Below are positions 1 to 39,274 of a stretch of DNA of 39,274 nucleotides, one piece after another; position 1 is the stretch's first letter; each line of letters begins with the position of its first letter. Made by a program: the position numbers and the translations under genes. The stretch comes from a virus: positions 1 through 39,274 of IMG/VR virus record IMGVR_UViG_3300049847_000430; one strand, given 5' to 3'. The notes under the pieces are model-generated. The model was not told the DNA's origin. It searched no databases and saw only the letters and a program-made list of their open reading frames with translations.

Positions 1-77
1 GACCCTGACCATGACCATGACCTTGACCCTGACCCTGACCTTGACCCTGACCTTGACCCTGACCTTGACCCTGACCT
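1..77. repeat. Hexanucleotide array, left part
   Basis: Thirteen tandem six-base units of the form GACCNT, with the last one degraded to gaccta. Only the fifth base varies (C, A or T). Naming units c, a, t by that base, the order is c a a t c c t c t c t c. The first six units are identical to the last 36 bases of the window, so this is the continuation of the array at the right end across a circular junction. It lies downstream of the last minus-strand gene. The true copy number may be collapsed by assembly. Confidence 0.95.
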
Positions 78-100
78 ATAATGAGAATGAGGCCTTATAT

Positions 101-379
101 TCATATAGTCGTTTTAAAAGATTTACCAAATGATTCGATTGCAGAATTTTGAATATACCATTCATCTGCAAATTTTTGGGCATCCTTAAATTTTGAATCA
201 TTAAAAGCCCCCGTTTCAAACACCTGATAAACGCCTTCGAGTTTTATACAATCAGAGTTCACTCCGATTAGTTTCCCGTAATAAAAATAATTGAAACAGA
301 AAATTAAAACATGCTGTCCGATAAGAGAAAGCAATCCTTCGCTTTCAACTTCAATAACCTTTGCTGGTAACATTTTCAT
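101..379 (-). CDS. Conserved phage hypothetical protein, 92 aa
   Basis: I do not know a function. The protein has an N-terminal stretch that looks like a small beta barrel (EGLLSLIGQHVLIFCFNYFYYGKL, positions about 14-37 in outline), followed by VFETGAFND and a WYIQNSAIESFG ending. From memory, very similar short proteins with the pattern EGLL..IG..V..FC.NY.Y.GKL and IESFG occur in many phages next to replication genes, always without an assigned role. It is the last gene before the hexamer array and lies about 70 bases downstream of the NGO0469-like gene, so it is probably part of the same message. The start is the first in-frame ATG; a second Met at residue 3 is equally possible. Confidence 0.75.
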   Translation of the reverse strand: MKMLPAKVIEVESEGLLSLIGQHVLIFCFNYFYYGKLIGVNSDCIKLEGVYQVFETGAFNDSKFKDAQKFADEWYIQNSAIESFGKSFKTTI

Positions 380-447
380 TTTGTTTTATTTTTTATAATT
401 AATTTAATCTCAAATACGTCCACTTGTTTATTCCCGGCAAAAAGAAA

Positions 448-1077
448 TCAAAAAGGTAAATCACTGAGCGGCTCAGTCAAATTTTCGGGTTCTTGCAGGC
501 TTCTATGATTAGGATTTTTCAATGCCGCATATTCGATACTTCCTTTCATTTTGTCTTTAATAAAATCCGGTAATGATTCAAAAACTATTGGATCGAAATT
601 ATCATATTCCAGCCTTAGTGTCTTATTGATCTGAGCAGGACATTTTATCGACTTTGGTAAAGGACTGATACTTCCTATCTGTTCATAAATTCTTGAAGGA
701 TCTGACTTAGCTGGCTTATGAATCACATTAAGCATACAAGGAACTCCGATCAGTTTGGATATGTCAAATTCTTTGGCTTCGTCCTCGGAAAAATCTTTAC
801 CCCTCCAGGAGGCCAGCATCTTCCGTAGATTACTCTTTTCATGTAAGCTTAAAGTATATTCCTGGCTGATCACAAAAGGCTGCTCACCTTTTTCCGGGTT
901 GAAAACTTTTTTTTCTTCAGGAAGCTCCCAACCTATTCTTACTTTTCTTAAAACCTTCAGTTGTCCCATGATGATTTCTGTAACAGTTCCGATTTCGATC
1001 ATCTGGTAACAACGTGCAATATAATTTCCTGAAGGAATTAATTCACGCTGAGTGTTATTGCTGGTTGCAAGTATCAT
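448..1077 (-). CDS. NGO0469-type phage replication-associated protein
   Basis: A 209-residue protein beginning MILATSNNTQ. The reading frame stays open 18 codons further upstream, but those residues are basic and overlap the next gene, so I take the inner ATG at 1077. The pattern SGNYIARCYQMIEIGTVTE, then VRIGWELPEE, EKGEQPFVISQEYTLSLHEK and LASWRGKDFSEDEAKEFDI, then LIGVPCMLNVIH matches a widespread phage family annotated as 'phage replication initiation protein, NGO0469 family'. The biochemical role of that family is not settled to my knowledge; a single-stranded-DNA-binding OB fold is an inference from its length and beta-rich pattern. It ends with a polar tail rich in Pro and Glu (EPENLTEPLSDLPF), as in SSB-like proteins. 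It lies 5 bases downstream of a 58-residue gene and is likely co-transcribed with it. Confidence 0.75.
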   Translation of the reverse strand: MILATSNNTQRELIPSGNYIARCYQMIEIGTVTEIIMGQLKVLRKVRIGWELPEEKKVFNPEKGEQPFVISQEYTLSLHEKSNLRKMLASWRGKDFSEDEAKEFDISKLIGVPCMLNVIHKPAKSDPSRIYEQIGSISPLPKSIKCPAQINKTLRLEYDNFDPIVFESLPDFIKDKMKGSIEYAALKNPNHRSLQEPENLTEPLSDLPF

Positions 1078-1082
1078 AATTA

Positions 1083-1259
1083 TTAATTTGAGTATTCTAA
1101 ATTTTCTCTTTCGATTTGAAGTTCGATCCATTCGGCCAGTCGTTCGCGTTCATCTTCGCCATCTTCTGAAATGTCACGCATTGGCCTCGTTTCTGTTGAG
1201 GGTAAAATGTTGCCGTAGGTTTTTTTCTGCCAGAGTTCAAAAGGTGTTAGCTCTCTCAT
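1083..1259 (-). CDS. Small acidic hypothetical protein, 58 aa
   Basis: Found by translating the gap between the NGO0469-like gene and its upstream neighbour. It starts MRELTPFELWQKKTYG and ends EIERENLEYSN-like, with a charged middle (DISEDGEDERERLAEWIE). Its ATG overlaps the stop of the upstream gene as ATGA, the coupling used throughout this genome, and its stop lies 5 bases before the next start. This tight packing and the sensible amino-acid composition are the arguments for a real gene. No recognised domain; the second half is probably one amphipathic helix. Confidence 0.65.
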   Translation of the reverse strand: MRELTPFELWQKKTYGNILPSTETRPMRDISEDGEDERERLAEWIELQIERENLEYSN

Positions 1260-1540
1260 GATATAAGTTTTGGTTGTAAAGAAATTGATTCAAGGACTTC
1301 CTGGTAATAATCAAAAAACTCCTGTTCTGTTATGGATGAAAATATTGAAACGGCATTATTAATTTCATAAACAAACGTTTCTGGGTTACCATAAGAAATA
1401 ATCACGTGTTCTTTTAATTTAAAAATTCTAATAAAAGTTTCATCATTAATAATGGCAATAGTAATATTTCCATTCTTAAAAAATGACGGAACAATTAAAT
1501 CCTGTTCCACTTCGATTGTTTTTTTAGTTTTTATTTTCAT
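1256..1540 (-). CDS. Hypothetical protein, 94 aa
   Basis: I do not recognise this family. The protein opens with a basic MKIKTKKTIEVEQD segment and continues as alternating hydrophobic strands (IVPSFFKNGNITIAIINDETFIRIFKL), then an acidic helical end (EQEFFDYYQEVLESISLQ). Both ends overlap neighbours as ATGA, so it is translated as part of a coupled run of small genes between the LuxR-type regulator and the NGO0469-like gene. A DNA- or protein-binding accessory role in replication would fit the location, but nothing in the sequence proves it. Confidence 0.65.
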   Translation of the reverse strand: MKIKTKKTIEVEQDLIVPSFFKNGNITIAIINDETFIRIFKLKEHVIISYGNPETFVYEINNAVSIFSSITEQEFFDYYQEVLESISLQPKLIS

Positions 1541-1692
1541 GATAAAAGTTTTAATTGTTTTTCAATTTCTATTTCTCTGAGTTTACGGAGTTCATCTTTT
1601 AACTGGTTAGCATATTCGGAAAAATAAGCTCTGCCTAAAGCAGCCAGTAAAGAAAGCTCTTGTTCGATTTTTAAGATTTGCGCTGTTTTCAT
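1537..1692 (-). CDS. Small helical hypothetical protein, 51 aa
   Basis: Short ORF starting MKTAQILKIEQELSLLAALG and ending in a basic, coiled-coil-like helix (LKDELRKLREIEIEKQLKLL). The stop codon overlaps the ATG of the downstream gene as ATGA. The whole chain is predicted helical, with heptad-like spacing of Leu and Ile. No family recognised. It is the first gene downstream of the LuxR-type regulator, with 64 bases between them. Confidence 0.6.
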   Translation of the reverse strand: MKTAQILKIEQELSLLAALGRAYFSEYANQLKDELRKLREIEIEKQLKLLS

Positions 1693-1756
1693 AAAATTGT
1701 TTTTAAAATGTTCCATAGGGGACGGGTTAGGTTTTTCGTCGGTTTATAATTGAGGG

Positions 1757-1942
1757 TTAAGCAATAATTTTATTTCGGAAAGCTTTGGCAATAAGATTAG
1801 CTACATTCTTAGCTTCATGAGTTTTTTTTATCTCGTCGATATAGGTCTCGGCTGTTCTTTTTGTCAGGTGAAGTTTATCGGCTATTTGTTGAGCCGTTAA
1901 ACCTTCAGCCAGGTATTGAATTATTTTTGTTTCGTGTTTCAT
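1757..1942 (-). CDS. Stand-alone LuxR/GerE-type helix-turn-helix regulator
   Basis: A 61-residue protein that is only a GerE/LuxR C-terminal DNA-binding domain: MKHETKIIQYLAEGLTAQQI, then ADKLHLTKRTAETYIDEIKK, then NVANLIAKAFR. The AEGLTAQQIADKL helix pair followed by TKRTAETYI is the typical scaffold/recognition-helix pattern of the family. There is no sensor or autoinducer domain, as is common for small regulators on Bacteroidota mobile elements. The start at 1942 (MKHETK) is preferred over the ATG five codons upstream, because the extra residues MYIYV lie in the promoter-like AT tract. It sits just downstream of a terminator and at the head of a run of small genes including the NGO0469-like gene, so it may control that run. 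It is the only obvious transcription factor in the window. Confidence 0.8.
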   Translation of the reverse strand: MKHETKIIQYLAEGLTAQQIADKLHLTKRTAETYIDEIKKTHEAKNVANLIAKAFRNKIIA

Positions 1943-1946
1943 TACG

Positions 1947-1979
1947 TAAATATACAATAGTATTTATTCATATTCCAAA
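1947..1979 (-). promoter_or_regulatory. Candidate Bacteroidota-type promoter for the LuxR-type gene
   Basis: On the minus strand, TTTG (1976-1979) is followed after 21 bases by TATATTTA (1947-1954), a near match to the TTTG / TAnnTTTG pattern of Bacteroidota housekeeping promoters. A new promoter is expected here because a terminator closes the previous unit at about 2.05 kb. The -7-like box lies only 4 bases before the chosen ATG, so the transcript would be almost leaderless. The region is very AT-rich, so a chance match is quite possible. Confidence 0.3.
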
Positions 1980-2038
1980 TATTTGATCAATTATTTTTTG
2001 TCTAAGATTGTCCAGAGAATTTGTTCAGGATTGTTCAC

Positions 2039-2063
2039 AAAAAAACCCCTCCTAAGAGGGGCT
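2039..2063 (-). terminator. Rho-independent terminator
   Basis: On the minus strand a perfect six-pair stem (CCCCTC / GAGGGG, loop of four) is followed directly by seven T. It lies 24 bases after the stop of the small coiled-coil gene and before the LuxR-type gene, and closes the tail/lysis transcript. Confidence 0.9.
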
Positions 2064-2086
2064 ACAAGTAATCACCAAAATAAAGT

Positions 2087-2284
2087 TTAGCCAGGAACAA
2101 TATCATCTAAAGCCTGTATAGAGGCTTTTAAAGAACTTAACGCGGCATCCACTGCCGGAGTAGTGGCTCCTGCATTTGAAACCGCTGCTTCCAAATCACT
2201 GATCTTTTGAATGATTTCATTTTTTGACTTATCGGCCTGATCCCTTATTTCATTTAATTGGATGGCCAGCTCTTCTTGTGTCAT
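2087..2284 (-). CDS. Small coiled-coil protein, 65 aa
   Basis: Starts MTQEELAIQLNEIRDQADKS and ends SSLKASIQALDDIVPG. The frame remains open 17 codons upstream, but the added residues are a basic lysine-rich string and the acidic MTQEEL start is the typical one. Almost the whole chain has helical heptads (IQKISDLEAAVSNAG..TPAVDAALSSLKASIQALD). Similar short proteins with a 'TPAVDAAL..LK..IQALDDIVP' ending are frequent at the end of tail or lysis regions in Bacteroidota phages. A small trimeric structural or lysis-accessory protein is possible, but no function is established. Confidence 0.6.
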   Translation of the reverse strand: MTQEELAIQLNEIRDQADKSKNEIIQKISDLEAAVSNAGATTPAVDAALSSLKASIQALDDIVPG

Positions 2285-2347
2285 AATTATTTGATTTAAT
2301 TTTTTAATAAGTTTTCTTTTAAAAAAATATCCCATATGTAAATATAC

Positions 2348-2379
2348 AAAAATCCCGGTCGCTGATTACAACCGGGATC
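2348..2379 (-). terminator. Rho-independent terminator after the endolysin gene
   Basis: On the minus strand a perfect eight-pair inverted repeat (ATCCCGGT / ACCGGGAT, 11-base loop) runs into a T tract. Between it and the endolysin stop lie two more inverted repeats: a 5-pair GGGCT/AGCCC hairpin (2391-2405) and the 14-base palindrome TGGCAATATTGCCA (2409-2422). The end of this message is therefore heavily structured. Confidence 0.85.
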
Positions 2380-2422
2380 GAACCAAAACAGGGCTAACCC
2401 AGCCCATCTGGCAATATTGCCA

Positions 2423-2884
2423 TTAAGTTAATATCTCGAAGTGCATAGCATCAAAATCTCTATCTTTCCCGTAAGAGAAAAAACCATGTTTATAAAAAAT
2501 ATCTACCATAGGCTGATATTCCGGCTTGGAAAATTCGGCATCAGCCCATTTAGTGTGAAGATCATTCCGGGTTGGGTCAAGATCAATAGCTATCGCCCAA
2601 CTGTGACGTGACCACCTTGTTCCGCCCCTCATTTGACGGAAATTATAACAGCCACCAAATACGTCGATATTCAAACGGGTCAACTCCTGCGCTCCGTAAT
2701 GACTTAGAAGGTCATTAAAAACATCTGAAAAATTCTGCGCCAGTAATTTATGACACTGCATTGCGTGAACTGTACTATTTAAATCCCAGGCTATTCGCAT
2801 CGGATAAGGAAGCTTAATAACAGTCAGGTTTGAAATATCTCCTGGCAGACCATATTTTGCTTTTATTTGTTCGTCGGTTAGCAT
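2423..2884 (-). CDS. Endolysin, M15-family (VanY-like) peptidase
   Basis: Probable peptidoglycan peptidase (D-Ala-D-Ala carboxypeptidase or L-Ala-D-Glu endopeptidase fold) that opens the cell wall at the end of infection. The zinc site of the M15 family is visible: SRHSWAIAIDLDP supplies the His and Asp ligands (about residues 93-105), and DAMHFEI near the C terminus supplies the catalytic Glu/His pair. The N-terminal part (LTDEQIKAKYGLPGD) is a short linker typical of phage M15 enzymes. There is no signal peptide, so it would need the holin candidates encoded just upstream to reach the wall. At 153 residues it is a single-domain enzyme with no separate cell-wall-binding module. Its position after a spanin candidate and small membrane proteins supports the lysis role. 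Confidence 0.9.
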   Translation of the reverse strand: MLTDEQIKAKYGLPGDISNLTVIKLPYPMRIAWDLNSTVHAMQCHKLLAQNFSDVFNDLLSHYGAQELTRLNIDVFGGCYNFRQMRGGTRWSRHSWAIAIDLDPTRNDLHTKWADAEFSKPEYQPMVDIFYKHGFFSYGKDRDFDAMHFEILT

Positions 2885-2965
2885 AATGTCAGATTTTTAT
2901 TTAACTTAGTACTCAATGGTTAATTTTTCATAGAATAAGAATTTTGATTGAACTCCCTGATATTT

Positions 2966-3508
2966 CTATATCGGGGATTTTGTTTTATAAACTTTCCACA
3001 AATAAAATGCGGCAAAAATCGCAGCTAATAAAACTAACCACCAGGGAAAAATGGTTATTTTCTTTTGTACAATCTTTTCATTTGTAACGGTTTCAATTCT
3101 TATCGAATCTTTACTTTTCACACGTGAAAGTGAATCATAATGAGATTTCCAGTAAGATACTTGCTCATTTGTTATTGTGAGTTTACTATTCGCAGACTTC
3201 AGTTTTCCTTCGATACTCTCAATACTTCCGTCAGGTCTGTAAATTATCTTTGTACTGCCTGTGTCATTAAAAATGATTTTATTTTCTCCAATTTGTTCGT
3301 TAAGAGACTTAATATAAACTGAATCATCCTTTGAAACTTGTAATAGACTATCACGCTCACGAATCGAAACGGAATCTCTTTCAATCTTCACCCTTTCAAC
3401 CGTTCTTACTGAACTACATGATAGTAAAAATACCATAGCCGCGATAAGAAAAGCCATGAGTAAAATATAAAGGCAACCGAATAATGCTGTTGGATTAACT
3501 TTTTTCAT
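2966..3508 (-). CDS. Spanin candidate with lipobox and C-terminal membrane segment
   Basis: A 180-residue protein. It starts with a hydrophobic segment ending LLSCSS (about residues 17-33), a lipoprotein-like signal with Cys at about 31. A long periplasmic part rich in Arg, Asp and Ser with heptad character follows (VERVKIERDSVSIRERDS; LTITNEQVSYWKSHYDSLS). Near the C terminus comes a clear transmembrane helix (FPWWLVLLAAIFAAFYLW), ending in basic residues. An outer-membrane lipid anchor plus an inner-membrane C-terminal helix in one chain is the architecture of unimolecular spanins such as phage T1 gp11, which disrupt the outer membrane in the last lysis step. It sits directly before the endolysin gene. 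Two-component Rz/Rz1 genes are not seen. Alternatively the N-terminal segment is a plain membrane anchor and the protein a double-membrane-spanning accessory. Confidence 0.6.
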   Translation of the reverse strand: MKKVNPTALFGCLYILLMAFLIAAMVFLLSCSSVRTVERVKIERDSVSIRERDSLLQVSKDDSVYIKSLNEQIGENKIIFNDTGSTKIIYRPDGSIESIEGKLKSANSKLTITNEQVSYWKSHYDSLSRVKSKDSIRIETVTNEKIVQKKITIFPWWLVLLAAIFAAFYLWKVYKTKSPI

Positions 3509-3562
3509 ATATTCACGCTGTAAAAATTTTCATCGAATTGAATTTAACTCAAACCTGGTTTT

Positions 3563-3844
3563 CTAGCCGGGTTTCTTTTCTTTCTTACCATCTTCAAAAC
3601 CTTTTTTATATTCGATCCAGTCTTTTGTTTCTTCAATATCTTTTTCCTCTTTATCGTTAATGATTTTTTGCTCTTCAATGTAATGATCAAATTTTAAATT
3701 CATGTCTTTAATCTCTTCAGCAGTATGTTTGATAGTATCCCACGTATTAAAGATATTGTATAAAAGGCCTCCTATAAAAATTATTGCAGGAAGATAATTT
3801 TTAATAATTTCAAAAACACCTGTTTTATTTTCCGGGGTCTCCAT
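3563..3844 (-). CDS. Small membrane protein with coiled coil
   Basis: A 93-residue protein beginning METPENKTGVFEIIK. I chose this ATG because the longer frame adds residues that overlap its neighbour far more deeply. One transmembrane helix (NYLPAIIFIGGLLYNIFN) is followed by a charged helical tail (EEIKDMNLKFDHYIEEQKII, then KEEKDIEETKDW) and a lysine-rich end. It overlaps the preceding holin-like gene by 20 bases. This topology, together with two other small membrane proteins, fits a holin or antiholin set, but no family is recognised. Confidence 0.6.
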   Translation of the reverse strand: METPENKTGVFEIIKNYLPAIIFIGGLLYNIFNTWDTIKHTAEEIKDMNLKFDHYIEEQKIINDKEEKDIEETKDWIEYKKGFEDGKKEKKPG

Positions 3845-4067
3845 CTTTTTTCTTAAAAATATCTGCGATCTGTTCGCCAAAAACCATTGAAATTAACCAT
3901 ATCAACAAATAAAAAAGTTGCTGTTTAAGCGTCTCATCAAAGTTTTTACCGGTAACAAAATTGGCAATCGTTAGCCCAATAAAGGTTAAAGTAAACAGAA
4001 ACATGACAACTCTTTTCGAGCTGACTTCGCCACCCTTACCTGAGAGCATTTCTTTTAACCAGTTCAT
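3825..4067 (-). CDS. Holin-like small membrane protein
   Basis: An 80-residue protein with two hydrophobic helices (VVMFLFTLTFIGLTIANFV and LKQQLFYLLIWLISMVFG), a short amphipathic N terminus (MNWLKEMLSGKGGEVSSKR) and a charged C-terminal tail (EQIADIFKKKDGDPGK). Two membrane segments with a basic or charged tail, fewer than 100 residues, and a location among lysis genes are the hallmarks of holins, which form membrane lesions that release the endolysin. The LSGKGGEVSSKR motif ahead of the first helix is common in Bacteroidota phage proteins of this type. Which of the three small membrane proteins triggers lysis cannot be read from sequence. Confidence 0.6.
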   Translation of the reverse strand: MNWLKEMLSGKGGEVSSKRVVMFLFTLTFIGLTIANFVTGKNFDETLKQQLFYLLIWLISMVFGEQIADIFKKKDGDPGK

Positions 4068-4309
4068 ATATTTTCTTTTAAGATGATAATATCTTTTTTG
4101 ATTTCAGAAAGATCAATCTTTATTTCCCGAACGTCGATTTTAAGATCCTCCACATCATCAAGGGTGTTTTTTATTTTCTCATCCCTTACCGCCGAAGAAG
4201 TACTCAGCGCCTTAATATCTTTTCTGATCTCATCCACCAAACTCCAGAACTTAATAAGAAAAAATCCTATTATCGCTGTAAGTATTCCAAAGATCACGTC
4301 AATGCCCAT
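4064..4309 (-). CDS. Membrane-anchored coiled-coil protein (XhlA-like topology)
   Basis: An 81-residue protein with one N-terminal transmembrane helix (MGIDVIFGILTAIIGFFLI) and a long coiled coil built on repeated acidic/basic heptads (VEDLKIDVREIKIDLSEIKK). The same topology, one membrane helix plus a coiled coil, is seen in XhlA/hemolysin-type accessory lysis proteins, although there the helix is usually C-terminal. It overlaps the next gene by 4 bases (ATGA) and the previous one by 11, so the three small membrane proteins are translated together. Confidence 0.55.
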   Translation of the reverse strand: MGIDVIFGILTAIIGFFLIKFWSLVDEIRKDIKALSTSSAVRDEKIKNTLDDVEDLKIDVREIKIDLSEIKKDIIILKENI

Positions 4310-4592
4310 TTTTCTTTTTATTATACCTTAATATTGCCCAGCGTGCAAATTCTCCTAACGTTTGCTCGGGTGTGAGTTTGTCATAAGCTGACTTACTTAG
4401 ATTATTTCCCAGCCATGTATAAAATTCAGTAAAATCCTTCATACATACCAAATTGATCGAATCAGGTGGCATCTTAAGACTATCAGTCTGCGCTTTACTT
4501 TTTGAAAAAACCAAAATAAGGATAAGAAGCATCAAAGCATAAAACCAGGGACTTGATCTCTTACGGTCAGTTCTATCGGATAGCATACTCAT
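4299..4592 (-). CDS. Small exported protein, unknown function
   Basis: A 97-residue protein with a basic N terminus (DRTDRKRSSPW), a hydrophobic core (FYALMLLILILVF) and a predicted signal-peptidase site SKSKA/Q. Gln after the cut is typical of Bacteroidota secreted proteins. The mature part is about 60 residues (DSLKMPPDSINLVCMKDF, then WLGNNLSKSAYDKLTPEQ) with no recognised domain. Its start overlaps the stop of the large beta-helix protein as ATGA. It could be a periplasmic lysis accessory or a partner of the three upstream exported proteins. A second ATG two codons in (MLSDR) is also possible. Confidence 0.6.
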   Translation of the reverse strand: MSMLSDRTDRKRSSPWFYALMLLILILVFSKSKAQTDSLKMPPDSINLVCMKDFTEFYTWLGNNLSKSAYDKLTPEQTLGEFARWAILRYNKKKNGH

Positions 4593-6559
4593 TTAATTAT
4601 AGTTATAGTTGTTTGTGAAGTTGAGTCTGAATATACCGCTTTCTGAGTAATCTCTACCCTTACAAGCGTTTTAACAACTGGTGGAGGATTTGCGGCCAAA
4701 ACAGTTACTTTAACATCGTCAAAAGCCGTTGCACCCAAATTATCAGTAACCGTTAATCGGTAAGTGTGAACACCTGCAGTCGAATAAGTAGCTGTGAAAT
4801 TCTGTGCATTTGTCAGAATTGTTGACCCTTCCGACCAGGAGTAAGAAACTATCGACCCGTCAGGATCGCTCCCTGAGCCAGCCAGGGTCACGCTGTTGAC
4901 CGGAAATTGAATTGTCTGATCCAGACCAGCATTTGCAGAAGGAGCCAAATTTGCCACCGGAGGAGGCGTTACAATCACTCCGCCAGCATTAACCCCGAAT
5001 TGTAAAGCGGGCTCTCCGGTTTGATAGGCGCCTACATCTACGTTAATGCCGTCATTAAAATTATTTATCGGGATTCCCTGACCTTTTCCCGGACCTGTGA
5101 GAAAATACCCGTTGGGATCTAAAGTCAAAGGAATTGAGCTTGAATAAGTCGGCGTTCCTGTCAAAGTTCCGGTTTTGGCAAAAGTTCCTGTCGTTGAATT
5201 GGGAGAAAGAAGATCATGATCTGAATTACAATTTTGTCCTCCGCCCTGCCACATGGCTATAGGAAGTCCGCCTTTAGACGTATAAGCAGAAGTCCAGATA
5301 TTATTCTTACTTATTACGTTTGTCACAGCGCCGCCATTATCGACAATTCCTCCACAAAGACCACGATTGCCCGAAGGCTGTAAAATTGTATTGTGAAATA
5401 AATACGTTCGTCCTCCACGTACTGAAGCATCACCTGACCCACATTTATTGAATGGTCCACGATCTTCAGTCGAATTAACGTAGCTCATTCTCATGCCTAC
5501 ATTCGTCAAGTTGTTAAAAACGTACATTGGACCTACCGAGTTTGTGGCTGTTGCGATTCCGGTAAATGTGTAGTTCAGAAAATTTCCCCAAATTCTTACG
5601 TTACAATTTCCGCCTTCACTTTCTATTCCATCGTCAAAGCAACCAATAATGTTATTACCGTAAATATCAGAATTGTTATTTGGAAAGCCTTCAGTTGTGA
5701 AGTTGTCTGCTCCGCCAATTCCGTCCATGAATCTTTTGGAGGCATCAGAACTTCCTATGATGTCATTAAAACGAATCACATGATTACCGCCAGCGTTTTC
5801 AAAGTTTATTCCATTTACGCCGTAAGGATGATCACCTGCAGTTTCTGTTGACCAACCCGAAGCTGAGTAACGGGGATCATGAATTTTATTTCTTTGAATA
5901 ACGATTCTTTGAATTCCTTTTGCATTATAAGAAAAACCCTGCACACGAACAGCAGCCTGATTATTTCCTCCTAAAGTTGAAGCTGATTGACCCCAACCGG
6001 AAATGTCGCAATTTTCAATAATTACATCATGCGCATTTTGACCCAGAACAATAGCATCATTTGTGGCTCCTGAAAGTGTCATTCCCCGAATAATAATATA
6101 AGAAGCATTTATGACAAGATTATTTCCTCCTCCCGAAATTGATCCGGTATATATCCTGTAAGCATTTGCAGTTCCATTTGTACTAAGAGTAGTTGAACTT
6201 GTAAGATTTGTAGTTGAACCGACGGGGAAAGTTTCTGACCATGTAGTTGAAACAATATTCGCTATACTTGTTCCAGCAGTGAGCTGTATTTCATAAGTAG
6301 TTCCTGGTTGAAGATTAACAATACTTCCACGAAATTCATTTGCCGGACGTCCACCGATTGCCCTGTTGTCAAAACTTGCATCAAGCCCATTTAACCAATT
6401 TGTATCACCCTGCTTTCTATATTGAACTTTACAAGTTCCTGACTGACCTGACCAATAATAACCAATACAGTTAAAAGTACTTACCGCCGTTTGCCCGAAT
6501 CCATTTAAAGAAAGAATTAAGGCGATAAACAAATAAGCTCGAAAGGTAATTTTTTCCAT
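4589..6559 (-). CDS. Beta-helix spike-like protein with PKD domain and signal peptide
   Basis: A 656-residue protein. Residues 1-22 (MEKITFRAYLFIALILSLNG, then FG/Q) look like a Sec signal peptide cut before Gln. A first beta domain is followed by a right-handed parallel beta helix at about 145-370, visible as repeated turns such as HDVIIENCDISGWGQ, IVIQRNKIHD, HVIRFNDIIG and NCNVRIWGNFLNYTF. This is the fold of pectate-lyase-like polysaccharide-binding or -cleaving enzymes. Residues about 538-622 form a PKD/Ig-like domain (PSANAGLDQTI, VTLAGSGSDPDGSIVSYSWS, YRLTVTDNLGA). The 43-base overlap with the upstream gene is deep, but the start is fixed by the signal peptide. Catalytic residues cannot be assigned by eye. 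Location among fibre genes suggests a receptor-binding or capsule-degrading role; secretion as a free enzyme is the alternative. Confidence 0.75.
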   Translation of the reverse strand: MEKITFRAYLFIALILSLNGFGQTAVSTFNCIGYYWSGQSGTCKVQYRKQGDTNWLNGLDASFDNRAIGGRPANEFRGSIVNLQPGTTYEIQLTAGTSIANIVSTTWSETFPVGSTTNLTSSTTLSTNGTANAYRIYTGSISGGGNNLVINASYIIIRGMTLSGATNDAIVLGQNAHDVIIENCDISGWGQSASTLGGNNQAAVRVQGFSYNAKGIQRIVIQRNKIHDPRYSASGWSTETAGDHPYGVNGINFENAGGNHVIRFNDIIGSSDASKRFMDGIGGADNFTTEGFPNNNSDIYGNNIIGCFDDGIESEGGNCNVRIWGNFLNYTFTGIATATNSVGPMYVFNNLTNVGMRMSYVNSTEDRGPFNKCGSGDASVRGGRTYLFHNTILQPSGNRGLCGGIVDNGGAVTNVISKNNIWTSAYTSKGGLPIAMWQGGGQNCNSDHDLLSPNSTTGTFAKTGTLTGTPTYSSSIPLTLDPNGYFLTGPGKGQGIPINNFNDGINVDVGAYQTGEPALQFGVNAGGVIVTPPPVANLAPSANAGLDQTIQFPVNSVTLAGSGSDPDGSIVSYSWSEGSTILTNAQNFTATYSTAGVHTYRLTVTDNLGATAFDDVKVTVLAANPPPVVKTLVRVEITQKAVYSDSTSQTTITIIK

Positions 6560-8232
6560 CCCTGGTTTGTTTTTACATAAAAAAAATTGTCATCAAAACA
6601 CATATCACCCAACTTTCCCACCGGGTCATTACAAGCTGAAGGCGTATAATACCCGAGCATAAAGTTACCCGTTTTTAATTTTACCGATATTCCCGGGTTT
6701 CCACTGATCAAAGTCTTATGAGCGATATAGTTTGTATCTGTCGAAATATTTAAAGTAAGATCGCCGTTACCATGATAATAATTCGGGTTTCCTGTCGAAG
6801 CAGAAATATTTCTTGCCATATTTCCATCCAAAGCGTTTTGCATATAAAAACCTGAGTAATAAGGAAAGACAACTGAGCCAGTCCACGGTAATGTTGAGAT
6901 ACCAAGTTTGGCCGGATTATAACCTTTTCCGATAAAATAAAAAGACTGATTGCCTGTTGAGTTGTCTGCAAAGAATTTCAAAGTCCTATCGGCTTCATAA
7001 TATTTTTCCTGAAAAGTTGAATGACCCGATTTTTCAGAGCCTAACTGTAAACCAAATTTATTATGAAAACCTGAAAAAGTCTTTACGCTATCAGCATCGA
7101 AGATTTTAATTCCAGCTCCTTTTAAAAGAACCTGATAAGCATTTGAAGATATCCAAATATCATTAGGACTCGAAAAGATTGCTCCCTGATCCCCTCCCCA
7201 ACAAATAGAAAACTGATTCATAATATTTGCTCCTTGTCCTCCCTCCGAATAACAACCAAAAAAAGAACTCGCCGTTGCCGTTCCGGCTACTACATAAGAA
7301 CCTGTTATCCAATAAGTATTTGAAGCCGACCATTGCGCCGGACTCACCGTACCAAAGACAGTCGAATTTAATACCCAATATTGATTCCAGTTGGGTGAAA
7401 CCGTCGGCTCAATTCCGATCTGTGAAGGATATTTAATTGCCTGATAAACTTTTCCATTGTAAGTACACCAAGACTTATCCCAACCTGTAGCTACTCGAAC
7501 GCCGTTGAAACTTGTATGACAGCCGTAAGCCATTCCGCCGAGGAAAGAATAATCTAAAATTCCACATTGCCCATTGGCTGTAAAATCACAGTTGTAAGCA
7601 CGCCAGTGATTGCTTTCATTTCCTGCTAAAAAAAGACCATTCTTTCCGTTATAATAACAAGTTACATTTTGTAATATTGAATTATTCGCATTACCTGAAT
7701 CACTTGTCACAATTGAAATTCCATTCCCCGAGAAATTATCAAAACCGCAATTATCTATGATCACTCTTGTATTTGTAAAAAGTCCATGAGCTGAACTATC
7801 TGTTGAAGTAAGAAAATTTCTTAAAGAAAGATTCCTTATCGTTACTGATCGTGCACCAAAGCCATTATTAGTTGCTCGTATGTCTATTCCTGAAGTACCT
7901 AAAAAATTAAGTTGAACCTCCTGGTAAGGAAAAAATCCTGCTCCGTCACCTTCTAAAATTACCGTTGATCTGATATTTATTGTACGTGAACATTTATAAA
8001 TACCCCTTTTAAATCTCACTGTTCCTTGACCGTAAGATTGAATACCCCAGTTTGTTCTGGCTGGCTGAAGAGCAACTAAAGCAGAATCTATGGCATCGGA
8101 GCAATCTATTTGGCCGGTCGGATCGGCTCCGAAATCATTAACATAAACAACCGTTGGCGCTGAGGAAGGTAAAGATTGTGAAAAAGTAAACTTAAAAAGT
8201 AAACAAAAAAAAACTGTTGTGATTTTTTTCAT
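6517..8232 (-). CDS. Pectate-lyase-3-type tailspike-like protein with signal peptide
   Basis: A 571-residue protein. I start it at MKKITTVFFCLLFKFTFSQ, which is a signal peptide with a predicted cut before Gln; the six codons upstream are not needed. Right after it comes VVYVNDFGADPTGQIDCSDA, the classic entry of pectate_lyase_3/GH28-type beta helices found in phage tailspikes. It is followed by QGTVRFKRGIYKCSRTINI and beta-helix turns (VTIRNLSLRNF, VIIDNCGFDNFSGNGISI, NSILQNVTCYYNGKNGLFL, NHWRAYNCDFTANGQCGIL). Such spikes bind or cleave surface polysaccharides. It lies between a long fibre-like protein and another beta-helix protein. The signal peptide is unexpected for a virion protein made in the cytoplasm. 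Confidence 0.78.
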   Translation of the reverse strand: MKKITTVFFCLLFKFTFSQSLPSSAPTVVYVNDFGADPTGQIDCSDAIDSALVALQPARTNWGIQSYGQGTVRFKRGIYKCSRTINIRSTVILEGDGAGFFPYQEVQLNFLGTSGIDIRATNNGFGARSVTIRNLSLRNFLTSTDSSAHGLFTNTRVIIDNCGFDNFSGNGISIVTSDSGNANNSILQNVTCYYNGKNGLFLAGNESNHWRAYNCDFTANGQCGILDYSFLGGMAYGCHTSFNGVRVATGWDKSWCTYNGKVYQAIKYPSQIGIEPTVSPNWNQYWVLNSTVFGTVSPAQWSASNTYWITGSYVVAGTATASSFFGCYSEGGQGANIMNQFSICWGGDQGAIFSSPNDIWISSNAYQVLLKGAGIKIFDADSVKTFSGFHNKFGLQLGSEKSGHSTFQEKYYEADRTLKFFADNSTGNQSFYFIGKGYNPAKLGISTLPWTGSVVFPYYSGFYMQNALDGNMARNISASTGNPNYYHGNGDLTLNISTDTNYIAHKTLISGNPGISVKLKTGNFMLGYYTPSACNDPVGKLGDMCFDDNFFYVKTNQGWKKLPFELICLSP

Positions 8233-8233
8233 A

Positions 8234-10234
8234 TTAATATTTTGAAACAACTACTCTGAAAGTTCCTGAAGCCGGATTAACGGCATTAACTAAATTATTA
8301 TTATTAAATCTTACCGTCACCGTATCGGCAGCACTCACCCAACCCCAATAAGCAACGTTATCGGTACCGCTCACACTTCCATTCGGCGCACCTACCGTAA
8401 CAGCATCACCCGTAGCCGCTCCCGTTACTGTAATTGTAAGATCGGTCGCAGCACCGGCATTTGTGTTAGCAAAATCAAGTGTTGCTGTTGCTGTAAGTGT
8501 TTTTTCAACACTATAAGTAACTCCGTTTGTTCTATAATAAATATTATGATCTGAACTTTTTGTCCATAAGTCGCCGGCATTGGGTGATGTTGGGTCAACG
8601 CCTTCCACTATTCTCATGGCAGAATTTCCAGTAACACTTGCTGCCACATGAAGAAAAGCTGTTGCAGTTGTTGAGCCACCAAAAAACCAAAGACCCCCGC
8701 TTGTCCAGGACGCATCAACGGCACTGGATAAGCCTAATATTTGACCACCTCCCAAACCTTCTAACTTTAAAACTCCAGGATTAGAAATTGTTTGATAGCC
8801 ATAATACATATAAGTAGAAACATTATTTGCCCAAACCCTGATTCCCTCTTTTGCTGTATTGGTTAATGACTGGACATTCAAAGCTGTGTTTGCATCTGCT
8901 GTGGGCGCACCCACATTAACAGTTCCCGCAGCTAAGATTCTAAACTTTTCAGTCATAGCAGCGCCAGCGGATTGAGTTTTGAAAATCAAATCACCCGCTT
9001 CACTGTTCGCCGTATTGGTTAGGCTTCCAATTGAAATTCCCGCCCTTGCTATTTGTCTCGTTCCATTTCCGGCAGCAAAAACAAGTCCATCACCATTTGT
9101 ATTGCCTTCAAAATACCATGCTTCTGCCCCCGCTGTTGTTGCACTCTCTGTCTGGAAAGCAATTTGAGCAGCCACATTTGAACCTCCATTTGTTGTACGG
9201 TAATTTGTAGTTGTTGAACTACCTATGACTAAATAAGTAGCTGCTGAACCAGCCGCTGAATTATATAATAATGTTGAAGCCCCTATTGTCGGAGCAAGCA
9301 ACTGTGAACCAGCAGTTACGACACCCGAAGAATTAACCTGAAGTCTATTTGTATAAGCACCGCCATTAATAGAAGATTGAAGCTGCCATGTTCCAGTGGG
9401 TGAAATTCCAGCCACAGGTAAAACATAAGCCATAAATTCCACGCTTTGTGAACTTCCTCCTCCGGCGTTCCATCCATTACCCTGCCATACAATAGGAGGA
9501 GAAATACTCTGCGTTCCCGCTCCCGCTGCTGTAGCATTGGAAAGATAAAGCCCATAAGTATCGGTGGCCGTTTCGGTATTCTGGTCTTTGGCTATTGTAA
9601 CAAGTCCGGTTAATGTTGATGTATTAAAACCAGCATTACCGGTGAATACATGGCCGCTTGAGGTATAGGTTATTATTCCTGTTTGCCCATCTCCATTAAT
9701 GGTGACTGACTTTCCAGTTCCCGCATCGGTACTATATAATTGGAAAATAACTTCATCTCCAGATACTCCACGCAATAATAATTGCGATGTTGCATTTGCA
9801 TCGTTTGCGGTCATTTGACCACTTGGAACGGTCGGATTGAGTAATAGTCTGGCATCGGTAACCGCTCCCACATTTGTAATATCGAGAGATTTATTACTTA
9901 AATCATGTGTTCTATTCCCGGTAAATGTCAAATCTGCATTTGCAAAATTTAATCCCACCGAATTAGTCGTGTCGTAAATCCTCACCCATCCCGATCCATT
10001 CCAGTAATGTATTCCTTTATTTCCACCAGTCGAATCAGCATAAAGAGCTCCAAAACCAACCCACTGACCTGTAGCCAATGAAGGTGTTCCGCCTGTTGGT
10101 ATATTCAAAGCTCTCGTTATTAATGCGAGCTGATTTCTTCTTTCATTAACAGTTACATAATTTACCACTGTTGTCGGCTGAGAATAACCAATAACCGACC
10201 ATAATAAGAAAGCTGAAAAAATAATCTTTTTCAT
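8234..10234 (-). CDS. Long fibre-like protein with signal peptide
   Basis: A 666-residue Ser/Thr/Ala/Gly-rich protein. It begins with a signal peptide (MKKIIFSAFLLWSVIGYS/Q). The mature N terminus resembles the adhesion-tip pattern ALYADSTGGNKGIHYWNGSG, WVRIYDTTNS. The long middle has repeated short strands and Asn/Gly turns, including 'LNVQSLTNTAKEGIRVW' and 'GNSAMRIVEGVDPTSP', then GDLWTKSSDHNIYYRTNG. The end is a compact beta domain (TLTATATLDFANTNAG, VTVRFNNNNLVNAVNP, GTFRVVVSKY). This is how trimeric tail fibres look, including the segment 'DLWTKSSDHNIYYRTNGVTY' often seen near fibre ends. It is the first of three adjacent exported-looking fibre/spike genes and follows the tail-tip genes. 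Host-range determination is the likely role. Confidence 0.7.
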   Translation of the reverse strand: MKKIIFSAFLLWSVIGYSQPTTVVNYVTVNERRNQLALITRALNIPTGGTPSLATGQWVGFGALYADSTGGNKGIHYWNGSGWVRIYDTTNSVGLNFANADLTFTGNRTHDLSNKSLDITNVGAVTDARLLLNPTVPSGQMTANDANATSQLLLRGVSGDEVIFQLYSTDAGTGKSVTINGDGQTGIITYTSSGHVFTGNAGFNTSTLTGLVTIAKDQNTETATDTYGLYLSNATAAGAGTQSISPPIVWQGNGWNAGGGSSQSVEFMAYVLPVAGISPTGTWQLQSSINGGAYTNRLQVNSSGVVTAGSQLLAPTIGASTLLYNSAAGSAATYLVIGSSTTTNYRTTNGGSNVAAQIAFQTESATTAGAEAWYFEGNTNGDGLVFAAGNGTRQIARAGISIGSLTNTANSEAGDLIFKTQSAGAAMTEKFRILAAGTVNVGAPTADANTALNVQSLTNTAKEGIRVWANNVSTYMYYGYQTISNPGVLKLEGLGGGQILGLSSAVDASWTSGGLWFFGGSTTATAFLHVAASVTGNSAMRIVEGVDPTSPNAGDLWTKSSDHNIYYRTNGVTYSVEKTLTATATLDFANTNAGAATDLTITVTGAATGDAVTVGAPNGSVSGTDNVAYWGWVSAADTVTVRFNNNNLVNAVNPASGTFRVVVSKY

Positions 10235-10491
10235 GTTTTATATTTTACACTTATTCGCTCTAAAGTATTTCGATCAATTCTCCCCACTGTTGCACCGAGA
10301 AAAGCATCTCTAAATAAAACTTTCCCCGAGGGAGAAAAAAAAACAAATTCCATATTACCAGGAGCAACAATCTGTTGCTTATAAACTATTCCGCTTCGTG
10401 TTATACAATGAATTTCGGTATAGATTAATTCAGGATCAATAAAATACTTCTGTCCCGGAAGCCCATAATAATATTTAATATGCATACTCAT
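10231..10491 (-). CDS. Small beta-rich virion protein, paralogue of the upstream protein's C-terminal domain
   Basis: An 86-residue protein, ATGA-coupled to both neighbours. Its core (ITRSGIVYKQQIVAPGNMEF, then SPSGKVLFRDAF and LERISVKYKT) aligns by eye with the C-terminal domain of the 238-residue protein encoded just upstream (VSRSGMTYYESGGSPGNMEF, ALGRIIFQYA, LEPVSIEYK). It therefore appears to be a free-standing copy of that domain, probably an Ig- or carbohydrate-module-like beta sandwich on the tail. A duplication followed by splitting is the simplest explanation. Exact role unknown. Confidence 0.65.
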   Translation of the reverse strand: MSMHIKYYYGLPGQKYFIDPELIYTEIHCITRSGIVYKQQIVAPGNMEFVFFSPSGKVLFRDAFLGATVGRIDRNTLERISVKYKT

Positions 10492-11204
10492 GTTTCGATC
10501 TTATATTCTATGCTTACGGGTTCTAAATCAGGAGCAGCCGAATTACCGGCATATTGAAATATAATTCGTCCTAAAGCACTGTTATATTGAAATTCCATAT
10601 TACCCGGGCTTCCTCCAGACTCATAATAAGTCATACCTGATCTGCTTACATGAAGTATCGTAATCGTCTCTCCGACTCCCGGAATAAGAAGAGCACTACT
10701 TGCATAAAGAACACCATCGGGAATAGTGGTATAAATTGTAGGCTCCTGCTCACAAGTTGGAGGCGTTGGATCAACAATCGTTGTACCGAAAGTCAGATTT
10801 CCAGTTATCCTTAAAGTCAGCGAAGATTGTGACCATTGAACTACATCTCTGTTCACGCTTGTATTTCGTATAAAAGCATCAAAGCTAATATAAGCTGTAT
10901 CTCCATCCTGATCTGTAAAAACAACGCGATAAGTATTTATTGTTCTTCTGACAGCGAGTTGCATGAAATAAAGAACACTCAGCCTGCCTTCCGTATTGTC
11001 CAAAACTGTCACGCCTGAAACATTCAGTAAGTAATTACTCATGCCAGGGACGTACTCTCTATCAGCTCCGCTGTTTACATGAGTGACCTCAATCTCATCC
11101 TGCTCGAGTGGAAGATCAGCCGCCTTGCCGCAAAAAATTGGGTAATAGTTGCCTGAGATAAGCATTGTCACAACTACATTTTTACCAGCGACTTTATTAG
11201 CCAT
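10488..11204 (-). CDS. Second tail-tube-like protein with added C-terminal domain
   Basis: A 238-residue protein. Residues 1-135 look like the phage tail-tube/major tail protein fold (VVVTMLISGNYYPIFCGKAA, then LEQDEIEVTHVNSGADREYV, VLDNTEGRLSVLYFMQLAVR, VVQWSQSSLTLRITGNL). Compare the candidate main tube protein at 16.1-16.5 kb (VPIAISTDGITYKNVVCKKL, ETDCGTLISTGASD, KVSATFTFNGSGDI). A Pro/Thr/Cys linker (VDPTPPTCEQEP) leads to a C-terminal beta domain at about 155-238, which recurs as the next gene and at the end of the head-closure-like protein. A tube-like protein encoded after the tail-tip gene may cap the tail or build the tip. It starts 2 bases downstream of the tail-tip stop. Confidence 0.6.
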   Translation of the reverse strand: MANKVAGKNVVVTMLISGNYYPIFCGKAADLPLEQDEIEVTHVNSGADREYVPGMSNYLLNVSGVTVLDNTEGRLSVLYFMQLAVRRTINTYRVVFTDQDGDTAYISFDAFIRNTSVNRDVVQWSQSSLTLRITGNLTFGTTIVDPTPPTCEQEPTIYTTIPDGVLYASSALLIPGVGETITILHVSRSGMTYYESGGSPGNMEFQYNSALGRIIFQYAGNSAAPDLEPVSIEYKIET

Positions 11205-11205
11205 C

Positions 11206-13551
11206 TTACTTAGTTAAATATTTAAACTCATGTTCATCGGTATAAATCTTTCCTATATCTGTTCGGTAATCTTCGATAAATACTCCCGACCATAGAGCTG
11301 TTTTCCAGTTTTGTTCAAACGAAATTAATAAAAAATAACGGTCATTGACGTGCGGGTTAGTATCTGTTAAGCTCCACTTATCAAGTGCATCAGGCCACAT
11401 TGAACCCAGTCCCAACGCTGAACTGGCTAAAATTCTATTGCCATTTCTGAATTGATTCCACACGGAAAAAGCTTGTATATAACCGTAAGAGTGAATATAA
11501 CTTGTATCCGGTGGAGGGCCTAAAGCCCAAGGAGCTGAAGCATACCACCTTGACGTTAAGATATATCTAGAACCATTGTAAACAAACATCGACCCTTTAA
11601 AAAGAGGCTTTGGTGAGTCCTGAATATAAGTTTGCTTTTCCCTCATCACATTAAAATAACCTTGTGGATCTTTGATTACTTTATTGTGAAATCGTTTATA
11701 CTTATCATAGACTCCGCCAATATAAGGATGATATTCAAAAGATAGATTCTGATAGTTAATATCAAAATCATCATAGGTTCCTGCTTGCTGATTAGCGGAA
11801 AAAAGTAATATTCTTATTTCTCCCTCCACAGGAATCGGAGCCGCGACCATTTCAAACGTCGTCCATTCTGTTTTCTTAGGGAAATTTGAATTGTCATAAA
11901 TAGCCCATTGAAGGCCATCTCTGAAAAGAGTAACATCATCGTTGGTTAGTTTCCATGATGTTTGAACATCTGTTAAGGTTTGATCCCAAACAATTCCAAG
12001 ATCACGATTACGCAAAATATAAACTGTCCCATCAATGCCATAAAGCAGAATCATACATACAAGTATAAACCCATCACCTGAAGTATCGGTCATAGCTCTG
12101 GCATCGAAGCGCCAGGTAAATCTGTCATTTAAAGAAATAGGTATAGGCTGACTTCGAATGTACTCAAAAGAACCCGTTGAGCTTGCTGGCTTAGTGAGCA
12201 TGATAAATCTTGTCAGCTCATCGCCGAATAAATTAAATGTTCTTAGAATGGCTGATTTAAAATTTGGCGTCGTGATCGAAGATCCCCAAAGTCTATATCC
12301 ATCCCAACAATCCAAATCATACGAAGTATAGTCAGTTCTTTGTACATCAGGATCACTCGTCTCGTCACCTCTTACATAGTCTATGTTACATGGTATTTCT
12401 GAAGGATAAGTAAAGTCGAAAATTTCTCTGACAAAAGCATAAGGACGATCATAACGCCTTAGAGCGTCGGCATTGGCGAGCCTTCGTGTCTCAGTAGCTC
12501 CGACTGACTTGGCGTAAGTAGTTGGTGAATTAAATCCTATTAAAACTCCATGTGTATTAAAAACACATTCATAGATTGGATTGTCGTCAAATTCGTCAAT
12601 TCGCATTATATACCATTTTCCTTTCCACTGAGTAAGAAAACAATCTTCGCCTAAAATCTTTTCTAAAACAGTATTACAATCTTCAGAAACTCCTATCTCT
12701 CTTTCAAACGTGAGAGCATCTAAATAAACTTTATCATAAAAATGACCATTACTCGTATTATCAGTAAACGTTGCTGTAACTCCTGTTTCGTGAACTATTC
12801 CGGTATATCTTATTCCTAACTCTCCTGCAACAGTAACTGTAAATGTTCCGTTATTGCTCGCCGTTCCTGAAATTGTTATCGATTGACCGACATAAAAAAA
12901 AGTATTTGAAGTAGTAAAATTTACTATCGGAACAGGGAAAGTATCGAAGTCAACTACGTCAGTAAAAGAAGTACCTCCATGTCTCAAATTGTTAATAACA
13001 ATTATATCGAGTAATAACCCTGTTTTTTTTAAAGACAGAGCGATCAACTCAGCTATTCGATATTTCCCAGAAGGATTCTCCCCTGCATCTGTAACTAAGT
13101 TTATATCTTTTAAAAGAGCTAAATGATCTGAAGCCGTTAAGACAACTACGTTGGGATCGGGTAAATGATCCTGCTGACTATCAGTAAGCATTAAGAACCC
13201 TTTAAAAATAAATTCACCGTCGGCTGTGATTTCGACATACCAGCGATTATCTGAACTATCAGCAAAAGTCAGAGAATCCTGAAAAGCATTTGCATCCGAT
13301 TTAAACTGTATGATAGCTTGCTTTGCTCTAATTGGAGTGAATTTATCTTCGTCATTGTTAATGATTTTTATTACCAGTGGATTGGCATCGGCCAGCAAAG
13401 GAATGATCTCTGGTGTATCTGAATCTTCAATTAAAGTCTCAGTATCTTTAATGTCCACTCTTAAAGCCTGTTCCGGTATTGTCAAAGAAGAAGAAAGCAC
13501 CGAAGGCACGGTATTCCATTCCAGTCGATATATAACGCCATATTGAGCCAT
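11206..13551 (-). CDS. Tail tip / baseplate hub protein
   Basis: A 781-residue protein directly after the tape measure gene (1-base overlap, TGATG). In siphophages this slot holds the distal tail and tail-associated hub proteins. The first about 180 residues (YGVIYRLEWNTVPSVLSSSL, VDIKDTETLIEDSDTPEIIP, DEDKFTPIRAKQAIIQF, EITADGEFIFKGFLMLTDSQ) have the duplicated beta architecture of tail-hub proteins in Bacteroidota phages. 'VLTASDHLALLKDINLV' and 'LEKILGEDCFLTQWKGKWYI' are further typical segments. A short Ig-like insertion (ITISGTASNNGTFTVTVAG) lies at about 210-260. The C-terminal third is beta-rich with many aromatic residues and could bind receptor. No peptidase motif is seen. Confidence 0.7.
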   Translation of the reverse strand: MAQYGVIYRLEWNTVPSVLSSSLTIPEQALRVDIKDTETLIEDSDTPEIIPLLADANPLVIKIINNDEDKFTPIRAKQAIIQFKSDANAFQDSLTFADSSDNRWYVEITADGEFIFKGFLMLTDSQQDHLPDPNVVVLTASDHLALLKDINLVTDAGENPSGKYRIAELIALSLKKTGLLLDIIVINNLRHGGTSFTDVVDFDTFPVPIVNFTTSNTFFYVGQSITISGTASNNGTFTVTVAGELGIRYTGIVHETGVTATFTDNTSNGHFYDKVYLDALTFEREIGVSEDCNTVLEKILGEDCFLTQWKGKWYIMRIDEFDDNPIYECVFNTHGVLIGFNSPTTYAKSVGATETRRLANADALRRYDRPYAFVREIFDFTYPSEIPCNIDYVRGDETSDPDVQRTDYTSYDLDCWDGYRLWGSSITTPNFKSAILRTFNLFGDELTRFIMLTKPASSTGSFEYIRSQPIPISLNDRFTWRFDARAMTDTSGDGFILVCMILLYGIDGTVYILRNRDLGIVWDQTLTDVQTSWKLTNDDVTLFRDGLQWAIYDNSNFPKKTEWTTFEMVAAPIPVEGEIRILLFSANQQAGTYDDFDINYQNLSFEYHPYIGGVYDKYKRFHNKVIKDPQGYFNVMREKQTYIQDSPKPLFKGSMFVYNGSRYILTSRWYASAPWALGPPPDTSYIHSYGYIQAFSVWNQFRNGNRILASSALGLGSMWPDALDKWSLTDTNPHVNDRYFLLISFEQNWKTALWSGVFIEDYRTDIGKIYTDEHEFKYLTK

Positions 13552-15359
13552 CAGATAAGACGATTATTTGCTTTATTAGCCAGCGATAAAATAGTTATTA
13601 AATCCTGGCCTCTCGTTACGGTTGTTCCTGTGACCCTTATTGACATACCACCGTTTTGAACACCTCCGCCAGCCAGTTTATGATTTGGAATTATTCTTCC
13701 GCCGGTATCGGGAATAAAAACCTCTCTGCCTTGTTCACCGACTAAAATAGGAACCCCTCCCTGAACCTGACCACCAGCGGCAAAACCTTTTATTCCACCC
13801 TGTAATGATTTTTGAAAAGCCGTTCCCAAAGCTGTCAAAGCTATTCCCGCTGCTATTGCAAGGAAAGGATTTTTAAAAAGATCACCTAAAGCCAATTTAA
13901 CCGCGATGGCAGTTGTACCAAGTTCAATTAAGTGCTGACCGATTGCTTTAATGGCTCCACCAATTGCAGCAGCAAAACCTTTAAAAGCTTCGGAAATATC
14001 GCCTCCCGAAAGCGCTGCGCCTATTCCTTCGCCAAGTCCTTTGAAGCCTTCTGTAAAGGCATCCTGAATATCCTGACTGATCTGCTCGGAAGCTTTGATA
14101 AGGTTTTTTTGTTCCGTTGTTAATTCAATTTTTGTATTAGCCTTTATTAAGATAGGATTATTCTTTGTTAACTTTTCGATTTCCTTCTGTAAGTTCTCGG
14201 AAATCTTCTGCGCCGGTTTTCCGAAATTTGTCGCCAGCGGATCGAGATTAATATCTTTTGAAATTCCGCTTAATGCCGACTTAAGTTCTTTGAGTGATTT
14301 TGCAATATCAGCCTCGATCTTCTGAGCATCTTTTTCCAAATTAGCCAATAGGCCAAGTTCAAAATCATAAAGCTCTTTTTGACGTTTAAGATAATCCTGA
14401 TAATCTTTTAATCTCTGTTGCTCGGCTTTCTTAGCATCTTCGTTTTTCTGTATGTGGATTTGCTGATAAAGAAGTCTTTGCTTTTCGCTTTCATCATTAA
14501 TCGTTTTTTCTATTTCTTTAAGTGCAGCGGCATTACTTTTTAAAGCCTTCTCTCTGTCTTTATCGTTTAACTCCTCGTCGTCATTGATTTTTTTTGCCTC
14601 CTCTAAATTCTTTTGTCGTTTCTCATTTAAAGTCAATAAAAGATCACTGATTGCAAGTACATCACCCTGCAGCGTTAAAACATCACCGACATTTAATGCC
14701 TTATTACGTAAGCTATTTAACTGGTTTAAAAAGTCAAGCTCAGAAACCAACCCCTTAACGCTTTCCTTTGCGTTGTTGATTTCTGCCTCATACCTTTCAA
14801 AAGCTTCTTTTGATCGCTCAGTCGCATCTTCGGTCTCAAATAATTTTTCTACTAAAAAACTCACTCCCGTAACCAGTAATCCAAGCCCAATACCCGAACC
14901 TATGGTCCCAGCAAGTTGTTTTAAACCGCCCTGCACAGATCCCTCTTGATTTTCCATCTGTTCGAAAGCGTGTATAATACTTTCAAGTGCATGAGTAATA
15001 TGTGAACTCTCCGCTGGAATAATCCCTAAAGATTTGGATAAGTTTAAAGCCGATGAGCTTGCCCTTAAAGATGAAACATGAACCTTTTCAAACTCCGGTG
15101 GAACATCTTTGATTTTCTGCTGAAGAGCAGTGATCGCTATGTTCAATTTAGCAATATCCTGTGGATCGGTCGTCTTGGATAAGATGCCTTTGAGTTGATT
15201 CAAAGCATCACCCATTGACCGGACGTTAAGAACGCCCTGCTGACCTAATTGCTTCAGAGCTGCATTGACAGCCGCCGAAGCATCCTCAACATCTTTAAAA
15301 GTTTGTACCGCCCCGGGAGCTGATACATCAATGACCGCTTTTAAAACATTATCTGCCAT
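13551..15359 (-). CDS. Tape measure protein
   Basis: A 602-residue protein that sets tail length and is threaded inside the tube. Long helical N-terminal half (FKDVEDASAAVNAALKQLG; AKLNIAITALQQKIKDV), a highly charged Lys/Glu coiled coil at about 215-345 (EEAKKINDDEELNDKDREK; LKDYQDYLKRQKELYDFE), then hydrophobic Ala/Gly-rich segments (IGAALSGG; AFKGFAAAIGGAIKAIG; PFLAIAAGIALTALGTAF). The end, GGIKGFAAGGQVQGGVPILV, GEQGREVFIPDTGG, is the usual tape-measure C terminus. About 1.5 Angstrom per residue would give a tail near 90 nm, a rough guide only. The upstream tail-chaperone frameshift product ends 11 bases inside this gene. Confidence 0.92.
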   Translation of the reverse strand: MADNVLKAVIDVSAPGAVQTFKDVEDASAAVNAALKQLGQQGVLNVRSMGDALNQLKGILSKTTDPQDIAKLNIAITALQQKIKDVPPEFEKVHVSSLRASSSALNLSKSLGIIPAESSHITHALESIIHAFEQMENQEGSVQGGLKQLAGTIGSGIGLGLLVTGVSFLVEKLFETEDATERSKEAFERYEAEINNAKESVKGLVSELDFLNQLNSLRNKALNVGDVLTLQGDVLAISDLLLTLNEKRQKNLEEAKKINDDEELNDKDREKALKSNAAALKEIEKTINDESEKQRLLYQQIHIQKNEDAKKAEQQRLKDYQDYLKRQKELYDFELGLLANLEKDAQKIEADIAKSLKELKSALSGISKDINLDPLATNFGKPAQKISENLQKEIEKLTKNNPILIKANTKIELTTEQKNLIKASEQISQDIQDAFTEGFKGLGEGIGAALSGGDISEAFKGFAAAIGGAIKAIGQHLIELGTTAIAVKLALGDLFKNPFLAIAAGIALTALGTAFQKSLQGGIKGFAAGGQVQGGVPILVGEQGREVFIPDTGGRIIPNHKLAGGGVQNGGMSIRVTGTTVTRGQDLITILSLANKANNRLI

Positions 15360-15684
15360 TTAATACGATTGGTGTATCAAAGTTATTATTTAAACTCTTT
15401 ACTAAGTCATATATCTCAGCATCAGTCATGGAATCTTCTGAGGTCATAAGCTCCTCATCGTAAGGAAGTGGGGAAAAATCAAAAACGGAAATAGGTTTTT
15501 CGACCCAGGAACAGTAAATATTATAGAAATTTCTCCTCTCTATTCTTTGCCGGTCAATTAATCCCTGAATAGTAAATAGAACTTCTTCAAAAGTGCTTTG
15601 CCAGAAAGTTTCAATATTTGGGTTTGCCGCGAGATAAAGACGTATAATATCAGGCCATTCTAATTGGCGACCGTTAGCTCCTGA
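15349..15684 (-). CDS. Frameshift extension of the tail assembly chaperone (GT-like)
   Basis: This frame is open from the A-rich slippery tract to a TAA inside the tape measure start, but has no good start of its own. It encodes 111 residues beginning SGANGRQLEWPDIIRLYLAA, with WVEKPISVFDFSPLPYDEEL and a C-terminal VKSLNNNFDTPIVLNGR. It is in the -1 frame relative to the upstream 132-residue chaperone. This is the arrangement of lambda G/GT and most siphophages: a minor fusion product, made by slippage just before the tape measure gene, helps assemble the tail. The fusion would be about 236 residues. Confidence 0.8.
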   Translation of the reverse strand, partial: SGANGRQLEWPDIIRLYLAANPNIETFWQSTFEEVLFTIQGLIDRQRIERRNFYNIYCSWVEKPISVFDFSPLPYDEELMTSEDSMTDAEIYDLVKSLNNNFDTPIVLNGR

Positions 15685-16058
15685 TTTTTTTTTTCGTACT
15701 GAGGGAAAGAATGACTGAAAAGCTTTATTAACACGTTTGGTTCTTTAGTTTCGTAATAATAATCATCCGCCCAGGAACCTAGCTGAGCTGAGTTAAAAGT
15801 AAACCTAGATCCTGTTTCTCTGGCTGCCGCCTCGCAGGCGCAAAGAATATAATCCAAAAGTTCCTGGAGATAAAGATCATATTCGACATTATCAGAGCCG
15901 GCATTTTTTATTGAGATTATTTTTTGATTGATCTCAGAAAGTAAAAGATTTTTCCTCGACCCAAAAAGCGCCGTCGCCGTTGTTCCGAATTTACCTGGAA
16001 TTTCAATCCCATCGGAAAGGGTAAGAATAAATCTTTGCCTGGGAAGAAGTTGTAACAT
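15660..16058 (-). CDS. Tail assembly chaperone (G-like)
   Basis: A 132-residue helical protein (MLQLLPRQRFILTLSDGIEI, then SEINQKIISIKNAGSDNVE, LYLQELLDYILCACEAAARE), located between the tail tube and tape measure genes, the conserved place for the tail chaperone. It does not itself enter the virion in known systems; it coats the tape measure during assembly. Near its end the coding sequence runs through ten A (KK codons), after which the zero frame stops eight codons later while the -1 frame stays open for 111 codons. It starts one base before the tube gene stop. Confidence 0.75.
   Translation of the reverse strand: MLQLLPRQRFILTLSDGIEIPGKFGTTATALFGSRKNLLLSEINQKIISIKNAGSDNVEYDLYLQELLDYILCACEAAARETGSRFTFNSAQLGSWADDYYYETKEPNVLIKLFSHSFPQYEKKNQELTVAN
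15685..15694 (-). promoter_or_regulatory. -1 ribosomal frameshift site (A tract)
   Basis: Ten consecutive A on the minus strand read as GAA AAA AAA AAT. The heptamer A AAA AAA lets two Lys tRNAs slip back one base, after which reading continues AAA TCA GGA into the open extension frame. This is the standard heptamer for -1 frameshifting. A homopolymer miscount by sequencing is the alternative, but the position upstream of the tape measure gene argues for function. Confidence 0.75.
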
Positions 16059-16059
16059 A

Positions 16060-16476
16060 TTAAGCTGTTATGTCAATATCACCTGAACCATTAAATGTGA
16101 ATGTAGCTGAAACTTTACCACCCTGAGCCAAGGTCTCGCCGTATTGAGATAAATAACCCTGCATCTGCCTATAATAAAGTGATCCACTGGTAAACTTAAT
16201 ATAAATAAGCGTTTTACTCGTTACCCACTCAATGACTTTATCTGATCCCCACTCACTCGCCCCATTAGGGGTAGTATTCAAAATAAATTCCCCGGTAAAA
16301 CTTATATCACTGGCTCCCGTCGAAATAAGAGTACCGCAATCCGTTTCATCTTTAACGAGTGTATTGTTTATTGTCAAACCGGAAAGTTTTTTACAAACAA
16401 CATTTTTATAAGTTATGCCGTCGGTGCTGATCGCTATCGGAACGGCTGAGGCTAAAATCGGGGTTGGGTTGCTCAT
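16060..16476 (-). CDS. Major tail (tube) protein
   Basis: A 138-residue protein with the TP901-1-type tail-tube pattern: an N-terminal segment (MSNPTPILASAVPIAISTDG, ITYKNVVCKKL), a loop with ETDCGTLISTGASD, and C-terminal strands (SLYYRQMQGYLSQYGETLAQ, KVSATFTFNGSGDIDITA). It would polymerise into the tube around the tape measure. The short length (family often 130-200) and the position between tail terminator and tail chaperone support this. It has no extra C-terminal Ig domain, unlike the second tube-like protein at 10.5-11.2 kb. The start is the first ATG, preceded by a T-rich, SD-less leader. Confidence 0.75.
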   Translation of the reverse strand: MSNPTPILASAVPIAISTDGITYKNVVCKKLSGLTINNTLVKDETDCGTLISTGASDISFTGEFILNTTPNGASEWGSDKVIEWVTSKTLIYIKFTSGSLYYRQMQGYLSQYGETLAQGGKVSATFTFNGSGDIDITA

Positions 16477-16480
16477 TATT

Positions 16481-16927
16481 TTAAGATTGTTGGGTTATTA
16501 TTGCCGAAATTGTCATTTGCTTCTGTAAAATCGTTTCCGTTGGGCTTATCTGGATCAATCCGCTAACTGCACTATCCTTTTTTACCTCCTGAATCAAGAA
16601 TCCTGACTGAGTGACCAAATTATCACTATGGGGCAAATTTAGTAATAAAATTAATATCGAATCAGAAATATCGTCCAAGGCATCTTTTGAAGTTTCTGAC
16701 TGTGTCCGGTTGATTATCAAAATATCTATCGAAGATCGGGTCTCCCAGGCGCAATCAGTCTCAGTAATATCTGTCTCGCGTTGAGTCGAATAAAGCACAT
16801 ATAAATTGGGTTGATCGCCGGTGAATATTTTTTCATCATAGATTTTTACCTGAGAACCTTTATAAATCACGTTCCCGCTAAGGGTTTGGTGAATCGCTTT
16901 GCGAAAAGGTTTCATGGTATCTCTCAT
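16481..16927 (-). CDS. Tail terminator / tail completion protein
   Basis: A 148-residue alpha/beta protein in the slot of DUF3168-type tail terminators, between the gp10-like protein and the tube gene. Features: MRDTMKPFRKAIHQTLSG at the start, then VPNL-like 'GDQPNLYVLYSTQRETDITE', a strand region (RSSIDILIINRTQSETSKDA), the helix ALDDISDSILILLLNLPHS, and a final beta hairpin (QKQMTISAIITQQS). These match the usual 'strand - helix - strand' order of tail terminators, which cap the tube and join it to the head. The ATG overlaps the upstream stop as ATGA. Confidence 0.65.
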   Translation of the reverse strand: MRDTMKPFRKAIHQTLSGNVIYKGSQVKIYDEKIFTGDQPNLYVLYSTQRETDITETDCAWETRSSIDILIINRTQSETSKDALDDISDSILILLLNLPHSDNLVTQSGFLIQEVKKDSAVSGLIQISPTETILQKQMTISAIITQQS

Positions 16928-17427
16928 AACTGCGAAATTAATTGTTTAAGATCACGTAAAAGCTGCTGTTCAATAATCGGTTTTTGAACAAAGAAATAAG
17001 GATGAGGTCTAACGCCTTTTTTAATGATCGAAATAAATATCGGCCATTGAAGTGAAGCGGGTAAACCCTTTCTCAGTACCCAGGAATAAATTAATTCTTT
17101 TACGTTTCCACCCGAGGATCCACCCATAAATGTCGAAGCATAATTTTGAAACTCAGAAGGGACATTCACCCTGCTCTTTGTTCCCCATTCCATGTAAGCA
17201 GAGTACTCTTTATTTCCATCTACTTCCCATTTACCATTTTCAATTTGCTTTGACGAAATGACTCCTAGTTTACCAACGTCTTTTGGTGCTTGCCTTGCGG
17301 CAAGTAACGACCATTGATCTGCTGCATCTTTAGCGATAAAATTCAAATTTGCAGGAAATTTTTCCTGAAGTTCTTTCATTTTGTTTTGAAACTGATCAAA
17401 GCCTGATATGTTTATTGAGTTAGGCAT
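16924..17427 (-). CDS. HK97 gp10-like tail-component protein
   Basis: A 167-residue protein beginning MPNSINISGFDQFQNKMKEL. Thirteen more codons are open upstream, but they overlap the neighbour and encode a basic KKLKLCGK string, so I take the inner ATG, which overlaps the previous stop by 8 bases. Diagnostic features are the helix LQEKFPANLNFIAKDAADQW, the 'ARQAPKDVGKLGVISSKQIE' segment, 'YSAYMEWGTKSRVNVPSEF' (the EWGT motif of gp10-like neck proteins), and 'GVRPHPYFFVQKPIIEQQL' near the end. This family takes part in head-tail joining or tail assembly. Confidence 0.8.
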   Translation of the reverse strand: MPNSINISGFDQFQNKMKELQEKFPANLNFIAKDAADQWSLLAARQAPKDVGKLGVISSKQIENGKWEVDGNKEYSAYMEWGTKSRVNVPSEFQNYASTFMGGSSGGNVKELIYSWVLRKGLPASLQWPIFISIIKKGVRPHPYFFVQKPIIEQQLLRDLKQLISQL

Positions 17428-18067
17428 TTTTCCACACAATTTCAATTTTTTCCCCACCAGGAGCACCTATGTTGATAAAAGTCACTATCCCTGTACTATC
17501 GTCAAAGGTAAAATCAGTTCCTTCACTTAAAACTGTTCCTTCCCTGGCAAGTGAAAGAATTGTTATCGAGAATCCGGGTTGAGCAACTAAATCGGTATCT
17601 GAAACAGTCAATCCGCCTGCAGATAAAGTAAGTTGAAGTTTAAAAACACCCACGCTTGCGGGTAAATAAGATCCATCGGTTATTGGCGTACTATTCAGGG
17701 CAAATTGTTTTTCAACATTTAACCGGAACTTATAAAAGTTCTTTATTTCGTCTATAACTTCCCATGAATCAATAGTATATCTGAAGTTCAGAATATCAAT
17801 TTTAGTATCAATTCTTAAATTGTTATGGATCCCGTCCTGAAAGCGGCAGATCATTTCAAAGCTTTCTTTATCCGAAATCATCCCCTGAAGCAGACTTCGA
17901 CCGCCTCCTGACTTTCTTAGTTTACATCTTGTTGTTAGAAGAGTTGAGTAAGAATCATTCAAGCCTCCGGTTAAAACAGCATCGCGGTCTGTTGTTGCAT
18001 TTGCCGTAGGTGTGTTTACTTTGAAAATTGCCGTTTGGCGTAATTGGCCTATATGAAAGTTTTTCAT
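17420..18067 (-). CDS. Head closure / head-tail joining protein with extra C-terminal domain
   Basis: A 215-residue protein. Residues 1-118 look like the SPP1 gp16/HK97 head-tail adaptor fold: IGQLRQTAIFKVNTPTANA, YSTLLTTRCKLRKSGGGRSL, MICRFQDGIHNNLRIDTKID, FRYTIDSWEVIDEIKNFYKF, LNVEKQ. The remaining about 95 residues form an added beta domain (SITILSLAREGTVLSEGTDF, TFDDSTGIVTFIN, GGEKIEIVWKN). That pattern recurs in two tail proteins encoded at 10.2-11.2 kb. Adaptors of this family usually stop near 115 residues, so the extension is unusual and probably projects from the neck. Confidence 0.7.
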   Translation of the reverse strand: MKNFHIGQLRQTAIFKVNTPTANATTDRDAVLTGGLNDSYSTLLTTRCKLRKSGGGRSLLQGMISDKESFEMICRFQDGIHNNLRIDTKIDILNFRYTIDSWEVIDEIKNFYKFRLNVEKQFALNSTPITDGSYLPASVGVFKLQLTLSAGGLTVSDTDLVAQPGFSITILSLAREGTVLSEGTDFTFDDSTGIVTFINIGAPGGEKIEIVWKNA

Positions 18068-18068
18068 A

Positions 18069-18620
18069 TCAAAACCAAAGGTAACGTTTATAAGGAAGTG
18101 CTAATATCCTGGCCGCCTCACAGATTCCCTGTGTTTTCTGTTCGAAAGTATCTCCCCGATTTTCATATCTGTAAGCTATTTCAGTAAGGATAGCAAGTTT
18201 TAAATCCTCTGGGACTGTCATATATCCAGCCCAATAAATAAGCCTGTAACGAAGGCCTGTGAAGGTTTGGAATGTCTTAAAACCGCCACCGTCAAAATTC
18301 CAACTATCCGTAGCTGTTTCATAAGCCACCGGCCCGCTTCCCGTAGCTCCTGAAGAAACACTTACCTCAATAATATCTGTCACAGGGCCATAAGGAAGTT
18401 CGTTTTCGGAGTCGAAAAAAAGATAAGCTGTTATCTGTTGCCTTACGATTGAAATATGGCAAAAATTCTCAATAGCCCTCCTGCATTGAGTAATTAAAGA
18501 AGTGATCTTAGTATCGTCGTCAGTGAAGTCAATTGTTAATTGATTTTTTGCTTGAGCAAGTGTCACCGGCTCTGTTGGTGAATATTCGTACCTATCTACT
18601 GAAATGACCTGATTTGACAT
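18069..18620 (-). CDS. Head-tail connector protein (gp6-like)
   Basis: A 183-residue protein with the gp6-like connector pattern: VTLAQAKNQLTIDFTDDDTK followed by ITSLITQCRRAIENFCHISI (two helices packed around the ring) and, later, LRYRLIYWAGYMTVPEDLKL, then ILTEIAYRYENRGDT and RILALPYKRYLWF. This family forms a ring under the portal. The middle (GPVTDIIEVSVSSGATGSGP) is a beta insertion. It overlaps the GT4 gene encoded just upstream by 29 bases, so the sugar cassette is inserted without a gap next to the neck genes. Confidence 0.85.
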   Translation of the reverse strand: MSNQVISVDRYEYSPTEPVTLAQAKNQLTIDFTDDDTKITSLITQCRRAIENFCHISIVRQQITAYLFFDSENELPYGPVTDIIEVSVSSGATGSGPVAYETATDSWNFDGGGFKTFQTFTGLRYRLIYWAGYMTVPEDLKLAILTEIAYRYENRGDTFEQKTQGICEAARILALPYKRYLWF

Positions 18621-19641
18621 TTATTAAAAATTGTTCTAAGCCTTCCAATTCTTTAAGCGGGTCGAGTTCCCTGCTTCTCTGTTTACAAAGTAACGACTTT
18701 TTAGAATAAAATTCAGGATCATCAAATTGCCTGATCGCTTCGATCCATTCTGAAGAGTCCCCAATATCCACACAAGCGCCGCCAGGTCGTTCAGGTTTTA
18801 TTTCCCTGCCGATAAAATAACCGGCATAATCACAGTTCTCTAAAAGCCCAGGCGTTGGTGTACAGACTACTGGAATACCCGAACACATGGCTTCGGTCGC
18901 TGTGCGACCCCAACTCTCATAATCGGAAGGCATGAGCAGAAGTCTTGTCTTTCGGTAAGTATCTAAAATATTAGGTGTATTGGGAACTAAAGTAAAATTC
19001 GGAAGCTGTAAGAGTTTATTTATAATATCTACCTGTGAAAGTCCCAAGACTCCAGGGTTGTCATAAGAACCTATGACGCCTAAGAATTTTTTATCAGGCA
19101 TCGCTTTTACGATGTTATAAAACATCATTCCACCCTTACGTTCATTCAAAGAAACAAGTGTAATATATTCTCTCTCTGAAGGGTCTCCAGTGTCATAAAC
19201 TCTATAATCACATGGAGGATGCAGAACATATCCGGGTTGCTTATAGCCAATTTTTAAACGAATCCAATTTGAATTAAAAACGATAAATGTATTTTCATTT
19301 GATTGCATGATTGAAGGATAAGGAATATCATTGTGTACAAAATGAACTAAAGGCTTTCTCGTCTCTTTAGACATGATTATTGAATACTGAGTCATATCTA
19401 GATGAGTGAGAATAATATCCGGTACCCGGTAAGTATCGACCTTTGAAATAGCAGAACCGACCATACAATATACTCCCTGGTATTCGTAATCCTGCTTAAT
19501 ACCATATTTAGAAGCATGATGTAAAGCAACTCTGCATTGGTGACCCTTGCCTATCATGTACTGAAATACTTGATGCATCATTGCCTCGCTTCCGCAGTTA
19601 TGTGTCGGTAAGTATAAATGTATAGAAGCAAGAAGTTTCAC
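18592..19641 (-). CDS. GT4-family glycosyltransferase
   Basis: A 349-residue GT-B-type enzyme that would move a sugar from a nucleotide-sugar donor to an unknown acceptor. The N-terminal part has HNCGSEAMMHQVFQYMIGKG (a GSE-type substrate loop) and FVHNDIPYPSIM; a linker LHPPCDYRVYD follows. The C-terminal Rossmann domain shows LVSLNERKGGMMFYNIVKAM and the GT4 signature MPSDYESWGRTATEAMCSGI followed by PVVCTPTPG, containing the E-x7-E pair that binds the donor. It closes a run of coupled sugar-transfer genes (ATGA with the upstream 83-residue gene) and overlaps the connector gene. Confidence 0.88.
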   Translation of the reverse strand: MKLLASIHLYLPTHNCGSEAMMHQVFQYMIGKGHQCRVALHHASKYGIKQDYEYQGVYCMVGSAISKVDTYRVPDIILTHLDMTQYSIIMSKETRKPLVHFVHNDIPYPSIMQSNENTFIVFNSNWIRLKIGYKQPGYVLHPPCDYRVYDTGDPSEREYITLVSLNERKGGMMFYNIVKAMPDKKFLGVIGSYDNPGVLGLSQVDIINKLLQLPNFTLVPNTPNILDTYRKTRLLLMPSDYESWGRTATEAMCSGIPVVCTPTPGLLENCDYAGYFIGREIKPERPGGACVDIGDSSEWIEAIRQFDDPEFYSKKSLLCKQRSRELDPLKELEGLEQFLINVKSGHFSR

Positions 19642-19889
19642 TTATATAAATTAATCAACTCATCCACTGTTAATGCAATGTAATTTTCTTTCCGCCATGC
19701 CGAGAAATGAGGAGTTATCATTTTTGGAGAAGGATATTCCGTTAATTCAGATTGTAAAAGATATTCAATGTTCTTACTTTCTAAATTAAGTATTATAACC
19801 TGAACTCCTATTATTGTAGCTCTTAAAGGTTTATTCCATTCAAATGAATAAACCTTATCTCCGATATTAAATTTTGTTTCAATTGTCAT
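19638..19889 (-). CDS. Hypothetical protein, 83 aa, KOW/SH3-like
   Basis: A small beta-rich protein with the pattern FNIGDKVYSFEWNKPLRATI followed by IGVQVIILN. This resembles the 'IGDxVy' entry of small SH3-like barrels common in Bacteroidota phages and prophages. It ends HFSAWRKENYIALTVDELIN. It is ATGA-coupled on both sides and embedded between GT11- and GT4-type genes. I see no catalytic motif and assign no function; it may simply travel with the cassette. Confidence 0.6.
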   Translation of the reverse strand: MTIETKFNIGDKVYSFEWNKPLRATIIGVQVIILNLESKNIEYLLQSELTEYPSPKMITPHFSAWRKENYIALTVDELINLYK

Positions 19890-20698
19890 ATTATTATCGC
19901 GTTAGATGGATAAAGAGTGTCAAAGTTAAGCCCATTAGCCTGAGCACCGAACCAATGTTTTGGCATGACTATTTTCTTCTCTGGGTGAGTTCCGAGTAAA
20001 GCAGCCATATGTGAGAAAGAACTATTGGCACAAATAAAGGATTTGCATTTTTTCATAAAAACGAAATCGGCCATATAATCAGGCTTTTCATATTTTAAAA
20101 AATCATCCTCGTCCATGTATTCGGCCAGAATCTTAAAAGAATATCCTTCGATTGTCGAAAACAATTCCTTTGCATCTTTGGCATCATCGGTGAATATTAA
20201 AAATTTAGTTCCTTCAGGAAATTGAGCCATTGCCTTTTCATAATAGTCTCTAGAACAGCGGGGATGATAAGCATTTTGATCGTTTATATAATCTCCGGCT
20301 CTGAAATGAACGGCGACTCTATCCATTTGTTCGGGTTCAAATTTAAAAGTAAAATACCACCTTATTTTTTCTATGCAATGATCAAAAAACTTTATACTCT
20401 GAAAATGTGAAGGTGAAAGATTCCAATTTCCCTGAGGTAAATAAAGCTCTCTGTAATTCCAGAAATAAGGATAGTTCTGAAAGCTTAGTGTCTCGTCAAG
20501 TTCAGGCAGTGGGTTTACAAGGTATTTCCATACCTCAATATCTTCCTTTGTCCCGAATCGTTCGACCATATCCCACACAACGAACTTAGGAAAAGCATAA
20601 GGTTGATGGCTTTTAATCGCTGTTCCTATTGTTCCGGCTATCTGAAAAAGACAATTACCAAAACGTCCCTGGCGACCAAGTTCTTTAAAAGTGATCAT
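19886..20698 (-). CDS. GT11-family (alpha-1,2-fucosyltransferase-like) glycosyltransferase
   Basis: A 270-residue protein starting MITFKELGRQGRFGNCLFQI. I choose this ATG because it overlaps the upstream stop as ATGA. GRFGNCLFQIAGTIGTA is the N-terminal GT11 motif (G-x-GNQ/CxFQ), VAVHFRAGDYIND corresponds to the H-x-R-x-G-D-Y donor-binding motif, TKFLIFTDDAKDAKELF to the FSDD-type motif, and FVFMKKCKSFICANSSFSHM followed by AALLG to the third conserved block. These enzymes typically add fucose in alpha-1,2 linkage using GDP-fucose; a related deoxysugar is possible here. The donor would have to come from the host. It is rare to find this family inside a phage structural operon. Confidence 0.85.
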   Translation of the reverse strand: MITFKELGRQGRFGNCLFQIAGTIGTAIKSHQPYAFPKFVVWDMVERFGTKEDIEVWKYLVNPLPELDETLSFQNYPYFWNYRELYLPQGNWNLSPSHFQSIKFFDHCIEKIRWYFTFKFEPEQMDRVAVHFRAGDYINDQNAYHPRCSRDYYEKAMAQFPEGTKFLIFTDDAKDAKELFSTIEGYSFKILAEYMDEDDFLKYEKPDYMADFVFMKKCKSFICANSSFSHMAALLGTHPEKKIVMPKHWFGAQANGLNFDTLYPSNAIII

Positions 20699-21300
20699 CT
20701 CTTTTCCTCCCATTTTTCAACATGATCATGTAAGAAGTGAGTTCTGAAAAAATATTGATAATCAGTTAAAGGGTTTTTGTTCACTTCATGAAACAGTTTA
20801 TAATAATCATTTCTCACAAAGATTAAATTTCCGGTATGACATAAAAGAAAATATCCCTTCTCAATTCCAAGTTCGACCATAGGCTTATAACTTGTTCCTA
20901 AATTGGGTTCGCAAATTACATTTTCTTCCGGGTGGATACCTGAGTTAATTTCAATGATCACAATATCCGGATAACCTTCATAAGCTTCCCAGATATAATA
21001 ATCGTTCAGATCAATGTCAATGCTTAAAATATTACAGTCAGGTATTTCTTCATTTACGTTCTCTTCAGTTACAAATAATTTGCTTATGCCTTCTTCCATA
21101 GGATCGGAGTCAAAATAATAACATTGCCAGTTAGGATTCCCAACCAAAAAGTAAATGTTTGAATAGTATTTTTTTGTCGGTGCTCCGAACTCAACCGCGA
21201 TTCCTTTAAGTCCTATTCTCCGAATACATTCTTTTAAAATACCTTCCTCTCCATTCTGTGAGGTTCCTGAGTAATTATATTTATCGAAGAAACTAAGCAT
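20695..21300 (-). CDS. FkbM-like methyltransferase-fold protein
   Basis: A 201-residue protein. SQNGEEGILKECIRRIGLKG, then VEFGAPTKKYYSNIYFLVG, PNWQCYYFDSDP, NILSIDIDLNDYYIWEA and PDIVIIEINSG follow the order of blocks in FkbM-like SAM-dependent methyltransferases often found next to glycosyltransferases. In the usual family motif the first block continues with an acidic/glycine pair (VEFGAxDGxxxSN); here that is APTKK, so SAM binding may be altered or lost. It overlaps the GT2 gene by 8 bases and the GT11 gene as ATGA. Sugar O-methylation, or a non-catalytic role, are both possible. Confidence 0.65.
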   Translation of the reverse strand: MLSFFDKYNYSGTSQNGEEGILKECIRRIGLKGIAVEFGAPTKKYYSNIYFLVGNPNWQCYYFDSDPMEEGISKLFVTEENVNEEIPDCNILSIDIDLNDYYIWEAYEGYPDIVIIEINSGIHPEENVICEPNLGTSYKPMVELGIEKGYFLLCHTGNLIFVRNDYYKLFHEVNKNPLTDYQYFFRTHFLHDHVEKWEEKR

Positions 21301-22000
21301 TTTTAAATTTATTGATTACATATTCTCGTTCCCAGAGTCTCACATTTCCATTACAAGCCGTTTTGCTCTGCTGGCCTTCCCATTCCCTAACATTAATAGC
21401 TGTATCAACAAAAGCAGGTTCACCATATTTTAATTGCATACGAGTGTAAAACTCGCAATCCATTAGCCAGATAAGATTTTCATCAAAAGTAATATCGGTT
21501 TTTCTGAAAGCCATTGCCGAAGGACAACCGTAAGTATTACACCCTTCAGCGAGTCCTTTATCATGACTGAATAGATCGAAGTTAGGATAAGGATTGTGAG
21601 TTATCCTCCCTGACTCTCGATGTTCTGATCTGCAGAAAGCCCAATCCTTTCCATTTAATGATTTTACAAACCTGTTCATCGTATATGAATAAATAAAATA
21701 ATCATCGCAAAACATCGGCTTAATAATATCTCCCTCCGATTTGCTGATTGCATTATTCATATTAATTGAACTTTTTCCCCTTGAACCGTTATGAAAATAT
21801 TTAATCAAAGAGTTGGGTAAAGCATTTTGCAAATTAAATTCTAAAATCCATTGGTAGATTGAATAATCTTTACTATCATCGCTGATAATAATTTCATATT
21901 TACCGAAATAATCCTGCATAAGAATCGACCCGAGAAGATGCTCAAGAAATCGTATTGCATTTCCAGACATATCACTTGTAATGATGCAGATACTTACCAT
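21293..22000 (-). CDS. GT2-family glycosyltransferase
   Basis: A 235-residue GT-A-fold enzyme. The start MVSICIITSDMSGNAIRFLE and GSILMQDYFGKYEIIISDDS is the family-2 entry: first strand, helix, and the SDDS donor-binding acidic pair. 'DIIKPMFCDDYFIY' gives the metal-binding D-x-D-like region and 'GCPSAMAFRKTDITFDENL, IWLMDCEFYTRM' corresponds to the acceptor/catalytic part (DCEFYTRM resembles the D-x-E/W-F-x-R block of GT2). No membrane segment. It is shorter than most bacterial GT2 enzymes but keeps all main blocks. Substrate unknown. Confidence 0.8.
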   Translation of the reverse strand: MVSICIITSDMSGNAIRFLEHLLGSILMQDYFGKYEIIISDDSKDYSIYQWILEFNLQNALPNSLIKYFHNGSRGKSSINMNNAISKSEGDIIKPMFCDDYFIYSYTMNRFVKSLNGKDWAFCRSEHRESGRITHNPYPNFDLFSHDKGLAEGCNTYGCPSAMAFRKTDITFDENLIWLMDCEFYTRMQLKYGEPAFVDTAINVREWEGQQSKTACNGNVRLWEREYVINKFKNA

Positions 22001-22737
22001 TCTGGGTTGTTTGAATTACCAAAACCTCTGTTTCTTTTTCTATGATGATTTATTATAGCCGGGTAATCATCGCCGGGAAGCTTCATGTCAAGCCTGTGCA
22101 TATTTGTAAGCGAAGGGAACCAATGCAGGGGAATTTTATATTTAATCCTTAAACAGCCTAAAATAGCCTGATCATGCCGGTGATCGGCGAAATTGGGAAC
22201 ATTCGGAATAATAGAGGGAAAATCATCAATCATTCCAGGCATCTGGCAATATAAAAGCCATTCCTTTACAAATTTTTTACTTGCCTCGTTTATATAATAT
22301 ATTTGAAAAGAAGCTTGCGGTTGTTTGCTTCCAATAGTATTATCACCTGGACATATTGGAAGTATTCTATTTATTACATCCATTTTACACCATTCCACAT
22401 GAGCAAACCCGTTATTAAAAAGCATTACATTTTCCTTCATGCACTTGATGACCTGTTTCACATCTCCCACAAATTCCTGACCAGCATCACTCCAAATTAA
22501 AATATCTCCTTCCTGACAACCTAACATTGCTTTGTAAATATGATAAGGCTTCCACAGCCAAAAGCCAGCACCCCTTTTTGCCTCCAAAATTTCTTTATTA
22601 AATTCTCTGAATGTCGGGTCAATAGTATTTGGATTCTGCGGCCAGCAAATATCTACCCCATTTTTTAAAGCAGACTCGACACAAAGATTCATACTTTGGC
22701 TCATTGAATCATCTGCATATGTTACAAGCCTGATCAT
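21994..22737 (-). CDS. WLWKPY-type glycosyltransferase-like protein
   Basis: A 247-residue protein. GAGFWLWKPYHIYKAML followed by GDILIWSDAGQEFVG and, later, FADHRHDQAILGCLRIKYK are the marks of a family found in polysaccharide loci of bacteria and in large viruses, usually annotated as unknown or as glycosyltransferase-like. The SDAG motif after a hydrophobic strand is a D-x-D-like metal site, and HRHDQAIL resembles the C-terminal HxxDQ block of GT-A enzymes of the GT32/GT8 type. I therefore infer sugar transfer. It is coupled to the GT25-like gene (ATGA) and to the GT2 gene (7-base overlap). Confidence 0.65.
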   Translation of the reverse strand: MIRLVTYADDSMSQSMNLCVESALKNGVDICWPQNPNTIDPTFREFNKEILEAKRGAGFWLWKPYHIYKAMLGCQEGDILIWSDAGQEFVGDVKQVIKCMKENVMLFNNGFAHVEWCKMDVINRILPICPGDNTIGSKQPQASFQIYYINEASKKFVKEWLLYCQMPGMIDDFPSIIPNVPNFADHRHDQAILGCLRIKYKIPLHWFPSLTNMHRLDMKLPGDDYPAIINHHRKRNRGFGNSNNPEW

Positions 22738-23339
22738 AGATTTTGTTTGAGCCAGCGATTACCCTCTTTATGACAATAGGTATAATCTGCCCAGGTATTC
22801 CATATTTCACTTTTTCGGGGTCGTTGATAGGCGATCATCGGGTTAAGAACATAACTTCTCCCCTGGTTTAAAATATTATGTCGTAGCCAGTCATCAAAGA
22901 CCATACAGCCTTCTGTCTTATATTCGTCGGTAACGAATTTAAAGTTTTCCAGAATAAACTGAACACATTCTGCTGAGTAAAGAGTTGCATGAGATTGAAA
23001 ACAATTATGAAGTTTGGCTAAATTCTTTGAATAAAATGTAGGCATCTGCCAGACCGTTGTGTCAAATCCTAAAATATTACCACCTAAATGAATGGTCATA
23101 AAATATTCAGGATAATCAAAAAACGGAAGTGGATAAGTATCAAAACATACATCATCTTCAAATAGCATCAAATCATCTCCCTCTGCAAGTTTCATACATT
23201 CATAAACAGATTTATTAAAAGCAAGTACTCTATTATCTTCTACAATAGCATCAAATCTTTCAACATTCAATCCGACTCGTTTAAATTCCGCTTCAGCCTG
23301 TTCCCAGTCAGTTCCCATTGTTATGCAAAGGGCTTTCAT
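22734..23339 (-). CDS. GT25-like glycosyltransferase
   Basis: A 201-residue protein. It starts MKALCITMGTDWEQAEAEFK, GLNVERFDAIV, the usual opening of GT25 (LPS/collagen-type) enzymes in which the first strand is followed by a helix and an 'xxRFDAI' strand. 'LAFNKSVYECMKLAEGDDLM' followed by LFEDDVCF carries the E-D-D metal-binding motif, and 'SHATLYSAECVQFILENF' plus 'GCMVFDDWLRHNIL' match the acceptor region and the D-x-x-L block. It is the first gene of the coupled sugar-transfer run in the direction of transcription and overlaps the small 63-residue gene as ATGA. Confidence 0.75.
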   Translation of the reverse strand: MKALCITMGTDWEQAEAEFKRVGLNVERFDAIVEDNRVLAFNKSVYECMKLAEGDDLMLFEDDVCFDTYPLPFFDYPEYFMTIHLGGNILGFDTTVWQMPTFYSKNLAKLHNCFQSHATLYSAECVQFILENFKFVTDEYKTEGCMVFDDWLRHNILNQGRSYVLNPMIAYQRPRKSEIWNTWADYTYCHKEGNRWLKQNL

Positions 23340-23527
23340 TGCTTACCGTTTAATAAAGCTTTTGCCTTTTCGAAATTCGATTCCATTTCTTTCAGTTCCC
23401 GTTCAATAGAAGCAGAAATATCATTCCTTAAAATAACTCTTTTTTCTAAAGGAAGCTTTAAAGCGCCCTCAGTAATACGATCTGAATTAGCCGGAACCGG
23501 GCTTTTACGTTTTTTTTCGCTATTCAT
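23336..23527 (-). CDS. Small charged hypothetical protein, 63 aa
   Basis: A lysine/glutamate-rich helical protein: MNSEKKRKSPVPANSDRIT followed by a predicted helix KLPLEKRVILRNDISASIER and ELKEMESNFEKAKALLNGKQ. No recognised family. It lies 5 bases downstream of the lipoprotein gene and its end is ATGA-coupled to the GT25-like gene, so it belongs to the same message. The 'ALKLPLEKRVILRNDISASI' segment resembles short phage proteins seen near capsid genes, but I cannot give a role. Confidence 0.55.
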   Translation of the reverse strand: MNSEKKRKSPVPANSDRITEGALKLPLEKRVILRNDISASIERELKEMESNFEKAKALLNGKQ

Positions 23528-23532
23528 AATGT

Positions 23533-23760
23533 TTAATTTTTATCACAATGACCACCGATATAGTTTTGCCTGTCGTCATAGAAAAGGTGCATTTTCATCC
23601 AGTCCTGATCGGTGCATAAATTAAAATCTGGCCTTACATAGCCATTCGTATCAGGCCCCCATTTACAAACATAACAGACTTTTTTTGGAGCGTTTTCTCC
23701 AATATTCTTTGAACATGAAATCAAAGAAAGTGATAATAAGGTTACGATTAAATATTTCAT
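23533..23760 (-). CDS. Small lipoprotein, unknown function
   Basis: A 75-residue protein starting MKYLIVTLLSLSLISCSKN. The hydrophobic N terminus ends in the lipobox LISC, so the mature protein begins at Cys15 or nearby and would be lipidated. The longer frame (27 more codons) runs through a hairpin and lacks a signal, so I use the inner start. The mature part holds further cysteines (VCYVCKWGPD, NLCTDQDWM, GHCDKN), which could form disulfides in the periplasm. A surface lipoprotein encoded inside a late operon could be a superinfection-exclusion or cell-modifying moron. Confidence 0.65.
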   Translation of the reverse strand: MKYLIVTLLSLSLISCSKNIGENAPKKVCYVCKWGPDTNGYVRPDFNLCTDQDWMKMHLFYDDRQNYIGGHCDKN

Positions 23761-23765
23761 ATTAT

Positions 23766-23822
23766 AAAAAAAATGAGGTTTCAAACCTTCGACCGGGTTG
23801 GCGATCTCAGCTATCCACCTCA
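23766..23822 (-). terminator. Possible terminator or structured element before the lipoprotein gene
   Basis: On the minus strand, TGAGGT and ACCTCA can pair (closing about 37 bases), with a short inner AGGTT/AACCT hairpin next to the 3' side, followed by eight T. It ends only 6 bases before the lipoprotein start codon. It could terminate most transcripts coming from the capsid-surface genes and so lower expression of the sugar cassette. The wide loop makes it a weaker candidate than the terminator at 25.96 kb. Confidence 0.4.
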
Positions 23823-23886
23823 AAAAATTAATCCTGCCCAACCACAGGTAAAAAACAAAACTAATAAATTATTCGATAATTCCAAG

Positions 23887-24015
23887 TTAAGATGAATTTA
23901 TCGCTATAACCGCGCCTATTGGCGTAAGATTATTCTGTGAACTCATTATTAAGTTCTGAACAGGAGCCGAAGGCGTTCCTGCTGCAAATCGTAAATTCAT
24001 TAACCACAGCAACAT
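23887..24015 (-). CDS. Possible small protein, 42 aa
   Basis: A short frame beginning MLLWLMNLRFAAGTPSAPVQ and ending NNLTPIGAVIAINSS, starting one base after the stop of the 228-residue structural protein. Codons and composition look like the Ala/Thr/Ser-rich structural proteins of this operon. It would be very small, so it may equally be the leftover end of a longer protein. The rest of the 256-base gap to the lipoprotein gene holds only the hairpin element. Confidence 0.35.
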   Translation of the reverse strand: MLLWLMNLRFAAGTPSAPVQNLIMSSQNNLTPIGAVIAINSS

Positions 24016-24016
24016 A

Positions 24017-24703
24017 TTAAGTCAGATAAGGTACCTCTTCCCATATTATTGCAGAAGCAGCACTAACAGCGACAGGAGGGTTTGTTGTACAGAGTAACGC
24101 AAGTACTCCTCCCTGTGGAACAATAAACGACCCGTCTATATTATCCACATAAGCAGTCGGTGCAGGTGCTAGCCCTGCTGCTGTTTGCAAAGTAGATAAA
24201 TTGCTATTTGCCCCGCCCTGTAATCCTGCTGCTATTCTTACAACAAGGTTATTCGTTAAGCCTGTCAAAGCCACTCCTGTCATGTCTTTCATTACTGAAC
24301 CGGAGGCAACAAAGCTGCTTAAATTAAAAGGTGTGTTACCTGTACTTATTGCCCCATTACCAGTAGAAGTACACCACATATATGCACCTGCTCCCGTCTC
24401 CTGCAGTGCTGTAAGAATTGCCTGAAGCTTTGCCTGAAGTACAACAGCAAGTTTACCACTGGTTAAAGGATTCCATAGTCCAATAATCGGTGTAGCTGTT
24501 GCACCTAGTGTACCCGTTGAAAAAGTCGCATTTGCAATAGAAGTTATTGTCATTCCACCCGAATATAAGTTACCGGCGATTGCGGCTTCCATGAATCTAC
24601 CATGTGCATCGCTCACTCGATTAGCTCCTGATCTTGTTGCCGTAAAAGGAGCGGGAGTGCCCGATCCGCCCCAAATTGGCCCACGTACTTGTAAATCTGA
24701 CAT
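24017..24703 (-). CDS. Probable capsid-surface (decoration) protein
   Basis: A 228-residue Ala/Gly/Thr-rich protein with no signal peptide (MSDLQVRGPIWGGSGTPAPF). Repeated hydrophobic strands (GMTITSIANATFSTGTLGAT; KLAVVLQAKLQAILTALQE; GVALTGLTNNLVVRIAAGL) and an end FIVPQGGVLALLCTTNPPVA suggest a compact beta structure. It is encoded between a fibre-like protein and the sugar cassette, two genes downstream of the capsid gene. I do not recognise a named family, so 'decoration protein' is inferred from position and composition. Confidence 0.5.
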   Translation of the reverse strand: MSDLQVRGPIWGGSGTPAPFTATRSGANRVSDAHGRFMEAAIAGNLYSGGMTITSIANATFSTGTLGATATPIIGLWNPLTSGKLAVVLQAKLQAILTALQETGAGAYMWCTSTGNGAISTGNTPFNLSSFVASGSVMKDMTGVALTGLTNNLVVRIAAGLQGGANSNLSTLQTAAGLAPAPTAYVDNIDGSFIVPQGGVLALLCTTNPPVAVSAASAIIWEEVPYLT

Positions 24704-24714
24704 TTTATTTGTTT

Positions 24715-25935
24715 TTAATTGACAAAATAATTATTTGCTGTGACGTAAATATCCTCATCAAAAAACGGGTTATCAAAAGTATTATTCCATACCCTTGTAA
24801 TATCTGAATTAACAGAACTTACTCTCAATCTTCCATCCGATGTTAAACTCAGTGGTTGTAACTTGTCAGTCACATAACTCTGCGGAGTATCATTAACCAC
24901 TCCCTGAATCATCACTCCCAATAATGAAGTAGCATCAATACCCTGAGATAATGCAAGGGAAACATAAAAGGCGGCAAGTGTTGTTTGAGTTGCGAAATCT
25001 TTTGCTGCAATTGTACTCAAAGATGTATTACCTATATCTTGCTTAGCCTCTGTACTTGCTCCGGTTGGAAGTGGTAAAGAAACAGCATCAATTGTAATAC
25101 TATTTCCCCCATCCTGAATATTCACTGCGCTTGCTCCTGCTGCATTGTTGATAGTTACATCGCCTATATCAACGCCGGGTTGCGCTGTTGGAAGTACATT
25201 TAATTCACCCGCTGCCGTGACAAGTGCTGTATCTGTACCATCGGTTATTTTTGTAAATTGAGACTTGTCAGTTTGTGTTGAAGCGAGAGCAAGTAAAGAT
25301 GTGTTTAAATTTGTTCCGGCATTTGCTGTAATAGAACTATCAGAAGCCACTGCAACCCGTTGTGTTCCTGTTCCTGCTGCACCCGTTCCTACATTTACCG
25401 TTTGACCATTTACCTGCTTAATGTTTTCATCTTGTGTTCCTGAGGGAGTAATTGTTACTGTTCCGCTAACAGGTAAAGGATTGGTTAATTTTGTATCAAT
25501 CGAAGCCAGTGAAGTATTACCAGTGTCCTGTCGTGCTGCTGTGGCTGCGCCCGAAGGAAGAGCCGATGAACTAATAACAACAGCACCCGTATTTACTGCT
25601 GTAATTTTCCCATCAATAGACGACAAACTTGTATTACCTGTATCTTGCTTAGCTGCTGTTGCAACAATAGAATTTAATGTAGTTACTAAAGCATTTAAAG
25701 CATCCTGCTTCGCTTCTGTGGAAGGTGCTGAAATAATCTTTGCAAGTATTGAAGCTAGTGTTCCTTCGGCTGTGGCATCAGTGACAGGTAAAGGCGTGCC
25801 GATATCAACCAATGTCGCAACGCCATCACCGCCAAATTCAACCTTTACTTTTTGGTGCTGCACTCCAGCAATATCTTCTGTTGCTATTGTTGCGCCAGAA
25901 GTATCGGGAATATTGACTATAACATTATCAGCCAT
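24715..25935 (-). CDS. Probable head fibre / structural protein with EAKQD repeats
   Basis: A 406-residue protein with several copies of a short repeat of the type (T/A)xAKQDxxNTSLxxI: STEAKQDALNALVTTLNSI, TAAKQDTGNTSLSSIDGKI, AARQDTGNTSLASIDTKL and STEAKQDIGNTSLSTIAAK. Between them are Gly/Thr/Val-rich strands. Such repeats occur in fibrous virion proteins of many phages; each copy probably forms a coiled-coil or beta turn in a trimer. Location one gene after the capsid, behind its terminator, suggests a capsid fibre. Its leader carries a TAACTTTG box. The repeated AxxQDTGNTSL segments are good candidates for recombination. Confidence 0.55.
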   Translation of the reverse strand: MADNVIVNIPDTSGATIATEDIAGVQHQKVKVEFGGDGVATLVDIGTPLPVTDATAEGTLASILAKIISAPSTEAKQDALNALVTTLNSIVATAAKQDTGNTSLSSIDGKITAVNTGAVVISSSALPSGAATAARQDTGNTSLASIDTKLTNPLPVSGTVTITPSGTQDENIKQVNGQTVNVGTGAAGTGTQRVAVASDSSITANAGTNLNTSLLALASTQTDKSQFTKITDGTDTALVTAAGELNVLPTAQPGVDIGDVTINNAAGASAVNIQDGGNSITIDAVSLPLPTGASTEAKQDIGNTSLSTIAAKDFATQTTLAAFYVSLALSQGIDATSLLGVMIQGVVNDTPQSYVTDKLQPLSLTSDGRLRVSSVNSDITRVWNNTFDNPFFDEDIYVTANNYFVN

Positions 25936-25939
25936 AAAC

Positions 25940-25947
25940 CAAAGTTA
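25940..25947 (-). promoter_or_regulatory. TAACTTTG box upstream of the EAKQD-repeat gene
   Basis: TAACTTTG matches the TAnnTTTG -7 box of Bacteroidota promoters and lies between the capsid-gene terminator and the next start codon, where a promoter would be expected. No TTTG -33 box is seen at the right distance. The same TAACTTTG, 4 bases before the start codon in each case, also precedes the small terminase gene (32242-32249). Confidence 0.3.
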
Positions 25948-25948
25948 A

Positions 25949-25977
25949 TAAAAAACCCCGACCATCTGCATCGGGGT
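25949..25977 (-). terminator. Strong terminator after the capsid gene
   Basis: On the minus strand a seven-pair GC-rich stem (ACCCCGA / TCGGGGT, 9-base loop) is followed by six T. It starts 21 bases after the capsid stop codon and would limit transcription into the downstream fibre, sugar and tail genes. Confidence 0.9.
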
Positions 25978-25998
25978 AATTATGAAGATACATACTGC

Positions 25999-27171
25999 TT
26001 ACAAATAAACAAAAGCATCAGGGCGAAGTGTAGCAAAACCTACCCTTCTTTCTGTGCGTGCTGTAATCAAGTTCTTTTGCACGTTATCGGAATCCTGCTC
26101 GAAGAACTCAGTCCTTAAGCCGTCCACCTGAATGATCGCTGCCTTAGTGAAATCACCAACGAGCGTTTTATTCGGTGTAGATCCAAGATAAAGACTATTC
26201 GCAATCACAACAGGAACGCCAACAATCATTACATCACCCGTAGGACTTACCGTTACTCCGCCAGGAGTTGAATAATCGTTGGGTTTTGTTTTTAAAAGTG
26301 TCGCCCATTGTGCTGCTGTAGTCACAATGTAATTTGGATCATAATCATTATCGCTCAGGTTTGCGATCCAGTCAATTATCTTTTCAGCATAAACAGAGGC
26401 TGAAGTTGTCGAATTACCAGTCGCTGCTGATCTCAGCGTACCGAAAAATTCAAAGCTTTCCTGCCTTTTATAATCTTCCAAAAGCTCATTGGCTACAAAA
26501 GACTGAAGGAAGGGAAGATCCTGCATCATTTGTTTTGCGATTCTCACGAAGCCAGCCAGGTACTCACAGGTAACATCAACCTTTGTCAGATCATAATCAA
26601 TCTGAGCTTTCGCATTTCCGTGCGTAAGCTGAAAACCGAAAGAACCTTCACCCACAGGATTATTCTGACGGTAAAAGCTCCAAAGACCTGTTGAGCTGTT
26701 TATCGTGCTTACCAGATCCTGCATATGTACTTTTCTTCTACCACGAATTGCAGGAGTTAAAGAATACTGATTCACAACAGCGCCGGTAAGATTTGCCGAC
26801 GTTGTCATCGTTCCTACTGCCTTTACCTCAAAGTTTACTCCCTTTGATTTTCTTACTGCCTTTATTTCTTCAAAATGTTCCGCGAAGGCTTCAGCAAGAT
26901 TTTCCTTTGCAGTCTTTTCTTCTCCTGTCAGCGCAGAGAAACGACCTCTTTTAGCTTTGAACTCATTCTGTGCAGCGAGGATTTCTTCAATCGTCTTATT
27001 CTGCTTAGTGAGTGTTTCGGTAAGTTGTTTTAATTCGTTTTCGAGAGCTTTATTAGCTGCCTCGGCAAGCTTTTGCGATTCCTGAAACTTTTTTGTTTCG
27101 GCCGTTTGTGTCTCGATAAAAGCATCTGTTTTTTTCTCAATGCTTTCGAGCACTTCCAATTCTGTTTTCAT
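25999..27171 (-). CDS. Major capsid protein, HK97 fold
   Basis: A 390-residue protein. Residues 1-about 105 are a charged coiled coil (LEVLESIEKKTDAFIETQT; NKALENELKQLTETLTKQNK), the delta/scaffold domain that is removed by the prohead protease. The rest follows the HK97 capsid pattern: GAVVNQYSLTPAIRGRRKVH, LWSFYRQNNPVGEGSFGF, VDVTCEYLAGFVRIAKQMMQ, DLPFLQSFVANELLEDYKRQ, YIVTTAAQWATLLKTKPNDY, VMIVGVPVVIANSLYLGS, and the C-terminal RTERRVGFATLRPDAFVYL. It is preceded by the protease gene and a hairpin, and followed by a strong terminator, giving a separate abundant message. Confidence 0.95.
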   Translation of the reverse strand: MKTELEVLESIEKKTDAFIETQTAETKKFQESQKLAEAANKALENELKQLTETLTKQNKTIEEILAAQNEFKAKRGRFSALTGEEKTAKENLAEAFAEHFEEIKAVRKSKGVNFEVKAVGTMTTSANLTGAVVNQYSLTPAIRGRRKVHMQDLVSTINSSTGLWSFYRQNNPVGEGSFGFQLTHGNAKAQIDYDLTKVDVTCEYLAGFVRIAKQMMQDLPFLQSFVANELLEDYKRQESFEFFGTLRSAATGNSTTSASVYAEKIIDWIANLSDNDYDPNYIVTTAAQWATLLKTKPNDYSTPGGVTVSPTGDVMIVGVPVVIANSLYLGSTPNKTLVGDFTKAAIIQVDGLRTEFFEQDSDNVQKNLITARTERRVGFATLRPDAFVYL

Positions 27172-27180
27172 GTAAATAGT

Positions 27181-27202
27181 TTTGCGCAGATTTCAGCGCA
27201 AA
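27181..27202 (-). promoter_or_regulatory. Hairpin in the capsid gene leader
   Basis: TTTGCGC and GCGCAAA form a perfect seven-pair inverted repeat around an 8-base loop, in the 38-base gap between the protease stop and the capsid start. There is no T tract behind it, so it is probably not a terminator. A processing, mRNA-stabilising or translation-tuning hairpin for the most abundant protein is more likely. Confidence 0.6.
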
Positions 27203-27209
27203 GCCAACC

Positions 27210-28247
27210 CTAAGCAATTGATAACCGCTGATTAAAAATGAGTAGTTTTTTAAGTAAACTTTCATTGCTGGACTCCCCGTCAATGATCAGTTGAGTAGAG
27301 CCGGTATCAATTAGAAGTTTTTTTATCTCATCAACCTGAGATTGTATAGTGAATATACATTCATCAGTTGCTTTTGATTCATTGCAAAATTTCTCAAGTA
27401 TGTTCAAATGAGAAATTAAAGACTTTCTGAGTCCGGTATTAAAATATAGCTGATAACGAACATCAGAAAGATAAGAAGCCCTCCTACTTATCTGATCCAT
27501 GATCCAGATATAAATATCTGAATTAGCATCTTGCCCTTGCGCTAAATTTATCAGAGATTCCATTACCGCCAGGTCATTACCAGCTATCTTCATCAATACT
27601 TCCGTTTCACCAAGACTGAGAGTTTTAAAGTCCATAGACTTATTCAAAGACACAACTCCGGCTAGTGGGTTAGCCGGTGGAATAGTAAGTAAAGAGGTCT
27701 CAATATGTTTAACTTGTAAAAGTTTCCTTATTTTTCTATTTCCTTTTTGGACATAATCTTTTTTTTCCGTCTCATAGCCGAAACTCGCTCCTTTGATTAC
27801 TCCAAAATCGACCATTTCCATTACATCATTTCCCAGTGTCCAATTACCGAATTTAACTTCAGTATAAGCTTTTTGTTCATCCTCGAAAGTTCTTAATACC
27901 TTACCAGGCGTTTGTGTAGCATCATGATTGAAGTAAAATGAAATTGGATCTTTCCTATTCCAGGAACTGGCAAACATTCCTTTTACCGAAATATCGCCAA
28001 CGAGGTCAACATTATCATAAACGGCATGAGCAATCACCGCTGATCTGCTCTCACGAGAAAAATCTTTCAATTCAAAGTTTATTGACTTATGCTCAAGCTT
28101 TTTATCATTGTTTGATTTTTCCTGCCAAAAGCTTTGACAAATAGCATAGCGTTGTTTTTCATCGGGATGCTTGCTATTCATTTCTGAATCGCCCATACAA
28201 CGGCTTATATAATCTTTTTTTGATTCTCCGTTATTTGGCTTAGGCAT
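27210..28247 (-). CDS. Prohead protease (HK97 type, extended)
   Basis: A 345-residue protein. Residues 1-45 carry a short module (KKDYISRCMGDSEMNSKHPD, EKQRYAICQSFW) that recurs at the start of prohead proteases and other phage proteins. The protease domain follows (FSRESRSAVIAHAVYDNVDL; MFASSWNRKDPISFYFNHDA; VKFGNWTLGNDVMEMVDFG; KGASFGYETEKKDYV; VKHIETSLLTIPPANPLAGV). FYFNHD supplies the His and KHIETSLLTIPPANP the catalytic Ser region of the U35/S78 family. It cuts the capsid scaffold domain. Residues about 205-345 are an extra helical region that may act as a scaffold. Gene spacing to the Mu-F-like gene is 2 bases. Confidence 0.88.
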   Translation of the reverse strand: MPKPNNGESKKDYISRCMGDSEMNSKHPDEKQRYAICQSFWQEKSNNDKKLEHKSINFELKDFSRESRSAVIAHAVYDNVDLVGDISVKGMFASSWNRKDPISFYFNHDATQTPGKVLRTFEDEQKAYTEVKFGNWTLGNDVMEMVDFGVIKGASFGYETEKKDYVQKGNRKIRKLLQVKHIETSLLTIPPANPLAGVVSLNKSMDFKTLSLGETEVLMKIAGNDLAVMESLINLAQGQDANSDIYIWIMDQISRRASYLSDVRYQLYFNTGLRKSLISHLNILEKFCNESKATDECIFTIQSQVDEIKKLLIDTGSTQLIIDGESSNESLLKKLLIFNQRLSIA

Positions 28248-28249
28248 TG

Positions 28250-29185
28250 TTAAATAATTATTATTGTATGAGGTTGAAAAACTTCCTCCGGTAAAATTAC
28301 AGAAATTCCTGAATTATTATTTTTTTTCAAAATCAGATTGCCCTGCTTATCTCTTTTTGCCACCGTAGCCATCGTACACCGGCAGTTGATTACGTTACCC
28401 GCAGAAGCGTTCACATCACCCGGCCCGAGCATAAAATCAAAGCCAATGATTATCTCTCTTTTGTAAATAGGAACTCTGAAACGTTTTCCTTCATCTACTC
28501 TTTTACCATCTACATCACGATGTGAATTTCGTGTCCGGTGATCGTTTGCCGCGATCCATTCTGATTCTGATTCATAAATACTTTGATTCTGTCCGACTTG
28601 GCGACCATATTGCATGGCTTTTAAAGTCTCTGTTCTTACTATCATGCGAGCCCTAGACAGTGTCATTTCATCGGTATCTATTTCATATGCCATCCGGTCA
28701 GCGCCCCAACCCTCACGCTCACCAATAGTTAGTATTTCCCTGATCCGATCTTTTGTTGTTTGCGTAATTGGTAAAACGGCTTTGCTCAGAAGGTAAAGCC
28801 TGAAATAATCCAGGATAAATTGGTATATGATTTCGTTAAACCCAAAACCAGGGCCCTTAAACTCTAAAGCAAGCTCTACTGATTTATTCGCCGGAACTAT
28901 TCTTAATGGTCTGACAGATTTTGCGATCTGCGCCAGAGTTCTGTTTGCTGAATAAATACCAATAGTTAAATAAATTTCTTTTATTATCTCTGCAATATTC
29001 CCATCAATGATTATTGAGTCGAGCTGATTTTTTGCCCTTTGTAAACCCTCTTCCCGCAAAACTTTTGTGAAATCTGTTATCTGACTTTGTAAAGCGTTAT
29101 AAACGGGTTTTATAAACATTCTTTCAAACCGTTTAATATTTCGGATATACTTATCCGAATGTTCTATCCTCGCTTGTTGGGTCAT
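28250..29185 (-). CDS. Mu F-like minor head protein
   Basis: A 311-residue protein. The N-terminal half is helical (YIRNIKRFERMFIKPVYNAL). The C-terminal half holds the Mu gpF/SPP1 gp7 domain: WGADRMAYEIDTDEMTLSRA, RMIVRTETLKAMQYGRQVGQ, SEWIAANDHRTRNSHRDVDG, KRVDEGKRFRVPIY, and NVINCRCTMATV near the end (the conserved N-C-R-C motif). Members bind the portal and are carried in the head in a few copies. It is encoded between portal and protease, the standard place. Confidence 0.88.
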   Translation of the reverse strand: MTQQARIEHSDKYIRNIKRFERMFIKPVYNALQSQITDFTKVLREEGLQRAKNQLDSIIIDGNIAEIIKEIYLTIGIYSANRTLAQIAKSVRPLRIVPANKSVELALEFKGPGFGFNEIIYQFILDYFRLYLLSKAVLPITQTTKDRIREILTIGEREGWGADRMAYEIDTDEMTLSRARMIVRTETLKAMQYGRQVGQNQSIYESESEWIAANDHRTRNSHRDVDGKRVDEGKRFRVPIYKREIIIGFDFMLGPGDVNASAGNVINCRCTMATVAKRDKQGNLILKKNNNSGISVILPEEVFQPHTIIII

Positions 29186-29339
29186 TTAATCTCTGTTGAT
29201 AAATAACTCTTTTTTGCTCCATTTGCTGCCGGTATTGGTAGCACCATGTCTCACGTTCCCTGAGCGGGTACCTTTCCATTACTTCCGGCAGGAACCTGGT
29301 TTTGAGTTCCGCTTCCATTTGGTTTTTGTCGCATCGCAT
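29151..29339 (-). CDS. Possible small overlapping gene between portal and minor head protein
   Basis: A 62-residue frame (MRCDKNQMEAELKTRFLPEV, then ERETWCYQYRQQMEQKRVIY) spanning the junction of the portal end and the minor head protein start. It overlaps the portal gene by 89 bases and the next gene by 35. Its charged, helical composition looks more protein-like than the low-complexity portal tail it overlaps, and without it there would be a 65-base gap. Start choice is open (Met1 or Met8). A chance open frame is the alternative. Confidence 0.45.
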   Translation of the reverse strand: MRCDKNQMEAELKTRFLPEVMERYPLRERETWCYQYRQQMEQKRVIYQQRLNDPTSEDRTFG

Positions 29340-30696
29340 CTATTGTCGATTGTAAAGCTTGCATCTCTGCATCGTTTCCTGATTGACTCAAAGGTGATAA
29401 ACCCTGAGGGATCCAAAGTTCGTCAAGCTGCGGGTCTGCAACAGGCTCCTCGGACATTATTTCTCTCTTTTCATTTGGACTTATCCACCATGCCGCTGCA
29501 AGTGCTGTAGCCTGTTGATTCATGTCCTGCTGCATTTCCGGCAATTCAGAATAATCTGTTTCGATAAAAGCTGAGTTTTCCATTCCAAAAGCTACAAGCA
29601 AAACTCTGTTCATCTCTCCATCCAACTGTTTACAAGCAGGTATAATATCATTTGTCACCCAACCTTTCTGAGCTTGTTCTTTATTTGCGTAAGTAGTCTT
29701 TGAGTCAAAGAACTCATAAGGAACTGATAAGAGGAAACAAAGCTCTTTCCAGCTCATTTCTTTGCCTTCTAGAAGCTGCATATCGGTAGCTGTCTGGCCG
29801 AAATTCAAATAATCCCAGTCACCCTGAAAAGCGGCAATCTTTGCTTTAACCTCTGTGTTGTTCACTTTCTCATTCATGACCTTTTCGACCTGAGTCTTAG
29901 CCATAGGAGTTTGACTTACCCCTAAAGTTTTATCAACAAGAGCTCCCCGGGCTCCGTCATTCTGAGCCATCCTTACCGAAGCATCACTCATTGAGTTATT
30001 CTGTTGTAAAGTCTTATAACCTGCTTCGAGTGGACTGAAGCCACGTAAATTATTTCTTAAAGGAAATTCACTCAGCAAAGAAGTCATTTTCCAATGAATA
30101 ACATTTGCTTTAGGAATGTCCATTTTTACACCGCCTAAATCTAAACGCCAGCCAATTATTCCCCAGGGATTATCAGGATCGGGTAAAGGGTTTACTCTAT
30201 CTGTGGGAAGAACATACATCTCAATAACCGGGAGTACTTTGATCTTTTCGTTATCAAAAGAATTATCTGGAAGCCGGTAATCATTCACATCTATTCCCCT
30301 GTTCAACCATATCATTGCCTCGCCGCAAACTTTCCAATAAGCACAAACCTTTTGATAAAAGCAATCTTGTGATTCATACTCGTTGGGTCGGTTGATCAAC
30401 TTGACAAGGGGATTGTTTTTGTCAATCGTGTTATCCTCAGCTTTTTCTTCTTTGGCGCCGGCATCATAAACGTATCGCGGAATGTTCCCGAACTTAGAAG
30501 CAAACTTCATTACGATTGAATAAACAGCAGCATTTTTATTAAAACCTTCCTGGATAGCTTTAATAGCGTTTATGTCAATGTAAACCTCCTGCACTCCCAC
30601 CGACTGATAAAACGTTTGCATTGTCTTTGTAAGCTGTAAAGCTGTGTCGCCGAAAACAAACTTTCTGATTATGGGAACAATGCCAGGAAATGCCAT
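29251..30696 (-). CDS. Portal protein, HK97 type
   Basis: A 481-residue protein forming the ring at the head vertex through which DNA passes. Features: MAFPGIVPIIRKFVF start, AIKAIQEGFNKNAAVYSIVM, KFASKFGNIPRYVYD, a loop NPLVKLINRPNEYESQDCFY, ANVIHWKMTSLLSEFPLRNN, LRGFSPLEAGYKTLQQNNSM, the helical GVSQTPMAKTQVEKVMNEK segment, LNFGQTATDMQLLEGKEMSW, KELCFLLSVPYEFFDSKTTY, ANKEQAQKGWV, and a Gln/Pro-rich tail. These match the HK97-type portal family (LSPLE-like and QAQ-like blocks). It starts 10 bases after the terminase stop. Confidence 0.93.
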   Translation of the reverse strand: MAFPGIVPIIRKFVFGDTALQLTKTMQTFYQSVGVQEVYIDINAIKAIQEGFNKNAAVYSIVMKFASKFGNIPRYVYDAGAKEEKAEDNTIDKNNPLVKLINRPNEYESQDCFYQKVCAYWKVCGEAMIWLNRGIDVNDYRLPDNSFDNEKIKVLPVIEMYVLPTDRVNPLPDPDNPWGIIGWRLDLGGVKMDIPKANVIHWKMTSLLSEFPLRNNLRGFSPLEAGYKTLQQNNSMSDASVRMAQNDGARGALVDKTLGVSQTPMAKTQVEKVMNEKVNNTEVKAKIAAFQGDWDYLNFGQTATDMQLLEGKEMSWKELCFLLSVPYEFFDSKTTYANKEQAQKGWVTNDIIPACKQLDGEMNRVLLVAFGMENSAFIETDYSELPEMQQDMNQQATALAAAWWISPNEKREIMSEEPVADPQLDELWIPQGLSPLSQSGNDAEMQALQSTIDAMRQKPNGSGTQNQVPAGSNGKVPAQGT

Positions 30697-30706
30697 TTTT
30701 AATATT

Positions 30707-31882
30707 TTAATATGCGCCCCAGGTTACCACAGGAGTATGAAGTTTTGTGAAAACGGCATAACGGATAGCATCCATAGCATGATCATTTAATTTAACAGGT
30801 TCATCACGATCTTTATCTTTCACAACTTTTCCGTTTATGTCGGTTTTCCATTTATACCCTTTAATTTCTTTTACAATATTACTACTATTTTCAGTAATGA
30901 ATAAAGGAAGCGATTTGACTTTCTTTATTCCTTCGGTAACATCTTTGTTTGCTTCAAAAGCATTATAGCCAGCTCTGCGAAGCTCCTCGATCGTCTTTGG
31001 TTCTGCTGAATCACAATAAATCTGAATCGTTCTGCTTACGCCTAGTTCTTTGTACTGTTCGATTAAATCTCCTGTCGTTAGCCGGGTTTGGTAGATCCAT
31101 TCCTGAACATAAATAGCGCCTTCGTAAAGCTCACAAAGGACTAAAGCCGAAGGAACATTATAGCCAAAATCCTGACCGAAGAAAAGCTCTCCCTTCATCG
31201 GTAGTTGATTGGTAAGCTTCCAATGGGTATAAATTATATCAGTGGCTTTTCCCCTGAGTCCAAGTCCATATACTTCCCACATATAAGGGTCAGCATCACG
31301 GTAAGCCTCAATATAGCTTATTTGTGTTGGGCTTAGATTTTGGATATTGTCTTTGTAGGTGGAGTGAATACATTTATTTTCGGGCTTGTCAGCTATGTCA
31401 TAACACCAACATTCAAGATCGGCCGGATTTAGGTCTAAAAGTATCTGGCCTGTTGTACGCATAGCCAATTGATCGAAAAGAGACTTTTTTAGCAGGTTTG
31501 CTTCATTGACAAAAAGAATATCTCTGCCGGGGCCTCTTGCTTTACTTTCATCTTCGAGTCCGAAAAGTTCAATATAAGATCCATTCTTAAATGAAAAAAT
31601 ATAATCTGTATAGGAAAAAAGGTTGTCATCCCAAAGATTCCAGTCATGCATGATTATTCGGAAATCTCGGAAAGCACCGCGTTTAATGTGTGGAAGTGAA
31701 TGTGAGACTATTGAGATTCGTAACCCGGCTTTCTGTGATGCCAGGTAAATTAAACACTGAATAATACCATAAGACTTGCCCGATCTAGCTCCTCCTTCAT
31801 TAATGATAATAGGGTAATTAGCCTGTAAAGCCTGCAGCGTTCTTTTAGCTGTAATTGTGAATTTAACCTGTATTGCCTTCAT
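30707..31882 (-). CDS. terL: Terminase large subunit
   Basis: A 391-residue packaging motor. The ATPase half has the Walker A-type motif IIINEGGARSGKSYGIIQCL (about residues 25-45) and Walker B-type motif GRDILFVNEANLL (about 120-133). The nuclease half has FFGQDFGYNVPSALVLCEL, QIYCDSAEPKTIEELRRAGY and LNDHAMDAIRYAVF, which give the three acidic residues of the RNase H-like site. The protein matches the Terminase_3-type family. It overlaps the small subunit gene by 20 bases. Cos or pac type cannot be told from the protein alone. Confidence 0.95.
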   Translation of the reverse strand: MKAIQVKFTITAKRTLQALQANYPIIINEGGARSGKSYGIIQCLIYLASQKAGLRISIVSHSLPHIKRGAFRDFRIIMHDWNLWDDNLFSYTDYIFSFKNGSYIELFGLEDESKARGPGRDILFVNEANLLKKSLFDQLAMRTTGQILLDLNPADLECWCYDIADKPENKCIHSTYKDNIQNLSPTQISYIEAYRDADPYMWEVYGLGLRGKATDIIYTHWKLTNQLPMKGELFFGQDFGYNVPSALVLCELYEGAIYVQEWIYQTRLTTGDLIEQYKELGVSRTIQIYCDSAEPKTIEELRRAGYNAFEANKDVTEGIKKVKSLPLFITENSSNIVKEIKGYKWKTDINGKVVKDKDRDEPVKLNDHAMDAIRYAVFTKLHTPVVTWGAY

Positions 31883-32237
31883 CGGGAGGCATGATTATTT
31901 GAATAGGCACCTGGCCAGTAAGATTCATGTCCGTTTCTGTTTTGTCTTTCCAGCCCATATTTTTAAGCGCAAAGATTACTCCGGCAACATTATTTTCTCT
32001 TAATCCCTTTTCGTAGGATGCCTCCACACGCAACAGGGAGCGCTTTATCGGGTGGGAAAATTCTGGCCTATCTCTGTAGTCATAAAGGGTTGTTTTGTCA
32101 GCAAAGCCCAAAAAAAAGGTCAATCCGGTTATTGTAGGTTTTTCTCCTTTTTCCTCACATTCTGCGAAATATGATTCGCATTGTGTAGCAAGTACAAGAG
32201 GATCGCTATAAATCAAAGGTCTGCCAACATCTGCCAT
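31863..32237 (-). CDS. terS: Terminase small subunit
   Basis: A 124-residue DNA-recognition subunit. ADVGRPLIYSDPLVLATQCE, SYFAECEEKGEKPTITGLTF, FLGFADKTTLYDYRDRPEFS and YEKGLRENNVAGVIFALKNM, GWKDKTE follow the gp3/terminase-small pattern: a helix-turn-helix with 'PTITGLTFFLGFADKTTLYDY' and a conserved 'GVIFALKNMGWKDK' end. The C-terminal tail (PIQIIMPPDEGNTG) probably contacts the large subunit. A TAACTTTG box lies 5 bases upstream of the ATG. Confidence 0.92.
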   Translation of the reverse strand: MADVGRPLIYSDPLVLATQCESYFAECEEKGEKPTITGLTFFLGFADKTTLYDYRDRPEFSHPIKRSLLRVEASYEKGLRENNVAGVIFALKNMGWKDKTETDMNLTGQVPIQIIMPPDEGNTG

Positions 32238-32249
32238 AAATCAAAGTTA

Positions 32250-32471
32250 TTAATTATTTCGGTTGTAAGAACGGGCGTTTAATCCGTCTGGCTTTGTAAG
32301 TGGTTCTACTATAGCAGGACAAATTTGTATCGAACACTCTGACCACTTTGGGCCCGTTGTTCTTTTCCAGTGGTTAATAATGTATTTTCTGTTTACTTCA
32401 CCCTGGTATTGAGCAGCTTTTACCGTTTCACCGGATCTGTCAATAAGTTTTATAATGCCTTTTATTTTCAT
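32250..32471 (-). CDS. Small hypothetical protein, 73 aa
   Basis: A basic protein (MKIKGIIKLIDRSGETVKAA, then YQGEVNRKYIINHWKRTTGP) with an end rich in Pro and Asn. ATGA-coupled to the methyltransferase gene upstream. No known domain; the 'NRKYIINHWKR' helix might bind nucleic acid, which would fit its place between a methyltransferase and the terminase. No function assigned. Confidence 0.55.
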   Translation of the reverse strand: MKIKGIIKLIDRSGETVKAAQYQGEVNRKYIINHWKRTTGPKWSECSIQICPAIVEPLTKPDGLNARSYNRNN

Positions 32472-33160
32472 AAATCGAAGATTTTACTTTGTTTGGGTTC
32501 GGGTTGCGTTTGGAAAAGTGGTTCATTAATAGCCTCTTTGAATCTTTTTTCGGCAGCATCGAAATAGTCTTTGTCAAGTTCACATCCCCAAAAGTCAAAG
32601 CCGAGTTTATAGGCTGCTATTCGGCTGCTTCCACTTCCTAAATGGGTGTCAAGTATTTTGTCGCCTTCGTTTCCGTAATTGTTTAAAATCCAATTATAAA
32701 GGGGAATGGGCTTTTGGGTAGGGTGGATCTTCTCTGAGGCTGAAGTTCGACCCTCCAAGTTACCGTAATATGCAAATTCAAAAACTCTGGCGGGCTTATC
32801 GATGTTTGTCCACGCATACTCACAATCTGAAAAGTTTGAAACCGGCTGCTTTTTATACCAGCATATTAAACCCTTAGCGTTGCCCAAAATTTCAAAGAAA
32901 TAATTACCGCCCCAAACTACCTGAAAGTTAGAAACACGCCGTAATTCGCAAAAGAATGGCCTCTCAGGCGATTTTTCATCCCATTTCCCGTTTTTATACT
33001 TATTGGCCTTAAACCTGTTTCCACTGGGATCCTTGTTGGTTCGGTTAAATGAACCGAAATCTATCCCATAGGGTGGATCAACAATAGCTAGATCAAAGAA
33101 CTTGTCAGGGTATCTTGCCATCATAATCATGCAATCTTCATTCGTTACCTCGCTGATCAT
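32468..33160 (-). CDS. DNA methyltransferase, DPPY type (N6-adenine or N4-cytosine)
   Basis: A 230-residue enzyme that methylates DNA bases with SAM. The catalytic DPPY motif is near the N terminus (FFDLAIVDPPYGIDFG, about residues 21-36), and the SAM-binding motif comes late (GDKILDTHLGSGSSRIAAYK, GFDFWGCELDKDYFDAAEKR). HPTQKPIPLYNWIL is the typical lead-in to the C-terminal half. This order, DPPY before the FxGxG-like block, is the beta class. No restriction enzyme gene is adjacent, so it is probably an orphan enzyme protecting phage DNA or regulating packaging or expression. It is coupled to the NinG-like gene (ATGA). Confidence 0.92.
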   Translation of the reverse strand: MISEVTNEDCMIMMARYPDKFFDLAIVDPPYGIDFGSFNRTNKDPSGNRFKANKYKNGKWDEKSPERPFFCELRRVSNFQVVWGGNYFFEILGNAKGLICWYKKQPVSNFSDCEYAWTNIDKPARVFEFAYYGNLEGRTSASEKIHPTQKPIPLYNWILNNYGNEGDKILDTHLGSGSSRIAAYKLGFDFWGCELDKDYFDAAEKRFKEAINEPLFQTQPEPKQSKIFDL

Positions 33161-33501
33161 AACTTATAATTTTCAATAATGAATTCAAGTTCAACCTTTG
33201 ACCATTTTTTTACCTTCCTGCAGGAACATTCAAGTAAAAGTAAATTCCTTTCACCTATCCGGGTCAAAAGTCCTTTTCGATATTCGATTAGATTCCCGTG
33301 TAAGTGCCGGTTGCATCGGGTGCATTGACCGTTTGTGTTATGTTCATTAAATCGGAGCGCAGAATAATGGCCGGCCGAGTAGTAGTGACCGGCTTCGGTG
33401 ACTTCTTTGCCACAGCTAATGCAGCCTTTGTCTTGGTCACGATTTCTGATATAACGATTGAAAACGGCTTGCGCCCTGGCAATGGTTATCTTTCCTCTCA
33501 T
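33157..33501 (-). CDS. NinG-like zinc-binding recombination protein
   Basis: A 114-residue protein resembling lambda NinG (Rap), a structure-specific recombination nuclease factor. FNRYIRNRDQDKGCISCGK, EAGHYYSAGHYSALRFNEHN, TNGQCTRCNRHLHGNLIEYR match the family closely; the four cysteines (CISC and CTRC) bind zinc and the GHY.. and NxHLxGN parts are conserved. The C-terminal segment (LECSCRKVKKWSKVELEFII) adds two more cysteines. Location between a methyltransferase and replication genes fits a role in recombination of replicating DNA. Confidence 0.88.
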   Translation of the reverse strand: MRGKITIARAQAVFNRYIRNRDQDKGCISCGKEVTEAGHYYSAGHYSALRFNEHNTNGQCTRCNRHLHGNLIEYRKGLLTRIGERNLLLLECSCRKVKKWSKVELEFIIENYKL

Positions 33502-34157
33502 TGAATTGGAATATAAATATTTTCGATCTGTTTTCCTAGTCGCATAACAAAAAAAATATTCAGATTTTCTTCCTCTTTCATTAATCCGTCTTTTATAAGC
33601 TGCGGTTTAAAATATTCCGGTAAACCGTAAGGAATTTTTCCTGAACGCATCATTTGATAAGCTTCTTCAATATCTTTTCTTTGAAGATTTTCAATTTCCT
33701 GATCGGTAAATATTTTCTGTACCGGAGGAGTTTCTTTAATTACCTGTCGGTATTCCTGAGCAGACCACCTGCGGTATGAGTTCATAATCAACGAAAAATA
33801 CATAGGAGAAAAGTTCTCATAAGCTTTCACATCGGAAAGATCAAGATCAAGCTCTCCGGCTATTGCCTTTTCAAAAGCCAGTCTTATTTCTGAAATCGTA
33901 TGGCCAGAATAAAATTTGTGAATATGTGCAATTAAAATTCCACTCTCTTCTTTACCAGGAAAATTATCTGCCCTCATACCCACAAGAAGCATACAGTAAC
34001 GCAATGCCTTATGAAGCTCTCCCTGGTTGGAAATTTGGAAAAGTTTTTTTTCATTGACTGCTTTCTCCAAAGGGCCAACTTTTAAGGGCCTGGATTCTTG
34101 CATCGGAAGTTCCGAGCTTTTTAGCGCATGCGGTATTATTTCTCCTATCTGTTTCAT
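33498..34157 (-). CDS. Probable phage replication accessory protein, 219 aa
   Basis: A mostly helical protein (LHKALRYCMLLVGMRADNFP; ILIAHIHKFYSGHTISEIRL; AFEKAIAGELDLDLSDVKAY, ENFSPMYFSLIMNSYRRWSA). The block 'IRLAFEKAIAGEL..DVKAYENFSPMYFSLIMNSYRRW' is frequent in Bacteroidota phage proteins next to replisome organisers, where a helicase-loader-like role has been suggested; I treat this as inference. Using the first ATG, it overlaps the upstream gene by 107 bases; a start at Met19 (34103) would reduce the overlap to 53. No Walker motif is seen. Confidence 0.6.
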   Translation of the reverse strand: MKQIGEIIPHALKSSELPMQESRPLKVGPLEKAVNEKKLFQISNQGELHKALRYCMLLVGMRADNFPGKEESGILIAHIHKFYSGHTISEIRLAFEKAIAGELDLDLSDVKAYENFSPMYFSLIMNSYRRWSAQEYRQVIKETPPVQKIFTDQEIENLQRKDIEEAYQMMRSGKIPYGLPEYFKPQLIKDGLMKEEENLNIFFVMRLGKQIENIYIPIQ

Positions 34158-34722
34158 GTGGCTGAGTTTTTAACCAGTTTCTGAAATGTTTAATTTTTTC
34201 GGGCAGCGAATGATATTTTTTTTGCCCATTTATCAAAAAAGCTTTCCAAAGTTCGCCTACCCGGGCGTTTGAATATTCCCGCTGAAGCGTAATTGAGCAA
34301 AATTCAATCGTTTTTCCGATTTCGTGTTCGGATAGTATATTTTCAATATCAATTACATTTTCAGTTACATTATCATTAACACTTACACTTACATTAACAC
34401 TATCAGCTTTTTTGGGTTCGGTTGGGTTAGCCAAATAACCCAAGCCTTTTTCTGGGTTATTTTGGGTTTTCGGTCTGCCGCCCATTTTGCCATTATCTTT
34501 CTGCTTTTGGATATATCGCTCCCATTTCCGTAGGTCACGCTTTAATTGCGCCTTAATTGGCTGAAAAGAAATTTTCACAATCAAATCATCCGGATCCGGA
34601 TTCTCATCGTTTACATAGCTTAAAATCGTTTTAAATAGCATTCCTGCCTGGATATCTGGAAGAAGGTCAATTGTTGGTTTTAGGTCTGAGTAAAGAATAA
34701 ATGACTTTTTATCTTTTGCCAT
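34051..34722 (-). CDS. Replisome-organiser-like protein (DUF6291-like)
   Basis: A 223-residue protein. The N-terminal about 85 residues (KKSFILYSDLKPTIDLLPDI, QAGMLFKTILSYVNDENPDP, IKAQLKRDLRKWERYIQKQ, KDNGKMGGRPK) follow the DUF6291 pattern found at the head of many Bacteroidota phage replication genes, a winged-helix-like region. A low-complexity linker full of Asn/Val/Ser (DSVNVSVSVNDNVTENVIDI) leads to a C-terminal helical part (LSEHEIGKTIEFCSITLQRE, ELWKAFLINGQKKYHSLPEK, KHFRNWLKTQP). This architecture suggests origin binding and helicase loading. It is preceded by a structured leader and promoter. Confidence 0.7.
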   Translation of the reverse strand: MAKDKKSFILYSDLKPTIDLLPDIQAGMLFKTILSYVNDENPDPDDLIVKISFQPIKAQLKRDLRKWERYIQKQKDNGKMGGRPKTQNNPEKGLGYLANPTEPKKADSVNVSVSVNDNVTENVIDIENILSEHEIGKTIEFCSITLQREYSNARVGELWKAFLINGQKKYHSLPEKIKHFRNWLKTQPHETDRRNNTACAKKLGTSDARIQALKSWPFGESSQ

Positions 34723-34725
34723 AAA

Positions 34726-34820
34726 ATAAAAAAGCGCCTGGTGTGATGAGTACCCAAACGCCTTTTATAAATTCAACCTATAAATTCAACTTCCTGCTCA
34801 TCACTTCAAGTAGTTGAATC
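34726..34820 (-). promoter_or_regulatory. Structured leader with terminator-like hairpin (possible attenuator)
   Basis: In the minus-strand RNA, hairpin 1 pairs ATTCAACT with AGTTGAAT (34812-34819 / 34784-34791) around a 20-base loop. Hairpin 2 pairs AAAG-CGTTTGG with CCAGGCGCTTT (34752-34765 / 34731-34742) around a 9-base loop and runs into a T-rich tract just before the ATG of the replisome gene, so it looks like a terminator. The hairpin 1 loop holds GTGATGAG and the hairpin 2 loop is CTCATCAC, its perfect complement. The two loops could kiss, or the sequences could swap partners. A second copy of GTTGAATTTATA between the hairpins offers an alternative stem. Confidence 0.55.
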
Positions 34821-34825
34821 GTTTT

Positions 34826-34856
34826 TAAAATTAATCATTGATTGCATATTTGCAAA
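34826..34856 (-). promoter_or_regulatory. Candidate Bacteroidota promoter for the replication genes
   Basis: On the minus strand TTTG (34853-34856) is followed after 19 bases by TAATTTTA (34826-34833), seven of eight positions agreeing with TAnnTTTG in core and spacing typical for Bacteroidota. It lies in the 148-base gap between the 70-residue gene and the replisome gene, upstream of the structured leader. AT-richness makes some chance matches likely. Confidence 0.45.
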
Positions 34857-34870
34857 ATAAAATTTTTTAT

Positions 34871-35083
34871 TCACTTTTTTAATAATTGCTTATATCGGTA
34901 AATACAACTTTTTTTTGCACCTTTTAATGTTTCCTCATAACCGGCATCCATTGCATCGGGTTTATAAAGAAAAATTCCCCACCAAAATATATCATCATTT
35001 AACGCTTCTACCCGCAGCATTCCTTTAGGAACAATCGCTTTTAAATCTTTCGGGTCACTCCCTGTCATCTGCCATTTTATCAT
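34871..35083 (-). CDS. Hypothetical protein, 70 aa
   Basis: A small protein (MIKWQMTGSDPKDLKAIVPK, then LNDDIFWWGIFLYKPDAMDA and a basic C-terminal helix KSCIYRYKQLLKK). No family recognised. It is the last gene of the early run before the replication promoter. The three aromatic residues in a row region (DIFWWGIF) suggest a small folded domain. Start is the only reasonable ATG; the neighbour ends 6 bases upstream. Confidence 0.55.
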   Translation of the reverse strand: MIKWQMTGSDPKDLKAIVPKGMLRVEALNDDIFWWGIFLYKPDAMDAGYEETLKGAKKSCIYRYKQLLKK

Positions 35084-35089
35084 TACTGT

Positions 35090-35380
35090 TTATTTTAATG
35101 ATTGTTGTTTGAATAGGGAATAAAGCTGCTCATAAGAATAAAGTTGTTCATTCATTTCAAAAAACTGTCTTGGCTTACCATTAACAAGGAAAATATTCTT
35201 TTCTTTTATAATTGTATTATTGTCCTTCCATTCAGCAAATAATATTGCATCCTCTCCCTGTTCCCACGATGATGGCTGTGATAAGGCCTCCTTAATTGCA
35301 TTTAGAATATTAGCCTGTGAATAATCTGTATTCGGAAACCATTTATTGTAAATTTCAACTTCCTTTGGTATGTTACTCAT
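35090..35380 (-). CDS. Hypothetical protein, 96 aa
   Basis: Not recognised. The sequence has IPKEVEIYNKWFPNTDYSQA, then ALSQPSSWEQGEDAILFAEW followed by a beta hairpin KEKNIFLVNGKPRQFFEMNE and a Tyr-rich end (QLYSYEQLYSLF). It lies within the early small-gene run with 6- and 12-base gaps to its neighbours. Nothing suggests membrane location or DNA binding. Confidence 0.55.
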   Translation of the reverse strand: MSNIPKEVEIYNKWFPNTDYSQANILNAIKEALSQPSSWEQGEDAILFAEWKDNNTIIKEKNIFLVNGKPRQFFEMNEQLYSYEQLYSLFKQQSLK

Positions 35381-35392
35381 TGCTTTATAGAT

Positions 35393-35668
35393 TTATTTGT
35401 GTTCGGTCATAAATGGTTTGCTGATTTGCCATGCGTCATAAATTTGATTATAGGCATCTCCCAAAAAATTGGCCGCCTTGTGTAGTTTTATTGCAAGATT
35501 AATTCGGCCATCTTTCTTATCCCTAAGTCCATCTTCCCATAGTTTCTGATTCAGTTTTGCAAGAAATTCTGCCAGCATTTCATAATGCAAATCACCAATC
35601 ATTTCAGCCAGTTGCTTCATATCGGTTATCCCGGCAATATCTTTTTTGTGGTTTGAACAGTCGCTCAT
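35393..35668 (-). CDS. Hypothetical helical protein, 91 aa
   Basis: A mostly helical protein (ITDMKQLAEMIGDLHYEMLA; EFLAKLNQKLWEDGLRDKKD; GRINLAIKLHKAANFLGDAY). The N terminus carries a Cys/His pair (CSNHKKD). The pattern 'QLAEMIGDLHYEMLAEFLAKLNQKLWEDG..D...GR..LA..L..AA..L..A' is one I have seen in short Bacteroidota phage proteins of unknown role. It belongs to the early gene run. Confidence 0.6.
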   Translation of the reverse strand: MSDCSNHKKDIAGITDMKQLAEMIGDLHYEMLAEFLAKLNQKLWEDGLRDKKDGRINLAIKLHKAANFLGDAYNQIYDAWQISKPFMTEHK

Positions 35669-35691
35669 ATAATTTCATTTAGTGTTCACTA

Positions 35692-35880
35692 TTAAAATAA
35701 TTTCAATCCTCTTTTTCTTCCGCATGACATACATATTCTTTCTCCGGGCTGAACTTTGCCACCCCATCCGGGAACTTCCTTTCCTTTATCTTTACCCCGC
35801 TTAACAGTATTTGGGACATAGGCCATTGTTGCATCGCCACCACAATCAGTACATTTATAAACTTTAAGTTCAGGCTTCAT
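35692..35880 (-). CDS. Small zinc-ribbon protein, 62 aa
   Basis: Two cysteine pairs, KCTDCGG near the start and ICMSCGRK near the end, would bind one zinc ion in a ribbon fold. The middle part (PNTVKRGKDKGKEVPGWGGK) is very basic, pointing to nucleic-acid binding. The gene overlaps the upstream 194-residue gene by 11 bases. Small zinc ribbons are common among phage early proteins; the target is unknown. Confidence 0.6.
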   Translation of the reverse strand: MKPELKVYKCTDCGGDATMAYVPNTVKRGKDKGKEVPGWGGKVQPGERICMSCGRKRGLKLF

Positions 35881-36454
35881 TTAATTTAGTGTTTATCGGT
35901 GGCGAGGGGATGATTAAATATTTATCAACTGATAGATCATTAATATCTCCCCATTCTTCACCATCGCCATTGAGCAAACCTAAATACCAGCAAGGTTCAC
36001 CTTCATCAGTTTCTCCGTCAAGTTTTTTTATTTGCCAAACGGAAAAATTCCATTCTAAATCTTCATCATTTCTGTTATATTGAGTTGCAGTAACAAAAAC
36101 ACATTCTTCTTTAAATTCCGGCTTTTCACCAAGCCAGCCAATCTTCCCATCTTTGAAATGGGAAAGGGCTTCGGTGGCTATTTGTTTATACCAGTGATGA
36201 TCTTCAATAAGCTTCATAGCGGCCATTCCGTCCAACTTAGCATTTTCCCTTCTCGCCATTTCTTGTAAATATCCCAACGGATTGGATATTTTTTTCAATG
36301 CCTCAATCAACTTAGCCATTCCTGATTGTTCCATGCCAGAAATATAAACCTCTCTTATAAATTCAATCATGTCCTTATTTGACATTTGATTGAAGGCAAG
36401 TAAAATGTCATCGTGGTATTTCTGCTTCGCCATCTCCTGTAATGTATTGCTCAT
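35870..36454 (-). CDS. Hypothetical protein, 194 aa
   Basis: Two parts. The first about 105 residues are helical (LLAFNQMSNKDMIEFIREVY; SGMEQSGMAKLIEALKKISN; AAMKLIEDHHWYKQIATEAL) and resemble the phage early proteins with 'IATEALS' near the middle. The second part is beta-rich (WNFSVWQIKKLDGETDEGEP, CWYLGLLNGDGEEWGDIND, LIIPSPP), with the 'EEWGDINDLSVDKYLIIP' ending typical of DUF551-like or small accessory domains. No function assigned. It is ATGA-coupled to the 99-residue gene upstream. Confidence 0.55.
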   Translation of the reverse strand: MSNTLQEMAKQKYHDDILLAFNQMSNKDMIEFIREVYISGMEQSGMAKLIEALKKISNPLGYLQEMARRENAKLDGMAAMKLIEDHHWYKQIATEALSHFKDGKIGWLGEKPEFKEECVFVTATQYNRNDEDLEWNFSVWQIKKLDGETDEGEPCWYLGLLNGDGEEWGDINDLSVDKYLIIPSPPINTKLNEA

Positions 36455-36750
36455 AAATTATTTTTAAGGGTTTCAATAATTTTATCCTTTGATGGATGAT
36501 CTTTAATTAATAGGGCAATTATATTAGTCAACCGTTCATTTTCTTTCACCAGTTCGGCAAGTTTATTATTTGATGATTCAAACAAATCCACAAAAGTCTG
36601 CTTTTCTTTTCTTAGCTCCTCAATGGATTGATCTTTGTATTGTTCCATTGCGGATAAAACTGAATTCCTATATCTTCCAATATGTCTGCAATTGTATTTA
36701 TCAGCCTCATTGTCTAATATTTCCTCCGCTGTCTTTGTATCCTTGCTCAT
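36451..36750 (-). CDS. Small coiled-coil protein, 99 aa
   Basis: Begins MSKDTKTAEEILDNEADKYN and continues as a long helix with coiled-coil heptads (QSIEELRKEKQTFVDLFESS; NNKLAELVKENERLTNIIAL), ending KDKIIETLKNNL. The opening 'TKTAEE' is shared with the 39-residue protein encoded about 0.9 kb upstream and is a frequent N terminus of small early proteins of Bacteroidota phages. Both ends overlap neighbours as ATGA. No function known. Confidence 0.6.
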   Translation of the reverse strand: MSKDTKTAEEILDNEADKYNCRHIGRYRNSVLSAMEQYKDQSIEELRKEKQTFVDLFESSNNKLAELVKENERLTNIIALLIKDHPSKDKIIETLKNNL

Positions 36751-36983
36751 AAATTATTGTTTTTTGATCTTATATGTCTAAGGTCAGTAAGTTTTATTTT
36801 AATTGTCTTGTTTTTTGTTTTTCCAGTCCAGACCTCTCCTGTTCCATCTTTATTTATTTTTGTAAGACAGAATCTTGCCCCTTTATAAGCCCACGAAAGA
36901 TGATAGTAATAATTAAGTTTTGGATTTTCTACAGGCTCAAAACCAATTTTATCTTTATCGGTTATTATATAATTACTACTCAT
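36747..36983 (-). CDS. Hypothetical protein, 78 aa
   Basis: Starts MSSNYIITDKDKIGFEPVEN. I use this ATG, which overlaps the upstream stop by 8 bases, and not the far upstream one, because the extra 43 residues lie inside the previous gene and are unlike a protein. It continues as strands (YYYHLSWAYKGARFCLTKIN, GTGEVWTGKTKNKTIKIKLT) ending DLRHIRSKNNNL, consistent with a small beta barrel. No family recognised. Confidence 0.55.
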   Translation of the reverse strand: MSSNYIITDKDKIGFEPVENPKLNYYYHLSWAYKGARFCLTKINKDGTGEVWTGKTKNKTIKIKLTDLRHIRSKNNNL

Positions 36984-37284
36984 TTTGTCCGATATTTTCT
37001 TCTTTTTTAAACTCTTCAAATGTAATATTCTTAAACGTATCTTCATTGTGCACCCCCTTATATACATCGTCATTAAATCCCCTATCGTATCCAGCGTGGT
37101 AAGCCTTTTCAATCAGTCTTTCATTTTCTTTTTTCAGTTCCTCAATGGAATCGCTGATTAATTTATAAACAGCTTCAAACACACGGTTATATTCTGAACC
37201 CGCTTTTAATTCAACTCCGTCTTTTCTAAGCTGTGAAATTATTTTTGCTGTCTTGTCCGCTATTGGATCATTTTCAAAATTCAT
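36976..37284 (-). CDS. Hypothetical helical protein, 102 aa
   Basis: Acidic, helical protein: ENDPIADKTAKIISQLRKDG, VELKAGSEYNRVFEAVYKLI, SDSIEELKKENERLIEKAYH, then AGYDRGFNDDVYKGVHNED. The 'ELKKENERLIEKAYHAGYDRGFNDD' part resembles helical ends of phage early proteins. It overlaps the 39-residue zinc protein gene as ATGA and the 78-residue gene by 8 bases. Function unknown. Confidence 0.6.
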   Translation of the reverse strand: MNFENDPIADKTAKIISQLRKDGVELKAGSEYNRVFEAVYKLISDSIEELKKENERLIEKAYHAGYDRGFNDDVYKGVHNEDTFKNITFEEFKKEENIGQNE

Positions 37285-37400
37285 TTCTTGCGTTTTTTAT
37301 CTTTTTTAAAACTGCCAAACGTCAACCTACAATCTGCCCTGCCACACCCATAAGGACATTTATTCCCCTTAAACTCTTCTGCTGTCTTTGTGCTTTCCAT
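37281..37400 (-). CDS. Small Cys-rich protein, 39 aa
   Basis: MESTKTAEEFKGNKCPYGCG followed by RADCRLTFGSF and a Lys-rich tail. CPYGCG and ADC give three cysteines plus possibly a fourth ligand elsewhere, as in tiny zinc knuckles. Its stop overlaps the next ATG as ATGA, which supports translation. The N terminus shares TKTAEE with the 99-residue coiled-coil protein. Confidence 0.55.
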   Translation of the reverse strand: MESTKTAEEFKGNKCPYGCGRADCRLTFGSFKKDKKRKK

Positions 37401-37419
37401 GATTAAATGATTTTAGGGG

Positions 37420-37518
37420 TTAAAACGTTTCATGATCTGAATCTTCAAAAAGATATTTTCCGGCTACCAGACCGACCAATACGCCCAATATAAAACAAAC
37501 TGTCGTTGCCAGAATCAT
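37420..37518 (-). CDS. Single-pass membrane microprotein, 32 aa
   Basis: MILATTVCFILGVLVGLVAG is a transmembrane helix with small residues (GxxxG-like), followed by KYLFEDSDHETF on the cytoplasmic or periplasmic side. It sits alone between the cytosine methyltransferase and the 39-residue gene, with 19- and 16-base gaps. Such microproteins are often real in phage early regions, but 32 codons may also be open by chance. Confidence 0.5.
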   Translation of the reverse strand: MILATTVCFILGVLVGLVAGKYLFEDSDHETF

Positions 37519-37534
37519 ATTTCAATTTTTAACT

Positions 37535-38284
37535 TCATGATTGTTCAAACTGTTCTATTGCTTTGAATATTTCATATGCTATTTGAGGGGGGATTGCGTT
37601 TCCGATTGCCTGGACAGTTTCTCCATGCCAGTGAGAAATGGTAATATCATCCAATTCGTAGGAAAGCCCTTTACCCAACTGACAAACTCTGGATTCGGGT
37701 ACATACCATCTGAATGTTTCTCTCGAATAACTTCCCTGAAATTCCCTTTGTTGTGTTTCGATGTTCTGAACCTTTTCCTCGAACTCCCTTTTCTGTCGGA
37801 AGCTGTCGGACGTGGCAATAATCCAGACGTGCCGTTCCACCGTTGGTAATCCACAGCTTGCAGCGTCAATATCAAACGTCTGCGTTTCGTAACCCAAATC
37901 CTCCAATTGCACACACAATTCATCGTGTTCTTTGGCAAATTGTTTACCAATAAAGTTGCCAACGTTTTCAAGGACAAGCCAGGGAGCTTGGACTTCTCGA
38001 ATAATTCTAATAAAATCATCTTTGAGTGGTTCTTCTCCGGTTCTTCTTCCTGCAATAGAATATTTTTGGCAAGGCCATCCTCCGCTAAGAACATCAATCC
38101 TGTTATTGTATTTTGTTGCATCTAGTAATTTTATGTCTTTAAAACTTTCTGATTTAGGCCAGTAATATTTTAATACCCTTTGGCAAAATTCGTTTATCTC
38201 ACAATGAAAAACATTTTCCCAACCCATCCATTCGGCAGCCAGATCAAAGCCGCCAATACCTGAAAACAAACTACCGTGCCTCAC
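37535..38284 (-). CDS. C5-cytosine DNA methyltransferase (Dcm type)
   Basis: A 249-residue enzyme. Motif I MRHGSLFSGIGGFDLAAEWM binds SAM; motif IV LSGGWPCQKYSIAGRRTG carries the catalytic Cys of the PCQ loop; motif VI is LVLENVGNF; motif VIII ERHVWIIA; motif IX/X QAIGNAIPPQIAYEIFKAI closes the fold. The target-recognition region between VIII and IX is short, so the enzyme is smaller than most of the family (300-450). No partner endonuclease is seen, so an orphan modification role against host restriction is likely. Confidence 0.93.
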   Translation of the reverse strand: MRHGSLFSGIGGFDLAAEWMGWENVFHCEINEFCQRVLKYYWPKSESFKDIKLLDATKYNNRIDVLSGGWPCQKYSIAGRRTGEEPLKDDFIRIIREVQAPWLVLENVGNFIGKQFAKEHDELCVQLEDLGYETQTFDIDAASCGLPTVERHVWIIATSDSFRQKREFEEKVQNIETQQREFQGSYSRETFRWYVPESRVCQLGKGLSYELDDITISHWHGETVQAIGNAIPPQIAYEIFKAIEQFEQS

Positions 38285-38308
38285 TTCCTGATTGTTTAGA
38301 TAGTTGAG

Positions 38309-38608
38309 TTAAATTTCAATTATAATTCTTTTTTCTTTTGGTATCAGATTAATTATTTCTTCAAATGTTGGTGCTGGCTTTTCTCCTAAATATTCAAGAA
38401 TAATATTTTTATGAAAAGCAAACTCATGAGTCCAAACTGGCCTACCCAATACTTCTTCAATTGCCTTATGAAATACTTCAAATGGCATACAAAGCCTATT
38501 TTGAAATAATTGAAAGCGCACAATTTGTTCGCTTGTCATTTCTTTATATGCACCACTATTTGCCATTGTAATAGCCTGTTCTTTGGTCAATTGATCTGCA
38601 TTATTCAT
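38309..38608 (-). CDS. Hypothetical protein, 99 aa
   Basis: Helical protein (QLTKEQAITMANSGAYKEMT, SEQIVRFQLFQNRLCMPFEV, FHKAIEEVLGRPVWTHEFAF) ending FEEIINLIPKEKRIIIEI. The pattern 'QIVRFQLFQNRLCMPFEVFHKAIEEVLGRPVWTHEF' is seen in small phage proteins of Bacteroidota without function. It lies 24 bases before the methyltransferase gene and 9 bases after the first gene of the run. Confidence 0.6.
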   Translation of the reverse strand: MNNADQLTKEQAITMANSGAYKEMTSEQIVRFQLFQNRLCMPFEVFHKAIEEVLGRPVWTHEFAFHKNIILEYLGEKPAPTFEEIINLIPKEKRIIIEI

Positions 38609-38617
38609 AATCTTTGT

Positions 38618-38854
38618 TTATTGGTTAGGTGAATTGATTTCATCAATAACTTTTTTAAACTTTTCTTCCCACTCACCTTTTTCTCTCACATACATTCTGT
38701 TGTCTTCATAAGACTGGTACATGATTGCCATTACCCAAATTGTCCCAATTCGCATTTTACAAACAGCAATGAACTTATATAACTTTCCTTTATATTCATA
38801 TCGGGTTCCCTTCGGGGCTTTGGCTCTTTTTCTTTTTTGTGCGTTACTGCTCAT
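38618..38854 (-). CDS. Basic hypothetical protein, 78 aa
   Basis: First gene after the hexamer array in the direction of transcription. Strongly basic N terminus (MSSNAQKRKRAKAPKGTRYE) followed by a small beta domain (GKLYKFIAVCKMRIGTIWVM; YEDNRMYVREKGEWEEKFKK) and an acidic end with EINSPNQ. DNA or RNA binding is likely from the charge, but no family is known to me. A 16-base direct repeat brackets the gene. Confidence 0.6.
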   Translation of the reverse strand: MSSNAQKRKRAKAPKGTRYEYKGKLYKFIAVCKMRIGTIWVMAIMYQSYEDNRMYVREKGEWEEKFKKVIDEINSPNQ

Positions 38855-38880
38855 AATATTTTATTTAGGTGAATTGATTT
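38625..38880. repeat. Direct repeat of 16 bases flanking the 78-aa gene
   Basis: TTAGGTGAATTGATTT occurs at 38625-38640 and again at 38865-38880, 240 bases apart. The left copy is the end of the 78-residue gene (codons for INSPNQ-like ending); the right copy lies upstream of its start, in a frame that would read KINSPK and stop. It looks like the remains of a duplicated gene end. Confidence 0.7.
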
Positions 38881-39064
38881 TAAAAATGGATGGCGGCAGG
38901 AGAGATTATTTCTTTCGAAAATCTTATCCAAGACCGGATGCTGCGTTATTTACTTGCATATCCCTTTCGCAGCCATTGCAAGTACCGATCACCCATATAA
39001 TTTAAAGAACTTAAAAATGCCGGGTGCGTATTCGTAGCATCTGTGCCGCTTTGTTTATTAACCT
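38881..39064. other. Intergenic region next to the hexamer array
   Basis: About 180 bases without a good gene. It contains a 7-pair inverted repeat (ACTTGCA 38952-38958 / TGCAAGT 38977-38983), a TTTCGAAA palindrome and AT-rich parts. No clear promoter of the TTTG/TAnnTTTG type was found, although the early transcript must start near here. Together with the hexamer array this is the only large non-coding stretch of the genome and is the best candidate for an origin or packaging region. Confidence 0.5.
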
Positions 39065-39274
39065 GACCTTGACCATGACGCTGACCATGACCCTGACCCT
39101 GACCATGACCATGACCTTGACCCTGACCCTGACCTTGACCCTGACCTTGACCCTGACCCTGACCCTGACCATGACCATGACCTTGACCCTGACCCTGACC
39201 TTGACCCTGACCTTGACCCTGACCTTGACCCTGACCCTGACCCTGACCATGACCATGACCTTGACCCTGACCCT
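39065..39274. repeat. Hexanucleotide array with higher-order structure, right part
   Basis: Thirty-five tandem six-base units, all GACCNT with N = C, T or A except one gacgct. Using c, t, a for the units, the order from 39101 is a a t c c t c t c c c (39101-39166), then a a t c c t c t c t c c c (39167-39244), then a a t c c at the end, which continues into the left array as c t.. after joining. So there are three higher-order copies of 11-13 units. On the minus strand the array reads as Val alternating with Arg, Lys or Met. Confidence 0.97.

Follow-up and report, generated by a model that had tools for sequence, protein, structure and literature searches.

Organization of the Glycosyltransferase Cassette

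What does a tailed phage build with a run of sugar-transfer genes placed between its capsid and neck genes, and which molecule would receive the product? The question comes from a virus record in IMG/VR that is 39,274 bases long and is referred to here as the window. The virion genes of the window are on the minus strand in the order terminase, portal, morphogenesis, protease, major capsid protein (MCP), c406, c228, two small ORFs, the cassette, head-tail adaptor, neck, and tail, with the neck1 flank recognized by phrog_5 (1e-7). The cassette, whose genes are where the earlier note had placed them, runs from 23339 to 18592 as a single overlapping series of six enzyme genes and one 83-aa ORF, in the order GT25-like, WLWKPY, GT2, FkbM-like, GT11, 83-aa ORF, and GT4 (Table 1). 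Neighboring genes overlap by 4 nt (63-aa ORF/GT25, GT25/WLWKPY, GT11/83-aa ORF, and 83-aa ORF/GT4), 7 nt (WLWKPY/GT2), 8 nt (GT2/FkbM-like), 19 nt (FkbM-like/GT11), or 29 nt (GT4/head-tail adaptor), and the FkbM-like/GT11 overlap is 4 nt if counted from the downstream ATG, which matches the GT11 starts of relatives. The glycosyltransferases (GTs) are thus encoded alongside the virion genes, as overlapping genes within the structural run. The 83-aa ORF, which the earlier note did not mention, had no relatives among the 242 loci mapped with profiles. The window also encodes two DNA methyltransferases, which need no glycosylation.

Table 1. Coordinates of the cassette genes and of the genes that border or precede them in the window.
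Feature	Position	Strand	Evidence and remarks
Head-tail adaptor	18069..18620	-	phrog_442 6e-21; downstream boundary of the interval
GT4, 349 aa	18592..19641	-	PF00534 1.9e-10; phrog_26352 2.6e-50
83-aa ORF between GT11 and GT4	19638..19889	-	4-nt overlap on each side
GT11 (alpha-1,2-fucosyltransferase family)	19886..20713	-	PF01531 2.7e-10; phrog_2644 7e-38; HxRxGDY; likely start 20698
FkbM-like protein, 201 aa, putative sugar O-methyltransferase	20695..21300	-	PF05050 matches in the family; altered SAM motif
GT2, 235 aa, in the variable slot	21293..22000	-	PF00535 1.3e-6
WLWKPY-type glycosyltransferase, 247 aa	21994..22737	-	GT-A fold in the AF2 model; invariant D84, G86, and WKP motif
GT25-like glycosyltransferase, 201 aa	22734..23339	-	PF01755 matches in the family, and fold; EDD at residues 61-63 invariant in the family
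63-aa ORF	23336..23527	-	4-nt overlap with GT25; a relative also precedes GT25 in locus L242
Major capsid protein (MCP)	25999..27171	-	phrog_10 1.7e-27; upstream boundary of the interval; proposed as the most likely acceptor

Identity of the Cassette Enzymes

The five glycosyltransferases are backed by Pfam, fold prediction, and conserved motifs. Three of them pass the Pfam cut-offs directly: GT4 with PF00534 (41 bits against 26.4), GT11 with PF01531 (40.4 bits against 23.9), whose motif is seen in the family alignment as HFRAGDY, and GT2 with PF00535 (28.9 bits against 23.3). The GT25-like protein of the window had no Pfam match when taken alone; at the level of its family, both marks of GT25 membership are present, as 9 of the 28 aligned members match PF01755 (best 5e-9) and the AF2 model (pLDDT 92) leads in Foldseek to GT25/COLGALT1 structures and mimivirus R655. 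The family profile also matches procollagen galactosyltransferase 1 (COLGALT1) at 3e-10. No Pfam match was obtained for the WLWKPY protein, and searching the sequences of solved structures with profiles of WLWKPY, FkbM, and GT11 returned nothing meaningful, so that the WLWKPY assignment was settled by the fold search. Its AF2 model (pLDDT 93.6) has a GT-A fold, yet the motif at the place of the catalytic DxD is DAG, and the best Foldseek matches were the GT8 enzymes xylosyltransferase, glycogenin, and LARGE1 and the GT6 enzymes alpha-1,3-GalT and blood-group transferases. Chromosomal homologues of the WLWKPY protein are rare in Bacteroidota (about 3% of the genomes sampled), and about half of them adjoin GT2 genes, as expected for polysaccharide loci.

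In the FkbM-like family, 7 of 22 members match PF05050 (best 1.4e-8). The copy in the window does not match PF05050 and falls in a subgroup whose SAM motif is altered (EFGAPTK replaces EFGAADG), which makes its activity uncertain. The sugar added by GT11 is likely to be fucose, since a gene for a GDP-L-fucose-synthase-like epimerase (PF01370, 2e-64) adjoins GT11 in the related locus L005. The claim that five GTs of different families and an FkbM-like protein are coupled by short overlaps was borne out by Pfam, folds, and motifs, with overlaps of 4-19 nt within the cassette.

Position and Composition in Related Loci

Two profile scans of IMG/VR, which retrieved loci by sequence and not by position, gave 518 relatives of GT4 and 270 of WLWKPY, of which 80 each were kept, and 242 loci were mapped using profiles built up from proteins of the window; these loci are partly non-independent, with 119 unique GT4 proteins. 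Both MCP and adaptor were present in 163 loci (127 distinct MCPs), and in these the cassette genes were confined to the interval between the two, with none outside. The adaptor gene followed GT4 within 200 nt in 131 of the 134 cases in which the next gene downstream was mapped, and in relatives without a cassette the gap between MCP and adaptor was mostly near 290 bp. Many IMG/VR contigs shared the cassette with its order and interval, as did two Bacteroidota contigs from bacterial MAGs, assigned to Saprospiraceae and Taibaiella, which carry the whole arrangement. Since order and interval are conserved across this large set of contigs, chance can be ruled out. The two MAG contigs, together with the resemblance of the window MCP to those of Flavobacterium and Cellulophaga phages, indicate Bacteroidota hosts. 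A DNA-level search among isolated phages gave no relatives, and no description of this cassette was found in the literature searched.

The composition of the cassette varied among the 163 loci: 28 carry GT25-WLWKPY-FkbM-GT11-GT4, 22 carry GT25-WLWKPY-GT11-GT4 (one with a split GT25), 25 carry GT25-GT4 (one with two GT25 matches), 23 carry GT4 without a recognized partner, and 65 have no cassette. The slot between WLWKPY and GT11 is itself variable: GT2 occupies it in the window and in a small number of relatives, most relatives have a methyltransferase-like or SDR-like gene there (a second FkbM-like protein in 26, other methyltransferase-like genes in 15 and 4, and an SDR-like gene in 9), and in locus L005 it holds the GDP-L-fucose-synthase-like epimerase. 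Of the enzymes, GT4 alone occurs in every type of cassette, with exactly one GT4 per record in all 11 records tested, and its partners vary from GT25 or a SAM methyltransferase to WLWKPY, GT11, methyltransferases, GT2, and SDR. The idea that loci with GT4 alone might hide a divergent GT25 proved wrong, as SAM-methyltransferase-like genes occupy the GT25 slot there; among these loci, L045 has additional GT34-, GT2-, and DUF5672-type domains. The smallest cassettes among relatives consist of one GT and one methyltransferase-like gene. The product of about five sugars proposed earlier stands as an upper bound for the phage of the window and does not extend to its relatives.

Inheritance with the Head Genes

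On the MCP tree, the three states of the cassette required 4 changes, against a minimum of 2 and a mean of 22.7 after shuffling. Protein distances of the cassette and of the head correlate about as well as those of head proteins among themselves: the correlation was 0.68 for MCP and GT25, 0.58-0.59 for MCP and other head genes (0.59 for MCP and protease), and 0.75 for GT4 and neck1. The cassette genes are under purifying selection, with a median dN/dS of 0.05-0.13 as compared with 0.075-0.114 in the head genes. These three results indicate that selection has long maintained the cassette within the head block and that it is not a passing moron, in line with the earlier view that it does not occupy a moron position. 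Exchange between lineages also occurs, because the nearest relatives of the window proteins differ by gene (L006 for MCP, L242 for GT4, and L208 for GT25).

Comparison with Known Systems

In the literature searched, virion glycosylation in tailed phages is documented only for mycobacteriophages. Che8 gp110 and Corndog gp38 are termed essential for viral capsid glycosylation in one study (PMC12363180), and another states that capsid and tail tube proteins are the targets of the Cluster O glycosylation genes (PMC11600133). Among eight test proteins, the GT25 family profile picked Che8 gp110 (1.8e-6) and Catdawg gp36 (3.4e-5) by matches that were specific but weak and local, with shuffled sequences at 3 bits or less, and the other mycobacteriophage enzymes had no match to the cassette families. 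The analogy with mycobacteriophages made in the earlier note is strengthened by this distant similarity.

The cluster O phages Corndog and Catdawg resemble the window in having GTs and a methyltransferase (in cluster O, one O-methyltransferase and three GTs amid structural genes) as overlapping neighbors within the block of virion genes, and the distant similarity of their last GT to the GT25 family is the only sequence link detected. However, their genes are located between portal and protease, whereas the cassette of the window lies between capsid and adaptor; moreover, they infect Actinobacteria and lack GT4, GT11, and WLWKPY enzymes of the window families, while the lineage of the window is associated with Bacteroidota. 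Che8 gp108-gp110 are likewise three overlapping GT genes, of which gp110 is the one matching the GT25 profile, but they are at the right end of the genome and not between head genes. In Streptomyces phage TurkishDelight, a GT4 of the same family (gp20) is encoded between the genes for major capsid and head-to-tail adaptor proteins; it is, however, a single fusion protein with two GT4 domains, the next gene is the major tail gene, and no other cassette gene was matched. In the cyanophages P-TIM68 and S-SRM01, GT11 genes and WLWKPY or FkbM-type genes are side by side, but in large sugar-gene clusters outside the head genes, amid metabolic genes of T4-like genomes and with genes for sugar-nucleotide synthesis. 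Chlorovirus PBCV-1 builds its capsid glycan with virus-encoded GTs, and structures of these enzymes were among the matches of the GT25 model, a likeness by structure; unlike the phage of the window, PBCV-1 infects eukaryotes.

A GT cassette kept stably and under selection in the head block throughout a large lineage of Bacteroidota phages, most of them uncultured, predicts which phages carry particle sugars and suggests functions for virion glycans beyond mammalian immunity.

Target of the Enzymes

We consider it probable, at roughly three chances in four, that this is the virion-glycosylation cassette of a tailed-phage lineage infecting Bacteroidota, and the stepwise building of a glycan on a virion protein, as first proposed from the window, is upheld as the best explanation by the position and co-inheritance of the genes. 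The acceptor is most likely the MCP, as suggested by position, co-inheritance, and the mycobacteriophage precedent, and other head or tail proteins are possible. A search for an acceptor signature in the MCPs of cassette-bearing phages found neither specific insertions nor a C-terminal tail, nor any new Ser/Thr/Asn on the mature part; the sole enriched sites correspond to residues 51 and 60 of the window MCP, in the N-terminal region, which cleavage is expected to remove. The earlier note had taken the Ser/Thr-rich proteins beside the cassette to be natural acceptors, and c406 and c228 do adjoin the cassette, are probably virion proteins, and contain 23% and 20% Ser+Thr, respectively. However, neither has a detectable relative in any of the 242 related loci, and in the cassette-bearing loci L006-L009, whose MCPs are 55-56% identical to that of the window, GT25 begins 45-500 bp past the capsid gene without c406 and c228. 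Being unconserved with the cassette, they cannot be its conserved acceptors and were rejected as such; they could be additional acceptors in the phage of the window, and that they are the acceptors is improbable.

The enzymes might instead alter the host surface (LPS core or capsule) late in infection, preventing progeny and debris from rebinding, or excluding superinfecting phages. Relatives of GT11, GT2, GT4, and WLWKPY do occur in polysaccharide-type clusters of bacteria and cyanophages, and soluble cytosolic GTs are able to build LPS core. This reading is nevertheless unlikely, and less likely than a virion target, given a cassette fixed between head genes in the structural block, co-inherited with them, and in the window without a flippase, polymerase, or lipid-carrier transferase. 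Gtr-type serotype conversion involves a membrane GT and a flippase, and no membrane helix was predicted in any cassette GT; in addition, a tyrosine integrase was present in only 3 of 20 records tested, some of them fragments, which makes lysogenic serotype conversion unlikely in general. Glycosylation of phage DNA bases (hypermodification) has a precedent in phage GTs that act on DNA (Pyle et al. 2024, as cited in PMC12619734), but it appears very improbable here: PF00303 (thymidylate-synthase-type) was absent from the window and from 16 related records, some of them fragments, the cassette is in the structural block, and relatives of GT25 act on protein (collagen and the Che8 capsid).

Proposed Mode of Action

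The best reading of this locus is a modular late-operon cassette that would assemble an oligosaccharide, perhaps bearing fucose and methyl groups, on a predicted virion-protein target, most likely the capsid. The enzymes would be co-expressed with the head genes and, having no membrane helix, would work in the cytosol during head assembly, drawing on host nucleotide sugars, with GDP-fucose for GT11. The first sugar would be placed on the virion protein by GT4 or GT25, the likeliest initiators; GT4 is suggested as starter or anchor of the glycan because it is constant while its partners vary, and GT25 is the other candidate because its relatives glycosylate protein and its profile matches Che8 gp110 and Catdawg gp36. 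Each remaining GT might then add one sugar, to a maximum of about five, with fucose presumably contributed by GT11, and methyltransferases could cap the chain where the phage has an intact one. Such a sugar coat would probably protect the particle surface or adjust its properties with respect to proteases, antibodies, decoy binding, or environmental attachment.

More tentatively, the capsid-adaptor interval could be a dedicated, exchangeable glycan-coding slot, with GT4 as constant initiator and swappable enzymes for extension and capping, giving each lineage its own particle glycan, analogous to O-antigen diversity in bacteria; we hold this somewhat less probable than not. The cassettes form a series of two to six or more enzymes, a natural graded set for working out the order of assembly. 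NUMOD4/HNH endonuclease genes are inserted in several of them.

Sugar-Enzyme Cassettes and Neighboring Genes

The sugar-enzyme cassettes of several related loci are interrupted by NUMOD4/HNH endonuclease-type genes, the insertion points of which differ. In gp20 of Streptomyces phage TurkishDelight, encoded between that phage's capsid and head-tail adaptor genes, two GT4 domains are fused in one protein. In the FkbM-like protein of the window and its relatives in L002, L089, L178, and L242, the SAM motif GAADG is replaced by GAPT, GAPN, or GAPD, and these proteins possibly represent a non-methylating subgroup. The small ORF just upstream of the cassette contains a lipoprotein-like signal, MKYLIVTLLSLSLISCS, after its internal Met, and its product may be a lipoprotein of the phage, for example one that acts in superinfection exclusion.

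Features of the window and of related loci (L numbers; numbering of each locus)
Feature	Locus	Position	Remark
Hexamer array	window	1-76, 39062-39274	GACCCT/CCTGAC
Second phrog_1407-type protein	window	10488-11204	major tail protein family
FkbM-like protein	window	20695-21300	
Small ORF	window	23533-23841	internal Met start
c406	window	24715-25935	STEAKQD..GNTSL repeats
NUMOD4/HNH	L002	6806-7333	within cassette
NUMOD4/HNH	L006	14748-15287	within cassette
NUMOD4/HNH	L009	5146-5685	within cassette
NUMOD4/HNH	L174	12092-12712	within cassette
GDP-L-fucose-synthase-like epimerase	L005	2678-3598	within cassette, adjoins GT11
TurkishDelight gp20	L086	10945-12981	

Other Probable Virion Genes and Genome Ends

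The Ser/Thr-rich proteins c406 and c228 had no counterpart among the mapped relatives, and c406 is probably a virion protein private to the window phage. A second phrog_1407-type protein is encoded in the window and likewise in relatives, where it lies past the tape measure gene.

The window has a 36-nt direct terminal repeat because the hexamer array covers both ends, with approximately 35 copies at the right one, and the genome was probably closed across this repeat. Read on the minus strand, the hexamers could encode a Gln-Gly repeat.
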